From NCBI GenBank assembly GCA_028876495.1, contig JAGWRO010000023.1, forward strand, positions 51,776 to 115,775: a DNA stretch of 64,000 nt. Reading direction: 5' to 3'. Below are positions 1-64,000 of the stretch, in pieces. A program made the translations under genes and the position numbers. Source of the DNA: Bacteroidota bacterium. Its GTDB lineage: Bacteria > Bacteroidota > Bacteroidia > Chitinophagales > Chitinophagaceae. Every line of letters starts with the position of its first letter. The stretch's first letter is position 1. The notes beneath the pieces are model-generated. The model ran no database searches, was not told where the DNA came from, and worked only from the letters and a program-made list of their open reading frames with translations.

Positions 1-1345
1 GTACTTTTTCCAATCCTTCATTCGTATAAGGAATGTAAGGCTTGCCAAATTTTTTCCAAACCGCTTGCATATAGTCATCCAGCGTTAAATGATAATCATT
101 ACGCAGTCTGAAATCAAGTGCCAGCGCGGTAACTGCGCCATAATAATAATAAGTAGTAAAAATATTCGGATAATTGGTGCGGTCAATAGAAACACCGGCA
201 TCAGTAAAAACTGCCTGGTTGCTCATGGTAACTTCTGAAAACTCTTTCGAGCCCGGACTGTTCAAAACGTAATTCAACATACCGCCAAGAATACCGCAAT
301 ACTCATTCAAATCTTTAAACCCTGCACGCTGCAAAACGAGCTCGCCATAATATTGCGTAAAACCTTCGGCAAACCAAAGGCTGCTGCTCATATCCGCTTC
401 TTTAAAATCAAAAGGTTCGATATCTCGCGGACGAATACACTTTACATTCCAGCAATGAAAAAATTCGTGGGAGGATGTGCTAAGGACATTCATCACATTA
501 TCAACCAACTGTCCGCGATAAGTAATAAATGTAGAATTCCGGTGTTCCATTCCGTCGCCATGCACAAAAGGATTTACATTCTCAATAAAAGTGTACGTGC
601 CGTAATCATAATCAGGTAGTTCACCAAAAACCGCTTCTTCTTCTTTTACCACTTTTTGTTCCATTGCTGTATATGCGTTCATCAAGCTGTCTGATGCTTT
701 GGCGTGCATTACCAATCGCATTACTTCGTTTTTACCATCCGGATTTTTTACGGTCCATGTGCGCAAATGAAAATCACTCAGCTCTGTCGGCGAATCCATC
801 ATGTATTGAAAATTGCGTGCATAGTAGGTGTTAGTTGCAGGCATTGGTTTCAGTTGAGTAGCCACTTTCCAGTGAAGCGATTGAGGCATGTCGAATTCAA
901 AAGTGATCGGTTCCTGGTCGTGCCCTTCGATCCACATAAACGTGGCAGGCATATTCAAATGCGCTTCAGAAGAATCAATGTCATCATAAGTTCCGTCTCC
1001 ATAATCGCCATATAAAGTGTAGGTGATTTTTACGGTGGATGGATGATGCGCCACTTTATAAATATCACCTGAAACTCTTTCTATTGTCAAAGGCTTATCA
1101 TTGTTGTCGAACGCTTTTACGTTATACACATTCTTCCCAAATTCAGCGGTAGCATATCTTCCCGCAGAAGAACGGCTCATGCGAAAAGTTGCCGGAGCGC
1201 TGCTGAGTTTGTTAACCACCAATTGTACCTGTGCCTCATGATGGCGGTAATTGGCAAAAGAAATTTTATAATGAATGTTTTCCTGGGCAGAACTACGTGT
1301 AGCCGTAAACGTGATAACGACTAAAAGAGCAAGAATTTTTTTCAT
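1..1345 (-). CDS. M61 family metallopeptidase (glycyl aminopeptidase-like), partial, runs off the left edge
   Basis: Reverse-strand reading frame starts at the ATG complementary to 1343..1345 (MKKILALLVVITFTATRSSAQENIHYKISFANYRHHEAQVQL...). It contains HEFFHCWNVKCIRP, which matches the M61 HExxH zinc motif and its W-N-V-K-x-I-R-P context. Absent from the ORF track because it has no stop inside the window. Confidence 0.9.
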   Translation of the reverse strand, partial: MKKILALLVVITFTATRSSAQENIHYKISFANYRHHEAQVQLVVNKLSSAPATFRMSRSSAGRYATAEFGKNVYNVKAFDNNDKPLTIERVSGDIYKVAHHPSTVKITYTLYGDYGDGTYDDIDSSEAHLNMPATFMWIEGHDQEPITFEFDMPQSLHWKVATQLKPMPATNTYYARNFQYMMDSPTELSDFHLRTWTVKNPDGKNEVMRLVMHAKASDSLMNAYTAMEQKVVKEEEAVFGELPDYDYGTYTFIENVNPFVHGDGMEHRNSTFITYRGQLVDNVMNVLSTSSHEFFHCWNVKCIRPRDIEPFDFKEADMSSSLWFAEGFTQYYGELVLQRAGFKDLNEYCGILGGMLNYVLNSPGSKEFSEVTMSNQAVFTDAGVSIDRTNYPNIFTTYYYYGAVTALALDFRLRNDYHLTLDDYMQAVWKKFGKPYIPYTNEGLEKV

Positions 1346-1507
1346 AGCAATGATTAAAAAGTTTGAGCGTAAAAATAATGCATTGAAGAGAATTTTCTCT
1401 TTTTTGAAAATCGAATAAAAATTTATTTAATAAAGTTTAAACCGGGGGCTGTAAATTCAACCGCATCAAAAAACCATTTTAGCAATTTGTAATAAGCGAT
1501 CCTTTCG

Positions 1508-1540
1508 CAGTAAACCAATAAAAAATAATCCTTTTTATTT
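1508..1540 (-). repeat. 33-bp intergenic repeat, copy 1
   Basis: Minus strand AAATAAAAAGGATTATTTTTTATTGGTTTACTG. Confidence 0.7.
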
Positions 1541-1662
1541 GGTTATTTATCAATGCGAAATGAAAAGCGATTTATTTAAAATTTCTCTTTAAATTTATTC
1601 ACGAAACCGTATTGCATTTTTCAAACCGTCTTCTTAATCTATCATCACAAAATCTACTAATC

Positions 1663-2583
1663 ATGAAACTAACCAGGAGAAAATTTCTCGTCAACAGTTC
1701 TATCGCACTTGCAGGAACTATGTTACTGCCCGACTTTATTCTTGCCAATAAAAAAGCCAGCGATCATATTCTCGGCATACAGTTATATTCGGTGCGCGAC
1801 GACATGCAGAAAGATCCGCTGGGGACGCTGAAACAGTTGGCTGCTATGGGTTATAAGAATGTAGAACATGCCAACTATATTGACAGAAAATTTTATGGCT
1901 ATTCTGCTGCAGATTTTAAAAAAGTATTGGATGATCTTGGCCTGTATATGCCGAGCGGCCATACCGTTATGTCGGCTAAAGACTGGAATACCAGCACCAA
2001 AGATTTTACAGATGTATGGAAACAAACCGTTGAAGACGCCGCGATAGTAGGAGAGATGTATGTCATCAGTCCGTGGCTTGATGAGAGCCTTCGTCAAAAT
2101 TATGATGACCTGTTGGCGTTTTTGGATGTATTCAATAAATCGGGTGAACTATGCAAAAAATCAGGATTAAAATTTGGTTACCATAATCATGATTTTGAAT
2201 TTAAATATTCATTGAATGGCAAGCTGATTTATGATATTATTTTAGACAAAACCGATCCTGACCTGGTGTTGCAACAAATTGACATCGGCAATATGTACGG
2301 CGCCGGAGGAAGAGCCTTGGAAATCGTTCAAAAACATCCCGGAAGATTCCAAAGTATGCACGTAAAAGATGAGATCAAAGCGCCGGGCAAAGGCGAGATG
2401 GGCGACAATTACGAAAGCACTGTTCTGGGCAAAGGCATCCTACCCGTAAAAGAAATTGTTGATGTCTTCAAAGCAAAGGGCGGCACTACAGAATTTATTA
2501 TCGAGCAGGAATCTTACCAGGGCAAATCACCGCTTGATTGTTCAAAAGAAGATTTAGCAGTGATGAAGAGCTGGGGATTTTAA
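1663..2583 (+). CDS. Sugar phosphate isomerase/epimerase (xylose isomerase-like TIM barrel), exported, twin-arginine-like signal
   Basis: ORF 1612..2583; the ATG at 1663 gives MKLTRRKFLVNSSIALAGTMLLPDF. LGIQLYSVRDDM, YHNHDFEF and MHVKDE are typical of the TIM-barrel epimerase family. Confidence 0.88.
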   Translation: MKLTRRKFLVNSSIALAGTMLLPDFILANKKASDHILGIQLYSVRDDMQKDPLGTLKQLAAMGYKNVEHANYIDRKFYGYSAADFKKVLDDLGLYMPSGHTVMSAKDWNTSTKDFTDVWKQTVEDAAIVGEMYVISPWLDESLRQNYDDLLAFLDVFNKSGELCKKSGLKFGYHNHDFEFKYSLNGKLIYDIILDKTDPDLVLQQIDIGNMYGAGGRALEIVQKHPGRFQSMHVKDEIKAPGKGEMGDNYESTVLGKGILPVKEIVDVFKAKGGTTEFIIEQESYQGKSPLDCSKEDLAVMKSWGF

Positions 2584-2630
2584 GTGGGAAAGTTTTCCTG
2601 GTTGGTCAACTTTCAAAAAGTTCAAAATCT

Positions 2631-2667
2631 CAGTAAACAAATAAATAATCCGGATTTATATTTTTAA
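2631..2667 (-). repeat. 33-bp intergenic repeat, copy 2 (overlaps GH2 stop codon)
   Basis: Minus strand TTAAAAATATAAATCCGGATTATTTATTTGTTTACTG. Confidence 0.65.
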
Positions 2668-5471
2668 TTATTTGCTATTCCCAACGGGATGATTTTTTTC
2701 TCCACATTCCATCCGCTTACTGCCAATTGAGTTTTGCCGATTGCAATTTTAGCATTCGGAATACTTACTGTAACCGTTGTGCTTTCGTTTGGCGACAATG
2801 AAAAATAATTATCTGACCAAAAAGATGGCAATATCTCTTTCCCATTTTCGATGATCTGCGGATTAATAAAGAAGGCTAATCCTTTGTTAGTATTGGAGAT
2901 TTGCAATGTCCATTTTGTTTCGTTTTTCAGCTTTTCGGTTTTAATCACTTTTACTTTTACCTCAGCGGCAGGCATTTCTTTTAATACTTTAAAATTATGA
3001 TCGGGAGCAAACCAATAAGTATTCTGCGAAATGGTTTTTCCTGTTGCATTTTTAAGAGATAAAACCACAAACGAAACTCCGTTTTCTTTTGCCAAAACGT
3101 TTTGCAGCGATATAGATTCTTTTACATCACTTGCTTTTAAACTCATCGCTTTATTTTGGCTGAATAATAATTTACTGTTCAGATCGTACACCTTAACTTC
3201 TGCTTTTAAACCAACTTGTGATTTATAAGATCGGTTAACAATTGCAACTACCGAATCATCGAGGTTCAATTGAATATGCACCGGCTCACAGGCTCTTTTC
3301 ATAAAATAATATCCCGCATTCGGGTTCAGATACCAATCATACACCTGCCAGATCACACTTGGAAGAGCCGCATTTAATTTCCACAACATTACGCCACCGG
3401 TTTCATTTAATTTATGTCCAGCAGCTTCAAAAATTCCCCTATAACCATCGGCATTAACCAGTTGCATTTTATCTGAAAAGTCTTTCATGCTTTCAGGCGC
3501 TCCGTATCTTTCAGCCATGGCATTGTAATAGGTATCATAATGGCCGTTGCCCACACACGCATCATGATAACCCCAGGTATTATTTAAAGGAAAAGGTAGG
3601 GTAGAGTCAGGAACAAGGTTATTAATAATTGCCGGTAAAGTTTCGTAAGGCGGCTGGGAAGGAATGCCGGTTTCATCTTTAAAAACCCAGTCTCTTCCCG
3701 CATCAGCGAGTTTGTAATAATGAGCCGCATCCTGCCATGAATAAGGGCCGCCGCTATAAACACCTGAAGGCTGGTCATCAGGCCATGAACCTTTCCAGCC
3801 AGTGGGCAATTTTGCAAAACCTGATGAACTCGGAATAAATGGCCTTGTGCCATCAAGTGTGGCTACATCATTTCGCATCGCATCATACAATTCTTTTCTT
3901 GCATGGCCTTCATTTCCTCCTGTCCAAAGTAATAAACTGGCATGATTTCTAATCCTGTAAATAGTGCTTTCCATATTCCTGATAAAAACATTTCCTTCTA
4001 AAGGCCAGTCGGGTGAGCCTTTAAATTCGCCCTGTGTATCACCTGTTACCCAGAAATCCTGCCAAACCAATAATCCGTATTTGTCGGCCATGTCAAAGAA
4101 AATATCCGGCGGTGCAATGCCGCCGCCCCAGATACGAACCAAATTGATATTTGCATTTCTGCACAAGTGCAGTTCATAATCATAACGGGCTGAATCCCTG
4201 TTGAGCATCATATCAGGAACCCACGCGCCACCATCTAAATGAATCCTTTCCGCATTCACATAAAAATCTCTTCGTGCCCAACCGTTCACCATTACCACTT
4301 TCGAACTCACCGTCCTGATTCCTAAGACAAATGACGTATCATCAGAAATTTGGTTGCCGTTTTGATATTGCAACCGGATGCGGTATAAATTCGGCTGTCC
4401 ATAGCCGTTAGGCCACCATAAATGTGGTTTTTGAATAGTAAACTGTTTAACGTTTTGAGGGCTTAAATGAACATCAGCAGAACCATTTGCATCGATTGAA
4501 ATTTTTTGATTTACGGTAAAAGATGGCCCACTAAAGTTTTCAGGGCTGATCGTAATTTTTAAATTTCCATTTTGTTTTTCTGCACCATAATTGTTTAAAG
4601 AAAGATCGAGCGATAGATGGGCAATATTGGTATCAGGAAGATTAGGAAGCTCTGTTTTGATATGTGGATTTTGAATTACCACCTGCCCTGAAGTGCGTAA
4701 ATAAACCGGTTGCCAGATTCCCATATTTCTGTCACGAACTGCCGGCATCCAGTCCCAGCCTACAGAACAAAGCATCGTTACATTTTTTCCTATATCACCG
4801 GTTGGGCCTCCGTTCGCAAAGAAATCCCCCAGCGCTTTTAATTGTGGTGTAGCGGGTAATCCCGGGTAATCCAACGGATAAATTTTTACGGCAAGAACAT
4901 TGGTTTCTCCGGCATGAATTGTATTAGTCACGTCAAGGCTGTACTGAGCGAACATGCCGGCCATTTGAGAAGAATCTGCGATCTGCTTTCCGTTTACCCA
5001 AACGGCGGCGCGATAATTAATTCCTTTAAAAATCAGTTGAAAATGTTTACCCTTATCACTTTTAGGAACTGTAAAAGTGGTTCGATACCAATAAGGTTTT
5101 TTCCAGGGGTTGGGTTCATTGGGAAGATAGCTATACTGCTCCAGGTTGTACTGGTGATTAAAAGAATCGGAAGCATCAGGAATGAGCATGTTGTTCATGC
5201 CGATATAAGGATCGGGATACACTTTATTGGCAACCAAACCGGTTAGAACTGTTGAAGGAACCTTCACCGGAAACCAATATACACGCGAATTATAGGCCGA
5301 AGTGGAAAGTTCTTTTCCCGTTTCAGTAATTACATAAGAAGATTGCAGGTTAAAATTTGTAAGAGCTATTTGTTTTACATCATGGCTTTGTGCGGTTAGA
5401 AAGGAAGGAGCACAAAAAAGTAAACCCAAAAGAAGAAAATGAACTTTCATATTTCGCATGATACGTTTCAA
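2664..5471 (-). CDS. Glycoside hydrolase family 2 protein (beta-mannosidase / exo-beta-glucosaminidase-like)
   Basis: 935 aa with signal peptide, sugar-binding/Ig-like/TIM layout (NLVRIWGGGIAPPDIFFDMADKYGLLVWQDFW; LLWTGGNEGH; WVFKDETGIPS). Confidence 0.88.
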   Translation of the reverse strand: MKRIMRNMKVHFLLLGLLFCAPSFLTAQSHDVKQIALTNFNLQSSYVITETGKELSTSAYNSRVYWFPVKVPSTVLTGLVANKVYPDPYIGMNNMLIPDASDSFNHQYNLEQYSYLPNEPNPWKKPYWYRTTFTVPKSDKGKHFQLIFKGINYRAAVWVNGKQIADSSQMAGMFAQYSLDVTNTIHAGETNVLAVKIYPLDYPGLPATPQLKALGDFFANGGPTGDIGKNVTMLCSVGWDWMPAVRDRNMGIWQPVYLRTSGQVVIQNPHIKTELPNLPDTNIAHLSLDLSLNNYGAEKQNGNLKITISPENFSGPSFTVNQKISIDANGSADVHLSPQNVKQFTIQKPHLWWPNGYGQPNLYRIRLQYQNGNQISDDTSFVLGIRTVSSKVVMVNGWARRDFYVNAERIHLDGGAWVPDMMLNRDSARYDYELHLCRNANINLVRIWGGGIAPPDIFFDMADKYGLLVWQDFWVTGDTQGEFKGSPDWPLEGNVFIRNMESTIYRIRNHASLLLWTGGNEGHARKELYDAMRNDVATLDGTRPFIPSSSGFAKLPTGWKGSWPDDQPSGVYSGGPYSWQDAAHYYKLADAGRDWVFKDETGIPSQPPYETLPAIINNLVPDSTLPFPLNNTWGYHDACVGNGHYDTYYNAMAERYGAPESMKDFSDKMQLVNADGYRGIFEAAGHKLNETGGVMLWKLNAALPSVIWQVYDWYLNPNAGYYFMKRACEPVHIQLNLDDSVVAIVNRSYKSQVGLKAEVKVYDLNSKLLFSQNKAMSLKASDVKESISLQNVLAKENGVSFVVLSLKNATGKTISQNTYWFAPDHNFKVLKEMPAAEVKVKVIKTEKLKNETKWTLQISNTNKGLAFFINPQIIENGKEILPSFWSDNYFSLSPNESTTVTVSIPNAKIAIGKTQLAVSGWNVEKKIIPLGIANN

Positions 5472-5688
5472 TTTAATGAACCATAAAATTAGCCATACTT
5501 TTCAATTTGTTTGCCGGTAACAAAGCAATTGCACATTTATATTATAAAGAAGATAAAAATGTACCTGTTGTATCTCTTTCAAATTTGTTGACAAGTGAAA
5601 GCACTCAGTGCACTGAAAAAGTTCTGTTTCAAATTAGCCGGTATTCGATATTTCTTTTTCAATTCATCTTCAACGCGATCAACAACCC

Positions 5689-5720
5689 AAATAAAATTCT
5701 CCTTATTTGTTGGTTCACTG
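5689..5720 (+). repeat. 33-bp intergenic repeat, copy 3
   Basis: AAATAAAATTCTCCTTATTTGTTGGTTCACTG. Confidence 0.75.
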
Positions 5721-6127
5721 TATCAGAATATAGGGAGAAAACCATTTTTAATAGTTCCTCTATAATTTTTATTTTTTAAAACCTGATCGGTATCATGTAA
5801 AAATCTGATTTGAAACAGCTTTTCAGGGTTTTTGTTCCAATAATTTTATTTCAAATAACTGCCATGAAAAAAAATCCAATAAACGATACCTCCTTAAAAA
5901 GGAATTTAATCGTTAGCAGAAGCTTGTATTTGTTTTCATCAGCCTGATTGTATGGTTATTAATTATACCTCTTAAGACCTGCATAATCTAGAAATCCCCG
6001 GTTTTATCAATATTCAGGTTGTATGTATTGCTTGTATAATTAAATACCTGGCAGAAAAACAGCCATTTCTTACTTATCAGATATAACATCCGCTGTATTT
6101 AATTAAAAATAAAAACACTTATTTATT

Positions 6128-8161
6128 ATGGAGTTGCATAAACAAAAATGGCATAGCCGGCTAACCATTTGGGTAGTCGGGCTTTTGCTCTTTGAATTGA
6201 TTTCCGGTTTAATAATATACCTGGGTTCTTTCAGTTTAACTACCCAGGCCCTTGTTGTTATACATACAGCCCTCGGGCTTGTAGTAGTTATACCCTATAT
6301 CATTTATCAAATACGACATTGGTTGTCGTACCGTAAGAACCACCTTACTCAGCATAAACTGATAGGTTATATTGCAATGGGTACTGCGGCCGTAGCTGCT
6401 ATAACCGGTCTTCTGTTAACCTACGAAGCTGTATTCCAAACCCGTATAAATTATTTATGGGATCAGATCCATATTGTTGCAACATTTGCCTTTTTGTTAT
6501 CAATAGTACCTCATATAGGGTTATTAATTATCCGCGATTATAAAGCCAATAAGGAGAAGAAAACTCTTTCACTCATAAAAGCTGAAAGAACATTTGGATA
6601 CCGTGTTTTTTTTGTGCTTACCATATTAATAGCTTTCGTGGCTCTTTTCGTTTATGCTTATAATCCGATTCATTTTAATAATAAATTTCCGGCTAATTAC
6701 CAGTTTATGTATGGTAAGAATAAGCCATTTGAGCCGAGCCTTGCCACCACCATAAACGGGCATGCTATCGATGCCCGGCTTTTGGGTAATTCAAAATCCT
6801 GTATGAGTAGTGGTTGTCATACCAATATAGGCCATGAATGGGAAGCCAATGCTCATCGCTATTCTGCCATGGATCCGGCTTTTCGTGTAGTTCAGCATGC
6901 TATGGCCGTTGAAAAAGGTCCTGCATCGACACGATATTGCGGAGGTTGCCACGATCCGATTTCTCTTTTATCCGGTTCCAAGAATCTGGATGATACTAAA
7001 CTCACAAATCCGATGGGATTGGATGAAGGAATATCCTGTGTAAGTTGCCATTCTATAACAAAAGTCGATGTAATGGGGAATGCCCAGTACCAGATTACAA
7101 AACGGGTACCCTATATGTATGAAATAGAAAAAGGAAAAGCAGCCAAGTTTTTGAGTGATTTTTTAATTCGCGCTTATCCACAGTACCATGTTGCGAGTTT
7201 TAACAAAACAATTTTAAAGACGCCGGAATTCTGTGGTTCATGTCATAAACAATTTATTGATAAACAAGTAAACGGTGTAGGAACGGTACAGTTGCAGAAT
7301 CAATATGACAGTTGGCGAAAAAGTCACTGGAATCATCCTGGGGTGGCTACGAAATCGATTGAGTGCCGCGAATGCCATATGCCGCTGGATTCTTCATTTG
7401 ATCCGGCTAACGGAGATCCGTCGGATTATAACAGAACACCCAATGATAATATGCACCGAAGCCACCGATTCCTTGGTGGCAATCAGTTCATGCCAACCTT
7501 ATTGAAACTTCCGGGTGGTAAAAAACAAGTAGAATTAGTGGAAAAATGGCTGAAGGGAGAAATACAGATTCCGGAAATTAAAAATAAATGGCATAATGGT
7601 GCGGTTCTTCCTATCCAGGTAGAAACTCCTGACACTATTAGTGCCGGACAAGGAGTAGGGATAGATGTGACTGTCACAAACAATAAATCCGGGCATCACT
7701 TTCCTACTGGTCCTCTCGATTTGATACAAGCTTGGATTGAGGTAACCGTAAAAGACAGTTATGGTAATATAGTTTATTCTTCCGGTGTTCTGGATCAGCA
7801 TCACTTCATTCCGCCAGGATCAGTTATCTATCGTGCTCAGCCCGTTGATCAGTTTGGGAGCGATGTAGACAAACATAATTTGTGGAACCTGGTTGGTATA
7901 AAGTTCAGCCGGGCGCTTTACCCCGGATTCAGTGATCAGTTAAAATATAATTTTATTTATAAACCGGGGATACAAGGTAATACTCATACTAACGATACGC
8001 TGTATGTTAATGCTAAATTGTGTTATAGAAAATTCAACCAGTTTGTACTTAACACTTTTTTTTCTGACAATGGCAAAATTGATATCACTGCTCCGGTTAC
8101 TGTTTTATCCAGTGATTCTAAGAAGATAATTGTCAAAAGATCAAACCACACCCATTCGTAA
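6128..8161 (+). CDS. Membrane-anchored multiheme cytochrome c with N-terminal b561-like TM region
   Basis: Four hydrophobic N-terminal segments, then heme motifs CMSSGCH (CX4CH), CGGCH, CVSCH, CGSCH, CRECH. Confidence 0.88.
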   Translation: MELHKQKWHSRLTIWVVGLLLFELISGLIIYLGSFSLTTQALVVIHTALGLVVVIPYIIYQIRHWLSYRKNHLTQHKLIGYIAMGTAAVAAITGLLLTYEAVFQTRINYLWDQIHIVATFAFLLSIVPHIGLLIIRDYKANKEKKTLSLIKAERTFGYRVFFVLTILIAFVALFVYAYNPIHFNNKFPANYQFMYGKNKPFEPSLATTINGHAIDARLLGNSKSCMSSGCHTNIGHEWEANAHRYSAMDPAFRVVQHAMAVEKGPASTRYCGGCHDPISLLSGSKNLDDTKLTNPMGLDEGISCVSCHSITKVDVMGNAQYQITKRVPYMYEIEKGKAAKFLSDFLIRAYPQYHVASFNKTILKTPEFCGSCHKQFIDKQVNGVGTVQLQNQYDSWRKSHWNHPGVATKSIECRECHMPLDSSFDPANGDPSDYNRTPNDNMHRSHRFLGGNQFMPTLLKLPGGKKQVELVEKWLKGEIQIPEIKNKWHNGAVLPIQVETPDTISAGQGVGIDVTVTNNKSGHHFPTGPLDLIQAWIEVTVKDSYGNIVYSSGVLDQHHFIPPGSVIYRAQPVDQFGSDVDKHNLWNLVGIKFSRALYPGFSDQLKYNFIYKPGIQGNTHTNDTLYVNAKLCYRKFNQFVLNTFFSDNGKIDITAPVTVLSSDSKKIIVKRSNHTHS

Positions 8162-8166
8162 TACTT

Positions 8167-9987
8167 ATGTCTGTATCCAGAAGAAAACGGTCCATCTTTG
8201 TAACAAGCCTTATAGCAACTGTATTTGCATTGGTATTAGCTCTCTTTTTTTTCAGGAAGCAAAAGGTAAACCTTTATAGTCCCGGAGAAACGGTGAAAGG
8301 CGTTACGGCGGAACTATATAAGCCGGTTCCGAAGAATCATCCGGATGTAGTCTTTACGGATATTACAAAGAGAGCCGGTATCAATTTCACACACTTCTAT
8401 GGAAAACGTAGCACTCAATTACCTGAAGATATGGGATCCGGTGCAGCATGGATTGATTATGACCAGGACGGCTTTGATGACTTATTAGTGGTGAATGAAG
8501 CAGGTCCTTTGACGATGACTCCGGAGGAAGTTAAAAAATCCCCTGCCTATACCAGGCTTTATCATAACAATGGTAACGGAACATTTACAGATGTAACCAC
8601 ACAGTCAGGAATAAACTTTCATGGTTGCGGAATGGGAGTAGCGGTTGGAGATGTTGATAATGATGGTTATCCCGATATTTTTATTAGCGCTTATGGTAAA
8701 AATGTATATTATCATAATAACGGAAATGGCACTTTTGCAGATGAAACCAGTAAAGCCGGATTTGGAGGAAAGGAAGGCTTTTGGACGGGCGCCAGCTGGG
8801 CCGATTATGACAGAGACGGCTTTTTGGATTTGTATGTTTGTGGTTATGTAAAGTACAGTCAATTGGATAAACAGCCAGTATCAACCAGGGATAATAATGA
8901 AGAACCAGCCGGTATTAATCCTTTGTCTTTTCCTCCGCAACGTAACTTATTATATCATAACAACAGAAATGGAACTTTCACAGAAGTAGCCATTCCTGCA
9001 GGAGTTGCCGATCCTAAAGGAAAGAGTCTTTCTGCATCCTGGTGTGATTTTAATAATGATGGTTGGCCTGATTTGTATGTCGCTAATGATGTGTCTGATA
9101 ATGTGCTGTATCTAAATAACGGGGATGGAACATTTAATGAAATTAGTCACCTGGCACACGTGGCTGATTATCGTGGTGCCATGGGTCTTGCTGTCGGAGA
9201 TTGGGACAATGACGGAGATATGGATTTATTTGTAACCCATTGGCTTGCCGAAGAAAATGGTTTTTATATTAATAAGCTTAATACAATAGGTAAAATACCG
9301 GGTACACTACATGCCCTTCAATTTCAGGATGAGGCAGAAAAATATGGCCTTGGCCAGGTTTCATTAGATGATGTGGCATGGGGCACTTCATTTTTTGATT
9401 ATGACAATGATACCCGCCTTGATTTATTGGTGATTAACGGTAGTACCAACCAGCAAGAAGATCATCCAGAATATTTAGTTCCAATGAAAGACCGTCTCTT
9501 TTGGAATGAAGGGCCTGAAAAAGGGTTTGCCGAAGTAACACCAGTTAGTGGTGAAGCATTATCCTATGAAAATGTAGGCAGGGGAGCAGCGTTTGGAGAT
9601 TATGATAATGACGGGGATGTTGATGTGTTTATAGTAAATAATTGTGGCGAGGGGGTGCTATTGAGAAATGACGGCGGGAATAAAAATAACTGGTTGGAAT
9701 TAAAATTGGTGGGTACCAAAAGTAATCGGTCGGCGATCGGGGCCAGAATAAGGATAGTAAGTGGCAAAGTATCTCAAATTCGCGAAGTAAATAATCAGAG
9801 TTCATACTTATCACAAAATAGTCTGACGCAACATTTTGGTTTAGCAAAATATACGAAAGTAGATACGCTTAAAATTCAGTGGCCGAGCGGTCTTAATCAG
9901 CAATTTCTGAATATTCCGATAAATGAACGTATAGAAATAACCGAAGGAGTAAATAGGATTAAAAATTTAAAGAATCTTCATAATTGA
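8167..9987 (+). CDS. FG-GAP/VCBS repeat protein with C-terminal ASPIC/UnbV domain (CRTAC1-like)
   Basis: Repeated DxDxDG-type loops (DYDQDGFDD, DVDNDGYPD, DYDRDGFLD, DFNNDGWPD, DWDNDGDMD, DYDNDGDVD) and a C-terminal GARIRIVSGKVSQIREVNNQSSYLSQNSLTQHFGL segment typical of ASPIC/UnbV. Confidence 0.92.
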   Translation: MSVSRRKRSIFVTSLIATVFALVLALFFFRKQKVNLYSPGETVKGVTAELYKPVPKNHPDVVFTDITKRAGINFTHFYGKRSTQLPEDMGSGAAWIDYDQDGFDDLLVVNEAGPLTMTPEEVKKSPAYTRLYHNNGNGTFTDVTTQSGINFHGCGMGVAVGDVDNDGYPDIFISAYGKNVYYHNNGNGTFADETSKAGFGGKEGFWTGASWADYDRDGFLDLYVCGYVKYSQLDKQPVSTRDNNEEPAGINPLSFPPQRNLLYHNNRNGTFTEVAIPAGVADPKGKSLSASWCDFNNDGWPDLYVANDVSDNVLYLNNGDGTFNEISHLAHVADYRGAMGLAVGDWDNDGDMDLFVTHWLAEENGFYINKLNTIGKIPGTLHALQFQDEAEKYGLGQVSLDDVAWGTSFFDYDNDTRLDLLVINGSTNQQEDHPEYLVPMKDRLFWNEGPEKGFAEVTPVSGEALSYENVGRGAAFGDYDNDGDVDVFIVNNCGEGVLLRNDGGNKNNWLELKLVGTKSNRSAIGARIRIVSGKVSQIREVNNQSSYLSQNSLTQHFGLAKYTKVDTLKIQWPSGLNQQFLNIPINERIEITEGVNRIKNLKNLHN

Positions 9988-9996
9988 TGAGACCTT

Positions 9997-10869
9997 ATGA
10001 TACATAAAAAATTTATTTTTATAGTAGTTATCTTCCTCCTCATTGCATTTGCGGGCATCACAATAGTTAAGTATTTGGGACATTCTGATCATAGTGGCTC
10101 TGTAAATGAAGTTGTAAAATCCGATTCAATACAAACTTTCTGGTCTTATTACAATCGTGCCACCGAATACCGGTTGCAGGGTAAAGAAGACTCATCTATT
10201 ATAGATTATCAGGAAGCCCTCAAATTGAATCCGGCTCATGAAGATGCGCTGTATTATATTGGAAATATGTATATGAAGTTGGATAAATTTGATCAGGCTC
10301 AAAACAGATGGGAAAAATTAATTAAGCTGAATCCGCAAAGTGAACGGGCTTATAATCAATTAGGCAATCTTTATTTTTGTATGAAGCATCCGGATTATTT
10401 TCATCCGGAGAAGTCGAAGTGGTATTTCAAACGTGCCGCCGACTTAAACAAAGAAACATTAAATCCAAATTTACGACTGGGTGAAATTGCTTTGTTCCAG
10501 GATAGTACAAATGAGGCATTTGATATTTTCAATAAACTATCACTGATGGATCAAAAAAACGCGGAAATTTTTTTTATAGTCGGTTATCTCAATTGGAAAT
10601 CAGGGAAGGAGCAAGATGCCACCAAAGATTTAGAGCGGACTTTTGAACAGGGAATAACGACTATTTTTATTAATGAACAGGGGGGTACAGCTATATCGGC
10701 TAAAAACGCATCAATCGGTAAAAACAAGGAATGTGATCTTTTTATGGATTGGTTAACCAGAAATCTAACGGTACCTAAGAAATATGATATCAGAGTTGAA
10801 ATGCCTAAAGTGTACAAAAAATTTGATGAATATTTAATGAAGATGCGTGAGCAATTAAATCATGATTGA
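9997..10869 (+). CDS. Membrane-anchored tetratricopeptide repeat protein
   Basis: N-terminal TM segment followed by TPR-like units (IIDYQEALKLNPAHEDALYYIGNMYMKLDKFDQAQNRWEKLIKLNPQSERAYNQLGNLY). Confidence 0.85.
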   Translation: MIHKKFIFIVVIFLLIAFAGITIVKYLGHSDHSGSVNEVVKSDSIQTFWSYYNRATEYRLQGKEDSSIIDYQEALKLNPAHEDALYYIGNMYMKLDKFDQAQNRWEKLIKLNPQSERAYNQLGNLYFCMKHPDYFHPEKSKWYFKRAADLNKETLNPNLRLGEIALFQDSTNEAFDIFNKLSLMDQKNAEIFFIVGYLNWKSGKEQDATKDLERTFEQGITTIFINEQGGTAISAKNASIGKNKECDLFMDWLTRNLTVPKKYDIRVEMPKVYKKFDEYLMKMREQLNHD

Positions 10870-10972
10870 CCATTTTTGATTCTGGATAAATTACAATGAA
10901 CCGATAATTAATGCTGTTTTTTATTTTATTCAAATGATGGATGAATGGCAAATACGTTTTTTCAAATAACCT

Positions 10973-10980
10973 TAACTTTG
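10973..10980 (+). promoter_or_regulatory. Candidate Bacteroidota -7 promoter element upstream of the TlpA gene
   Basis: TAACTTTG fits TAnnTTTG, 17 nt before the 10997 ATG. Confidence 0.5.
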
Positions 10981-10996
10981 GGCCAAAACAATATTC

Positions 10997-12097
10997 ATGA
11001 AGAAATTTATTTTGATTCTTTCTGCGATTTTATTTTTATATTTTCATACCAAAGCCCAGGATTCAACTTATGTTATTAATGGAAATCTTGAGAAAATAAA
11101 AAGCGGAACGATCTTTCTGAATATTTATAAACAAGGCGTCACCTTTAAAGATTCTGCAATCATTAAAGAAGGTAAATTTAAATTCACCGGTTTTGTTTCT
11201 TCACCCTATTTTGCTTCGCTCACCATGCCCGAAAGGCACAACGATTATTTTACTTTTTATGTAGAACCTACTTCCATGCAGATTCTTGGGCGCGGAGATT
11301 CATTAAAATTATTAAGCGTAAAAGGTTCAGTAGTGAATTCCGATGATAAATTATTAAAGGAAAGAATGAGGTTCGTTACTAAATGGGAAGCAGCAGACAG
11401 CAAATTGTATGAACAGGCTTATAAAGATAAAAACCGCAAAGTAATGGACAGCCTCGACCAGGTTGACTTTGCCATTTTAGCCGCAAAAAGAAAAATCGTT
11501 TCCTCTTATGTAAAAGAAAATCCAAAGTCAATGCGCGGCGCTATGGCTATCCTCGAAAATTATTCTTATTATGCCGATGCAAGGGAGGTAGCACCTTTGT
11601 ATCACGAATTGGATCCTTCTTTACAAAATTCTTTAAAAGGTAAAGAGATCAAAAAAATGTTGGATACTTACGAAAAAGTAGCCATAGGAAAACCGGCTCC
11701 TGATTTTACGCAAGACACACCTGATAGCACGCAACTCAGTTTGTCTTCTTTAAAAGGTAAATATGTTTTGATTGATTTTTGGGCAAGTTGGTGCGGTCCT
11801 TGTCGTCGCGAGAACCCCAATGTGGTGGCTGCTTACAACAAATTTAAAGATAAAGGATTTACTATTCTGGGTGTTTCTTACGACACCAAAAAAGATCGTT
11901 GGGTGAAAGCCATTGCTGACGATCATCTTGACTGGAACCAGGTTTCTGATTTGAAGGGTTGGCAAAATTCAACCTCTGATGAATATGGTATAAAAGCAAT
12001 TCCTTCCAATGTTTTGGTTGATACAAACGGGGTAATCATCGCCAAAAATATTTTTGGTGATAAGCTTACAGAAAAGCTAAATGAAGTTTTAAACTAA
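10997..12097 (+). CDS. TlpA family disulfide reductase with N-terminal DUF4369-like domain
   Basis: Signal peptide; C-terminal thioredoxin fold with VLIDFWASWCGPCRRENPNVV. Confidence 0.9.
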   Translation: MKKFILILSAILFLYFHTKAQDSTYVINGNLEKIKSGTIFLNIYKQGVTFKDSAIIKEGKFKFTGFVSSPYFASLTMPERHNDYFTFYVEPTSMQILGRGDSLKLLSVKGSVVNSDDKLLKERMRFVTKWEAADSKLYEQAYKDKNRKVMDSLDQVDFAILAAKRKIVSSYVKENPKSMRGAMAILENYSYYADAREVAPLYHELDPSLQNSLKGKEIKKMLDTYEKVAIGKPAPDFTQDTPDSTQLSLSSLKGKYVLIDFWASWCGPCRRENPNVVAAYNKFKDKGFTILGVSYDTKKDRWVKAIADDHLDWNQVSDLKGWQNSTSDEYGIKAIPSNVLVDTNGVIIAKNIFGDKLTEKLNEVLN

Positions 12098-12339
12098 AAT
12101 GATATTTCACGAAGATTTTCGGGAAGAGGGTACACCACAGACTTTCGCAGACAAGAAAATGTAATTTGAAAAAGAGAGTTGGTCAAAGGTTGAAATCTTT
12201 GCTCACTTGTGGGAATCCCAATTAATTTTAACTTAAAAATTGATTATTCAAAACTCTTATAAATCAATTATTATTTTTAGTTTTTTTGCACACGTTCAAA
12301 ATAGGGGTAATCTCCTTAAAAATTTTCATATCAAACCCC

Positions 12340-12347
12340 TATCTTTG
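12340..12347 (+). promoter_or_regulatory. Candidate Bacteroidota -7 promoter element upstream of secDF
   Basis: TATCTTTG fits TAnnTTTG, 27 nt before the secDF start. Confidence 0.5.
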
Positions 12348-12373
12348 CGACCTTCTAAAAATTAAATCAAGTT

Positions 12374-15361
12374 ATGAAACTGAAAGGTTTAGTGTGGTTT
12401 TTTGCCATTATGCTTATTCTCATTTCTGTGTATCAGCTTTCCTTTACCTGGGTAGTTAACGCCCATGAGAATAAAATGAAAGAAAAGGCCATACAATTTG
12501 TAACCCGGAGCCATCCTGGCGTTACCGGTGATGAGAAAGACCATCTTGTACAGGCTACTTTTCATCATTACCTGGATAGTACCAGGGATGATAAAATCTA
12601 TCCGCTGTTAGGAACCACGTACCAGAAATCGAAAGAAAATGAGCTGAGCCTCGGGCTTGACTTGCAGGGTGGTATGGCGGTTACATTAAATGTAAGCCTT
12701 GATGGTTTATTAAAATCCCTTAGTAACAATCCTAAAGATCCGCGGTTATTACAGGCGTTAGCCACTGCCAACGCCCAAAAAATTACAAGTGATGAGGATT
12801 TTATTACTTTATTCGGGCAAGACTTCAAACAACAAAATCCGGGAGTAAATCTTTCAAGCATTTTTGCAGGTGCTGGTAAAACAATTAAGATTACTGATAA
12901 CGACCAGCAAGTTTTAGACCAGTTGCAGGCAACTGCAAAAACTGCGATCAACCAAACCTATAAAGTACTTTTAAAACGTATTGACCAGTTTGGTGTGGCT
13001 TCTCCTTCAATTAATCTTGATGCAAACAAAGGAATTATTAATGTGGAACTGGCCGGTGTTCAGGATGCTGAAAGGGTAAGAAATTTGTTGCAGGCTTCTG
13101 CACACTTACAATTCTGGGAAGTTTATAATATTGGTGAAATAGGAAAAAACATTGATGATGCTGATAAAGCATTGGCTGATTACCTGAGCGGTGTTTCTGA
13201 TACCGTTAAAACCTCTGCCCAGTCTACAGCAGATTCTGCAAGATTGCTGGCTAACCAACATCCATTGGGAAGCGTTATTCATTTTATTCCGCCACAAACA
13301 GGAAGCGACGGAAAGCCTCAATATTATTCTGCCATTGCAACTGTTGAAGCTAAAGATACATCACTGGCCAATAAATACCTTGACATGGATGTGGTGCGGA
13401 ATAATTTTCCTCCCAACATCAAATTCCTTTATGGACTTGAACAAAAGAATGAAAAATCTGGACAGAGATATTTTGAATTATATGCGATAAAAACAATTCC
13501 GGGAACCGACAAAGCCAAACTGGAAGGCGAGGGAGTTGAAGATTCACGGGCTGATTATGATGAACACGGGAGGCCGGCGATTAAGATGACGATGACGCCA
13601 ACGGGCAGTCGCATTTGGGCAAAAATGACTACCGATAATGTGAACAGGCCTATCGCGATTGTACTGGATGATATTGTGTACAGTGCACCAAACGTAAATG
13701 GCCCGATTGAAGGTGGAAATTCTGAGATCAGCGGAAACTTTACGGTTCAGCAGGCACAGGACCTTGCCAGCATTTTACGCATTGGTAAAATTGATGCGCC
13801 TGCCAAAATTGTTCAGGAACAAATTGTAGGCCCCACACTTGGCCAGGCTGCGGTACATGGAGGAATGCTGGCATTCATCATTTCATTTATTGTGATCTTC
13901 ATTTTAATGTTGGTTTACTACAATACTGCCGGCTGGATCGCCAACATTGCATTAATATTAAACCTTCTCTTTACCATTGGTATTTTAAGCGCGTTGGGCG
14001 CTACTTTAACCGCTGCAGGTATTGCCGGTTTGGTACTTACCATTGGTATGGCGGTAGATACCAACGTAATTATTTTTGAAAGAATTAAAGAAGAGCTTGC
14101 ACGTGGAAAGAGCCACCAACAAGCCGTTAAAGATGGTTACAACCGTTCTTATGCACCGGTTATTGATGCGCACGTTACGGTATTTTTAACTGCGGCCATC
14201 TTATTCTATTTTGGATTAGGTCCGGTACTTGGTTTTGCAACCACCCAGATGCTTGGTATTTCTCTTTCACTTTTCTGCGGAATTTTAATTTCAAGATTAG
14301 TGACTGATTTCTGGATGACGAAAGAAAGGCACTTTAATTATTTCACTGCTTTTTCTAAAAAAATATTCCAGCATGCCACCTATAAATTCATTGAATACAG
14401 AAGGGTAGCTTACGGTATTTCAATCGTCGTATTGATCTTTGGTGTTGGTTCATTCTTTAACGGCTTCGATAAGGGGGTTGAGTTTAAAGGAGGAAGAAGC
14501 TATACAGTTCAATTTGATCATAATGTAAACAGGGATTCTATCAGCAATCCTTTGCATGTTGCGTTTGCTGGTGATTATCCAGTAATTAAAACCGTGGGTG
14601 ATGACAAACATCTTGAGATCACCACTTCCTATATGATAGGAGTTAATAATGCAGACAGTGCTGTGGAATCAAGATTGTTCCAGGGGTTAAAATCGCAGTT
14701 ACCGGCAGGTCTTACTGAACCTGAATTTGCGAAAAATTATATCCAGGCCCACCAGGTAGTTCAACCGGTAATTTCTAAAGACCTGGAACGTGGAGCCATC
14801 AAAGCCGTCATCTTTGCCATCTTTGCTATCATTGTTTATATCTTCCTGCGTTTCCGGGATTGGAGGTACTCGGTGGGTACAATTATTGCGTTGCTGCACG
14901 ACGTTTTCGTAGCGCTTGCTGTATTCTCATTCTTTAAAAATATCGTTCCGTTCCCGTTGCAGATCGACCAGCATTTTATTGCGGCAATTCTTACGGTCGT
15001 CGGATTCTCGATGAATGATACGGTAATCGTATTTGACCGAATACGGGAAGACAGTCACAATATGAAAGACGCTTCCAAAGAAACAATTATCAACCGCGCG
15101 ATCAACGATACCCTGAGCAGAACGATCATGACTTCTGCAACAGTATTCCTCACTTTGCTTGCCTTGTTTATTTTTGGTGGTGAAGTAACCCGCGGATTTT
15201 CTTTCGCTATGTTGATCGGTGTTATCACCGGTACTTATTCTTCTATTTTTGTGGCTGCGCCAATATTGATCGAGTTTGCAAAAGATCGTCCTTTGGGAAC
15301 TGCACGTATTAAATCAGAAAAGAAGAAAGCGCCAAAAGCGAAGTTGGTTCAATCGAAATAG
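12374..15361 (+). CDS. secDF: Protein translocase subunit SecDF (SecD-SecF fusion)
   Basis: 995 aa; LGLDLQGGMAVTLNV, GMAVDTNVIIFERIKEEL and a second half with VEFKGGRSYTVQF and SMNDTVIVFDRIRE. Confidence 0.97.
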   Translation: MKLKGLVWFFAIMLILISVYQLSFTWVVNAHENKMKEKAIQFVTRSHPGVTGDEKDHLVQATFHHYLDSTRDDKIYPLLGTTYQKSKENELSLGLDLQGGMAVTLNVSLDGLLKSLSNNPKDPRLLQALATANAQKITSDEDFITLFGQDFKQQNPGVNLSSIFAGAGKTIKITDNDQQVLDQLQATAKTAINQTYKVLLKRIDQFGVASPSINLDANKGIINVELAGVQDAERVRNLLQASAHLQFWEVYNIGEIGKNIDDADKALADYLSGVSDTVKTSAQSTADSARLLANQHPLGSVIHFIPPQTGSDGKPQYYSAIATVEAKDTSLANKYLDMDVVRNNFPPNIKFLYGLEQKNEKSGQRYFELYAIKTIPGTDKAKLEGEGVEDSRADYDEHGRPAIKMTMTPTGSRIWAKMTTDNVNRPIAIVLDDIVYSAPNVNGPIEGGNSEISGNFTVQQAQDLASILRIGKIDAPAKIVQEQIVGPTLGQAAVHGGMLAFIISFIVIFILMLVYYNTAGWIANIALILNLLFTIGILSALGATLTAAGIAGLVLTIGMAVDTNVIIFERIKEELARGKSHQQAVKDGYNRSYAPVIDAHVTVFLTAAILFYFGLGPVLGFATTQMLGISLSLFCGILISRLVTDFWMTKERHFNYFTAFSKKIFQHATYKFIEYRRVAYGISIVVLIFGVGSFFNGFDKGVEFKGGRSYTVQFDHNVNRDSISNPLHVAFAGDYPVIKTVGDDKHLEITTSYMIGVNNADSAVESRLFQGLKSQLPAGLTEPEFAKNYIQAHQVVQPVISKDLERGAIKAVIFAIFAIIVYIFLRFRDWRYSVGTIIALLHDVFVALAVFSFFKNIVPFPLQIDQHFIAAILTVVGFSMNDTVIVFDRIREDSHNMKDASKETIINRAINDTLSRTIMTSATVFLTLLALFIFGGEVTRGFSFAMLIGVITGTYSSIFVAAPILIEFAKDRPLGTARIKSEKKKAPKAKLVQSK

Positions 15362-15382
15362 ATTTTCAATCTTATAAAAATG

Positions 15383-15414
15383 AAAACCGGTAATTACAAT
15401 TGCCGGTTTTTTTT
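15383..15414 (+). terminator. Rho-independent terminator downstream of secDF
   Basis: AACCGGTAATT-ACA-region-AATTGCCGGTT followed by T8. Confidence 0.8.
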
Positions 15415-15507
15415 ATGTGCCTATCAAAATATAAATCGTTGCATTTTGTTGCTTTACTGTTTTGTCTTCTTATCTTAGGATATCTTTTCTTTCCAAAACC
15501 ATTTCCA

Positions 15508-17214
15508 ATGAAGCATTCTATTTCTATTTTACTGCTGTTTATTTTTTCTTCATTCATTTCAATACATGCACAGGACAGGCTTAATGGCAGAACATTTGCA
15601 ACCCGCTCGGTGGTGATGGCGCAACACGGAATGGCCTGCACGAGCCAGCCGCTTGCCACTGAAGCAGCTATTGATGTTTTAAAGAAAGGCGGCACGGCGG
15701 TGGACGCGGCCATTGCTGCAAACTCAGTTATTGGCGTTACCGATCCTGAAATGAACGGCATCGGAGGCGATCTTTTCGCGATGGTATATGATGCCAAAAC
15801 AAAAAAATTATACGGCTTGAATGCCTCCGGAAGGTCTCCTTATAATCTTACGTTAGCGATGCTTAAAAAGAATGGAGCTGAACAAATTCCTTTCAGTGGC
15901 CCGCTGCCGGTTTCAGTTCCGGGCTGTGTGGATGGATGGTATCAATTGCATGGAAGATTCGGAAAATTGCCAATGACGGATATTCTTTCTTATGCGATCA
16001 ATTATGCACGCAAAGGTTTTCCTGTTGCTGACGAAGCGGCTTTTGAATATGCGCAATTGAAAGATTTGTATGGAAACAATCCGAATGTAAAAGAAGTTTT
16101 TATGCCGAATGGTTCGGCACCAAAAAGGGGAGACGTTTTTAAAAATCCTTTTTTGGCCAACTCGCTGGAAAAAATTGCAAAAGGAGGAAGAGATGTTTTT
16201 TATAAAGGAGAAATTGCCAGAACCATTGATGCTTTTATGAAAAAGAACGGAGGATACCTGAGCTATAAAGATTTGGCAGATCATACTTCACAATGGGTGG
16301 AACCGGTATCAACTACTTACCGCGGGTATCGTGTTTGGGAATTGCCACCTAACGGGCAGGGGATCACTGTTTTGGAAATGTTGAATATTCTGGAACATTT
16401 TGATTTTAGTAAAATGGAATTCGGGAGTGCCGAACACATTCATCTTTTTACAGAAGCCAAAAGGCTGGCTTATGAAGACCGCGCAAAATATTATGCTGAT
16501 CCTGATTTTGTAAAAATTCCTGTGGCGCAACTGATCTCAAAAAAATACGGAGATGAAAGAGCCAAATTGATTGATCTTCAAAAACCTTTGCCGGCAGTGT
16601 ATGCAGGCAACGACAAAGCCTTGAACGGAGGCGAAACGATTTATCTTACTGTTGCTGATGATGAAGGAAATATGGTATCGTTGATACAAAGCAATTTTGC
16701 TGCCTTTGGTTCAGGAATGGTACCTGACAGTCTCGGTTTTTTCTTACAGAACCGTGGTTATTTATTTTCTCTTAAGGAAGGTGCCAACAATGTGTACGCG
16801 CCGCATAAGCGTCCTTTCCACACCATCATTCCTGCTTTTGTTACCAAAGACGACAAGCCTTATATGAGCTTCGGCGTAATGGGCGGAAGTTTTCAGCCGG
16901 AAGGGCAGGTTGAAGTTTTGATGAACATGATTGATTTTGGAATGAACATCCAGGAAGCCGGAGATGCCCCAAGAATAGATCATGAAGGATCTTCAGAACC
17001 TACAGGACAAACGGCAAAAGGAGCAGGCATTATTTATCTTGAATCAGGATTTTCTGAACAAACCATTCGTTCATTATTGCAAATGGGCTATGGAGTTGCG
17101 GCTGGTACGCCCGGAAATTTTGGCGGTTATCAATGCATCAAATTCGATTCAAAACAACACGTTTATCACGGCGCATCAGATCCAAGGAAAGATGGAATGG
17201 CCGCCGGTTATTGA
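15508..17214 (+). CDS. ggt: Gamma-glutamyltransferase family protein
   Basis: ORF 15400..17214; the ATG at 15508 gives signal peptide MKHSISILLLFIFSSFISIHAQ. AIAANSVIGVTDPEMNGIGGDLF, GGETIYLTVADDEGNMVSLIQS and GGSFQPEGQ match the GGT family. Confidence 0.92.
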   Translation: MKHSISILLLFIFSSFISIHAQDRLNGRTFATRSVVMAQHGMACTSQPLATEAAIDVLKKGGTAVDAAIAANSVIGVTDPEMNGIGGDLFAMVYDAKTKKLYGLNASGRSPYNLTLAMLKKNGAEQIPFSGPLPVSVPGCVDGWYQLHGRFGKLPMTDILSYAINYARKGFPVADEAAFEYAQLKDLYGNNPNVKEVFMPNGSAPKRGDVFKNPFLANSLEKIAKGGRDVFYKGEIARTIDAFMKKNGGYLSYKDLADHTSQWVEPVSTTYRGYRVWELPPNGQGITVLEMLNILEHFDFSKMEFGSAEHIHLFTEAKRLAYEDRAKYYADPDFVKIPVAQLISKKYGDERAKLIDLQKPLPAVYAGNDKALNGGETIYLTVADDEGNMVSLIQSNFAAFGSGMVPDSLGFFLQNRGYLFSLKEGANNVYAPHKRPFHTIIPAFVTKDDKPYMSFGVMGGSFQPEGQVEVLMNMIDFGMNIQEAGDAPRIDHEGSSEPTGQTAKGAGIIYLESGFSEQTIRSLLQMGYGVAAGTPGNFGGYQCIKFDSKQHVYHGASDPRKDGMAAGY

Positions 17215-17262
17215 TCTAACAGTTATCCTTACACGATAAAATGAAACAGAACTAAGCTGCAA

Positions 17263-17300
17263 CAGTAAAGCAACAAATATCGAAGAATCTTATTTTTTGG
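17263..17300 (-). repeat. 33-bp intergenic repeat, copy 4
   Basis: Minus strand CCAAAAAATAAGATTCTTCGATATTTGTTGCTTTACTG. Confidence 0.7.
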
Positions 17301-17333
17301 AATTTATTATAAAGAATCGTTTTTTCTTTGAAT

Positions 17334-19316
17334 TCATTTTGTTGGTGAAGCAATGGCTACTTCCCCGTTTACTGATGGAGCTTCATTTTCCTGTTCCCTT
17401 TTTCCTAAAATCTTTTCAATATCTTCTTTATATATTACTTCTTTTTTTAAAAGCAGTTCGGCTATATTTTGCAATGAAGTTTTATTTTTCTCCAGGATAT
17501 CTTTCGCCTGTGTGTAAGCATCGTTTATAAGCAATCGTACTTGTTCATCTATTATTTTTTCGGTTTCTTCACTATAGGGTTTTTGAATGCCCATATCCCG
17601 CTGACCGGAAGAATCATAAAAACTCACGTTACCAATTTTTTTATCAAATCCAAAATAAGCCACCATCATATAGGCTTCTTTAGTTACTTTCTCCAGGTCG
17701 TCCAGCGCCCCTGAAGATATTTCACCAAATACTATTTCTTCTGCAGCTCTTCCGCCAAGGGTAGCACAAAGATGTTCTTTAAAGTAAGTCTTGCTATGCA
17801 ATTGCTTTTCTTCAGGCAGGTACATCGCAGCTCCTAAAGACTTACCCCGTGGAATAATAGAAACTTTCACTAATGGGTCTACTTGTTTTAATAACCAGCT
17901 AACAACAGCATGACCGGCTTCATGATATGCAATGGTCTTTTTTTCAGAAGGAGAAATGAGATTTCCCCTTCTTTCAAGCCCGGCAACTACCCGTTCAATG
18001 GCATCTGTAAAATCGATATTTTCAACAATGGTCTTTTTCCTCCGGGCTGCTATTAAAGCAGCTTCATTGCAAATATTAGCAATATCGGCTCCTGAAAAAC
18101 CGGGAGTTTGAGAAGCCAGGAAATGCAGGTCGATGGAATTATCGTAAACAATTGGACGCAGATGCACTTTAAAAATGGCTTCCCGTTCTTTTATATTGGG
18201 GAGTTCCAGGTAAATATTCCTATCGAACCTCCCGGGCCTGAGCAAGGCAGGGTCCAGCATATCAGCACGGTTGGTTGCAGCCAATACAATTACGCCGTTA
18301 TTGGTTCCAAAGCCGTCCATCTCTGTTAGTAATTGATTGAGTGTGCTTTCTCTTTCATCGTTAGAACTATTCATAAAAGCGCCCTTACCCCTTGATCTTC
18401 CTATGGCATCTATTTCATCAATAAAAATAATACACGGTGCTTTTTCTTTCGCCCGTTTAAAAAGATCACGCACCCGGGAAGCTCCAATCCCTACAAACAT
18501 TTCTACAAACTCGGATCCTGAAATAGAAAAGAAAGGAACCTGTGCTTCACCTGCTACAGCCTTTGCCAGCAAGGTTTTCCCGGTGCCCGGAGGGCCAATC
18601 AAAATAATCCCTTTGGGTATTTTTGCTCCCAGCCTGGTGAAGGATTCCGGATTTTTAAGAAAATCAACTATTTCCTTTACTTCAACTTGTGCTTCGTCAA
18701 GGCCTGCTACATCAGCAAAGGTTATGGTACTTTTTTGTTTTTCTATAAGCGTTGCGGTCGATTTACCAAAATTAAAAATCGAAGCACCACCTCCGCCTCC
18801 TATGCCTCCGCGACCCCGCAACAAAAAATTCCAAAAAGCAAAAATTAAAATAAATGGCAAAACCCAACCTACAATACCCCAAATCCAATTGGTGCGTTTT
18901 TGATAGCTTACAGGAATCATGTTATTTGCAGAAAAATTTTTTTCCGCTTCATCCAGTTTTCGTTCAAAAGTTTCCGGCGAACCTATAATAATATAAAACT
19001 GCGGACCCTGAACTAAATTATTTTCTTTGGGAAGATTAAATACTTTCCTTAGAACAGAATCATTTTGCATCTCCTTTTTAATATATATTTCTGCTTTTTC
19101 ATTATTTACAATTACTATTTTTTCGACTGCATTGCGGGTAAGAATATTATTTTGAAATTGTTGAAAGGTTATCTCTTGCTCTTTGTTGGCATTATTTATT
19201 AAAGGAACAATCCAGATAAACAAAAGAGCAGCAATATAGACCCACCATAACCTAAAACCCTTTCTTGGAGATTTTGGCTTTTCAGCGTCCGGGTTATTAT
19301 TGTCGGGATCTATCAT
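17334..19316 (-). CDS. ftsH: ATP-dependent zinc metalloprotease FtsH
   Basis: Walker A GPPGTGKT, second region of homology, HEAGH zinc motif, two N-terminal TM segments. Confidence 0.97.
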
Positions 19317-19455
19317 TTGTTAAAGATGATACCATTTCCTGAAGGGATGAATGATATCGGTCAAGGAAATCAATGATTTTGTTCATGGTTTGTATATACT
19401 TCCCTTTGAAAATCGAAGTAATCAAATGCCTGCGATGGTAAAGGGTTTTATTGCA

Positions 19456-19487
19456 AAATAAAATACCCGATAAAAGTTGGTTTACTA
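19456..19487 (+). repeat. 33-bp intergenic repeat, copy 5
   Basis: AAATAAAATACCCGATAAAAGTTGGTTTACTA. Confidence 0.75.
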
Positions 19488-19498
19488 TGTAACTATTA

Positions 19499-20722
19499 TC
19501 AAGAATCAATTTTTTTTTGAATAACCTTTCTCTCCGCTTCGGTCTTTGATAATGCCAATGCTTTTTCAAGATTGGGTTTTACTTTTTCATTATCAATTTC
19601 TTTATAAAGTTCTGCGAGCAAAATGAAGTAAAAATGATTCTGATCAAGTTTTAATTTTTCTGCTTCCTCAATCGCTTCTTTTTTGCCACGCGCTTTTGAA
19701 AGTGCAAATGTTCGGTTGAGCGCTGCTATAGGCGAGTATTCAATTTGTAATAAATAATTGTAGAGTTGCAGGATGCTTTCCCATTTTTCTTTTGAATCTT
19801 CTTTTATCGTGTGCCAGTAAGCAATGCCCGCTTCAAGATAATATTTGGGCGTTGAATTTCCACCGGACGCTTTTTGCAAATAGAAGTTTCCTTTTTCAAT
19901 TAACTCTGTGTTCCAGAGAGATACATCCTGGTCCTCATATAAAATCATTTCTCCGTTTTCATCCCGGCGTGCATCTAACCGCGAAGCATGAAAACACATC
20001 AATGCCATTAAAGCATTGGTTGAAGGTTGATCAGTCTGTTCATTTTCAAGCAAGAGGTAGATGAGTTTCATCGCCTCCAGGCAAAGTTCTTTCCTGATAA
20101 TGGTATCTTCTCTTTCAGAATAATAACCTTCGCTAAACAAAAGATAAATGGTGCGCAATACATTTTCCAGTCGATTTTCAATTTCATGATTACCCGGAAA
20201 AACAATCTCCACTTTTTCGTTTCGTAATTTTTCTTTTGCCCTGAAAATTCTTTTGTTGATGGTTTCTTTATTGGTGAGAAAAGCATCTGCTATTTCATCA
20301 ATGCCAAAACCGCAAAGGATGCGCAAAGCCAAACTGATTTGTGATTCAGGTGAAATAGAAGGATGGCAAACAGCAAACAACATTTGCAACTGGCTGTCGG
20401 AAATATTTTTTTCCGACAGGTCAATTTCCATTTCTTCTGCGGAGGCAAGGTTGTGTTTTATTTGTGATTCAATTTTTTCTGAAAATACTTTATGATGTTT
20501 CAAATAATTTTTCGCCTTATTTTTTGCGACTGTATAAAGCCACGCAGTTGGGTTTGCGGGAATCCCTTTATAGGGCCACGTTTCAACGGCTGTTAAAAAA
20601 GTTTCGCTGGCAATGTCTCCTGCAATGTCAACATTATCCAGTCCAAAAAGTTTTGAAAGTACAGCCGTAATCCGGCCGTACTCTGTTCTGAACAAATGTG
20701 GTATAAGTTCCGGTTCTGTCAT
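19499..20722 (-). CDS. ECF-type RNA polymerase sigma factor with C-terminal TPR-like extension (ECF42-like)
   Basis: Sigma-70 region 2/4 N-terminus (EYGRITAVLSKLFGLDNVDIAGDIASETFLTAVETWP; TVAKNKAKNYLKHHK) with ~200 aa helical extension; adjacent YCII gene. Confidence 0.9.
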   Translation of the reverse strand: MTEPELIPHLFRTEYGRITAVLSKLFGLDNVDIAGDIASETFLTAVETWPYKGIPANPTAWLYTVAKNKAKNYLKHHKVFSEKIESQIKHNLASAEEMEIDLSEKNISDSQLQMLFAVCHPSISPESQISLALRILCGFGIDEIADAFLTNKETINKRIFRAKEKLRNEKVEIVFPGNHEIENRLENVLRTIYLLFSEGYYSEREDTIIRKELCLEAMKLIYLLLENEQTDQPSTNALMALMCFHASRLDARRDENGEMILYEDQDVSLWNTELIEKGNFYLQKASGGNSTPKYYLEAGIAYWHTIKEDSKEKWESILQLYNYLLQIEYSPIAALNRTFALSKARGKKEAIEEAEKLKLDQNHFYFILLAELYKEIDNEKVKPNLEKALALSKTEAERKVIQKKIDS

Positions 20723-20743
20723 TTATAAAAAGTCCATTGCTTC

Positions 20744-21088
20744 TTAGCGGGTTCTTAATATTTCCCTTACTTCAACGGTGTTTCCATCGCCTGCCAATAC
20801 CGCGGCGCCTTTGGCTATTTCGGCAGCTTCTTCAGCATTCTCTGCTTTTACAACAATAAACCCACCGAGTGTTTCTTTAATATCGCCAAAAGGCCCATTG
20901 GTAACTACTCCTTTATGATGTACCACTTTGGCATCATCAAACAATAAACCTGTTCCGCTCACAAATTTATTTTGAGCAGCAATACTTCCTACCCAGTCAT
21001 TTTGTATTTTCATCCATTGTTGCATTTGTTCGGGAGAAACTTTTCCGGTCGCATTTGGATGCCGGAAGATCAGTGCAAATTCTTTCAT
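20744..21088 (-). CDS. YCII/DGPF-related protein
   Basis: 114 aa; VTNGPFGDIKETLGGFIVVKAENAEEAAEIAKG matches the YCII 'DGPF-ETKE' core; sits next to the ECF42-like sigma. Confidence 0.9.
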   Translation of the reverse strand: MKEFALIFRHPNATGKVSPEQMQQWMKIQNDWVGSIAAQNKFVSGTGLLFDDAKVVHHKGVVTNGPFGDIKETLGGFIVVKAENAEEAAEIAKGAAVLAGDGNTVEVREILRTR

Positions 21089-21458
21089 TTTTTAAAGTTT
21101 TACGTGTTAATTAAGTTGATTTACTTTAATAACAACCGGCAGTTTTCAAATTGGACATGTATCGTTAGATTTTTTAAACAACCTGATAAATTTATGATTT
21201 TAAAAAATGCCCATAAAAATAAATTAGAGCCAGGAGCAATTTCTTTGATAGCAGTAAGCTAACAAATTTTATTTTTTTATTTTCTTAGGCTGAACAGGGG
21301 AGTGTAATAATTAATTTTTTTATGTATGGCCCCATTTTCATGTTTTTGTTTTAGTACTGTAAAATAAACGTGATTATATATGTCTGTTTGACAATAAATA
21401 ATTACTTTCAATTTTTTAACGTTTTTGCTATCAATTAAACTTTAATACTTATTATTCA

Positions 21459-24400
21459 ATGAAAAATCACGTTCGTATTTATGCGCTGCTTCTTGCTGCT
21501 TCTGTTTTTTCTCTTTACAGTTGTAGTAAGCGCTCCGGATCTCCCAAATTATTAGTGTTTACCAAAACTACAGGCTACCATCATGCATCTATTGCTGATG
21601 GAGTACAAGCTATTTTTAAACTGGGGCAGGAAAATGGTTTTGAAGTAGATACTACTTCCAATTCTGCCATGTTTAATGAAGACACGCTGAAGCAGTACGC
21701 CGCTGTTGTGTTTTTAAGTACCACAGATAACACCGATGTACTTATGAACAATTATGAAGAAAATGCTTTCCAACGATATATAGAAGCCGGTGGTGGCTTT
21801 GTGGGAGTGCATGCTGCTACCGATGCGGGTTATCATTGGGGCTGGTACCAGAGGTTGGTAGGCGCCACTTTTAATGGCCATCCTGAAATACAAACAGCTA
21901 CGCTGCATGTGGTTGATAAAGATAATATTTCTACCAAAGGATTGCCAGACCCTTGGATAAGAAAAGACGAATGGTACAATTTTAAGAACCTGGACAGCGG
22001 TTTGCATGTGTTGCTCACCATAGATGAGAAGAGTTATAAAGGTGGTACCAATGGAGATAACCACCCGATGGCGTGGTATCATGATTTTGATGGAGGAAGA
22101 GCCTGGTATACAGAACTTGGACACACATCAGAATCTTACACCGAACCCAATTTTTTAAAACATTTGCTTGGTGGAATTAAATATGCTATGGGTGATAATA
22201 AAGAATTGGATTATGCAAAAGTGAAAACGCCGCCAATACCTGCGGAAGATCGATTTACTAAAACTCAGTTGGTGCAGGGAACATTTTTTGAACCTACTGA
22301 AATGACCATTCTTCCTAACCTGGATGTTTTGGTTGCACAACGGCGTGGCGAAATTATGATGTACAACCACGAAACTAAAAAAGTAAAACAAGTTGGATTT
22401 TTAGATGTTTATTGGCATACACTGCATACACCGGGTGTTAATGCTGAAGAAGGTGTTTTGGGTCTTAAGCAAGATCCTGATTTTGCACACAACCATTATG
22501 TGTATATTTATTACAGCCCGATTGATACTTCTGTGAATCGCTTGTCACGCTTTACTTTTACTAATGATTCAATAGACCCGAAATCAGAAAAAATAATACT
22601 CCAGTTCTATGAGCAAAGAGAGATCTGTTGTCACACCGGAGGCTCCATTGCTTTTGGTAAAGACCGCCAGTTGTTTTTATCAACAGGGGATAACACTACT
22701 CCTTTTGACGAACCGGGTAAAGGTTTTAACACGCATGGTTTTGCGCCTTTGGATGATCGTCCCGGTTATGATCATTATGATGATCGCCGTAGTGCAGGGA
22801 ATACCAACGACTTGCGAGGAAAAATTCTTCGTATAACAATGAATTTAGATGGAACTTATAGTATTCCTGATGGTAACCTTTTTCCAAAAGGAGAGGACAG
22901 TACCCGCCCGGAAATTTATGTAATGGGCGATCGCAATCCTTATCGTATTGCAGTAGACCAGAAAAACAATTATTTATATTGGGGTGAAGTAGGGCCGGAT
23001 GCCAATAACGACAGCATGGCCACCCGCGGCCCGCGTGGATATGACGAATTTAACCAGGCCAGAAAAGCCGGTTTTTTTGGATGGCCTTTCTTTATTGCCA
23101 ACAATATTCCTTACCGCCAGTATGATTATGCTACCGGAAAATCGGGTGACTTGTTTGATCCACTGCGACCTGTGAACAATTCAAGAAATAATACCGGCAA
23201 AAAGATTTTGCCTCCTGCAAACCCGGCATATATCTGGTATCCTTATGCAGAGTCAACAGATTTTCCGCAGGTAGGAAGCGGAGGCCGTTGTGCTATGGGA
23301 GGCCCGGTATATTATACCGATATGTATCCTGATTCAACAAGATATCCTGACTATTATAATGGCAAATTATTTATTTATGAATGGATACGCGGCTGGATCA
23401 AAGTAGTAACCATGAAACCCAACGGCGATTTTGATAACATGGAACCCTTCATGTTGAATACCAAATTTAATAATCCAAGCGATATGGAAATTGGCCCTGA
23501 TGGCAGGTTGTATGTGTTGGAATATGGAAGCGGTTGGTTTTCCAAAAACGCAGATGCAGGATTGGCAAGAATAGATTTTAATGGTGGCAACAGGCCGCCT
23601 GAGATTCGTTCTGTTCACGTTGATAAAACATCAGGAGATCTTCCTTTGCAAATAACAGCAACTGTAGACGCAAAAGATCCTGACAATGACCCGGTTTCCT
23701 ATATCTGGCATTTAGGCAACGGAATACAAAAAGAAACCACAGAACCACGGTTACAATATACTCTTACCAAAGTAGGGGATTACCCTGTTTCGGTAGAAGT
23801 TATGGATGATAAAAAAGCTTCTTCAACCAGCAACGCAGTTGATGTGTACGCAGGTAATGCCGCGCCAACCGTTCAGATTAATATCGAAGGAAACAAAACC
23901 TTTTATTTCCCGGGCAAGCCAGTAAAGTATAATGTAAAAATTGAAGATGCAGATGATACCTCAGCGAAGGATTTGAACAATCTTGTGGTATCGGCTAATT
24001 ATTCAGACCAGAGAGATAAGGCCGGAACAACCCAGGGTGACCAGGCATTGGCACAACAGATGGTTGGACAAAACCTGATGCTTTCACTGGATTGTAAAGG
24101 CTGTCATAAAGTAGATACCAAATCAGTAGGCCCGGCATTTATACAGGTATCCCAGCGCTATCAAAAGAATCCTCAGGCAACAGCAACCCTGGCAGAAAAA
24201 ATTATCAGCGGAGGAAGCGGTAATTGGGGCAAAGTACCAATGGCAGCGCATCCTAATCTGAAAGAGAGCGACGCGAAGGAAATTGTATCATGGATATTAT
24301 CGCTGGCAAATGAAAATAAAAAAGTAAAATCGTTACCCGCAAGCGGATCGGTAGATGCTACGATGAACAAGCCTGTAAAACCGGAGGGTTTACTTAATCT

Positions 24401-24893
24401 TTATGCTGCCTACACTGATAAAGGAGGTACTGGCATTAAACCACTCATGGGTAGCAGTTCTGTTTCTTTAAGTAACAGTACAATGACTTTTGACGGAGTT
24501 ACCAAAATGGACGGATTCAGTAAAGTAACTTTTGGAGGAAGGACCTTTTTAATAATACCACAAAACACAGGTTGGTTCAGGATAGATAGTATAGATCTTA
24601 CCGGCATCACTCATGCGTCTTTAGGTATGGGCTGGCAAAAACCGCCGGTGGGTGCTTATACTTTTGAGGTGCATCTGGATTCTCCACAGGGAGAAAAGAT
24701 CGGAGAATTTTCTTTTGCAGGAGTAAGCGGAACAGCTTCGCCAAATGCGAAACCGCAATTTGCCACACTTACTTCTCAAATAACGCCTGTTAGTGATGGA
24801 AGCATGCATAATGTGTACATTGTAAGTAAACCAAAAGACCCAACTGTTAGTGGCACAGCGGCGCTGGCTTCCTTACAGTTCTTTTTAAAATAA
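21459..24893 (+). CDS. ThuA domain / PQQ-dependent sugar dehydrogenase-like / PKD / cytochrome c fusion with C-terminal carbohydrate-binding-like domain
   Basis: LLVFTKTTGYHHASI (ThuA), GGSIAFGKDRQLFLSTGDNT...YDEFNQARKAGFFGWPFF (glucose/sorbosone dehydrogenase-like), PKD-like region, LDCKGCHKVDTKSVGPAF (CxxCH), all in one 1144-aa frame. Confidence 0.9.
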   Translation: MKNHVRIYALLLAASVFSLYSCSKRSGSPKLLVFTKTTGYHHASIADGVQAIFKLGQENGFEVDTTSNSAMFNEDTLKQYAAVVFLSTTDNTDVLMNNYEENAFQRYIEAGGGFVGVHAATDAGYHWGWYQRLVGATFNGHPEIQTATLHVVDKDNISTKGLPDPWIRKDEWYNFKNLDSGLHVLLTIDEKSYKGGTNGDNHPMAWYHDFDGGRAWYTELGHTSESYTEPNFLKHLLGGIKYAMGDNKELDYAKVKTPPIPAEDRFTKTQLVQGTFFEPTEMTILPNLDVLVAQRRGEIMMYNHETKKVKQVGFLDVYWHTLHTPGVNAEEGVLGLKQDPDFAHNHYVYIYYSPIDTSVNRLSRFTFTNDSIDPKSEKIILQFYEQREICCHTGGSIAFGKDRQLFLSTGDNTTPFDEPGKGFNTHGFAPLDDRPGYDHYDDRRSAGNTNDLRGKILRITMNLDGTYSIPDGNLFPKGEDSTRPEIYVMGDRNPYRIAVDQKNNYLYWGEVGPDANNDSMATRGPRGYDEFNQARKAGFFGWPFFIANNIPYRQYDYATGKSGDLFDPLRPVNNSRNNTGKKILPPANPAYIWYPYAESTDFPQVGSGGRCAMGGPVYYTDMYPDSTRYPDYYNGKLFIYEWIRGWIKVVTMKPNGDFDNMEPFMLNTKFNNPSDMEIGPDGRLYVLEYGSGWFSKNADAGLARIDFNGGNRPPEIRSVHVDKTSGDLPLQITATVDAKDPDNDPVSYIWHLGNGIQKETTEPRLQYTLTKVGDYPVSVEVMDDKKASSTSNAVDVYAGNAAPTVQINIEGNKTFYFPGKPVKYNVKIEDADDTSAKDLNNLVVSANYSDQRDKAGTTQGDQALAQQMVGQNLMLSLDCKGCHKVDTKSVGPAFIQVSQRYQKNPQATATLAEKIISGGSGNWGKVPMAAHPNLKESDAKEIVSWILSLANENKKVKSLPASGSVDATMNKPVKPEGLLNLYAAYTDKGGTGIKPLMGSSSVSLSNSTMTFDGVTKMDGFSKVTFGGRTFLIIPQNTGWFRIDSIDLTGITHASLGMGWQKPPVGAYTFEVHLDSPQGEKIGEFSFAGVSGTASPNAKPQFATLTSQITPVSDGSMHNVYIVSKPKDPTVSGTAALASLQFFLK

Positions 24894-24898
24894 TTTTT

Positions 24899-24929
24899 CA
24901 GAAAAGCCGCGAATGTCGCGGCTTTTCTG
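24899..24929 (+). terminator. Strong hairpin downstream of the ThuA/PQQ/cytochrome gene
   Basis: Perfect 13-bp stem CAGAAAAGCCGCG-AATGT-CGCGGCTTTTCTG directly after the stop codon. Confidence 0.75.
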
Positions 24930-25088
24930 TATTTGTCAGATCTTCAGGAAAGTAGGTTTTAGGACTCAATGTGTGTCGCATACTTTTCTTTAGCCGTGAC
25001 TTTCATTAGCAAAATGTTTTTTAGGTTTCTACAATCCTAATCAGGAAAAACTATCTTGCATTGATAAAAGTTGTTAAACATTTTACTA

Positions 25089-25523
25089 ATGAAAAAAGTT
25101 CGTTGGGATTTAATAGGTATTTTAGGAGGGGTTGCAGGTGTGGTGATTGCAATCGTTTCTGTGCTCAAATCCGGAGGCCCTGATAGAGTCTATATTGCCA
25201 TTGCAATGGTTATTGTTTTTGGAGGCATGGGTTACATTATTAATAAATTTTTGTGGGCGCCCAGGGCTAATCTCCGTCGGCTAAATAATACCGGCATTCC
25301 AGGTAAGGCAAAAATATTAGAAGTGCATGAAACCAATGTTGCTGTAAATAATAATCCGCAGGTAAGGCTCGTACTGGAATTGAATCATAATGGTGAGATT
25401 TATACAACTAATTGTAAAACGATAGTCTCCAAATTTAAGCCTAACTATTTTCAACCGGGTAAAGAAGTACATGTAAAAATAGATCCGGCGAATAAAAAAA
25501 ATGTGATAGTTGATGTTAGTTGA
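25089..25523 (+). CDS. Small membrane protein of unknown function (two TM segments, DUF3592-like tail)
   Basis: ORF 25071..25523; ATG at 25089 (MKKVRWDLIGILGGVAGVVIAIVS); the C-terminal part resembles soluble DUF3592-like domains. Confidence 0.6.
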   Translation: MKKVRWDLIGILGGVAGVVIAIVSVLKSGGPDRVYIAIAMVIVFGGMGYIINKFLWAPRANLRRLNNTGIPGKAKILEVHETNVAVNNNPQVRLVLELNHNGEIYTTNCKTIVSKFKPNYFQPGKEVHVKIDPANKKNVIVDVS

Positions 25524-25630
25524 TTTTTCGCAAGTCTCTAATTCCGGCTGCTATTAAGAGGTTTAGCCAAATTCTGATTTATGGTATTTCTTAATAATTA
25601 CTTTTAAAATATGGTACTGCATTACCTTAC

Positions 25631-25663
25631 CAGTAAACAAATAAATAATGGGGATTCTTTGTT
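25631..25663 (-). repeat. 33-bp intergenic repeat, copy 6
   Basis: Minus strand AACAAAGAATCCCCATTATTTATTTGTTTACTG. Confidence 0.65.
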
Positions 25664-25728
25664 ATCAAATTTTTTTCGGGAATTTGCATACTAACTATAA
25701 CCTTTGATTACGTCTTTTTTGTTGTATC

Positions 25729-26931
25729 ATGATCAGGAATTTTTATTCTTTTATAAAATTTAAGCCTGCTTTTGCGGTGGGTTTCCTGTTTTCTGCTACC
25801 AGCCTTTTATTTGGTATTTGGGTGGCTTCATTGCCCGGTATTAAAGCAAGGCTCGGCTTTTCTGATGGCAGCCTTGGGCTATCCTTGCTGTTTTCTCCTT
25901 TAGGAGCTATTACGGGCATGTTGTTATCAACAAGAGTATTCAGTAAAATACCGGTGGGCAGGTGGATGTTTAGAGGTTATATTATTTTATCCTGTATCAT
26001 GATCCTGCAGATCAATTCTGTAAACAGGCTGATGTTCTGGATTTGCTTATATTGTTTTGGTACCATCAGTTTTTTAAACGGCGTATCTACCAATGCCACC
26101 GTTAATTTGCTGGAGAAAAAACACAACCGGCTTTTGATGGCTACCTGCCACGCAATGTATAGCATGGGAGGTGCCGTAAGTGCAGGTATTGCGGCATTAT
26201 TATTTCTGACTCATATTCCCTCAGGATGGCAAATTGGGCTGGTAGCATTTTGCATTATTATGGTCCAGCTTTTCAATAAGAAGTACTTACTCGCGAACAC
26301 AGATATCATTCATTCAAGGTCGAAATTTAAATTGCCTTCAGCAACCATACTCGGCATCTCATTTATTTGCATGGTTAGTTTTATGGCCGAAGGTTGTGTA
26401 GCAGACTGGAGTGCTATTTATTTTAAAGAAGTATTATTTGCTCCCAAAGCATTAATAAGCCTGGGCTATGCAGGGTTTTCTGTGGCTATGACGGTGGGAA
26501 GGTTAAATGGCGATATGCTGCTAACAAAAGTGGGTAGTAAAAATGTGGTAGTTGCAGGAGCTTTACTGGCTGCAGCCGGATTTGCCGTAGTAGTGACCGC
26601 GCCTGCGGTAATGGTAGCTATTGCAGGTTATATAATGGTTGGTTTGGGGTGTTCCGGTATTGTGCCTATTTTGTTCAGGACCTCTGCGAATATTCCGGGG
26701 CTGAGCACGGTAGAAGGTTTTGCGATGGTAACTACCGGTGGCCTGATTGGATTTCTTACGGGCCCTTCTGTTATCGGCTTTATCGCTGAAAAAGCCAGCC
26801 TTTCAAAAGGCTTGTCGCTATTAATTTTAATGGGCTTACTCGCTGCTTATGTTGGCTGGAGAAATCCTTTTTTATTAAACAAAAAAATGATGGCAAAAGC
26901 ATCGCTGCCTTATGATGAGCAAATTTATTGA
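25729..26931 (+). CDS. MFS transporter
   Basis: 400 aa, ~12 hydrophobic segments; GSLGLSLLFSPLGAITGMLLSTR and MAEGCVADWSAIYF resemble MFS proteins of the FucP/YbjJ type. Confidence 0.85.
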   Translation: MIRNFYSFIKFKPAFAVGFLFSATSLLFGIWVASLPGIKARLGFSDGSLGLSLLFSPLGAITGMLLSTRVFSKIPVGRWMFRGYIILSCIMILQINSVNRLMFWICLYCFGTISFLNGVSTNATVNLLEKKHNRLLMATCHAMYSMGGAVSAGIAALLFLTHIPSGWQIGLVAFCIIMVQLFNKKYLLANTDIIHSRSKFKLPSATILGISFICMVSFMAEGCVADWSAIYFKEVLFAPKALISLGYAGFSVAMTVGRLNGDMLLTKVGSKNVVVAGALLAAAGFAVVVTAPAVMVAIAGYIMVGLGCSGIVPILFRTSANIPGLSTVEGFAMVTTGGLIGFLTGPSVIGFIAEKASLSKGLSLLILMGLLAAYVGWRNPFLLNKKMMAKASLPYDEQIY

Positions 26932-27013
26932 GGCCCGGGAAATTAGTTGTATTCAGTACCGGCATTTTGTACCTATAAAATAATTACCTTCAAATTATTA
27001 AATAAACCAACAC

Positions 27014-27775
27014 ATGAAAATTGTAAAAACGCTTCTCGTTATTTTATTGATCCAGGTATGTTTTTCTTTTAATGCTACTGCTCAAAAACAATTTAAAGCC
27101 CTGCTGGTAACCACCACACGGGGATGGCATCACGAATCTATTCATGCGGGTGTATTGGCCTTGCAGGAACTGGGTAGAAAGAATTTTTTTGATGTGGTTT
27201 TGTTTGAAGATCCAAATGGTTTCACCGATCAATTTCTCCGGCAATTCCAGGTGGTGATTTTTTTAAATACTACCGGCGACATCTTTGATTCTGCCCAGCA
27301 AAAAGTAATGGAGCGTTTTATTGAATCAGGTAAAGGTTTCGTAGGTATTCATAGTGCTTCTGATACAGAATATGGTTGGGACTGGTATACCAAACTGGTG
27401 GGCAGAATGTTTTATATTCACCCTGTTATCCAGACTGCTGTCTTAAAGGTGGTTGATAAAAGTTTTCCCGGCCTGCAGGGTTTTGAAGGCAATAAACTGT
27501 GGACTGATGAATGGTACCAATTCGGACCAGAAAAAATTACCGGGCTAAATTATATTTTGGCTGTAGATGAATCCAGCTATAATCCTAAAGCAGACTGGGG
27601 CACGAAAAAAGGAGAGGGAATGGGTAAATTTCATCCAATTGCATGGTATCACAATTTTGATGGCGGACGTGCTTTTTATACCGCCCTCGGCCACATGCCT
27701 TCTGATTTTAGCGATCCTGCATTTTTGAATCACGTATATGCAGGAATATTTTGGGCTGCAACGGGCAGGAAATAA
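27014..27775 (+). CDS. ThuA domain-containing protein (secreted)
   Basis: ALLVTTTRGWHHESIHAGV...FVGIHSASDTEYGWDWYTKLVG...HPIAWYHNFDGGRAFYTALGH; signal peptide. Confidence 0.92.
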   Translation: MKIVKTLLVILLIQVCFSFNATAQKQFKALLVTTTRGWHHESIHAGVLALQELGRKNFFDVVLFEDPNGFTDQFLRQFQVVIFLNTTGDIFDSAQQKVMERFIESGKGFVGIHSASDTEYGWDWYTKLVGRMFYIHPVIQTAVLKVVDKSFPGLQGFEGNKLWTDEWYQFGPEKITGLNYILAVDESSYNPKADWGTKKGEGMGKFHPIAWYHNFDGGRAFYTALGHMPSDFSDPAFLNHVYAGIFWAATGRK

Positions 27776-27802
27776 AAATCATCATTATTTGTTTGCTTAC
27801 GG
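27770..27802 (+). repeat. 33-bp intergenic repeat, copy 7 (contains the stop codon of the upstream ThuA gene)
   Basis: AAATAAAAATCATCATTATTTGTTTGCTTACGG. Confidence 0.8.
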
Positions 27803-28000
27803 AGACTGCCTTAGGTACGAGATTAAAAAAAGTGAGCCGCATAATCACCAAGGTATCTTTTGAATATTGATAAGGACCGGTTTCGAATACCATTTTATTT
27901 CCTCTTAAAAAACCACTATTATATAATGGTAAAAAATAAAATATTTTCATTCGTTCAAAGTGATGGCGGTGGACATACATGAAAGATTTTTTTAAGCGCT

Positions 28001-28954
28001 TTATTCCTTCTTCAACAAACCGGTATCCTTCATCCAATCTGCCAGGCGTTGTGGCCAATGTTGCAGCGTTACAAATTCTGAACGATAACCCATATTAAAT
28101 GCATGCGCGCCTTTTTCATACAAATGCATTTCAACAGGCACTTTAGCTTTGCGATGCATTTCCATCAATTTAATGATGGGTTCGGAGCAGCAATCATCAC
28201 CATTGGAAGCCAGCATAAACGCAGGCGGCGCATTGGACGGCACCGAATCAGGAACCGCCAGAGGCCCCGGGTAAATTAATATTTCAAAAGACGGACGTGC
28301 ACTGTATTTATCAATCGCATCGTCGCTCGCAAAATGGTTTTCAGCAAAATGGTAAGAAACCCAGCCTGCCAGTTCACCGCCGGCTGAAAAGCCCATCACA
28401 CCCAATCTTGTCGTATCAATATTAAATTCTTTCGCACGGCTTTTTACCAACCGCATAGCACGAAATATATCCTGTTCAGCATTCTCTTGTTTATAAGGAG
28501 AGTTTTCCATCCTGAACAAACGGTATTTTAAAACGAAGGCTGCTACGCCGAAACTGTTAAGGAATTTGGCGGCATCTTTCCCTTCCGCATTAAACACCAA
28601 ATTAGTAAAGCCGCCGCCGGGGCAAACCACCACAGCGGTTCCGGTTGCTATTTCTTTTGGTGGAAGAAAAACAGTTACAGATGGATTGTTGATATTCCTT
28701 ACCCACCAATCTTTTGCCTGTTCCGGTTCATTCTTAAGTTTCTCAAAACCGGGAGCGCCGTTCTTCCATAATGGAATTACAAGGCTGCTGTCCTGGGCAA
28801 TAGCCGTGCTCATGGCAATTGCAGAAAAAGCGATGAATAAAAGTGTTATTTTGCCAAAAGTTCTTTTTGCCATATTAGGTGATTTTGGTACCATTGGTGA
28901 ATGTAATAATTGTTTCAACAAGTTGTCGGTTTTCTGGCAAAAATAAACCCTCAT
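28001..28954 (-). CDS. Alpha/beta hydrolase (acetyl-xylan esterase/BD-FAE-like), secreted
   Basis: VVVCPGGGFTNL oxyanion region, GFSAGGELAG nucleophile elbow, C-terminal GAHAFNMG. Confidence 0.88.
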   Translation of the reverse strand: MRVYFCQKTDNLLKQLLHSPMVPKSPNMAKRTFGKITLLFIAFSAIAMSTAIAQDSSLVIPLWKNGAPGFEKLKNEPEQAKDWWVRNINNPSVTVFLPPKEIATGTAVVVCPGGGFTNLVFNAEGKDAAKFLNSFGVAAFVLKYRLFRMENSPYKQENAEQDIFRAMRLVKSRAKEFNIDTTRLGVMGFSAGGELAGWVSYHFAENHFASDDAIDKYSARPSFEILIYPGPLAVPDSVPSNAPPAFMLASNGDDCCSEPIIKLMEMHRKAKVPVEMHLYEKGAHAFNMGYRSEFVTLQHWPQRLADWMKDTGLLKKE

Positions 28955-28976
28955 TTTTCATTTAAACGATCCGGGA

Positions 28977-29345
28977 ATGAATCATAATGCAATTTCAATC
29001 AGGCCTTTCATCGGGGCAAAAGACTATGAACTTTCAAGAAGTTTTTACCGTGATCTGGGCTTTCAGGAAAAAGTTTTATTTCCTGATATGTGTTTATTTA
29101 CTACAGAACAAATCGGGTTTTATTTACAAAATGCATATGTGAAAGACTGGGTAGATAATTCAATGGTTTTTTTGGAAGTTGACGATATTGACCGTTATTG
29201 GAAGGAACTTCTGGCTTTAAATCTTCCTGCCAGGTACCAGGGCGTAAAACTTACTCCCATCCGGAATTTTGATTGGGGCAGGGAATGTTATCTGCATGAT
29301 CCTTCGGGTATTCTATGGCACCTCGGTCAATTCAATACACGCTGA
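28977..29345 (+). CDS. VOC/glyoxalase family protein
   Basis: 122 aa; FIGAKDYELSRSFYRDLGFQE...RECYLHDPSGILWHLGQF. Confidence 0.85.
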   Translation: MNHNAISIRPFIGAKDYELSRSFYRDLGFQEKVLFPDMCLFTTEQIGFYLQNAYVKDWVDNSMVFLEVDDIDRYWKELLALNLPARYQGVKLTPIRNFDWGRECYLHDPSGILWHLGQFNTR

Positions 29346-29457
29346 TCAAATTCAGAGGATCAACAGGGGCATATAACGGTTGCGATAAACGCAAATTTAT
29401 TTATTCTTTATATGCAAATGGTTTTTAGAAGAGGCAGGGTTAAAGTTAAAATTATTA

Positions 29458-29489
29458 AAACAAAAAAGCCATTATTTGTTAGTTTACTG
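29458..29489 (+). repeat. 33-bp intergenic repeat, copy 8
   Basis: AAACAAAAAAGCCATTATTTGTTAGTTTACTG. Confidence 0.75.
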
Positions 29490-29496
29490 TAAGCGT

Positions 29497-31086
29497 TTAC
29501 CTGATCAGTGTTACCAAACCTTTTATCCGGATTTCTTTGTTGCCCGTATTTCCACTGATTATATAAATGTAAGTTCCTTCGGCGCTTTTTTTGCCTTTGT
29601 AATTTCCATCCCATGCGTCACTTCTTTTATGGGTGCTAAACACTTTATTTCCCCACCGGTCAAAAATAGAAAAATCGTTTATCGTTATTTTTACATCCTG
29701 AGGTATCCTGAAAAGATCATTTATTCCATCGCCATTAGGTGTAAATGCATTGGGCATAAATGTGCTGCAGTTTTGTGAATGCACATTTACTGTATACGTT
29801 TTAAAACATCCGTTAGCTGCTGAAGCTGTTATTTGATAAACTCCGGGATTAAAAATTTTGACAGACTGATAATTATTCCCGTTCCAACTGTAGGTAACGC
29901 CGGCAAGAGGGGGCGCCAGCAATAAACTGTCACTTTCGCAAAGTGAAGTGTCTGCAGGAAGGCTAAGATTTCCCAGCGGATTTGTGAGAACGGTAAAAGG
30001 TTCTGATACAAGGCATGAGTCGGTATTTGAAATGAGAACATTGTAATTGCCATCCGGATTTTCTGCCGGTAAACGATAATTATTAGAAGTAGCGCCGATG
30101 ATCGCAATGCTATCTTTATACCATTGATAAGAGGCATTGGAGTAGAACGGGACAGAAAGTAAAGAGTCTATACCACATGTGTTTTGGCTCTCGATCTCAC
30201 CCAGGCTTTGGATATATTGAAAGTGAAAATCCTGTGTAGGCAGTAAATGCAAATCATCGATATCGTACACATAATAATCTAAAAAAGTGGTACTATCAGC
30301 CTGGTCAATAATAGACTCCAGGTTAGAACAATCAGGTCCAATTTCCAGGACATTGATATTTTCGGGAACCGTAAAATTGATCTTATCCTGAACCCATTTG
30401 CCCTTGCTGCGTAACGTGGTTTTTCCCAATAAAACCCATCCTGAAAAATTAGTGGGGCAACCATTGCTCGAAGCATTTACGGGCCCAAAAGGAACTGCGT
30501 TACAATCAGGGTGGCCAAATACCGCTACGGTAAAAGGCTCCTCCTTAAATTTAAAATCGTGGTCGTCGGGCGATTTAAATCTTCCGGCACTAAAGCTTAG
30601 CGTGTATTGCTTTCCGGGTGTAAGCGGATTTTGCAGGCATTGGCTTATATAAACTTTGGCGATATCTTTTTCGGTCATATCCGGCTTTCGGTAAACATAT
30701 TGCCTGATAGACATAAATGCAGTCCCGTCGGGCAAAGGCAGTGCAGGAGGCAGGTAAAGCATCACTTGCGAAGAGTCATAGGAACAGTTGAAATTATGGT
30801 AATACTCTGCTACATTGATGCTGGTATAAGTACCATATTGCCAAAAATTGGCTATGTTATAGTCGTTGTTGTAAGAATAATTGGTAGGGCAATTTTTATA
30901 TAATTCAAAAGAGCCATTTTGCAAAAGGTTTCCTGAAACATTAAAATGACATTGGCAATCGGGATCCTGTAAATCGATCAAACCGTCGCCATCATCATCC
31001 TTTCCGTTATTACAAATCTCCTGCGAAAAGCTGCAATTGCTTACCAGTAAAAAAAGAAAGATAAAAATATATTTACAACCTTTCAT
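29497..31086 (-). CDS. Secreted protein with C-terminal T9SS type-B (gliding motility-associated) sorting domain
   Basis: Signal peptide; C-terminus FMPNAFTPNGDGINDLFRIP...IFDRWGNKVFSTHKRSDAWDGNYKGKKSAEGTYIYIISG is the CHU_C/T9SS type-B signature. Confidence 0.92.
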   Translation of the reverse strand: MKGCKYIFIFLFLLVSNCSFSQEICNNGKDDDGDGLIDLQDPDCQCHFNVSGNLLQNGSFELYKNCPTNYSYNNDYNIANFWQYGTYTSINVAEYYHNFNCSYDSSQVMLYLPPALPLPDGTAFMSIRQYVYRKPDMTEKDIAKVYISQCLQNPLTPGKQYTLSFSAGRFKSPDDHDFKFKEEPFTVAVFGHPDCNAVPFGPVNASSNGCPTNFSGWVLLGKTTLRSKGKWVQDKINFTVPENINVLEIGPDCSNLESIIDQADSTTFLDYYVYDIDDLHLLPTQDFHFQYIQSLGEIESQNTCGIDSLLSVPFYSNASYQWYKDSIAIIGATSNNYRLPAENPDGNYNVLISNTDSCLVSEPFTVLTNPLGNLSLPADTSLCESDSLLLAPPLAGVTYSWNGNNYQSVKIFNPGVYQITASAANGCFKTYTVNVHSQNCSTFMPNAFTPNGDGINDLFRIPQDVKITINDFSIFDRWGNKVFSTHKRSDAWDGNYKGKKSAEGTYIYIISGNTGNKEIRIKGLVTLIR

Positions 31087-31160
31087 GAGGGGATAGAATG
31101 ATATCAGGCCTCTATAAAGGTAAAAAGAATACAGTTCTAAAGAATGGCTTAGGGCGCTTA

Positions 31161-31193
31161 AAATAAAAATCCTTCTTATTTGTTTGCTTACTA
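31161..31193 (+). repeat. 33-bp intergenic repeat, copy 9
   Basis: AAATAAAAATCCTTCTTATTTGTTTGCTTACTA. Confidence 0.85.
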
Positions 31194-31203
31194 TATAAAA
31201 AAA

Positions 31204-32061
31204 TTACTTTTCAGCATACAATACCAAAGAACTTGTATCAAAAATTACCTTACCACCAGGAAATTTTTGGTCCATTAATTCAAAAACTTCCTTTTTAATT
31301 TTTGCCTGCAGTTCATCATCTGCTTTGCTGAGAGCAGCCACAATAGGAGCGCCCACTTCGGTCATCATATTCCAGTAAACATCAGCTGTTCCGGTATTAA
31401 ATTTTCCTTCTACTTCTGTAATAGAAATATTTTTGAAACCGGCTTGTTTAAAAAGATCTTCCATCAGATCAGGATTAGCACAACGAAACATTCCGGGAGC
31501 TCCCGGAGGTGGTTTTGGAACATCTATATTTTTGCTAATAGTGCTCATAATTGCTGTAACCCAAAAATTCTTTTCAGCGATATTCCAAACCGAAGTGGCA
31601 ATTCTTCCACCTGATTTCAAAACACGAAACATTTCTTTTGCCACAACTTGCATATCGGGAAAAAACATAAAACCAAAGCGACAACTTATCGCATCAAAAG
31701 TATTATCAGCAAAGGGAATTTCTGAAGCATCAACCACTTTGGTTTCAAAATTTTTGATACCGCGTTCTGCTGCTTTTTCCTTTGCTACTTCCAGCATTCC
31801 TTCTGAAAGATCGGTGCTTATTACTTTTCCACCTTCCAACATAGAAGCAATAGTAAGCCCTGGCTCACCCGTACCGGCAGCAATGTCAAGAATTACATCG
31901 TCTTTTTTGGGATTGATAAGACTGATAATTTTGTTACCCGTTGGTTGAATAAATTCCATTGTCATTTTATCCCATTTTTTCCAACCCTGAGAAAATTTGT
32001 TCCAGGATTCTTTTTGCGAATCGCGAATTTTTTCCAATTGAGCGTCCATTATTAATTGCAT
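31204..32061 (-). CDS. Class I SAM-dependent methyltransferase (UbiE-like)
   Basis: VILDIAAGTGEPGLTIASML, VISTDLSEGMLEVA, FDAISCRFGFMFF. Confidence 0.9.
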   Translation of the reverse strand: MQLIMDAQLEKIRDSQKESWNKFSQGWKKWDKMTMEFIQPTGNKIISLINPKKDDVILDIAAGTGEPGLTIASMLEGGKVISTDLSEGMLEVAKEKAAERGIKNFETKVVDASEIPFADNTFDAISCRFGFMFFPDMQVVAKEMFRVLKSGGRIATSVWNIAEKNFWVTAIMSTISKNIDVPKPPPGAPGMFRCANPDLMEDLFKQAGFKNISITEVEGKFNTGTADVYWNMMTEVGAPIVAALSKADDELQAKIKKEVFELMDQKFPGGKVIFDTSSLVLYAEK

Positions 32062-32176
32062 TTTAAGGGTGAATGGTGTTCAGGGTAGCTTAAAGCAAAT
32101 ACAAATTAATTTAATTTATTTTATTTGGTAAAATCTAAAATATTAAGGGCCTTATTTGTGCCTGGAAGGAAGGAGA

Positions 32177-32593
32177 TTATTTTTGGAATTTCCGGGTAAA
32201 ATAATTTTTCAATAAAAATATCTGGATCAACAACATTACTGTGGCCAATAAAACAACATTGGCAGTAACAGGGGATATTTGCATCCCGTAGATGGGGTTG
32301 AAAAACTTGTCAAAACTAAAAAGACTAACCTTAAAACTGAAAGCTGAAGAGGAAGCATTCATATTAAGGATAAGAAAAGTAAACAGAGCAATGATGCCTC
32401 CAAAAATAATGAACCATGCTTTTTTTGAAATAACGGGTTTATAAACCAATGTTTTGCTTTTTTGAGTAGCCAAAACTTCGGCCATTACTTTATTGGTAAA
32501 ATTCATAGAAGGGCTTTCCAACTGATTTTCCATCATAAGGTTTTCAACCAGCTTTTCAATATTTTTATCTTCCTTGTTTTTCATATTGATCAA
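32177..32593 (-). CDS. Small membrane protein, 3' partner of ECF sigma (putative anti-sigma or regulator)
   Basis: 138 aa with two hydrophobic segments; its start overlaps the end of the sigma-factor gene. Confidence 0.7.
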   Translation of the reverse strand: MINMKNKEDKNIEKLVENLMMENQLESPSMNFTNKVMAEVLATQKSKTLVYKPVISKKAWFIIFGGIIALFTFLILNMNASSSAFSFKVSLFSFDKFFNPIYGMQISPVTANVVLLATVMLLIQIFLLKNYFTRKFQK

Positions 32594-33155
32594 TTATTTC
32601 GGGTTCAAGTTTTGTCTTTAAAATTCCGGTAAGTTTCTTCCTGCTCCGGTATAGTTTTATCTTCACGTTGTTTTCATTGATGCCCATGATCACCGCAATT
32701 TCTTTTAAAGAATTTTCATTAAAATAATAAAGGGTCAATAAAAAACTTTCTTCAGCAGGCAATAAATCCAAACAACTTTTTATCATTTGTTGGCGCTCGT
32801 TTTCTTCAATCGAATCCAATACATTTATTAAAGATTTTACTTCATGCTCTGTATACTCATTAATCGCAACCACCGGCCTGTTTCTTTTTTGTTTTTTCAA
32901 CCTGTCCAAACAGTTGTTGTAAGTTATTTTATAAATCCACGTTGAAAATTTCGATTCTCCTTTGAATTTATTGAGCGATTTATAAATTTTTACAAATGTA
33001 TCCTGCGCTGCTTCTTCAGCTTCCTCACGGTTTTGCAGCATCTTCAGCGATAAAGTAAATACAAAATCTTTATGGCGATCCACCAATGCAGCAAAAGCAT
33101 TCGTATCGCCTTCAAGTACCAGGTCAATATAATGTTGATCGTTAACTTTATCCAT
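32565..33155 (-). CDS. ECF RNA polymerase sigma factor
   Basis: LVDRHKDFVFTLSLKMLQNREEAEEAAQDTFVKIYKSL...FSTWIYKITYNNCLDRLKKQKR; region 4 LKEIAVIMGINENNVKIKLYRSRKKL. Confidence 0.95.
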   Translation of the reverse strand: MDKVNDQHYIDLVLEGDTNAFAALVDRHKDFVFTLSLKMLQNREEAEEAAQDTFVKIYKSLNKFKGESKFSTWIYKITYNNCLDRLKKQKRNRPVVAINEYTEHEVKSLINVLDSIEENERQQMIKSCLDLLPAEESFLLTLYYFNENSLKEIAVIMGINENNVKIKLYRSRKKLTGILKTKLEPEIIDQYEKQGR

Positions 33156-33288
33156 GAATAAGCAATTGGACGATTATATTCTTCTGCCGGTTACAACTAA
33201 ATGATTTTTTATTAAACGTAACCAATTTTAAAACCGCGTCGTCATAACTCCGGAAACACATTAAAATTAATAATTTAAACCATCGTTT

Positions 33289-33630
33289 ATGAACATTCTT
33301 ATTCCAATCAGCTTTTTCCTTGCGGTCTTTGGTATCATTTACCTCTTCTTATCTACACGCAATAAGGAACGCCTTGCATTAATAGAGAAAGGAGCTGACG
33401 CAGGCATTTTTATGAAAGGCAAAAGCGGTCCCGGAGCCGGCAAGATCATTATTTTAAATCTTGCGCTCCTTTTAATGGGCATCGGAATCGGCGTTTTTAT
33501 CGCCTTGCTATTATCTACTTATACTTCATTAAACACAGACGCCATTTATCCGGCAACTATTTTTACCATGGCAGGCCTCGGATTGTTTGTAGGGTTTTAC
33601 ATGACTAAAAAAGTTGAGAAGGAATCATAA
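33289..33630 (+). CDS. Small membrane protein (DUF6249-like)
   Basis: 113 aa; TM helix, RNKERLALIEKGADAGIF, two more TM segments. Confidence 0.7.
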   Translation: MNILIPISFFLAVFGIIYLFLSTRNKERLALIEKGADAGIFMKGKSGPGAGKIIILNLALLLMGIGIGVFIALLLSTYTSLNTDAIYPATIFTMAGLGLFVGFYMTKKVEKES

Positions 33631-33812
33631 TTTGTCCTATTTCAGTAATCAAAAAAGTTTATGCAAAGTCGGTATGAAAAAATCATGCAAAGACTTGAAG
33701 GGAAAAGGTGATATCTCTTTGCATCTTTGCCTTTTTGCGAAAAAAGAGATTACAGGAAGACTTTTAAAGTCATTATATATTTGGATATTTATGCCTTCAA
33801 CCCAATGTATAG

Positions 33813-34931
33813 ATGACTAAAATTTTTCTGATATTTTCTTTATTTACCCTTATAGCATGCAATAGTCATAAGGCTTCAAAAGGTAAATCCAAAAGCACTT
33901 ATTCCATAAAAGGACAAATAGATGGGAAAGACACCGGCTGGGTTTTCCTGGGAAGGGATGATACCACCAGCCGAACTCCAATGATTGTTTTTGATTTGGC
34001 AAAAATATCCGGTTCTTATTTTCAATTTAATGGCGGATTGGCAAAGCCGTTAATAGGGAAAATAATGATCAAAAACCAGTCAGCTTATTCTTCATACACT
34101 CCCTACTTTGCGCTGGATACCGGGATAACAAACGTTCACCTTTATAATGATTCGATGGCTAATTCGGTTATTACAGGAACTGCAATGCAGGATAGCCTTA
34201 ATATGTTTAATAAAAAATTATATAACCTGGAAATTTCCTTTGATAACCAGTTTGCTTTAAAAAGGAAAGGAATGATAACTACTGACAGTTTGAATAAATT
34301 GCAGGAGGCATTTTATCGTGACAAACATGATTTGATCCTGCAACAAATACAATCAAATCCTTCCGATATTATCTCCGCTTTTGTTGCCCGGTTGGTTCTG
34401 CCTGATCAGCCTGATCTCAAAACTTTGGAATCGGTTTACAATGCATTGGGCAATGTCGACAATTATTATGCACGCTCTCTTTTAAAAGTATTAACAGCCA
34501 AAAAGAACTCGCAGATTGGCAGACTGGCTCCGTCATTTAGCTTCTCAGACATTACCCATCAAACATTCACCAACCATTCATTTAAAGGAAAATATTTGTT
34601 TCTTGATTTTTGGGCAAGTTGGTGCGAGCCCTGCAGAGAGGAAAATCCAAAATTGGTGAAGTTGTATGAAAAGTACGCCAATAAAGGGATTGAATTTGTA
34701 GGCATCTCTATCGATATGGATAAAAGAAACTGGGAAAAAGCCATTATAAAAGATAAACTACGGTGGATACAAGCCTGCGATTTAAAAGGATCGCAAAGTG
34801 ACCTATTTAATGATTTCGGACTTTATGATATTCCTGCTAATTTCTTAATTGATCAAGAAGGAAAAATTGTAGCCAGGAATGTTACTGTAGAAGAACTGAA
34901 AAAAATATTAAAAGAAAAATTGCGTAATTGA
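33813..34931 (+). CDS. TlpA family thioredoxin with DUF4369-like domain (lipoprotein signal)
   Basis: MTKIFLIFSLFTLIACNS lipobox; LFLDFWASWCEPCREENPKLV. Confidence 0.88.
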   Translation: MTKIFLIFSLFTLIACNSHKASKGKSKSTYSIKGQIDGKDTGWVFLGRDDTTSRTPMIVFDLAKISGSYFQFNGGLAKPLIGKIMIKNQSAYSSYTPYFALDTGITNVHLYNDSMANSVITGTAMQDSLNMFNKKLYNLEISFDNQFALKRKGMITTDSLNKLQEAFYRDKHDLILQQIQSNPSDIISAFVARLVLPDQPDLKTLESVYNALGNVDNYYARSLLKVLTAKKNSQIGRLAPSFSFSDITHQTFTNHSFKGKYLFLDFWASWCEPCREENPKLVKLYEKYANKGIEFVGISIDMDKRNWEKAIIKDKLRWIQACDLKGSQSDLFNDFGLYDIPANFLIDQEGKIVARNVTVEELKKILKEKLRN

Positions 34932-34954
34932 GAAGATCAAGCGTTAACCGGGAA

Positions 34955-34987
34955 AAATAAAAATCTCACTTAAAAGTTGCTTTACTG
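34955..34987 (+). repeat. 33-bp intergenic repeat, copy 10
   Basis: AAATAAAAATCTCACTTAAAAGTTGCTTTACTG. Confidence 0.85.
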
Positions 34988-34998
34988 TAAATATTCAA

Positions 34999-35056
34999 AC
35001 CTGGTACTTACCAAATTGTTGATAGGCAATGATACAAAGACCGTAACGCCACAGAT
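34999..35056 (+). repeat. Longer dispersed repeat, copy A
   Basis: ACCTGGTACTTACCAAATTGTTGATAGGCAATGATACAAAGACCGTAACGCCACAGAT; aligns with 45977..46041. Confidence 0.6.
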
Positions 35057-35164
35057 GTAACTCCAATATCGGAAAGAGATAAAGAAAAACCGGTTTTTGT
35101 CGCCCGCTGCTATTGCGTTATGATTACTATATAGATACTTCATACCATCTTCTACACAGCATCG

Positions 35165-35194
35165 TTACCACTGCGTCATTTAACGCAGTGGTAA
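35165..35194. repeat. Perfect 12-bp inverted repeat with 6-nt spacer
   Basis: TTACCACTGCGT-CATTTA-ACGCAGTGGTAA. Confidence 0.9.
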
Positions 35195-35463
35195 TGCAGC
35201 CGAATTACGTCATTTACGAAGCATCCCTACCTTTGGTATAGGGGGGTAATATAGATAAACGGAATACAGGAAACAGTATAGAGGCCGGCGGAGGCCGACA
35301 GGAGCAGGAAGATAATTATAGAAAGATTCCGGGGATTGGTATAACATTAATTCGTTTACATTGGATAGGAGATCATGTCCTCCGGCATATGAGAGTCGCC
35401 ATCCATTGAATAAAACTGAAATTAAAGGCGGATTCCTTTACTTTGTAAAAAACAACGCTACAG

Positions 35464-36804
35464 TTGAACAAAGTTCTGATCATAGATGATGAAGAGAAAC
35501 TAAGAAGTCTGTTAGTCAGGCTTATCAAACTTGAAGGCTTTTCAGTAAATGAAGCAGCCAATCTTAAGCAAGCCTTTAAAGCCGTTGCAAGAGAAGAGCC
35601 TGATGTAATCCTTTGCGATGTAAAATTACCCGACGGAAACGGGATTGATTTTAGTAAAGAAATAAAATTAAAACATCCACTCACCGAGATCGTACTTCTT
35701 ACAGCCTATGGCAATATACCTGATGGCGTACAGGCCATGAAAAACGGTGCCTTTGATTACCTCGTAAAAGGAGATGACAACAATAAAATAATTCCCTTGC
35801 TAAACAGGGCGATTGAAAAAGTTGAATTAAAAAAGAAGATAGCTTCTTTGGAAAAACAGGTTGGTAAAAAATATACTTTTGAAAGTATCATCGGTTCTTC
35901 CTCCTCAATTGTTGAAGCTATTGAACTGGCTAAAAAAGTGGCCCCCACTAACACTACAGTTTTATTGCTGGGCGAAACAGGAACCGGTAAAGAAGTTTTT
36001 GCCCAGGCGATTCATAATGCGAGTACACGGTCTGGTAAGCCTTTTATGGCGCTGAACTGTAGCTCATTTTCAAAAGAACTTTTAGAAAGCGAAATATTTG
36101 GCCACAAAGCAGGAGCATTTACGGGAGCTTTAAAAGATAAGAAAGGGCTAATAGAAGAAGCCGGTTCCGGAACATTGTTTTTGGATGAAATTGGTGAAAT
36201 GCCGTTGGAATTGCAACCCAAATTATTACGTGTATTGGAAACCGGCGAGTTTATAAAAGTTGGCGACACTCAAACAACTAAAATTGACGTAAGAATTATT
36301 GCTGCTACCAACCGGGATCTTGATGAAGAGGTGAAAGAGGGTAAATTCAGGGAAGATCTTTATTACCGCTTGAACGTATTCACAATAATGCTGCCTCCTC
36401 TTCGTGAAAGAAGAAAAGATATTCCTGTTTTATCGGGGTTCTTCCTTGACCTTTTTTCAGCAAAAACCAATAGTATGGTCACGGGGATGAACAAAGAATT
36501 TTTAGAACATCTTCAACAACATGAATGGAAAGGTAATATCCGCGAATTAAAAAACATTATAGAAAGAGCTGTTATTTTAGCCAGGGGGCCGGAACTCACA
36601 TTAGAAAATCTTCCTTTGGAATTACAGGCCGTTAATCTTAATTCTCCCAGGACACTATCATCTTTTGATCTCGCAATGATAGAAAAAATTCACATTCAAA
36701 AAGTGTTACTTTATACGAAAGGCAATAAAACAGAAGCTGCAAAATTACTCAACATTGGTTTGTCCACTTTGTACCGAAAAATTGAAGAATATAATTTATC
36801 ATAA
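35464..36804 (+). CDS. Sigma-54-dependent NtrC-family response regulator
   Basis: Receiver (VLIIDDEEKLRSLLVRL, VILCDVKLPDGNG), AAA+ GETGTGKE, GAFTGA motif, C-terminal Fis-type HTH (GNKTEAAKLLNIGLSTLYRKIEEY). The ORF-track start codon is TTG. Confidence 0.95.
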   Translation: MNKVLIIDDEEKLRSLLVRLIKLEGFSVNEAANLKQAFKAVAREEPDVILCDVKLPDGNGIDFSKEIKLKHPLTEIVLLTAYGNIPDGVQAMKNGAFDYLVKGDDNNKIIPLLNRAIEKVELKKKIASLEKQVGKKYTFESIIGSSSSIVEAIELAKKVAPTNTTVLLLGETGTGKEVFAQAIHNASTRSGKPFMALNCSSFSKELLESEIFGHKAGAFTGALKDKKGLIEEAGSGTLFLDEIGEMPLELQPKLLRVLETGEFIKVGDTQTTKIDVRIIAATNRDLDEEVKEGKFREDLYYRLNVFTIMLPPLRERRKDIPVLSGFFLDLFSAKTNSMVTGMNKEFLEHLQQHEWKGNIRELKNIIERAVILARGPELTLENLPLELQAVNLNSPRTLSSFDLAMIEKIHIQKVLLYTKGNKTEAAKLLNIGLSTLYRKIEEYNLS

Positions 36805-36824
36805 AGCCACCCTTCCATTTTGAT

Positions 36825-36856
36825 AAAACCCTTTCCAAAATGAAAGGGTTTTTTTT
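36825..36856 (+). terminator. Rho-independent terminator downstream of the NtrC-type regulator
   Basis: Perfect stem AAAACCCTTTC-CAAAAT-GAAAGGGTTTT followed by T tract. Confidence 0.88.
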
Positions 36857-37058
36857 ATCCCTGTGTGATTTTTTTTCCTTTATCTTACCCGTAATCTCAA
36901 TGTGGTAGCCACTTCCAGAATATTATTGTCGTTACTATTTATTATGGTATGGCATTAGTTAAAGTTAGACAGAATTAATTAAAACAAAATTGACAAAGGT
37001 CATCAAAGAGGTTGATTAATGTCATTGATTAAAAAACAAAATTTAAAGAATTTTAGTA

Positions 37059-37187
37059 ATGGCTTTTAGCAAAATAACAGATGATCTATTTTTTATTATC
37101 CTGCTTTTGCTGATGATGGCACCTTTCCTATACCTGTCGGTCATTAAATTATTTTTTTTCATTAAAAATAAAACCATAGAGTTATGA
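37059..37187 (+). CDS. Micro-ORF, 42-aa single-TM peptide upstream of kdpF
   Basis: ATG at 37059: MAFSKITDDLFFIILLLLMMAPFLYLSVIKLFFFIKNKTIEL*. Not in the ORF track; overlaps the next micro-ORF by ATGA. Confidence 0.5.
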   Translation: MAFSKITDDLFFIILLLLMMAPFLYLSVIKLFFFIKNKTIEL

Positions 37188-37264
37188 CAATTATCTTAAT
37201 TCTGGCCGGCCTTTTAGGCTTTGCAATTTTTTTTAAATCTATTGATTTCTTTGATAAAATCTAA
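37184..37264 (+). CDS. Micro-ORF, 26-aa hydrophobic peptide upstream of kdpF
   Basis: ATG at 37184: MTIILILAGLLGFAIFFKSIDFFDKI*; four-base overlap with the preceding micro-ORF. Confidence 0.5.
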   Translation: MTIILILAGLLGFAIFFKSIDFFDKI

Positions 37265-37268
37265 AACC

Positions 37269-37346
37269 ATGATCGTTCTATTCATTATCTCAGTACTGGT
37301 ATTTTGTTACCTCTGTTACGTACTCATTAAACCGGAAAAATTTTAA
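37269..37346 (+). CDS. kdpF: KdpF-like small subunit of potassium-transporting ATPase
   Basis: MIVLFIISVLVFCYLCYVLIKPEKF*; matches the KdpF pattern (one TM helix ending Y-x-x-Y-x-L-I-x-P-E-x-F) immediately 5' of kdpA. Confidence 0.85.
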   Translation: MIVLFIISVLVFCYLCYVLIKPEKF

Positions 37347-37349
37347 ATT

Positions 37350-39050
37350 ATGAACACAGAAATTTTAGGAGTTATAGCCATGTTTGTCATCATGGTGCTG
37401 CTGGCAATTCCGCTGGGGCGCTACATTGGTAAAGTGTATAATGGTGATAAAACCTGGCTGGATTTTATCTTCAATCCCATTGATAAATTATTTTTTAAAG
37501 CCGGTGGTATAAATCCGGAAAAAGAAATGACCTGGCAGCAAAGCATGGTTGCGTTGTTGGTTATTAATTTAGTATGGTTTCTGCTTTCCATGTTTGTGTT
37601 AATGAACATGAGCTGGTTGCCGTTAAATCCGGACGGCAACCCATCTATGACAGCAGATCTCGCCTATAATACAACGGTAAGTTTTGTATCAAACACCAAC
37701 CTGCAGCACTATTCCGGAGAAAGTGGAGTTTCCTACCTTGGTCAGCTGCTTCTGATGTTGTTTCAATTTGTAAGTGCCGGTACCGGCATGGCAGCATGCG
37801 CAGTAGTGTTTAAAGCGATGAAAGAAAAAAGCACGCAAACCCTGGGTAACTTCTACAACTACTTCATAAAATCATGTACGAGGATTTTATTACCACTGTC
37901 AATAATTGTTGCTATTATTTTAATGTTCAATGGCACACCTATGACTTTCAAAGGTAAAGCTCAATTTACCAGCATGCAGGGAGATACAGTCAATGTATCA
38001 AGAGGCCCGGCAGCAGCGATGATAGCTATTAAGCAAGTAGGTACCAATGGCGGCGGATACTTTGGCGCAAACAGTTCGCATCCTTTTGAAAATCCCAACT
38101 ACTTTACCAATATGGTAGAGAATATTTGTATTATCTTAATCCCGATCGCCCTGATCTTTGCTTTAGGTTACATCCTTAAAAGAAAAAGATTTGCCTGGAT
38201 AGTATTTGGTGTGATGACTTTAGGTTTTCTATTACTGGTAATTCCATCGATCTATAACGAAATGCATGGAAATACGGCTATCACCCAAATGGGCATATTG
38301 CAAAGCCATGGAAGTATGGAGGGGAAAGAAGTGCGCTTTGGGCCTGCCGCTTCTGCGTATTGGGGTATTAGTACAACGGTAACCTCTAACGGTAGCGTAA
38401 ACGCAATGCACGATAGTTTTACACCATTAACAGGAATGTTTGCCATGCTTGGCATGATGATCAATTCATTCTACGGAGGCGTTGGTGTAGGCTTTTTAAA
38501 TTTCTACATTTTCATCATCATAGCTGTTTTTATCAGTGGCCTGATGGTAGGCAGGACACCGGAATTTATGGGTAAAAAAATTGAAGCCAGGGAAATGAAA
38601 ATCGCTTCAATTATTGCTTTACTGCACCCGTTTTTAATACTCGTTGGTACAGCCATTGCATCGCACCTGTATGCCCATGATCCAACTGCCTATGCAGGCT
38701 GGCTCAATAATCCCGGTAATCATGGTTTTAGTGAGATGCTGTATGAGTTTACTTCTGCATCAGCAAACAACGGCAGCGAATTCGGAGGCCTGGGAAATAG
38801 TACACCTTTCTGGAATATAGCCCCCGGCACCGTGATGTTGCTTGCACGATTTTTACCCATCATCGGGCCGGTTGCCATTGCAGGTATTCTTGCAAAAAAG
38901 AAGTATGTGCCCGAAAGTGCAGGAACACTTAAAACAGATACGTCAACATTTGGTATTATGGTATTCGCCGTAATATTTATTGTCGCTGCACTCAGTTTCT
39001 TCCCGGCATTGGCGCTGGGGCCTATTTCAGAGTTCTTTGGAATGAGATAA
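37350..39050 (+). CDS. kdpA: Potassium-transporting ATPase subunit KdpA
   Basis: 566 aa; PLGRYIGKVYNGDKTWLDFI, VGTNGGGYFGANSSHPFENPN, TSASANNGSEFGGLG. Confidence 0.97.
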   Translation: MNTEILGVIAMFVIMVLLAIPLGRYIGKVYNGDKTWLDFIFNPIDKLFFKAGGINPEKEMTWQQSMVALLVINLVWFLLSMFVLMNMSWLPLNPDGNPSMTADLAYNTTVSFVSNTNLQHYSGESGVSYLGQLLLMLFQFVSAGTGMAACAVVFKAMKEKSTQTLGNFYNYFIKSCTRILLPLSIIVAIILMFNGTPMTFKGKAQFTSMQGDTVNVSRGPAAAMIAIKQVGTNGGGYFGANSSHPFENPNYFTNMVENICIILIPIALIFALGYILKRKRFAWIVFGVMTLGFLLLVIPSIYNEMHGNTAITQMGILQSHGSMEGKEVRFGPAASAYWGISTTVTSNGSVNAMHDSFTPLTGMFAMLGMMINSFYGGVGVGFLNFYIFIIIAVFISGLMVGRTPEFMGKKIEAREMKIASIIALLHPFLILVGTAIASHLYAHDPTAYAGWLNNPGNHGFSEMLYEFTSASANNGSEFGGLGNSTPFWNIAPGTVMLLARFLPIIGPVAIAGILAKKKYVPESAGTLKTDTSTFGIMVFAVIFIVAALSFFPALALGPISEFFGMR

Positions 39051-39213
39051 TTTTTATGAAGTCGTTATCGCTCCGGGTAATACTTCGCACTTTAATCGTA
39101 ACAAATAAAAGAAAAATATGAACCACAAAGACACGAAGACAAAATGTAGCACAACCGAAAATGTTGTGAACCTGGAGTTCTTTGTATCCTTTTAGTCCAA
39201 TAAATTTTAAATC

Positions 39214-41262
39214 ATGTCAGTACATAGAAGAGAACAAAAATTATTCGAACGTTCATCTGTGAATGAAGCGCTCAAGCAATCATTCATCAAACTGAATCCC
39301 CGTATTATGTTCCGTAACCCGGTAATGTTCACGGTAGAGATTTGCACGGCCATAATGCTGGCCGTGTGTATATGGATTTTCACCGGAGAAAAAGCACAAG
39401 GGAGCCTGGTATATAACATAATTGTATTCGTAGTATTATTCTTAACCTTATTGTTTGCCAACTTTGCAGAAGCAATCGCAGAAGCAAGAGGTAAAGCACA
39501 GGCCGACAGCCTTAGAAAAACAAGGGAAGATACTCCCGCAAAAAAAATATTTCCTGTTGGTGAAATATTTACTAATGAGGTTAAGATCGTTCCTTCTTCC
39601 CAACTAAGCAAAGGTGATTTTTTTCTTTGTGAAACCGGCGATACAATACCCATGGATGGTGAAATAGTACAGGGTATTGCAACTATTGATGAGAGCGCAA
39701 TCACCGGCGAATCTGCTCCTGTGATACGGGAAGCAGGCGGTGATAAATCTTCTGTAACAGGTGGTACAAAGGTTCTAAGCGATCATATAAAAGTTCGTGT
39801 TACCACTGAACCGGGTGAAAGTTTTTTAGATAAAATGATTGCATTGGTAGAAGGTGCATCAAGGCAAAAAACACCTAACGAAATTGCATTGACTATTTTA
39901 CTTGCGGGCTTCACGCTAATCTTTATAATTGTGTGTGTAACGCTCGAGCCTTTTGGTAAATATGCTAACACGCCAATTACTATTGCAGCCTTCATTTCTT
40001 TATTTGTTTGTTTAATACCTACCACCATTGGAGGTTTGTTAAGCGCCATCGGTATTGCAGGCATGGACCGGGCGTTAAGAGCAAACGTAATTACCAAAAG
40101 CGGTAAGGCAGTTGAAACCGCCGGTGATATTGATACCCTGCTACTGGATAAAACAGGAACCATAACCATCGGCAACCGCAAAGCCACCAATTTTTATCCG
40201 GCTAACGGTATCCCAATAGACGCTTTTATCCGGTCATGTGCTTTATCATCTTTAGCAGATGAAACACCGGAAGGAAAGTCGATAATAGAGTTATCCAAAC
40301 TTGATAAAGATTCTTTCGATACTACCGGCGCAAAATTTATTGAGTTTACTGCAGAAACAAGAAGTAGCGGTATTAACCTTCCGAATGGTTTAAAAATCCG
40401 TAAGGGAGCCTTTGATTCTATAAGAAATATAATAACAAAGGCTGGTAACGATTTTCCGGTTGAGACTGCTGAAAGAGTCAAAATAATTTCTTCTAATGGC
40501 GGAACACCGTTAGTGGTAAGTGAAAATGGAAAAGTCCTGGGTGTAATAGAATTGCAGGATATTATTAAACCCGGAATTAATGAGCGTTTTGAAAGATTAA
40601 GAAAGATGGGAATTAAAACCGTTATGGTTACAGGCGATAATCCGTTAACAGCAAAGTTTATTGCAGAAAAAGCAGGCGTAGACGATTTTATAGCTGAGGC
40701 AAAACCGGAAGATAAAATGATTTATATAAAGAAAGAACAGCAACTGGGAAAATTGGTGGCCATGATGGGCGATGGCACCAATGATGCGCCGGCATTGGCC
40801 CAGGCAGATGTGGGTGTTGCCATGAACAGCGGAACAGCAGCGGCAAAAGAAGCCGGCAACATGGTTGACCTTGACAATGATCCTACCAAATTGATTGAAG
40901 TAGTGGAGATTGGCAAACAGTTATTAATGACAAGAGGAACCCTCACAACATTCTCCATTGCAAATGACGTAGCAAAATATTTTGCTATTGTTCCGGCGTT
41001 GTTTATCATATCCATACCCGCATTGCAAGGGTTAAATATTATGCATTTACACAGCCCTGAAAGCGCTATTTTATCGGCAGTAATTTTTAATGCAATCATT
41101 ATTCCGTTACTGATACCGCTTGCATTAAAAGGAGTTGCCTATAAGCCAATTGGCGCCAGTGCATTACTAAGGAGGAACTTATTAATCTATGGATTAGGCG
41201 GTGTGATAGTTCCTTTTATTGGTATAAAATTATTAGACATGATTGTTAGTATTTGGTTTTAA
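39214..41262 (+). CDS. kdpB: Potassium-transporting ATPase subunit KdpB
   Basis: P-type ATPase DKTGTIT, TGES-like [34 protein letters not shown]. Confidence 0.98.
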
Positions 41263-41294
41263 AAAAAAATATAACAACATAAAAAATTTAAAAT

Positions 41295-41858
41295 ATGAAA
41301 CAACATTTTTTTCCCGCATTAAGACTCACACTTGCAAGTATAGTAGTTTTCATGGGCTTATACACCTTGCTTATTTGGGCCATTGCACAGGCAGCGCCTA
41401 ACAAAGGTAAAGGCGAAACAGTATCAGTAAACAACAAAGTAGTCGGTTATAAATTAGAAGGTCAAAATTTTACTGAGGATAAATATTTTAACAGCCGCCC
41501 ATCTGCAGTTGGCTATAATGCAGCAGGTAGCGGGGCCAGCAATAAAGGCCCGTCTAATCCTGATTATTTAAAAGATGTTCAAAACCGGATAGATACTTTC
41601 ATGGTACACAATCCTTCTATAAAAAAAGAAGACATACCTTCAGAACTAGTTACCGCTTCAGGAAGTGGTTTGGATCCTGATCTATCCCCTCAGGGAGCTT
41701 ATGTGCAGGTTGAAAGAATTGCAAAGACAAGGAATATTCCTGACAAAAAAATAAAAGCACTTATTGCACAGCAAATTCAAAAACCGTTGTTTGGATTATT
41801 TGGGCCTGAAAAAGTAAATGTTTTGCAATTAAATATTGCGTTAGATAATTTACAATAA
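41295..41858 (+). CDS. kdpC: Potassium-transporting ATPase subunit KdpC
   Basis: FTEDKYFNSRPSAVGYNAAGSGASNKGPSNPDYL is the KdpC core. Confidence 0.96.
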   Translation: MKQHFFPALRLTLASIVVFMGLYTLLIWAIAQAAPNKGKGETVSVNNKVVGYKLEGQNFTEDKYFNSRPSAVGYNAAGSGASNKGPSNPDYLKDVQNRIDTFMVHNPSIKKEDIPSELVTASGSGLDPDLSPQGAYVQVERIAKTRNIPDKKIKALIAQQIQKPLFGLFGPEKVNVLQLNIALDNLQ

Positions 41859-41880
41859 GAAAAGGCGAAAATCAGAAACG

Positions 41881-42927
41881 ATGAAAACCATCTTAGGGTT
41901 AACAATAATGATGATTAGCTTCCAGGTTGCTGTTGCACAAACAGATTCTATCAAAACTGTAGCACCAACCATTACAGGGTCTGTTGATTTGTATTACCGG
42001 TATAATTTCAGCAATCCCAGGACAGGATTTACCAATAATTATACCAGCTTCACCAATTCTCAAAATTCGTTTGAGCTTGGAATGGCCAGTATCAGGGCCG
42101 ATCATAGTTTCGGCAAAGTCAGTGCAACTATTGATTTAGGATTTGGCCGCAGGGCCGAGGAGTTTTCGTATGCAAATCCTGATCACTCCTCTCTTTTTGC
42201 CGTTAAACAGGCTTATGTAAGCTATGCAATTAGTGATCACTTAAAATTAACAATGGGCAAATGGGCAACCCATATCGGGTATGAAGTACCAGATGCTTAT
42301 TTAAACCGAAATTACAGTATGGATTATATGTTTACCTATGGGCCATTTTCACACACCGGCTTAAAAGCTGAAATAGGGCTGGGAAAGAGAAGTGCATTGA
42401 TACTCGGCGTTGCCAATACGACAGATCATGTAAGTGATAGAGTATCCCGCAAGTATGCAATTGCACAGTTTAGCACAGGAACCAAGGATGACAAAGTAAG
42501 GGCTTATGTAAATTACCAGGGAACATACGGAGGGGCTTTCAGCCTTACACAATTTGACCTTGTAGTTAACGCAACGGTTACCAGCAAATTCAGTTTAGGG
42601 TATAACGGTACTGTGCAGATGGTAAAGCCGGAAGGGATTTCAAGTGCAAGCTGGTGGGGCTCTGCTGTTTATGTAACGGCCGATCCTATTGCTGCTTTTG
42701 GCATTACCTTAAGAGCGGAATATTTCGATAATAAAAAAGGGGTAGTTTCTGCTCCTGCTACCAGTATATTTGATGTAACCCTTTCACCCAACTTCAGAGT
42801 AGGAAATCTTACCATTATCCCTGAACTGAGATTGGATGCGGGTAAAGATAAAATCTTTGAAAAGAATGATGACACTGGAATTAAAACAACCGTTACAGGA
42901 ATACTGGCAGCTACCTATCATTTTTAG
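41881..42927 (+). CDS. Outer-membrane beta-barrel porin-like protein
   Basis: Signal peptide and repeated amphipathic strands (LYYRYNFSNPRTGFTNNYTSFTNSQNSFELGMASI; GILAATYHF C-terminal aromatic). Confidence 0.85.
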   Translation: MKTILGLTIMMISFQVAVAQTDSIKTVAPTITGSVDLYYRYNFSNPRTGFTNNYTSFTNSQNSFELGMASIRADHSFGKVSATIDLGFGRRAEEFSYANPDHSSLFAVKQAYVSYAISDHLKLTMGKWATHIGYEVPDAYLNRNYSMDYMFTYGPFSHTGLKAEIGLGKRSALILGVANTTDHVSDRVSRKYAIAQFSTGTKDDKVRAYVNYQGTYGGAFSLTQFDLVVNATVTSKFSLGYNGTVQMVKPEGISSASWWGSAVYVTADPIAAFGITLRAEYFDNKKGVVSAPATSIFDVTLSPNFRVGNLTIIPELRLDAGKDKIFEKNDDTGIKTTVTGILAATYHF

Positions 42928-43072
42928 AAGTACAGGATTAATAGGATGAATTAAAATTTATAAATTTTAGATAAGGGTAAATTAAATGACTCAATTTTGA
43001 ATTAAATAAAGATTTTTTAAAACCGGGTTTCATCCACTATCGTTGCTTATAAATAAAAGATATGAATAAATT

Positions 43073-44203
43073 ATGCATGAGGATATACCAGAAAATACCG
43101 AACAATTTTTAAGTCTAAATCCAAAGACAAAAAGAGGTAAGTTTAAAATTTACATTGGCATGAGCGCCGGTGTGGGCAAAACTTATCGCATGTTGCAGGA
43201 GGCACACAGCCTCTTGAAAAATGGTGTAAATATAAAAGTTGGATATGTGGAAACTCATGGAAGAAAAGAAACACAAGCATTAATCGATGGGCTTCCTGTT
43301 ATTCCGAGAAGAGATGTTTTTTATAAAGGGAAGCGGTTAGATGAATTAGATGTACAGACTGTATTATTACTTCATCCGGAAGTTGTAATTATTGATGAGC
43401 TGGCTCACACCAATATTCCAGGGAGTAAAAATGAAAAAAGATGGCAGGATGTTCTGGATATATTAGACGCAGGTATTGATGTAATATCCGCGGTTAACAT
43501 CCAGCATATAGAAAGCATTAATGAGGATGTAAAAAAAATTACAGGAGTAGAAGTTAAGGAAAGGATTCCGGATAAAATGCTGCAGCTTGCAGATGAAGTG
43601 GTAAACATTGATCTAACTGCAGATGAATTAATAACAAGATTAAAAGAAGGAAAGATTTATGATCATACAAAGGTTCAACAAGCATTACAGAATTTTTTTC
43701 AACCAGATCAAATACTGCAGCTTCGCGAGCTTGCCTTAAAAGAAGTTGCAGGCCAGGTAGAAAGAAAAGTCGATTACCAGGTTACTGCAAAAAAAAATCC
43801 ATATCGTCATGAACGTTTCTTAGCCTGTGTTTCTTCCAATCATGTAATAGCACAGCGAATCATTCGAAAAACCGCAAGGCTGGCATCTTATTATAACAGT
43901 CAGTGGTATGTACTGTATGTTCAAACGCCCAAGGAGTCAACAGATAAAATCGCGTTGGATGCTCAGCGCCATCTTATTAATAACTTTAAAAATGCAACAG
44001 AACTGGGGGCTGAGGTTATTCAAAAAAAAGAAGATAATATTGCTAAAGCAATAATGGAAGCGGTGAGTGAAAAACAGATTACTACTATATGTCTCGGCAA
44101 GCCGCATTTAAGCCTTTTCCAGGTTATATTAAGAACGGGCATTTTTAGCCAATTGTTAAAAACACTTTCTAAGAACAATATTGATCTGGTAATATTTTCC
44201 TGA
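43073..44203 (+). CDS. KdpD-type sensor domain protein (KdpD N-terminal plus USP domain, no kinase core)
   Basis: KIYIGMSAGVGKTYRMLQEA, GYVETHGRKET, IIDELAHTNIPGS, then a USP-like domain; the frame stops before any HisKA/HATPase. Confidence 0.94.
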   Translation: MHEDIPENTEQFLSLNPKTKRGKFKIYIGMSAGVGKTYRMLQEAHSLLKNGVNIKVGYVETHGRKETQALIDGLPVIPRRDVFYKGKRLDELDVQTVLLLHPEVVIIDELAHTNIPGSKNEKRWQDVLDILDAGIDVISAVNIQHIESINEDVKKITGVEVKERIPDKMLQLADEVVNIDLTADELITRLKEGKIYDHTKVQQALQNFFQPDQILQLRELALKEVAGQVERKVDYQVTAKKNPYRHERFLACVSSNHVIAQRIIRKTARLASYYNSQWYVLYVQTPKESTDKIALDAQRHLINNFKNATELGAEVIQKKEDNIAKAIMEAVSEKQITTICLGKPHLSLFQVILRTGIFSQLLKTLSKNNIDLVIFS

Positions 44204-45894
44204 TGGCACTGAACATAAAAAATAAGATATGGCTGGGGACATTCTTCCTCTTCGTCCTTTTATTATTAATGGGAGGAGTGAGCATTTTTTACATGTTGCA
44301 ATTGCAAAACGACTCAAAAAATATTTTACGTGATAATTATGAAAGCCTGTCTTATAGCCACGACATGCAGCAGTCTCTTCTTTCTGCCCCTTCAGCCTAC
44401 AGCCAGTCTGTAAAAGCATTTGCAATAGCCTTAAACAAACAGCAGAATAACATTACTGAAAAAGGAGAAAAAAAGATTACCGACTCATTAGCCTTTTATT
44501 TCAATGCATTTAAAAATGGCGACACTACAGAAGCTATTATCAAAAAACAACAAGGTTTTATTCAAGAGATTCTTGTACTTAATATGAATGCTATCAGGCT
44601 GAAGAATGACAAAGCAGAAAAAAGTGCAGATAAAGCGCTTACCATTATTCTAGTGACAGGCAGCTTTGTGTTTTTAATCTCCTTTACTTTCCTCCTGAAT
44701 TTTCCGTCTGTTATTACCAGGCCTGTAACCCAGCTTACAGCTGCAATAAAAGCCATCAATGAGAAAAAATATGACCAAAGAATATACATAGAGACCAAAG
44801 ATGAATTTGGAAATTTAGCCAACGCCTTTAACGAGATGGCAGAAAAGCTTGAATATTTTGAAAGCAGTAATCTAAACAAACTGATGTTTGAAAAAAGCCG
44901 GGCTGAAGCAGTTATTAACAGCCTGAAGGATGCAAGCATAGGAATAGATAAAGACAATACCATATTGTTTGCCAACAAACAGGCGCTTCAATTGCTGGGG
45001 CTGCAGGCAGATGAAATAGTAGGTAAAACAGTGAATGAGATAAGCAGAAGGAACGACCTGTTTCGCTATCTCATGGAAGATGAAAACTCAAAACTTTTCA
45101 AGGCGGTGATTGATAACCGGGAAAATTTTTTTACAAAGGAAATAATAGAAGTAACTGAAGGTGAAACAAAAAATAAGGTGATTGTGTTGAAGAATATCAC
45201 TTCTTACAAGGAGCTTGATGCTGCCAAAACTAATTTTATTGCAACGGTATCACATGAATTAAAAACACCATTGGCCTCATCGGATTTAAGTCTCAAACTT
45301 TTGCTGGATGAAAGAACAGGTTCATTATCCGTATCCCAAAAAGAATTAATTGAAAACCTCAAAGATGATAATAGCAGGATGCTGAAAATTTTAAGCGAAC
45401 TTTTAAATATGTCGCAGGTTGAGTCTGGCCGTATTCAATTGAATATTCAAAAGATATATCCCGGCGAAATCATTGAGAACGCTGTTCAATCAGTAGCGGT
45501 AAGCGCAAAAGAAAAAGAGATTCGTATTGTGACAGAAATTCCCGGCAATATTCCCTTTATCGAGGCAGACGCAGACAAGACTACATGGGTTTTAAATAAT
45601 TTTTTATCCAACGCGATCAAATATTCTCCTCAGAACAGTTCCATTGAAATTTCGGCACAACAAAAAGATAGTACCGTTGTCTTTTCGGTTACTGATCATG
45701 GACAAGGAATTGATGAGGAATATCACCCCCGGCTTTTTGAACGATATTTCCAGGTGCCGGGGTCTAAAGAAAAGGGAACGGGCCTGGGGCTTGCCATTTC
45801 AAAAGAGTTTATTGAAGCCCAGCAGGGAAGGATTTGGGTAGAAAGCGAAATAGGAAAAGGATCGGTTTTCAGTTTTGCATTACCGGTGCATTAG
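44203..45894 (+). CDS. HAMP/PAS sensor histidine kinase
   Basis: Two TM segments, HAMP, PAS-like, TVSHELKTPLASS (H box), NNFLSNAIKYSP (N box), GTGLGLAISK. ATG overlaps the preceding TGA (TGATG). Confidence 0.95.
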   Translation: MALNIKNKIWLGTFFLFVLLLLMGGVSIFYMLQLQNDSKNILRDNYESLSYSHDMQQSLLSAPSAYSQSVKAFAIALNKQQNNITEKGEKKITDSLAFYFNAFKNGDTTEAIIKKQQGFIQEILVLNMNAIRLKNDKAEKSADKALTIILVTGSFVFLISFTFLLNFPSVITRPVTQLTAAIKAINEKKYDQRIYIETKDEFGNLANAFNEMAEKLEYFESSNLNKLMFEKSRAEAVINSLKDASIGIDKDNTILFANKQALQLLGLQADEIVGKTVNEISRRNDLFRYLMEDENSKLFKAVIDNRENFFTKEIIEVTEGETKNKVIVLKNITSYKELDAAKTNFIATVSHELKTPLASSDLSLKLLLDERTGSLSVSQKELIENLKDDNSRMLKILSELLNMSQVESGRIQLNIQKIYPGEIIENAVQSVAVSAKEKEIRIVTEIPGNIPFIEADADKTTWVLNNFLSNAIKYSPQNSSIEISAQQKDSTVVFSVTDHGQGIDEEYHPRLFERYFQVPGSKEKGTGLGLAISKEFIEAQQGRIWVESEIGKGSVFSFALPVH

Positions 45895-45976
45895 GTTCGG
45901 CCATATCAACAAGACTAAAGAGCTTTACACGAATCCAATAAATTCCTGGGACGGCACTTCCAAGCACAAATCATCT

Positions 45977-46041
45977 ACCTGGTACTTATTCAATTCTTCG
46001 AAAGAGCAACATTGAAAAAATAAGTAACGAACGTCACAGAT
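45977..46041 (+). repeat. Longer dispersed repeat, copy B
   Basis: ACCTGGTACTTATTCAATTCTTCGAAAGAGCAACATTGAAAAAATAAGTAACGAACGTCACAGAT. Confidence 0.6.
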
Positions 46042-46091
46042 CGGGAGACTTGCTCCGTTTCGTCTTCAGGCTGCCGGAGTTCTGGAAAGCC

Positions 46092-46124
46092 AAATAAAAA
46101 TCTTGCAAGAAAGTTGGTTTATTG
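46092..46124 (+). repeat. 33-bp intergenic repeat, copy 11
   Basis: AAATAAAAATCTTGCAAGAAAGTTGGTTTATTG. Confidence 0.85.
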
Positions 46125-46154
46125 ATAATTTGTTTTATTGTCGCTGGTTCTTCG

Positions 46155-47270
46155 TTACAATTCCAGTTTCACCTTCTTTCCCGTCCTGCACGCTTCATAA
46201 ATCGCATCAATTATTTTAAGATCTTTCAACGCTTCTTCACCATCCACCGGCACTTCTGGTTTTTTACCACGTAAAATAATATCGGCCATCTCATCCATTT
46301 GCACGGTTTGATGAGTTACATCCGGTGCAATGATTTCACCTTTGTTGGTTTGCCCGCGTATGGGGCCATAGTTGGTAGAAGGATACATTTGTGCAAAGCC
46401 TTCGGTGCCATCAAGAAAAAAACGATCGAGATAATTGAGGCTGTAAGTAGAAAGGCATGAAGCAACCGCGCCACCAGGAAAACCTAATTGAAATTGTATG
46501 GTTTCATCAATGCCTTCTTTAAATTTTACGGGATTATTTTTAGTTTCCTGCGCGGTTACCCAAATTGGATCTTCACCAATCATATACCGCGAGCCATTTA
46601 CTGAATAAATGCCAATATCCATCATCGATCCGCCGCCTGAAAGTTTTTTATTCAAACGCCACTGTGTCGGATCACCAATTATAAATCCGCTCAATCCCTG
46701 GAAGAAAAGCACTTTACCAAATTCCCCGGCTTTCCTCATTTTTATAATTTCCAAAGTATGAGGTTCAAAATGCATGCGGTACCCGACCAATAATTTTACA
46801 CCTGCTTTTTTACAGGCATCAATCATTTCCTGCGCCTGCTGTGCATTTACGGTCATGGGTTTTTCGCTGATGGCGTGCTTTCCTGCCTTTGCCACGCGTA
46901 TCACTTCATCATGATGAAGGCCGTTGGGAGTGATCACATAGACCGCATCAATATCCGGATTATTTTTTATCTCATCAAAATTAGAATAGTTGTAACAGTT
47001 TTTTTCGGGGATGTTGTATTTGCTTTGCCAGGCCTTTACTTTTGAAGGGGTGCCGCTGATCACTCCAACCAATTTGGCTTTCGTACAACTTTGCATTGCT
47101 TCTGCTACGCGTGTTCCGTAACTTCCCAAACCCATAATGGCAACCCTTAAAAGCCTGTCTTCAGAAGGTTTTTCGTTAAAAGGGTTATTTGCTGAAGCAG
47201 CTTTTTTAAGAAACGGAAATGCGATAGATGCTGCAGTAATTTTTCCCAAAAAGTCACGGCGTGAATTCAT
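46155..47270 (-). CDS. Gfo/Idh/MocA family oxidoreductase, twin-arginine-like signal
   Basis: MNSRRDFLGKITAASIAFP; Rossmann GLGSYG; ISEKPMTVNAQQAQEMIDACKKAGVKLLVGYRMHFEP. Confidence 0.93.
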   Translation of the reverse strand: MNSRRDFLGKITAASIAFPFLKKAASANNPFNEKPSEDRLLRVAIMGLGSYGTRVAEAMQSCTKAKLVGVISGTPSKVKAWQSKYNIPEKNCYNYSNFDEIKNNPDIDAVYVITPNGLHHDEVIRVAKAGKHAISEKPMTVNAQQAQEMIDACKKAGVKLLVGYRMHFEPHTLEIIKMRKAGEFGKVLFFQGLSGFIIGDPTQWRLNKKLSGGGSMMDIGIYSVNGSRYMIGEDPIWVTAQETKNNPVKFKEGIDETIQFQLGFPGGAVASCLSTYSLNYLDRFFLDGTEGFAQMYPSTNYGPIRGQTNKGEIIAPDVTHQTVQMDEMADIILRGKKPEVPVDGEEALKDLKIIDAIYEACRTGKKVKLEL

Positions 47271-47578
47271 AATTGTTTTTATTTATAAATGTAACCCTTT
47301 TATTTTTTTAATACATTCAAATATTGTACTTTGATTTCCCAAAAAAATAAAAAACAGATTTGGGTAATTCTAAAACACGTATGAGTTGGAGGGGTTATTA
47401 CTAAAAAATTATTACTGCCCATCGTGTTATTTCGTTTTGAAACAGTGAAATCCTCATCTTTTTTTTTATTTTAAAAAACATTCTAAAAAAGATATTCACA
47501 CTGGCAATTTAAGCCTGTGTCTTTCGTTGGTAATAAAGTGAGCATTGGATGGTTTTTTAAACCAGGTGAACAAGAAAA

Positions 47579-48448
47579 TTGAATATCCTTTTTGAAAATT
47601 ACCAACTGATGAAACAAAAAAGAGAGAAAACAACCATTCTGTTTATCAACAAAAACCCCCAGGCTTTTAAACCAATGCAGGTCTCAAACAGGTTGATCTT
47701 ACATTGGAAAAAATATCTTGCAGCAGTTGTACTTGTTTTCATGGCCTTGATCGTTACCGTTATTTATCTTGTTTCATTGCGAAACGAACAATTGCTGGGG
47801 CAACTGGCTCTCTCCAAAAAATTGCATAAGATGCGTACGCTTTTTTCGCAGGTAGATACAAGCTCGGTAAAAGAAAAATTTACTAAGATTGATACAGAGT
47901 TATCAAACATTAATGATTACCTGAAAGCACGCGGCATAAAACCCGCCGTAAAACTGCCCGAAGGCGGAGAGGCGAATGATGATGTTATCTCCGACGATGA
48001 GATCAGTGATTTTTATGTAAAATATTTAGACCACATTGGTTATGATTTATCTCATACGCCGCTGGGAATGCCTTACCATGGAAGAATTACCTCAACTTTT
48101 GGCCATAGGGAAAATCCATTTGGAGGAAACAATGTTGAAACGCACAAAGGCCTTGATATCAGCGGGCCGATTGGCTCACCGGTAAAATCGATGGCAGAGG
48201 GAAAAGTTGAATTTGCAGGTCTCAGGGGTGGTTTTGGAAATTGCATTATGCTGAAACATGCGAATGGTTTTGAAACACTCTACGGGCATTTGTCAAAAAT
48301 ATTAGTTAAGGTAGGAGATAATGTGAAAATAGGAGAGACGATTGGCAAGATTGGCTCAACAGGCCGTTCTACAGGACCACATCTTCATTACGAAGTTCAT
48401 AAAAACGGGCAACAAATAAATCCTGAATCATTTTTAACTCTTAAGTAA
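47579..48448 (+). CDS. M23 family metallopeptidase
   Basis: TM anchor, RITSTFGHRENPFGG...HKGLDISGPIGSPV...GSTGRSTGPHLHYEVHKNG. Confidence 0.95.
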   Translation: MNILFENYQLMKQKREKTTILFINKNPQAFKPMQVSNRLILHWKKYLAAVVLVFMALIVTVIYLVSLRNEQLLGQLALSKKLHKMRTLFSQVDTSSVKEKFTKIDTELSNINDYLKARGIKPAVKLPEGGEANDDVISDDEISDFYVKYLDHIGYDLSHTPLGMPYHGRITSTFGHRENPFGGNNVETHKGLDISGPIGSPVKSMAEGKVEFAGLRGGFGNCIMLKHANGFETLYGHLSKILVKVGDNVKIGETIGKIGSTGRSTGPHLHYEVHKNGQQINPESFLTLK

Positions 48449-48449
48449 T

Positions 48450-48905
48450 ATGTTTAAAAAAGACAAAAAACAGCAACCTTTAGAAATTAACCAACAGGAA
48501 ATTTCTACGATTATTGGTGAAGGATATACGATCACCGGCGAAATTCGCGGATCTTCAGTGATAAGAATTGAAGGTAAGGTTATCGGCAATATTAATGTGG
48601 AAGGTGGCGTAGTATTAGGGGAAAAGGGAAATATTAAAGGAGACATTAACACCAAATCCGCTATCATTTACGGCACAATTAACGGTAATGTAAAAGCGGT
48701 TCAACTGGAAATAAAAAAGACAGGTTTGGTGAATGGCGATATCACTACCGATACGTTGGAAATAGAATTAGGCGCCCAGTACAACGGTAAATTAAATATG
48801 AGCCGCCCGCAACCGGTTGAAGAAACAGGTGAAGAAGATTTGCCTAAAGAACTTCGTAATAATTCTTCAATAGATAAAAAGGCAGCTTACTCTGCGGTGC
48901 AATAA
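48450..48905 (+). CDS. Bactofilin (polymer-forming cytoskeletal protein)
   Basis: TIIGEGYTITGEIRGSSVIRIEGKVIGNINVEGGVVLGEKGNIKGDINTKSAIIYGTINGNVKA: right-handed beta-helix repeats. Confidence 0.95.
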   Translation: MFKKDKKQQPLEINQQEISTIIGEGYTITGEIRGSSVIRIEGKVIGNINVEGGVVLGEKGNIKGDINTKSAIIYGTINGNVKAVQLEIKKTGLVNGDITTDTLEIELGAQYNGKLNMSRPQPVEETGEEDLPKELRNNSSIDKKAAYSAVQ

Positions 48906-48912
48906 TTTCCAT

Positions 48913-48944
48913 CTGTAAGCAACTTTTATTTAAGTTATTAATTT
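48913..48944 (-). repeat. 33-bp intergenic repeat, copy 12 (degenerate)
   Basis: Minus strand AAATTAATAACTTAAATAAAAGTTGCTTACAG. Confidence 0.5.
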
Positions 48945-48945
48945 A

Positions 48946-49857
48946 TCAAAACCCCCAGCTTTTCATGATTTTTAAATCATCAGCAATCGCTTGTAAAGGG
49001 GTTTGAGCCTGGTAAGATTCCTGCTCTATTATAAAATATTTTGTTCCTGTTTTACGGGCGTAATCAACAATTTGTTTCACCGGTATCACCCCTTTGGTGA
49101 GGACACAACTTTCATAAATATTTCCATTTTCATCGGGAGTGTCTCTTTTTACTTCGTCTTTCACATGCATCAATAAAAATCTTCCGGGATATCTTTTTAA
49201 GAAATCCATTGCTCTGCCACCGGGCTCGTACATATTGCCAATATCCATTTGTTGTGCTACCAGGCTTTTATCGGTAGATTGAAGAATCAGATCGTATATC
49301 AGTGTTCCATCGAGGCTGTGGTTAAATTCATAGCTTTCGTTGTGAAAGGCAAAATGTATTCCTGCTTTTCTGCAGAGTTCACCTGTTTTATTAAACATAT
49401 CCATGTAATGCCTGAAGTCGTTCATGTTTTGACAAAGGCTTTCATCCACGCCCGGACTTATTACATATTTCATCCCGATTGCTGCTGCGTCATCAATCGT
49501 TTGCTTCCACTCGTCGGTAAAATCATTGGTACTGTTATTCCATTGTTTGGAGCCCAAAAAGTCGTGACCGCTTTCCATTTTTAAACCATTATCATTCAAC
49601 AGTTTTTTAAAATCCGCAATAGAATATCCATAAAATTTCTTCCCATAATAACCGGCGTGTTCTACGTATTTATATCCGGTTTGCGCCACTTTTTTAAGTG
49701 TTCCGGCCGGATCTTTTTTCATATCGTCTCTTACGCTGTAAAGTTGCACTCCAAGTATATCCTGCGGCGTTTTGGCTTTAAGAACGGAAGGAAGAAATGA
49801 AATGCCGGCAATAGTGAGGCTGCTGTTTTTTACGAATGTGCGGCGTGAAATATTCAT
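48946..49857 (-). CDS. Sugar phosphate isomerase/epimerase (TIM barrel), exported; paralogue of 1663..2583
   Basis: MNISRRTFVKNSSLTIAGISFLPSVLKA; LGVQLYSVRDDMKKDPAGTLKKVAQTGYKYVEHAGYYGKKFYGYS. Confidence 0.9.
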   Translation of the reverse strand: MNISRRTFVKNSSLTIAGISFLPSVLKAKTPQDILGVQLYSVRDDMKKDPAGTLKKVAQTGYKYVEHAGYYGKKFYGYSIADFKKLLNDNGLKMESGHDFLGSKQWNNSTNDFTDEWKQTIDDAAAIGMKYVISPGVDESLCQNMNDFRHYMDMFNKTGELCRKAGIHFAFHNESYEFNHSLDGTLIYDLILQSTDKSLVAQQMDIGNMYEPGGRAMDFLKRYPGRFLLMHVKDEVKRDTPDENGNIYESCVLTKGVIPVKQIVDYARKTGTKYFIIEQESYQAQTPLQAIADDLKIMKSWGF

Positions 49858-49947
49858 ATCAAAAGGTTTAGGTGTGAAAATGGGCCTTTAAAAATACTAA
49901 ATATTGCAGTTCTGCAACATTTTATTTAAACCGGTTTTTTGCAGTTT

Positions 49948-49980
49948 CAGTAAACTAACAAATACTTGCAATTTTTATTC
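49948..49980 (-). repeat. 33-bp intergenic repeat, copy 13
   Basis: Minus strand GAATAAAAATTGCAAGTATTTGTTAGTTTACTG. Confidence 0.85.
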
Positions 49981-50011
49981 TACAACATGGCAGTCAATGT
50001 AATTAAACATG

Positions 50012-51751
50012 TTACATCGGTAGCCTGTAAATCACGGCCTGGTAGGGCTTTAGTGTTATCGTTTTTTTATTTGATAAGGGAGCGTTTTTATAATTTGACA
50101 AAAGCATGGTTGCATTTTTTACATCTATTCCAATATTTGCATCCGCATTGTGTGTAGTAAAATTTAATACAATCAATAACTTTTCACCATCGCCGGTTCT
50201 CGTATAGGCGTATACGTTAGGATTGGCTTTATCCAATAATTCATACTTTCCATAAACCAATACCAGGTTGTCTTTTCTCAACCTCACTACTTTTCGAAAA
50301 TAGTTCAGCACTGAATTTGGATCATTGTTTTCCGCTTCTTCGTTAATCGTTTTATAATTCGGATTTACTTTTATCCATGGTGTACCGGTTGTAAAACCTG
50401 CATTGGGTGCATCTTCCCATTGAAAAGGGGTGCGGCTATTGTCTCTGCTTGTAGACGCCTCCCGCTTCATAAACTTCTTTAAATCACCGCCAATATTTTT
50501 TTCATGCTGGTAGGCATTCAGCGCCTGAACATCCCGGTAATCTTTAATATCAGTAAACCCGATGTTGGTCATTCCCAGCTCATCACCATTGTAATAATAA
50601 GGGGTTCCCCGCATGGTCATTATAAAAGTAGTAAGCATTTCAGAAGACAAAGCGCGATAGGGGGGCTTATCGTTTCCAAACCTGCTAACCATGCGTGCCT
50701 GGTCGTGGTTGGCGAGGAAAACAGAAAGCCATCCATTGTTTTGAAAAGCGCTGTCCCACCGGCTAAACACTTCTTTAAAATGTAACAAACTATAACCCGA
50801 AGGCTTTGCGATATTTACTCCATCAAACGCATAAGCCATGTTCAATTCATGGCGGTTGCTATCTACCAGGTTGTGCGCATCGGTAAACGAATTACCTGCG
50901 CCTTCTACTACGCTCATTACATTGTATTTGCTCAGCACTTCTTTATACATCTCTTGTAAATAGCCATGAAGATTTCCCTGCATGGCGTAATATTTTGAAA
51001 AGTCTTTTTCAAAACCTTTCGGAAAAGCCGGCCAGGTGGTGTCTTTTGCTGCAAACTGAAATGCATCCAACCTGAAACCATCAATTCCTTTGTCTGCCCA
51101 GAATTTCATGATATTAAAAACTTCCTGCCTTACTTTGGGATTTTCCCAGTTCAGATCTGGTTGTTTCCTGGAAAAGTAATGAAGATAATAAGCGTTGGTA
51201 AGCGAATCATATTTCCAGGCATCATGGTTTACATCAAATAAACTGTAACGATAAGGCGGTTTGCCGTTTTCCGCATTCCACCAATGATAATATTCTCTGT
51301 AAGGATTGGTTCTGGAACTTCGGCTTTGCTTAAACCATTCGTGTTCGTCGCTGCTGTGATTTACCACGAGATCCATTATGAGTTTAATACCGCGTTCGTG
51401 CATGCCTTTCAGTAACGAATCAAAATCAGCCATTGTTCCAAAGTCTTTCATGATGTTGCGGTAATCGCTTACATCATAACCGTTGTCATCGTTGGGCGAA
51501 CTATAAATCGGGTTTAGCCAAACCGCTGTTACACCAAGACTTTTTATATAATCCAGTTCAGAAATGATGCCTTTCAAATCGCCAATGCCATCTCCGTCAC
51601 TGTCTTTAAAACTTCGGGGATATACCTGGTAAACGATAGCTTCTTTCCACCATTTTCTTCCATCTTGGTTAGGAGTAGTTGGCTGTCCGAAACTTTCTTT
51701 AAAAAAGAATAAAGAGATAATTGAGATTAAGAGAAACAATTTTTGTTTCAT
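50012..51751 (-). CDS. GH13 alpha-glucosidase / oligo-1,6-glucosidase
   Basis: VYQVYPRSFKDSDGDGIGDLKGI, DLVVNHSSDEHEWF, GFRLDAF, VVEGAG, NHDQARMVSRFG. Confidence 0.96.
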   Translation of the reverse strand: MKQKLFLLISIISLFFFKESFGQPTTPNQDGRKWWKEAIVYQVYPRSFKDSDGDGIGDLKGIISELDYIKSLGVTAVWLNPIYSSPNDDNGYDVSDYRNIMKDFGTMADFDSLLKGMHERGIKLIMDLVVNHSSDEHEWFKQSRSSRTNPYREYYHWWNAENGKPPYRYSLFDVNHDAWKYDSLTNAYYLHYFSRKQPDLNWENPKVRQEVFNIMKFWADKGIDGFRLDAFQFAAKDTTWPAFPKGFEKDFSKYYAMQGNLHGYLQEMYKEVLSKYNVMSVVEGAGNSFTDAHNLVDSNRHELNMAYAFDGVNIAKPSGYSLLHFKEVFSRWDSAFQNNGWLSVFLANHDQARMVSRFGNDKPPYRALSSEMLTTFIMTMRGTPYYYNGDELGMTNIGFTDIKDYRDVQALNAYQHEKNIGGDLKKFMKREASTSRDNSRTPFQWEDAPNAGFTTGTPWIKVNPNYKTINEEAENNDPNSVLNYFRKVVRLRKDNLVLVYGKYELLDKANPNVYAYTRTGDGEKLLIVLNFTTHNADANIGIDVKNATMLLSNYKNAPLSNKKTITLKPYQAVIYRLPM

Positions 51752-51838
51752 ACAACAAATTTTACAATGGAGTAATCAATAAAATTATAATTGAAAAGCA
51801 AGATAAGTTAATTCGCCATTTATACTGAATTTCTCAAC

Positions 51839-53227
51839 TTACAAAATGCCCAGCAAATTCCACATTTTATGTCTCACTTCATTGCCGCTGCCATCATAAT
51901 TATTGATCACAAATGAAAAAGTATATTGATCGTTATTTTTCCCTTTTATATAACCCGTGTAAGAGATCACTCCATTTATAGATCCACTTTTCATTTTAAT
52001 GCCGCTGATAGTTGGAAGCGCTTCGTAAAAAGAAGGAAACCATTTTTGCTTTCTTGCGTATTCCATTACAGTTACCAATGCTTTGGTAGTAACGCGGTTA
52101 GAAGGGGAGAGGCCGCTTCCGTCGATAATGTTAATTGCATAAGGTTCAATTCCTTTGTCTTTCCAGAAACGGTGAATCACATTAACGCCACTGTCTGTTG
52201 CGCCAACATTAGTAAAATTATACGCCAGTGTTTTTATCAAAGCTTCACCATATAAGTTGATACTTCGCCTTAGAAAATGAAAAATAATACTATCGAGTAA
52301 CGGTGAGGTATAGGTGTAAAATACTTTTGTCTCATGCAAGTTGAATTTTTTCGGATAAGTAGCAGCAATCTTTTCAACCGGTTCGTTTTTTAAAGCCGCT
52401 TCCAGCGTTAAAGCCAGTTCAATGCCGGGTTTTGGCAGGGAACCTGAGATAGTAAAATGGTTTTCATCTACGGGTGTGGTTCCTCTTACGTAACCGTATT
52501 CATCACCCAATGGTAAATAAATGTAATTATTATCGCCACTACCTTTTGCAGCAGAAGTGACTTTTGATTTTAAATGAAGGCCATAAACAAATGAAGGTTT
52601 GGTGCCAACGATTGCAACAGGATCGCCTATTTGGTTTCCTGATTTTAAATAAAGATCGTATTGGTTTTCGCGCCAGTTAAGCGGCCTGGCGCCGGCGCCG
52701 TAATAATTGCCGATGTCCTGCCATATCCAGCCATCGGGCGTTTCTTCGCTGTTCCAAAGACTTTCGTCAGCAAATACATGCCCGGTTATTGCGTGTATGC
52801 CTTTGCGTGATATGGCCCCTTTAAAATCAGCAATAACATTTTCTTCTTTTGTTTCATCATAACGCCAGCTTCCCAGTGTAGGATCGCCGCTGCCCTTCAA
52901 AATAAGATTCCCGTTTAAAACTCCGTTTACTATGTTTCCTGTGTAACCGATAGTTGTTTTGTACCTGTAATCGTGTCCCAGTAAGGCAAAAGCGGTGGAA
53001 GCGGTAATTACTTTCTGGCAACTTGCCGGCGCAACTCCTACTTCTGAATTCACATCTGTTACCGTCTTCCCGCTGGTTGTATTGATCACATCAAGGCTGA
53101 TGGTAGCATGTTTGAAGGAAGGATCATTAGTAAGGTTTCTAAATGCAGCATTAAATTGTTGTTCATAATTTTGGCTGAATGAAACTGAAGAGTAAAGGAC
53201 AAATATGAAAAGAAATAATTTTTTCAA
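51839..53227 (-). CDS. dacB: D-alanyl-D-alanine carboxypeptidase/endopeptidase (PBP4, S13)
   Basis: SxxK in APASCQKVITAS, DGSGLSPSNRVT (SxN) and KSGSINGVISYTGYIKG (KSG). Confidence 0.93.
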   Translation of the reverse strand: MKKLFLFIFVLYSSVSFSQNYEQQFNAAFRNLTNDPSFKHATISLDVINTTSGKTVTDVNSEVGVAPASCQKVITASTAFALLGHDYRYKTTIGYTGNIVNGVLNGNLILKGSGDPTLGSWRYDETKEENVIADFKGAISRKGIHAITGHVFADESLWNSEETPDGWIWQDIGNYYGAGARPLNWRENQYDLYLKSGNQIGDPVAIVGTKPSFVYGLHLKSKVTSAAKGSGDNNYIYLPLGDEYGYVRGTTPVDENHFTISGSLPKPGIELALTLEAALKNEPVEKIAATYPKKFNLHETKVFYTYTSPLLDSIIFHFLRRSINLYGEALIKTLAYNFTNVGATDSGVNVIHRFWKDKGIEPYAINIIDGSGLSPSNRVTTKALVTVMEYARKQKWFPSFYEALPTISGIKMKSGSINGVISYTGYIKGKNNDQYTFSFVINNYDGSGNEVRHKMWNLLGIL

Positions 53228-53399
53228 TACAAATAGTTTTTAATTTCTGAGTAAGAAATCAAAACTAAAAGATTCCTTTCAAAAAAAACAAATTAGATAA
53301 CCGGTTTATTTCCTGGCATCTTATTGCTGGTAAAACTATTCAGTAGAGAATTCATTCCTTATCTGCTTCCCTGCTACTGTTAAAAAATTTTTATCATCA

Positions 53400-53432
53400 A
53401 AATAAAAATCTGTGATATTTATTGCTCTACTC
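53400..53432 (+). repeat. 33-bp intergenic repeat, copy 14 (degenerate right end)
   Basis: AAATAAAAATCTGTGATATTTATTGCTCTACTC. Confidence 0.6.
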
Positions 53433-53516
53433 TGTTTCTAATACCTGCTTCCGTTCTTACAACACGAATATTTTAATTGAACCTATAATCTGCTAACTAA
53501 GTATGCCCTTTCTGTT

Positions 53517-53524
53517 TAATTTTG
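53517..53524 (+). promoter_or_regulatory. Candidate Bacteroidota -7 promoter element upstream of cinA
   Basis: TAATTTTG fits TAnnTTTG, 5 nt before the cinA ATG, implying a very short or absent leader. Confidence 0.45.
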
Positions 53525-53528
53525 CGCC

Positions 53529-54782
53529 ATGAAAAATATTTATGCTTCGATAATTACCATAGGTGATGAATTGCTGATAGGACAGGTGATAGACACGAAC
53601 AGCGCGTGGATAGCTCAACAATTGAATAAGATCGGCATTGCAGTAAGAAACCGCGTTGCTATTGGCGACGACGCAGATGAAATAAAAAACACACTCAATT
53701 TTGAAAGGAAAAATACAGAGGTTGTTTTAATAACCGGCGGCCTTGGCCCTACTAATGATGATATCACTAAAGAACTACTCTGTGATTACTTTTCAGGAAA
53801 AATGATTGTAGACAAAGGCGCATTGGAAAACGTAAAATACCTTTTTGAAAAAGTGTATAATAAGCCGGTGTCGGATATAAATTTAAAACAAGCCGAAGTG
53901 CCTGATGTGTGCGAAGTGATCCAGAACAAACGGGGCTCTGCGCCGGGAATGATCTTTCATAAAGAGGGAACTATTTTTATCAGTATGCCGGGCGTGCCTT
54001 ATGAAATGATGGGAATTATGGAAGACGTAATTCCTTATCTGCAGCAAAAATTTCAACTTCCCGTTATTCTTCACAAAACTATTCTTACTGCCGGCATCGG
54101 CGAATCAGCTCTTGCTGAAATTATTAAAGACTTTGAGGACAATTTGCCCAAAGAAATCAGGCTTGCTTATTTGCCTAATTATGGAATGGTAAGATTGCGC
54201 TTAAGTACTTCAGGTTTTAATAAAATAAAAACAGAACAAGCGATCAGTGAACAATTTCTCCAATTAAAAAATCTTGTAAAAGATTATATGGTGGTTGATG
54301 ATGATGAAACGATGCAGCAGGTGTTGGGAAAAATGTTATTACGAAATAAAAAAACGATCTCAACCGCTGAAAGTTGTACTGGTGGCTCTATTGCAAGCCT
54401 GATTACTTCTGTACCCGGCTCATCTGCTTATTTTGAAGGAAGCATTGTAAGTTACTCTTATGAGATAAAAGAAACCTTGTTGGGTGTAAAAAAAGAAACA
54501 CTTGAGAAGTATGGCGCAGTAAGTGAAGAGACCGTAAGAGAAATGTTATCAGGATTATTAGCTAAAATGAAAACAGATTATGGCATTGCAGTTTCCGGTA
54601 TTATGGGGCCGGGTGGCGGCATGCCCGATAAACCGGTAGGAACGGTGTGGGTAGCAGTAGGCAGCAAAGAAAAACAAGTTGCTAAAAAATTCAAACAACG
54701 GTTTGCCCGTGCAAAAAATATTGAAGTGACTGCTGTTATGGCATTGAACCTGATGCGGACATTTTTAATGAGTGGTGAATAG
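53529..54782 (+). CDS. cinA: CinA family nicotinamide-nucleotide amidohydrolase / competence-damage inducible protein
   Basis: ASIITIGDELLIGQVIDTNSAWIAQQLNKIGI; ISTAESCTGGSIASLITSVPGSSAYFEGSIVSYS; GPGGGMPDKPVGTVWVAV. Confidence 0.96.
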   Translation: MKNIYASIITIGDELLIGQVIDTNSAWIAQQLNKIGIAVRNRVAIGDDADEIKNTLNFERKNTEVVLITGGLGPTNDDITKELLCDYFSGKMIVDKGALENVKYLFEKVYNKPVSDINLKQAEVPDVCEVIQNKRGSAPGMIFHKEGTIFISMPGVPYEMMGIMEDVIPYLQQKFQLPVILHKTILTAGIGESALAEIIKDFEDNLPKEIRLAYLPNYGMVRLRLSTSGFNKIKTEQAISEQFLQLKNLVKDYMVVDDDETMQQVLGKMLLRNKKTISTAESCTGGSIASLITSVPGSSAYFEGSIVSYSYEIKETLLGVKKETLEKYGAVSEETVREMLSGLLAKMKTDYGIAVSGIMGPGGGMPDKPVGTVWVAVGSKEKQVAKKFKQRFARAKNIEVTAVMALNLMRTFLMSGE

Positions 54783-54839
54783 TCAATGGTGAATCCAGTC
54801 TTCGGGTTAAATTCATAATTCATCATTGTGAATTCCCAA

Positions 54840-57800
54840 TCACTTCTTCTTCGTTTTTTTTCGCTTGTTTTCGTTGGTAAAAAACTCAGTGAATGTGTCA
54901 AAATCTTTTCGGTAAGAAAGCTGGATCCCCGTTCTGTTTCTGCGGGTAACGCCGGCAATATCACCGATATCGGCATCGCTTCTGTTAAACCCAATTACGC
55001 GCAATTGCCCGTTGGGCGAGATCAAATATTCAAACGATACATCTGGTGTAAACAGGAAGTTGGAATTGGACGTAGTAACCGCCTGGCCCAGCCTGTAGTC
55101 TACATTTCCGGCTACGGTAACCAATAATTTATTATTTAAGAAAGCCGTCCTTACGCCAAAGTTTCCCACGTTTTGAATCTCCTTTTGTGAAGCGCCTTTT
55201 TGAAAATTAAAATCTGCGGTATTGATGTTGGTAATTAGATTTACTGATTTGGTATTAAGTACTTTTTGCAGCCACGAATTAAGAGAGGATGATAAGGTAG
55301 CCGAGAGCAATTGGCCTACACTTCTTGTCACAAAGTTGCCTGTATTATTTCCGGTGATCAATGGCTGGTCAGTAGTCATAAACTGGTTAAACAACAACAA
55401 AGAAGCTACCTGGTTCATTAGTGCCGTTTTATCTTCCTGGAATCTTGTCTTTAAATACTCAGTAGCTATTGGGTCCGATTTCAAAGGATTGTCAAAGGGA
55501 AATTGAAATTCAAATTCCGGCTGCGGGTCTTTCAAAGTTCCTCTTAATTTAAAAATAATATCCACATTGCCATTAATATTTCTATAACCTGATGTGGTAG
55601 GGATGTTGCTCATGCTTACATTTTGCGCCCGGTAAACCGCATCAATATTTAGGTTAGCGAGATATGGATCGCCCTGCCACTCTATGTATCCCTGTTGTAA
55701 AGTAAAAGGCGTTTTTAAGAAAGTCTGAAAGTTGAATGTATATTCGCCCTGCTCTATATTGTATCTTCCTCTTATCGTCAAAGGTTCGGTGGTTCCTGCC
55801 GTTATATTGAGTTTGCCGCTTCCCTGGGCTTTTATCACATCGCCGGTGGTTTCATCCAATATGACATCAATTTTTGCCAAAGGATTGGCAGTAAGATCCA
55901 TATTTACTTTTATATTGGTGTTTTGGCGCGACAAACGATCAGCCTTCATTTCACGTCCAAACTTCGTGAATTCAAGGTAATCCATTGAACCTGATTCGGC
56001 TGTTTCGCCGGTAGGCAAATAAATATGACTGCTGTCTGTAGGTTCGCCTGAAATATCCATTTGCATATCGGTTAAGAAACCATTCAGCGATAATTCGGCA
56101 CGCCCAACTACGTGTCCGTAGAATTCATTATTGTCACTGGAGGTCGTGTTCAACAAAATAAATTTGGCGGGCCCGTTACCAACAGGATCTGTTTTTAAGT
56201 GAAGTTCATTGAAGAAAAAGTTATCAAAGAAAGTGTGGTAAATTTTACCTGTAAGGGTAGCCGTATGATTAAGCGTATCAAGAATTTTTATAGTGCCAAA
56301 ATCGATTTCATCGGGGTTAAAAGTAATGACAGAACCATTAGCCAACCGATAATGGCACTGGGTGTAATCCACGGTCATTGCTGTACTGTCGAGCCGGATA
56401 CTACCGGTTAATTTAGGAGCAGATGCTTTACCTGAAATACTTAATTTGCCGGTGGCTCTTCCATCGAGGCTGCTGAAAACACTGTTTAAATAATTTTCAA
56501 GGATGTGAATACCGGAATTATTAAAAACCACTGATCCGCTCAGTTGGTTGGTAGTGGTGTCATTAAAGCGATAGCCAAAGTTGCCACTGAAATTGTAGAG
56601 GTTGTTGTTGGAGATCATATTCACTTTCAGTTCTCCCGGGTTGTCATCGTATTCTCCATTTGCAAGGATAATACCAATAGAATCATTCTCAAATTTGAAC
56701 TCATCAATTTTTGTATCAAACTCTACAGCCATGTTTCCGAAAGGATTGTCTACCCTGATATTTCCGTTCAATGAACCGTTTAGCTTAGGCGATTTCAAAA
56801 ACATGGGAGTAAAATCTCCAACCACCAGATTTTGAACGGCTATCATGATATCATTACCATTTCCGGTTAAAGAAGGTTGAGTGGAAATATAGATTTCCTG
56901 CCCGTTTTGCGAGAAACGTATATTGTTAGCAGTAAGCAAACTGTCTTTCAATTCCAACACACCTTGTTTAGCGATCTGCCATTGTTTTTGGTTAATGGCA
57001 AAAGTAGATGGATTAAAAGTTAATTTAAACCCTTGCCTGTTGGTTTCAATTTTTGCTGAAAGATCAGCATTGTTGAACGTTTGGTTTCCGGTAGCTTTAA
57101 CAGATATATCTGAAATATCATTTGCCGCCGTAATGCTGAATCTTGTATCAGGCGAATGAAGACTATCGTTGATTACTACATCATCAATATCCCCTTTTAA
57201 AATAAGAGTATCCTGTGTTCCTGTGGCTGCAAAATCAATTACATTAAAACTGATGTTACTGTATTTGAATTGAGGAATATCTGCCTGGAGATTTAGTGTA
57301 TTGGCTGCAATATTAATATCGCCTTGCAGTATGGAGTTATTTAAACCTGTAATTCTTTTATCAAATAAATTGATATAATCACTTACATCTCTTGTTTTTA
57401 CATAAAAATTAAAATCCTGGTTTTCTATATTCTTTTTAGGCTTGTTAATATAGGCCGGATAATATTTATTAAGAAATAATTGAAATGCTTCGGGAAGTTC
57501 CCTGATCTTGAAATTACCGTTGATTCCGGCTTCCAGTTCGTTAGAGGCCAGTGTTAATATCTTTTTTCCATCAACATAAGTTGAATTGATGTATAAGGAA
57601 TCGAATGATAATTGTTTGCCATTATCGGACAAAACAGCATTGTATAATTTGGCTGACCCTAAAAAATTATCAATATTATTTCCTGTGAAATTTAAATTGA
57701 ACTTGCCGGTTAAAGAAATACTATCGTTGGTAAATTTTAAATTTTTGAGATGAAGTTTTGTCACATTGGCTTCAAGATCAAATTCAGGGTTGGTTTTACT

Positions 57801-59648
57801 GAAATTAATGGAACCAACCAGTGTATCAATAACTATATGAGGATCATTGATACTTGCCGATCCGGTGAACAACTTTTTTTTGAATTCGCCATGTGCAATA
57901 ATGTTCGTGTATTCATACCCGTTATATTCTATCTTGTTAATGTTTCCGTCCACTCCAACATCAATGTTATTTGGATCAAATCCTTTTCCATTTATTTTTC
58001 CATCAAAAACTACGCTGCCGATATTACTGTTATCAATAAATTTTCCTAACTGAAAATTATTGGTAGAAACTTTCCCGTCATAAACAGCCTGGCCATGATC
58101 CGGGATGGTAAGATGAATATCGGTTTGCAGGTTACCAATGTCAGTGGTCAAAATTCCGTAAGCCACAAAATCATTTAAATACCCGGTATAACTTCCTGAA
58201 AATTTTATATTGCCGAAAGCACTTAAATTAGGACTGGTAATGCTTTTTAGGGATGGAATAAGCCTTGAAAGCTCGGAATAATTGGTTCTTAATTCGTTTG
58301 ACCTGAAATCGATAAATGTTTTATTAATATCAGGCAAACCTCTTAAACTGATATCGCCGTTCAGGTAATTATTAGCACCAGCTGTAATAACCATATTGTG
58401 TGCTGTAAGGTTTTCAATCGTTCCATGTGCTGTTCCCGACAAGTTAAAATCTGTATTCCATGAGCTGGTTTCCGGAGCAAAATAGGCAAGATCATCGCTG
58501 CTAACAGAACTGTTTTTAAAATGCCCGTCAACAGTTATTGCATGAATAAAATCCTGCATGTCATCATTAAAATTTTTATAGTGCATTGCATAATAATCCT
58601 GCAAATGGCTTTTGTTGGTAACGATATCAAGATGTTTAAACTCCATCATTTTTGGAGTAAATTTAAAATTAGCGGCGAGTTTTTTTACGACAAAACCACC
58701 CCGATCTTTTACAGATAAAGCGATATCCGATTTTAAGGTATCGTCATTAAGGTTGATATTTTTAAAGGTTCCGTTTATCGAGGATAAAACAATATGGTTT
58801 GGATCAAACTCATTCATAACCGGTGGTGAGTATCCTTCATTTTCCACAGCTACCAATCCGTCAGTCAGGGTAAGTTTGTTTACAGAAAGTCGCCATCCAT
58901 CCGGGTTCCATTGTAATCCATTCGTTTCAATAACCGGCTTTGAGGGGGCCGATGTAGTATCTTTCGGCCGGTTTCCTTTATAATCATATAATGTAAATGA
59001 AGGCTTGTCCAATTGCATTTCACTTATCCTGATACTATTCTTGTTTATATCAAATTCATCAGCATGCACATTCAGTTTGTTGGCCGAAACCAGGATGTTT
59101 TCTCCACGCCATTCATCTTTTTGCCAGATACGAATGTTTTTTAAATTCAGGACTTTAAGATCAAGATTGATATTTGATGCAGAAGTGTCTGTTTTTTTAT
59201 TTTGGGGACCGGAAAAATAATCAACCAAAAACTGGTAATTCCATACAGAATCTGTACGATGAAGATTGATGAAGGCATCGTAGAGGCCAACGTAGTTCAG
59301 CTTTATATTTTTTTTGAAAAAGAACCAGTCAGTGATATTAACTTTTGCCTCGCCTGCATATAATAAGGTGTCTTTTTTATGATCAAGGACCAATAAACCC
59401 TGCATATCCATTTTATCAAAAAGCTGGAGATCAATTTTTTTAATTGAAACAGTTGTATGCAGATTTTTAGAAAGACGGTTTGCTACCTTGTGGATAATAA
59501 AAGTTTGAAAGAAGGTAGTTTGAATTAAAATCCAAAGAACAATGAGCAGCACAAGGATGCTCAAAATGACTTTGAGAAATATTTTTACAACTTTTTTCAG
59601 GCTAAATAAGATTATCAGCAAAAATAAAGAAACGACATGGTAAGCCAA
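54840..59648 (-). CDS. tamB: Translocation/assembly module TamB (DUF490)
   Basis: 1602 aa, N-terminal TM, repetitive beta structure, C-terminal DUF490 core. Start uncertain because an earlier in-frame leader is included in the ORF. Confidence 0.88.
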   Translation of the reverse strand: MAYHVVSLFLLIILFSLKKVVKIFLKVILSILVLLIVLWILIQTTFFQTFIIHKVANRLSKNLHTTVSIKKIDLQLFDKMDMQGLLVLDHKKDTLLYAGEAKVNITDWFFFKKNIKLNYVGLYDAFINLHRTDSVWNYQFLVDYFSGPQNKKTDTSASNINLDLKVLNLKNIRIWQKDEWRGENILVSANKLNVHADEFDINKNSIRISEMQLDKPSFTLYDYKGNRPKDTTSAPSKPVIETNGLQWNPDGWRLSVNKLTLTDGLVAVENEGYSPPVMNEFDPNHIVLSSINGTFKNINLNDDTLKSDIALSVKDRGGFVVKKLAANFKFTPKMMEFKHLDIVTNKSHLQDYYAMHYKNFNDDMQDFIHAITVDGHFKNSSVSSDDLAYFAPETSSWNTDFNLSGTAHGTIENLTAHNMVITAGANNYLNGDISLRGLPDINKTFIDFRSNELRTNYSELSRLIPSLKSITSPNLSAFGNIKFSGSYTGYLNDFVAYGILTTDIGNLQTDIHLTIPDHGQAVYDGKVSTNNFQLGKFIDNSNIGSVVFDGKINGKGFDPNNIDVGVDGNINKIEYNGYEYTNIIAHGEFKKKLFTGSASINDPHIVIDTLVGSINFSKTNPEFDLEANVTKLHLKNLKFTNDSISLTGKFNLNFTGNNIDNFLGSAKLYNAVLSDNGKQLSFDSLYINSTYVDGKKILTLASNELEAGINGNFKIRELPEAFQLFLNKYYPAYINKPKKNIENQDFNFYVKTRDVSDYINLFDKRITGLNNSILQGDINIAANTLNLQADIPQFKYSNISFNVIDFAATGTQDTLILKGDIDDVVINDSLHSPDTRFSITAANDISDISVKATGNQTFNNADLSAKIETNRQGFKLTFNPSTFAINQKQWQIAKQGVLELKDSLLTANNIRFSQNGQEIYISTQPSLTGNGNDIMIAVQNLVVGDFTPMFLKSPKLNGSLNGNIRVDNPFGNMAVEFDTKIDEFKFENDSIGIILANGEYDDNPGELKVNMISNNNLYNFSGNFGYRFNDTTTNQLSGSVVFNNSGIHILENYLNSVFSSLDGRATGKLSISGKASAPKLTGSIRLDSTAMTVDYTQCHYRLANGSVITFNPDEIDFGTIKILDTLNHTATLTGKIYHTFFDNFFFNELHLKTDPVGNGPAKFILLNTTSSDNNEFYGHVVGRAELSLNGFLTDMQMDISGEPTDSSHIYLPTGETAESGSMDYLEFTKFGREMKADRLSRQNTNIKVNMDLTANPLAKIDVILDETTGDVIKAQGSGKLNITAGTTEPLTIRGRYNIEQGEYTFNFQTFLKTPFTLQQGYIEWQGDPYLANLNIDAVYRAQNVSMSNIPTTSGYRNINGNVDIIFKLRGTLKDPQPEFEFQFPFDNPLKSDPIATEYLKTRFQEDKTALMNQVASLLLFNQFMTTDQPLITGNNTGNFVTRSVGQLLSATLSSSLNSWLQKVLNTKSVNLITNINTADFNFQKGASQKEIQNVGNFGVRTAFLNNKLLVTVAGNVDYRLGQAVTTSNSNFLFTPDVSFEYLISPNGQLRVIGFNRSDADIGDIAGVTRRNRTGIQLSYRKDFDTFTEFFTNENKRKKTKKK

Positions 59649-59720
59649 ATTAACTATTAGGCTAATGCGTTGATAAATTGTTAATCTGTAAAAGTTTTTG
59701 CAGAATGGAAACCACGCAAA

Positions 59721-59753
59721 CAGTAAAGGAACAAATAATCGTAATTTTTATTT
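59721..59753 (-). repeat. 33-bp intergenic repeat, copy 15
   Basis: Minus strand AAATAAAAATTACGATTATTTGTTCCTTTACTG. Confidence 0.85.
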
Positions 59754-59770
59754 AACCCTGTATCCTTCTT

Positions 59771-62338
59771 TTATTTCTTTTTGGCTCCTTTTTTAGGAGC
59801 TGCTTTCTTTTTAGCCGCTTTCTTATCAAACGCTTTTGGATCCTGCTGAAGGATCATTTTCTTTACCTCTTCAACCGGCAGTTGTGTGAGTTCTTCGGGC
59901 GTAAATTTTCCGCCTCCGGGTTTTGCAGTGATCTTCAACATTTTTTTTCCGAAGCGTATAAATGGCCCCCAGCGGCCGTTTTCAATTGCTATTTTATCTA
60001 CGGGCCATTGTTGTATAAAACGATTGGCTTCTTTTTCGATCTTTTTTTCAATTAGCTCATTACAATCTTTCTGTGCCAGATTATCAAAATTGTAAGCTCT
60101 CGGAACATTGATAAAAAGATCGTTCCATTTGATAAATGGCCCGAAACGCCCTTTTCCTTTGGTGATTGGTTTTTCCTGGAAATAGCCTATTGGCGCATCT
60201 TCCACTTGCTTGGCCTTAATAATTTCTATCGCCCTTTGCATATCAACTTCCGTAGGCTCTTCACCTTTTGGAATGGAAATAAATTGCTCGCCCCATTTTA
60301 CATAAGGGCCAAACCTGCCAATATTTACAGACATTTCCTTGCCTTCGTATTCGCCTAAAGTAAACGGAAGCTTAAACAGATCCATTGCTTCACCCAGCGA
60401 AATGGTTTCTATGCTTTGTGTGGCTTTTAGTTTGGCAAATTTTGGTTTTTCCTCATCTTCTGCATTTCCTATTTGTACCATTGGGCCATATCTTCCCATT
60501 CTTGCGATCACCGGCTTGCCGCTTTCAACATCCGTTCCTAATTCACGTTCTCCTTTTGCACGCTCTGCATTTTCGAGTGTATGTTCTACCGATTCATGAA
60601 ATGGTTTGTAAAACTGACCTACCATTTTATTCCATTGTAAATCACCTTCTGCAATTTTATCAAACTCTTCTTCAATATTGGCGGTAAAAGAATAATCCAT
60701 TACTTTGTCAAAATGCTGATTCAGAAAATCAGTAACAACCAACCCCAGGTCAGTAGGGAAAAGTTTTCCTTTTTCAGCTCCGGTTATTTCTGATGTTTTA
60801 ACTTTTTGAATAACATTTTCCTTAGTAAGTTTTACAATCCTGATATCGCGTTTTGTGCCTTCTTTATCTCTTTTTTCAACATAACTTCTTTTGATAATCG
60901 TGCTGATGGTAGGAGCGTAGGTACTTGGTCGTCCGATGCCCAATTCTTCCAGTTTTTTTACCAAAGAAGCTTCTGTATATCTTGGTGCATGACGGGTGAA
61001 TTTTTCTGTCGCTGTCATCTCTTCAAAATCCAGTTGTTGATTTACCGTCAGCGAAGGCAGGCGGCTTTCATTTCCAAAGGACTGTGATTCGTTTTCATCA
61101 TCGTCGGTTCCTTCATTATAAATTTTCAAAAAACCATCAAATTTCAGAACTTCACCGCTGGCAGTTAGTTCATCTTCTACTGTACTTATTTTTATTTTGG
61201 CGGTTGTCTTTTCTAAAATTGCGTCACTCATCTGGCTGGCTATGGTGCGTTTCCATATCAATTCATAAAGCCGGCTCATTTCGGGATCTTGTATACGGTT
61301 TTCGCTCATGTCGGTGGGGCGTATGGCTTCATGAGCTTCCTGGGCGCTTTCATTTTTTGTTTTGTAATTGCGCATTTGCAGATACTTTTCTCCATAATTT
61401 TTCAGTATCTCGCTTTTGATTTGTTCTTTTGCTGTAGTGCTCAGGTTTACACTGTCGGTTCTCATGTAAGTGATCTTTCCGCTCTCATATAATTTTTGAG
61501 CAATGATCATTGTTTTACTTACTCCATATCCTAATTTTCTACTGGCTTCCTGCTGTAAGGTTGAAGTAGTAAAAGGTGCAGCAGAAGTGCGTTTGCCAGG
61601 TTTTACAATAATGTCTTTTACCGAATAGGTCGCATTTTTACAGCGGTCTAAAAAGTTTTCCGCTTCTTCAATCGTTCTGGTTCCTCCGTCTTCTGCTTTA
61701 AATGATATTTTTTTACCTGACTCATCAACTGAAGCTAAAATGGCTTCAATTTTAAAACTGTTCTTTACTTCAAACTGGTTAATCTCTCTTTCTCTCTCAA
61801 CGATAAGTTTAACCGCTACGCTTTGAACTCTTCCGGCGCTTAAACCACCTTTCATTCCAATTTTTCTCCATAAAACAGGAGATAGTTCAAAACCTACCAA
61901 CCTGTCCAATACCCGCCTTGCCTGTTGCGAATTAACCAGGTTCATGTCAATAAACCGTGGATTTTGTACTGCCGCATTTATCGCCGGCTTGGTTATTTCA
62001 TGAAAAACAATCCTCTTGGTAGTATTTACATCAAGCCCTAAAACTTCAGCAAGGTGCCAGCTTATGCTTTCTCCTTCACGGTCCTCATCCGATGCCAGCC
62101 AAACCGTATCGGCTTTTTTTGCATACTGTTTTAGTTCTTTTACCACCTTTGCTTTATCATCAGGCACTTTATAGCGCGGAGAAAAATTGTTGTTTATATC
62201 AATGCCCATGTCATCTTTTTCAAGATCACGAATGTGGCCGTAACAACTCTTTACCTCGAAATCTTTACCTAAAATTTTTTCAATGGTTTTTGCTTTCGCA
62301 GGGGACTCAACAATCAATAAATTTTTTGCCATAATCAT
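59771..62338 (-). CDS. topA: DNA topoisomerase I (type IA)
   Basis: KNLLIVESPAKAKTIEKILG; ITYMRTDSVNLS; four C-terminal GRxGPxxxxx repeats; Lys-rich tail. MAKNLL start would be 62332. Confidence 0.97.
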   Translation of the reverse strand: MIMAKNLLIVESPAKAKTIEKILGKDFEVKSCYGHIRDLEKDDMGIDINNNFSPRYKVPDDKAKVVKELKQYAKKADTVWLASDEDREGESISWHLAEVLGLDVNTTKRIVFHEITKPAINAAVQNPRFIDMNLVNSQQARRVLDRLVGFELSPVLWRKIGMKGGLSAGRVQSVAVKLIVEREREINQFEVKNSFKIEAILASVDESGKKISFKAEDGGTRTIEEAENFLDRCKNATYSVKDIIVKPGKRTSAAPFTTSTLQQEASRKLGYGVSKTMIIAQKLYESGKITYMRTDSVNLSTTAKEQIKSEILKNYGEKYLQMRNYKTKNESAQEAHEAIRPTDMSENRIQDPEMSRLYELIWKRTIASQMSDAILEKTTAKIKISTVEDELTASGEVLKFDGFLKIYNEGTDDDENESQSFGNESRLPSLTVNQQLDFEEMTATEKFTRHAPRYTEASLVKKLEELGIGRPSTYAPTISTIIKRSYVEKRDKEGTKRDIRIVKLTKENVIQKVKTSEITGAEKGKLFPTDLGLVVTDFLNQHFDKVMDYSFTANIEEEFDKIAEGDLQWNKMVGQFYKPFHESVEHTLENAERAKGERELGTDVESGKPVIARMGRYGPMVQIGNAEDEEKPKFAKLKATQSIETISLGEAMDLFKLPFTLGEYEGKEMSVNIGRFGPYVKWGEQFISIPKGEEPTEVDMQRAIEIIKAKQVEDAPIGYFQEKPITKGKGRFGPFIKWNDLFINVPRAYNFDNLAQKDCNELIEKKIEKEANRFIQQWPVDKIAIENGRWGPFIRFGKKMLKITAKPGGGKFTPEELTQLPVEEVKKMILQQDPKAFDKKAAKKKAAPKKGAKKK

Positions 62339-62651
62339 CTTTTTTTTCCAATTCTTAGCCTTCCTTATTCTTATAACGTTCTAATTTCGGAATAATTTAC
62401 GTGGTTGCAATATTAGCGTAAAAATTAAAAATCAAATTTTAAAAGAGAATTTGTTATTTAAATATGGATCATTATCTTCGTAACCCCCACTGAGTAACCA
62501 TTTCAAAGCTTTCCTTTTTAATTAAAAAAAAGAAAGCATATTTAAAAACCTTAATAAATTAACTTACTAAATATATTTTTTATAAAAAAATACCGTTATA
62601 TCAATTAATAATTATTGATAATCTGAATATATTTAGTTTAAAAAAAAGTAA

Positions 62652-63419
62652 ATGAGAGTTGTAATGCTTGGTTCGGGAAATACCGCTACTGTTTTATCTG
62701 AGCTGATTGTAAAAGCCGGCCATACTATTGTTCAGGTAGTGAGCCGGAACGAAGCGAATGCCAAAGCACTTGCGTCATCTTATCTTGCTGCCACAGCACC
62801 TCTTGCTTCAGCGCAATTTGCAGAAGCGGATATATATATTGTTGCTCTGCACGATGTAGCCCTGGATCATGTTGAGCAAATTGCCGGGTTGAAAAATAAA
62901 TTTGTGGTTCACACCGCCGGGGCTGTTTCAATAAATGTATTTAAAGATATTACTTCCACTTTCGGAGTATTATATCCTTTGCAGTCTCTTTCCAAATATG
63001 CCGACCATATCCCTGAAATTCCGTTTTTAGTTGATGGCAATAACCAGGAAACCATGCATCATGTGTTGGGATTTGCAAAAACTCTTTCTGATAAAGTAAT
63101 TGAAGCCAATGATACAGAAAGACTCAATTTTCACGTGGCGGCAGTTTTTGTAAACAATTTCACTAATCATCTTTATGCCCTTGCAGAATTGTTTTGTGAA
63201 AAAGAACGGATCGATTTTAAAGCCTTGTTTCCACTGATTGATGAAACCACTTTAAGGGCCAAATCCATCTCACCTTTTCTTACACAAACCGGTCCTGCTA
63301 TCAGGGATGATATTTATACGCTTAACCGACATTTGCAGGCGCTTGCCTCCAACCCTGATCTTAAATATATTTACCTGAAGCTTACTGAAAGCATTATCAA
63401 ACATCACGGTAAAAGATAA
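62652..63419 (+). CDS. Rossmann/DUF2520 domain protein (F420-dependent NADP reductase-like)
   Basis: MRVVMLGSGNTATVLSELIVKAGHTIVQVVSR; AAVFVNNFTNHLYALAE. Confidence 0.88.
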   Translation: MRVVMLGSGNTATVLSELIVKAGHTIVQVVSRNEANAKALASSYLAATAPLASAQFAEADIYIVALHDVALDHVEQIAGLKNKFVVHTAGAVSINVFKDITSTFGVLYPLQSLSKYADHIPEIPFLVDGNNQETMHHVLGFAKTLSDKVIEANDTERLNFHVAAVFVNNFTNHLYALAELFCEKERIDFKALFPLIDETTLRAKSISPFLTQTGPAIRDDIYTLNRHLQALASNPDLKYIYLKLTESIIKHHGKR

Positions 63420-63444
63420 ATCTACTTTTAAAGTTGGTTTACTG
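63414..63444 (+). repeat. 33-bp intergenic repeat, copy 16 (overlaps stop codon of the DUF2520 gene)
   Basis: AGATAAATCTACTTTTAAAGTTGGTTTACTG. Confidence 0.7.
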
Positions 63445-63549
63445 CGCGCATAATTTATTATTCAGTTCTCTATAACTATATTTGAAAAAATTATGCTGAT
63501 AAGAAGAAACTGCTGACCTTATTTATTTCATTAACCCAATTACTTTAAA

Positions 63550-64000
63550 ATGCAAATTCTTTCCCGCTTTAAGTTGATCAAAACTTTTGCATTCGATATG
63601 GATGGTGTTTTGACTGATGGCAAAGTATTGGTTGATAGTGAAAATAACTGGCTCAGAAGCATGAATATCCGCGATGGCTATGCACTGCAACTGGCTGTTA
63701 GATCAGGGTTTGAAGTGGTGGTAATTTCAGGAAGCGATTCTTCGTTTGTTCATGACCGTTTGAATCGGCTTGGTGTAAAAGAAGTATTTATGGATGTAAA
63801 AGACAAGGAAGATTTTTTAAATCAATATGTGGCAGAAAAAAAGTTATCACTCAATGAACTGCTTTTTATGGGCGACGATATTCCTGATTATCATTGTATG
63901 AAGATAGCCGGAATAGCGGCATGCCCATCCGACGCCGCAGTTGAAATTAAAGAAATTGCTTCTTATATTTCGCCTCATAAAGGTGGCTGCGGTTGTGTGA
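63550..64000 (+). CDS. HAD-superfamily KDO 8-phosphate phosphatase-like protein, partial (runs off the right edge)
   Basis: Translation from 63550: MQILSRFKLIKTFAFDMDGVLTDGKVLVDSENNWLRSMNIRDGYALQLAVRSGFEVVVISGSDS...LLFMGDDIPDYHCMKIAGIAACPSDAAVEIKEIASYISPHKGGCGCV; DMDGVLTDG and GDDxxD motifs. Confidence 0.9.
   Translation, partial: MQILSRFKLIKTFAFDMDGVLTDGKVLVDSENNWLRSMNIRDGYALQLAVRSGFEVVVISGSDSSFVHDRLNRLGVKEVFMDVKDKEDFLNQYVAEKKLSLNELLFMGDDIPDYHCMKIAGIAACPSDAAVEIKEIASYISPHKGGCGCV

Follow-up and report, generated by a model that had tools for sequence, protein, structure and literature searches.

Three adjacent genes in a 64,000-nucleotide stretch of DNA from a Bacteroidota bacterium (Chitinophagales; Chitinophagaceae in the GTDB lineage), hereafter called the window, form a conserved module whose arrangement is found far beyond chance. 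They encode a membrane-anchored pentaheme cytochrome (gene 1, CYT), a protein with an FG-GAP propeller and an ASPIC/UnbV domain (gene 2, UNB) and a TPR protein (gene 3, TPR). Together they probably represent a respiratory electron-transfer complex that is widespread but has so far gone undescribed. Our main reading, to which we assign a probability of about 0.55, is that CYT, UNB and TPR make up one inner-membrane respiratory complex responsible for quinone-linked electron transfer to a periplasmic partner. It draws on the linkage and fusion of the genes, their joint divergence, the heme motifs and the predicted fold of CYT.

The window covers positions 51,776 to 115,775 of the forward strand of contig JAGWRO010000023.1 (assembly GCA_028876495.1), and the coordinates below are positions within it. 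All three ORFs are located on the plus strand; their positions agree with the tight three-gene set, with gaps of 5 and 9 bp, recorded in the first-pass annotation. The features of the locus are as follows.

6128..8161, + strand: gene 1, CYT, membrane-anchored pentaheme c-type cytochrome, 677 aa (ORF; 91-member alignment; AlphaFold model; best fold match 5ze8)
6158..6658, + strand: predicted membrane domain of CYT, residues 11-177, five helices (model helices; conserved His; weak DUF4405/b561 matches)
6800..6820, + strand: heme c site 1, CX4CH (CMSSGCH, residues 225-231; Cys225, Cys230 and His231 invariant in 91 sequences)
6938..6952, + strand: heme c site 2, CGGCH (residues 271-275; invariant in 91 sequences)
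7037..7051, + strand: heme c site 3, CVSCH (residues 304-308; invariant in 91 sequences)
7232..7246, + strand: heme c site 4, CGSCH (residues 369-373; invariant in 91 sequences)
7364..7378, + strand: heme c site 5, CRECH (residues 413-417; invariant in 91 sequences)
7610..8137, + strand: predicted C-terminal beta-sandwich (Ig-like) of CYT, residues about 495-670 (model strands; fold matches to c552 and CARDB/Ig-like domains)
8167..9987, + strand: gene 2, UNB, membrane-anchored FG-GAP propeller with ASPIC/UnbV, 606 aa (Pfam; motifs; adjacency to CYT)
9733..9933, + strand: ASPIC/UnbV domain of UNB, residues 523-589 (Pfam PF07593, E 1.1e-19)
9997..10869, + strand: gene 3, TPR, membrane-anchored TPR protein, 290 aa (Pfam TPR models; linkage; family-specific residues)
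10144..10641, + strand: TPR repeat region of gene 3, residues about 50-215 (Pfam TPR_1/TPR_2/TPR_11; NCBIfam TPR matches to about residue 215)

Each protein of the window trio begins with a hydrophobic N-terminus, in line with the membrane anchors noted earlier; the TPR protein of some relatives carries a lipobox instead. Scans for promoter and terminator patterns gave no more matches than shuffled sequence. A ResA/TlpA-like thiol-disulfide oxidoreductase with DUF4369 is encoded 127 bp downstream of the trio (10997-12097). ResA/TlpA-like proteins can serve cytochrome c maturation. This gene was considered as a fourth member and dropped, since the trio occurs in relatives without it downstream. 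In the host genome, the cytochrome c assembly family PF01578 is matched twice and ResB not at all. Elsewhere in the window, the ORF at 21459-24893 encodes a predicted secreted protein of 1144 aa with one CKGCH heme-type motif, the only c-heme motif outside CYT in sizeable ORFs of the window. The proteins encoded at 1612-2583 and 48946-49857 resemble each other closely in their N-terminal motifs (LGxQLYSVRDD, preceded by a Tat-like leader) and are probably paralogous and sugar-isomerase-like.

The neighbourhood survey proposed in the first-pass annotation revealed that the co-occurrence of the three families is conserved. The scan of named contigs was driven only by two CYT heme-motif patterns and retained the best 80 of 545 confirmed candidates, so distant CYT relatives are under-sampled. 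Within these best 80, 76 named loci have at least 1 kb of downstream sequence, and in 75 of them the gene immediately after CYT is UNB, whereas the next same-strand gene is UNB-like for only 10 of 380 other genes in the same loci (2.6%). The TPR part, either separate or fused, is present in 60 of the 65 named loci with at least 2.9 kb downstream. The pairwise divergence of CYT correlates with that of UNB (r = 0.81, 78 loci; the highest value among permutations was 0.17), a part of this correlation being due to shared species history. When 396 genomes of the same phylum were searched, the CYT relatives found fell into two groups. The first consists of eight relatives of the window length, 51-54% identical to the window protein, and all eight are followed by UNB and TPR. 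In the second group (about 28% identical, about 900 aa), UNB is directly downstream in six of the 11 loci with room, and in at least two further loci UNB is close by but differently oriented. No conserved neighbour outside the trio emerged when the neighbours in the relatives' loci were clustered in search of a substrate gene; the genomic context thus names no substrate. A role in nitrogen-oxide metabolism, considered because of NapA-, RIC- and Rrf2-like neighbours, was left as weak, since each of them occurs in only four loci.

The product of gene 3 exceeds the cut-off of several Pfam TPR models, as expected from its earlier assignment to the TPR proteins, and the separate TPR proteins of relatives mostly have a hydrophobic N-terminus or a lipobox. 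Among the 65 named loci with sufficient downstream sequence, TPR is a separate gene in 28 and is fused to the C-terminus of UNB in 32; it was uncalled in four, and in one (L105) UNB itself is missing. Two of the uncalled loci have TPR-like sequence nearby: in L057 the TPR gene is located one gene further downstream, and in L124 the next protein combines N-terminal TPR-like repeats with a UNB-like remainder. Separate and fused forms have in common conserved columns that are not generic to TPR repeats (Phe48-Trp49, His81, Arg117, Gly123, Asn151, Trp200 and a Gly229 motif). By these residues, the two forms are genuine homologues belonging to a specific family and not just any TPR. A FastTree tree built from 83 CYT sequences implies five or more switches between the fused and separate states. 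In the second CYT group, all four members scanned have CYT itself extended at its end by fused TPR repeats.

Several loci depart from the simple order. In two Planctomycetota loci (L120:5043-6962 and L122:5367-6878), the place of the TPR gene after UNB is taken by genes whose products look like redox proteins, one resembling a flavin/iron-sulfur oxidoreductase and the other a membrane protein of polyferredoxin type. Locus L043 (3060-14721) contains a tandem UNB-TPR-UNB-TPR-CYT-UNB-TPR array around a fused CYT-TPR protein, which suggests that the modules duplicate as a set. Two genomes (G003 and G008; L041 and L042) possess both forms of CYT: besides the window-like trio, each also encodes, separately, a CYT-TPR fusion of 906 aa with UNB, TPR and UNB after it.

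Among the best 80 of 545 candidates, the records with UNB beside CYT bear twelve NCBI phylum labels, plus KSB1 (L054); most of these records are metagenome-assembled, so individual phylum labels may be wrong. Carriers include Acidobacteriota, Planctomycetota, Gemmatimonadota, Bacteroidota and Verrucomicrobiota, and the module is also present in Rhodothermus genomes (L062, L067). The nearest named CYT relatives within the same set come from Chitinophagaceae and Bacteroidetes assemblies and are 82-83% identical over the full length. The host genome has a single copy of the trio. In the host family, CYT was found in one of 249 sampled genomes, the host itself, and in the host genus in four of 20 genomes including the host, several of which are incomplete. 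Such patchiness indicates loss or transfer. An empty-site comparison with genomes of the same genus indicated a lack of synteny with the window on the upstream side.

The rarity of CYT in the host family means that the gene moves or is lost often, and one could ask whether the three genes are adjacent merely by chance or through shared mobility, with no common function. The near-constant adjacency of UNB set against its background frequency, the repeated fusion of UNB with TPR and the joint divergence all speak against this explanation, as does the conservation of the set across at least twelve phyla with nothing else conserved around it. In practice, the linkage data refute it, and we give it almost no weight.

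The five heme sites attributed to CYT in the first-pass annotation hold in the alignment of 91 family members. They comprise four CXXCH motifs and one CX4CH motif, and each motif with its histidine is invariant in 91/91 sequences, including the unusual CX4CH at residue 225. Outside the motifs, His243, His354, His446 and His523 are likewise invariant (91/91), and His443 is found in 82/91. These residues provide enough candidate distal histidines for most or all of the c hemes. The invariant His523 is part of a GHxFPTG motif in the C-terminal beta-sandwich.

Five helices were predicted by AlphaFold in the membrane domain of CYT (residues 11-32, 37-68, 75-103, 109-144 and 147-177). His46 and His115 are conserved in 91/91 sequences and His64 and His129 in 88/91; according to the model and the alignment, two of these residues are on helix 2 and two on helix 4. 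They are candidate ligands of two b hemes, and the predicted layout fits one that is common for two b hemes, which would bring the predicted heme load of CYT to seven (two b and five c). The b561-like character ascribed to this domain earlier stands as a weak resemblance, since the Pfam scores for DUF4405 (23.7 bits, cut-off 26.7) and Cytochrom_B561 (20.8, cut-off 23) are both below their cut-offs. Among the homologous membrane domains, 18/45 match DUF4405 and 8/45 match Ni_hydr_CYTB (prokaryotic b561). The odd number of helices, together with the positively charged N-terminus and loops placed inside, suggests from sequence that the c-heme domain would face the periplasm. The first-pass annotation had suggested either the periplasm or the cell surface; the five predicted helices lend no support to the cell surface and point instead to an inner-membrane protein whose hemes are periplasmic.

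The AlphaFold model of CYT built on the 91-sequence alignment has a pLDDT of 90.3 and a pTM of 0.86; it replaced a run with nine close sequences as the alignment input, which had reached a pLDDT of only 48.5. The sole strong PDB match of the model is the pentaheme cytochrome c552 of Thermochromatium tepidum (5ze8; E 5.9e-12, TM 0.67 on target). A profile search also linked CYT with 5ze8 (E 1.4e-6, covering hemes 1-3), and collinear but sub-threshold stretches cover heme 5 and the histidine of an HxxPTG motif equivalent to His523. The NCBIfam ExtKL model (NF040886) is matched by all nine close CYTs, the window CYT scoring 30 bits, below the cut-off of 250. Similarity to several multiheme families is weak, and only the cytochrome c554 model is just over its cut-off (21.5 vs 20.8 bits).

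In PMC11976967, ExtKL, Gsu2801 and proteins of cable bacteria are united in a pentaheme (PHC) family that has an Ig-like domain and is structurally homologous to c552, and catalysis at five-coordinate hemes is raised as a possibility. Like c552 (5ze8), ExtKL and Gsu2801 of Geobacter and the sPHC and lPHC of cable bacteria, CYT combines a pentaheme domain with five c-type sites and, after it, an Ig-like domain, and its model has the c552 fold. The fold and profile matches to 5ze8 and the matches to ExtKL thus indicate that the domain which CYT carries on its membrane anchor is of the PHC type. The PHC members are reported to be soluble and exported (PMC11976967), whereas the pentaheme domain of CYT is attached to a five-helix membrane domain. 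The invariant CX4CH at site 1 and the genetic linkage to UNB and TPR are further features of CYT set against these proteins.

This kinship admits a different role for CYT. PHC members, including ExtKL-like proteins, have been grouped as potentially catalytic proteins with pentacoordinated hemes (PMC11976967), and CYT might accordingly be an enzyme rather than a wire: a terminal reductase that uses quinol electrons to reduce a small substrate (e.g., a nitrogen or sulfur oxyanion) at a five-coordinate c heme, with UNB-TPR as an accessory or substrate-handling unit. The unusual invariant motif at site 1 would suit such a role; the lack of His443 in nine of 91 sequences could leave one heme without a distal histidine, and CRTAC1 genes also occur beside hydrazine-synthase-like multiheme genes (PMC12758564). 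However, at least five conserved histidines are available as candidate distal ligands of the five hemes in the window-like clade, and nitrogen or sulfur genes are not regularly linked to the module, the NapA-, RIC- and Rrf2-like neighbours being as sparse as stated above. We consider the reductase role unlikely, with a modest chance of being correct.

ExtKL and c552 have themselves been linked to an archaeal cytochrome nanowire (PMC11976967). The fold kinship with them, the matches of the nine close CYTs to the ExtKL model (with the window CYT below its cut-off) and the lipoprotein-like nature of some separate TPR proteins would be compatible with extracellular electron transfer, in which CYT would feed an outer-membrane or surface conduit and UNB-TPR would link the two membranes. 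No recurring porin or outer-membrane cytochrome was found in the neighbourhoods, and this route is a narrower version of the quinone-linked complex. It appears very improbable.

For the quinone-linked complex, the nearest counterpart in functional design is CbcL, a quinone oxidoreductase with a di-heme b membrane domain and a periplasmic multiheme c domain. In the portions of the descriptions compared (PMC9129911, PMC6295460), the CbcL/MtrH/MtoC proteins are widespread across phyla and, like CYT with its predicted b-type domain, join a b-type membrane domain to a periplasmic multiheme c domain. In CbcL, as described there, a heme-rich N-terminal portion with nine c hemes precedes the membrane domain, which has six helices (mostly so in CbcL/MtrH/MtoC), whereas in CYT five helices come first and five c hemes of the PHC fold follow. 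The reversed domain order, the helix number and the PHC fold place CYT outside the CbcL family. The descriptions compared make no mention of a UNB or TPR partner of CbcL. By analogy, CYT may nevertheless work like CbcL. It would exchange electrons with the quinone pool via the two putative b hemes of the membrane domain, and the electrons would then pass along the five c hemes of the PHC-type periplasmic domain. UNB and TPR, which are one polypeptide in many species, would be the periplasmic partner capping the heme wire, and the UNB-TPR unit would dock the electron acceptor or donor, be it the next carrier or a substrate. Quinol oxidation, as in CbcL, would be the likeliest direction; reverse flow into quinone is possible. 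That the three proteins assemble into one complex is what their linkage suggests.

The earlier description of UNB as a calcium-loop propeller with an ASPIC/UnbV tail is borne out by Pfam, in which FG-GAP_3 (185.4 bits) and UnbV_ASPIC (70.5 bits) exceed their cut-offs. The window protein has seven DxDxDGxxD (Ca-loop-like) motifs, and its relatives mostly have six or seven. The N-terminus is hydrophobic in 67/78 UNB proteins of trio members. Besides the loop residues, His358-Trp359 is kept in 78/78 trio members, and the residues invariant beyond the calcium loops are His358, Trp359, Tyr227, Tyr304 and Tyr547. These residues, together with the status of UNB as the one partner nearly always adjoining CYT, would fit a catalytic propeller that oxidises a periplasmic substrate and passes electrons through CYT to quinone, making the module a periplasmic dehydrogenase. 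However, searches of UNB against Pfam and NCBIfam turned up neither a redox cofactor motif nor a known enzyme family apart from FG-GAP and UnbV, and the open-access literature searched yielded no enzymatic ASPIC/UnbV protein. We regard a catalytic UNB as improbable. The nearest precedent is a CRTAC1 gene adjoining hydrazine-synthase-like multiheme genes (PMC12758564). FG-GAP and UnbV_ASPIC are common to UNB and the CRTAC1/ASPIC-UnbV proteins; UNB differs from them in being membrane anchored, in its position behind a membrane pentaheme cytochrome and, often, in its C-terminal TPR domain, and the hydrazine-synthase-like partners of CRTAC1 are proteins different from CYT.

No description of the trio, or published function for it, was found in the open-access literature searched, which leaves subscription papers and preprints outside; the nearest reports are PMC12758564 and PMC11976967. 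The proposal of an undescribed electron-transfer protein system is thus supported, the trio being conserved across at least twelve phyla and accompanied by gene fusions. The first-pass annotation had missed the kinship to c552 and ExtKL, the fusions involving TPR and the invariance of the membrane histidines. Whether the trio represents an unrecognised class of quinone-linked respiratory complexes (b-type domain, PHC wire, propeller-TPR) in at least twelve phyla, one that gives the ASPIC/UnbV propeller a biochemical role, we judge to be an even proposition.

The range of compounds open to a bacterium for respiration is set by those of its multiheme cytochromes that interact with the quinone pool. 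The carriage of the module by Rhodothermus points to a genus with cultured members. A membrane pentaheme module of this type would fill a gap in what is known of respiration in bacteria common in soil and water, and the FG-GAP/UnbV proteins, abundant but functionally obscure, would gain a concrete, testable role.
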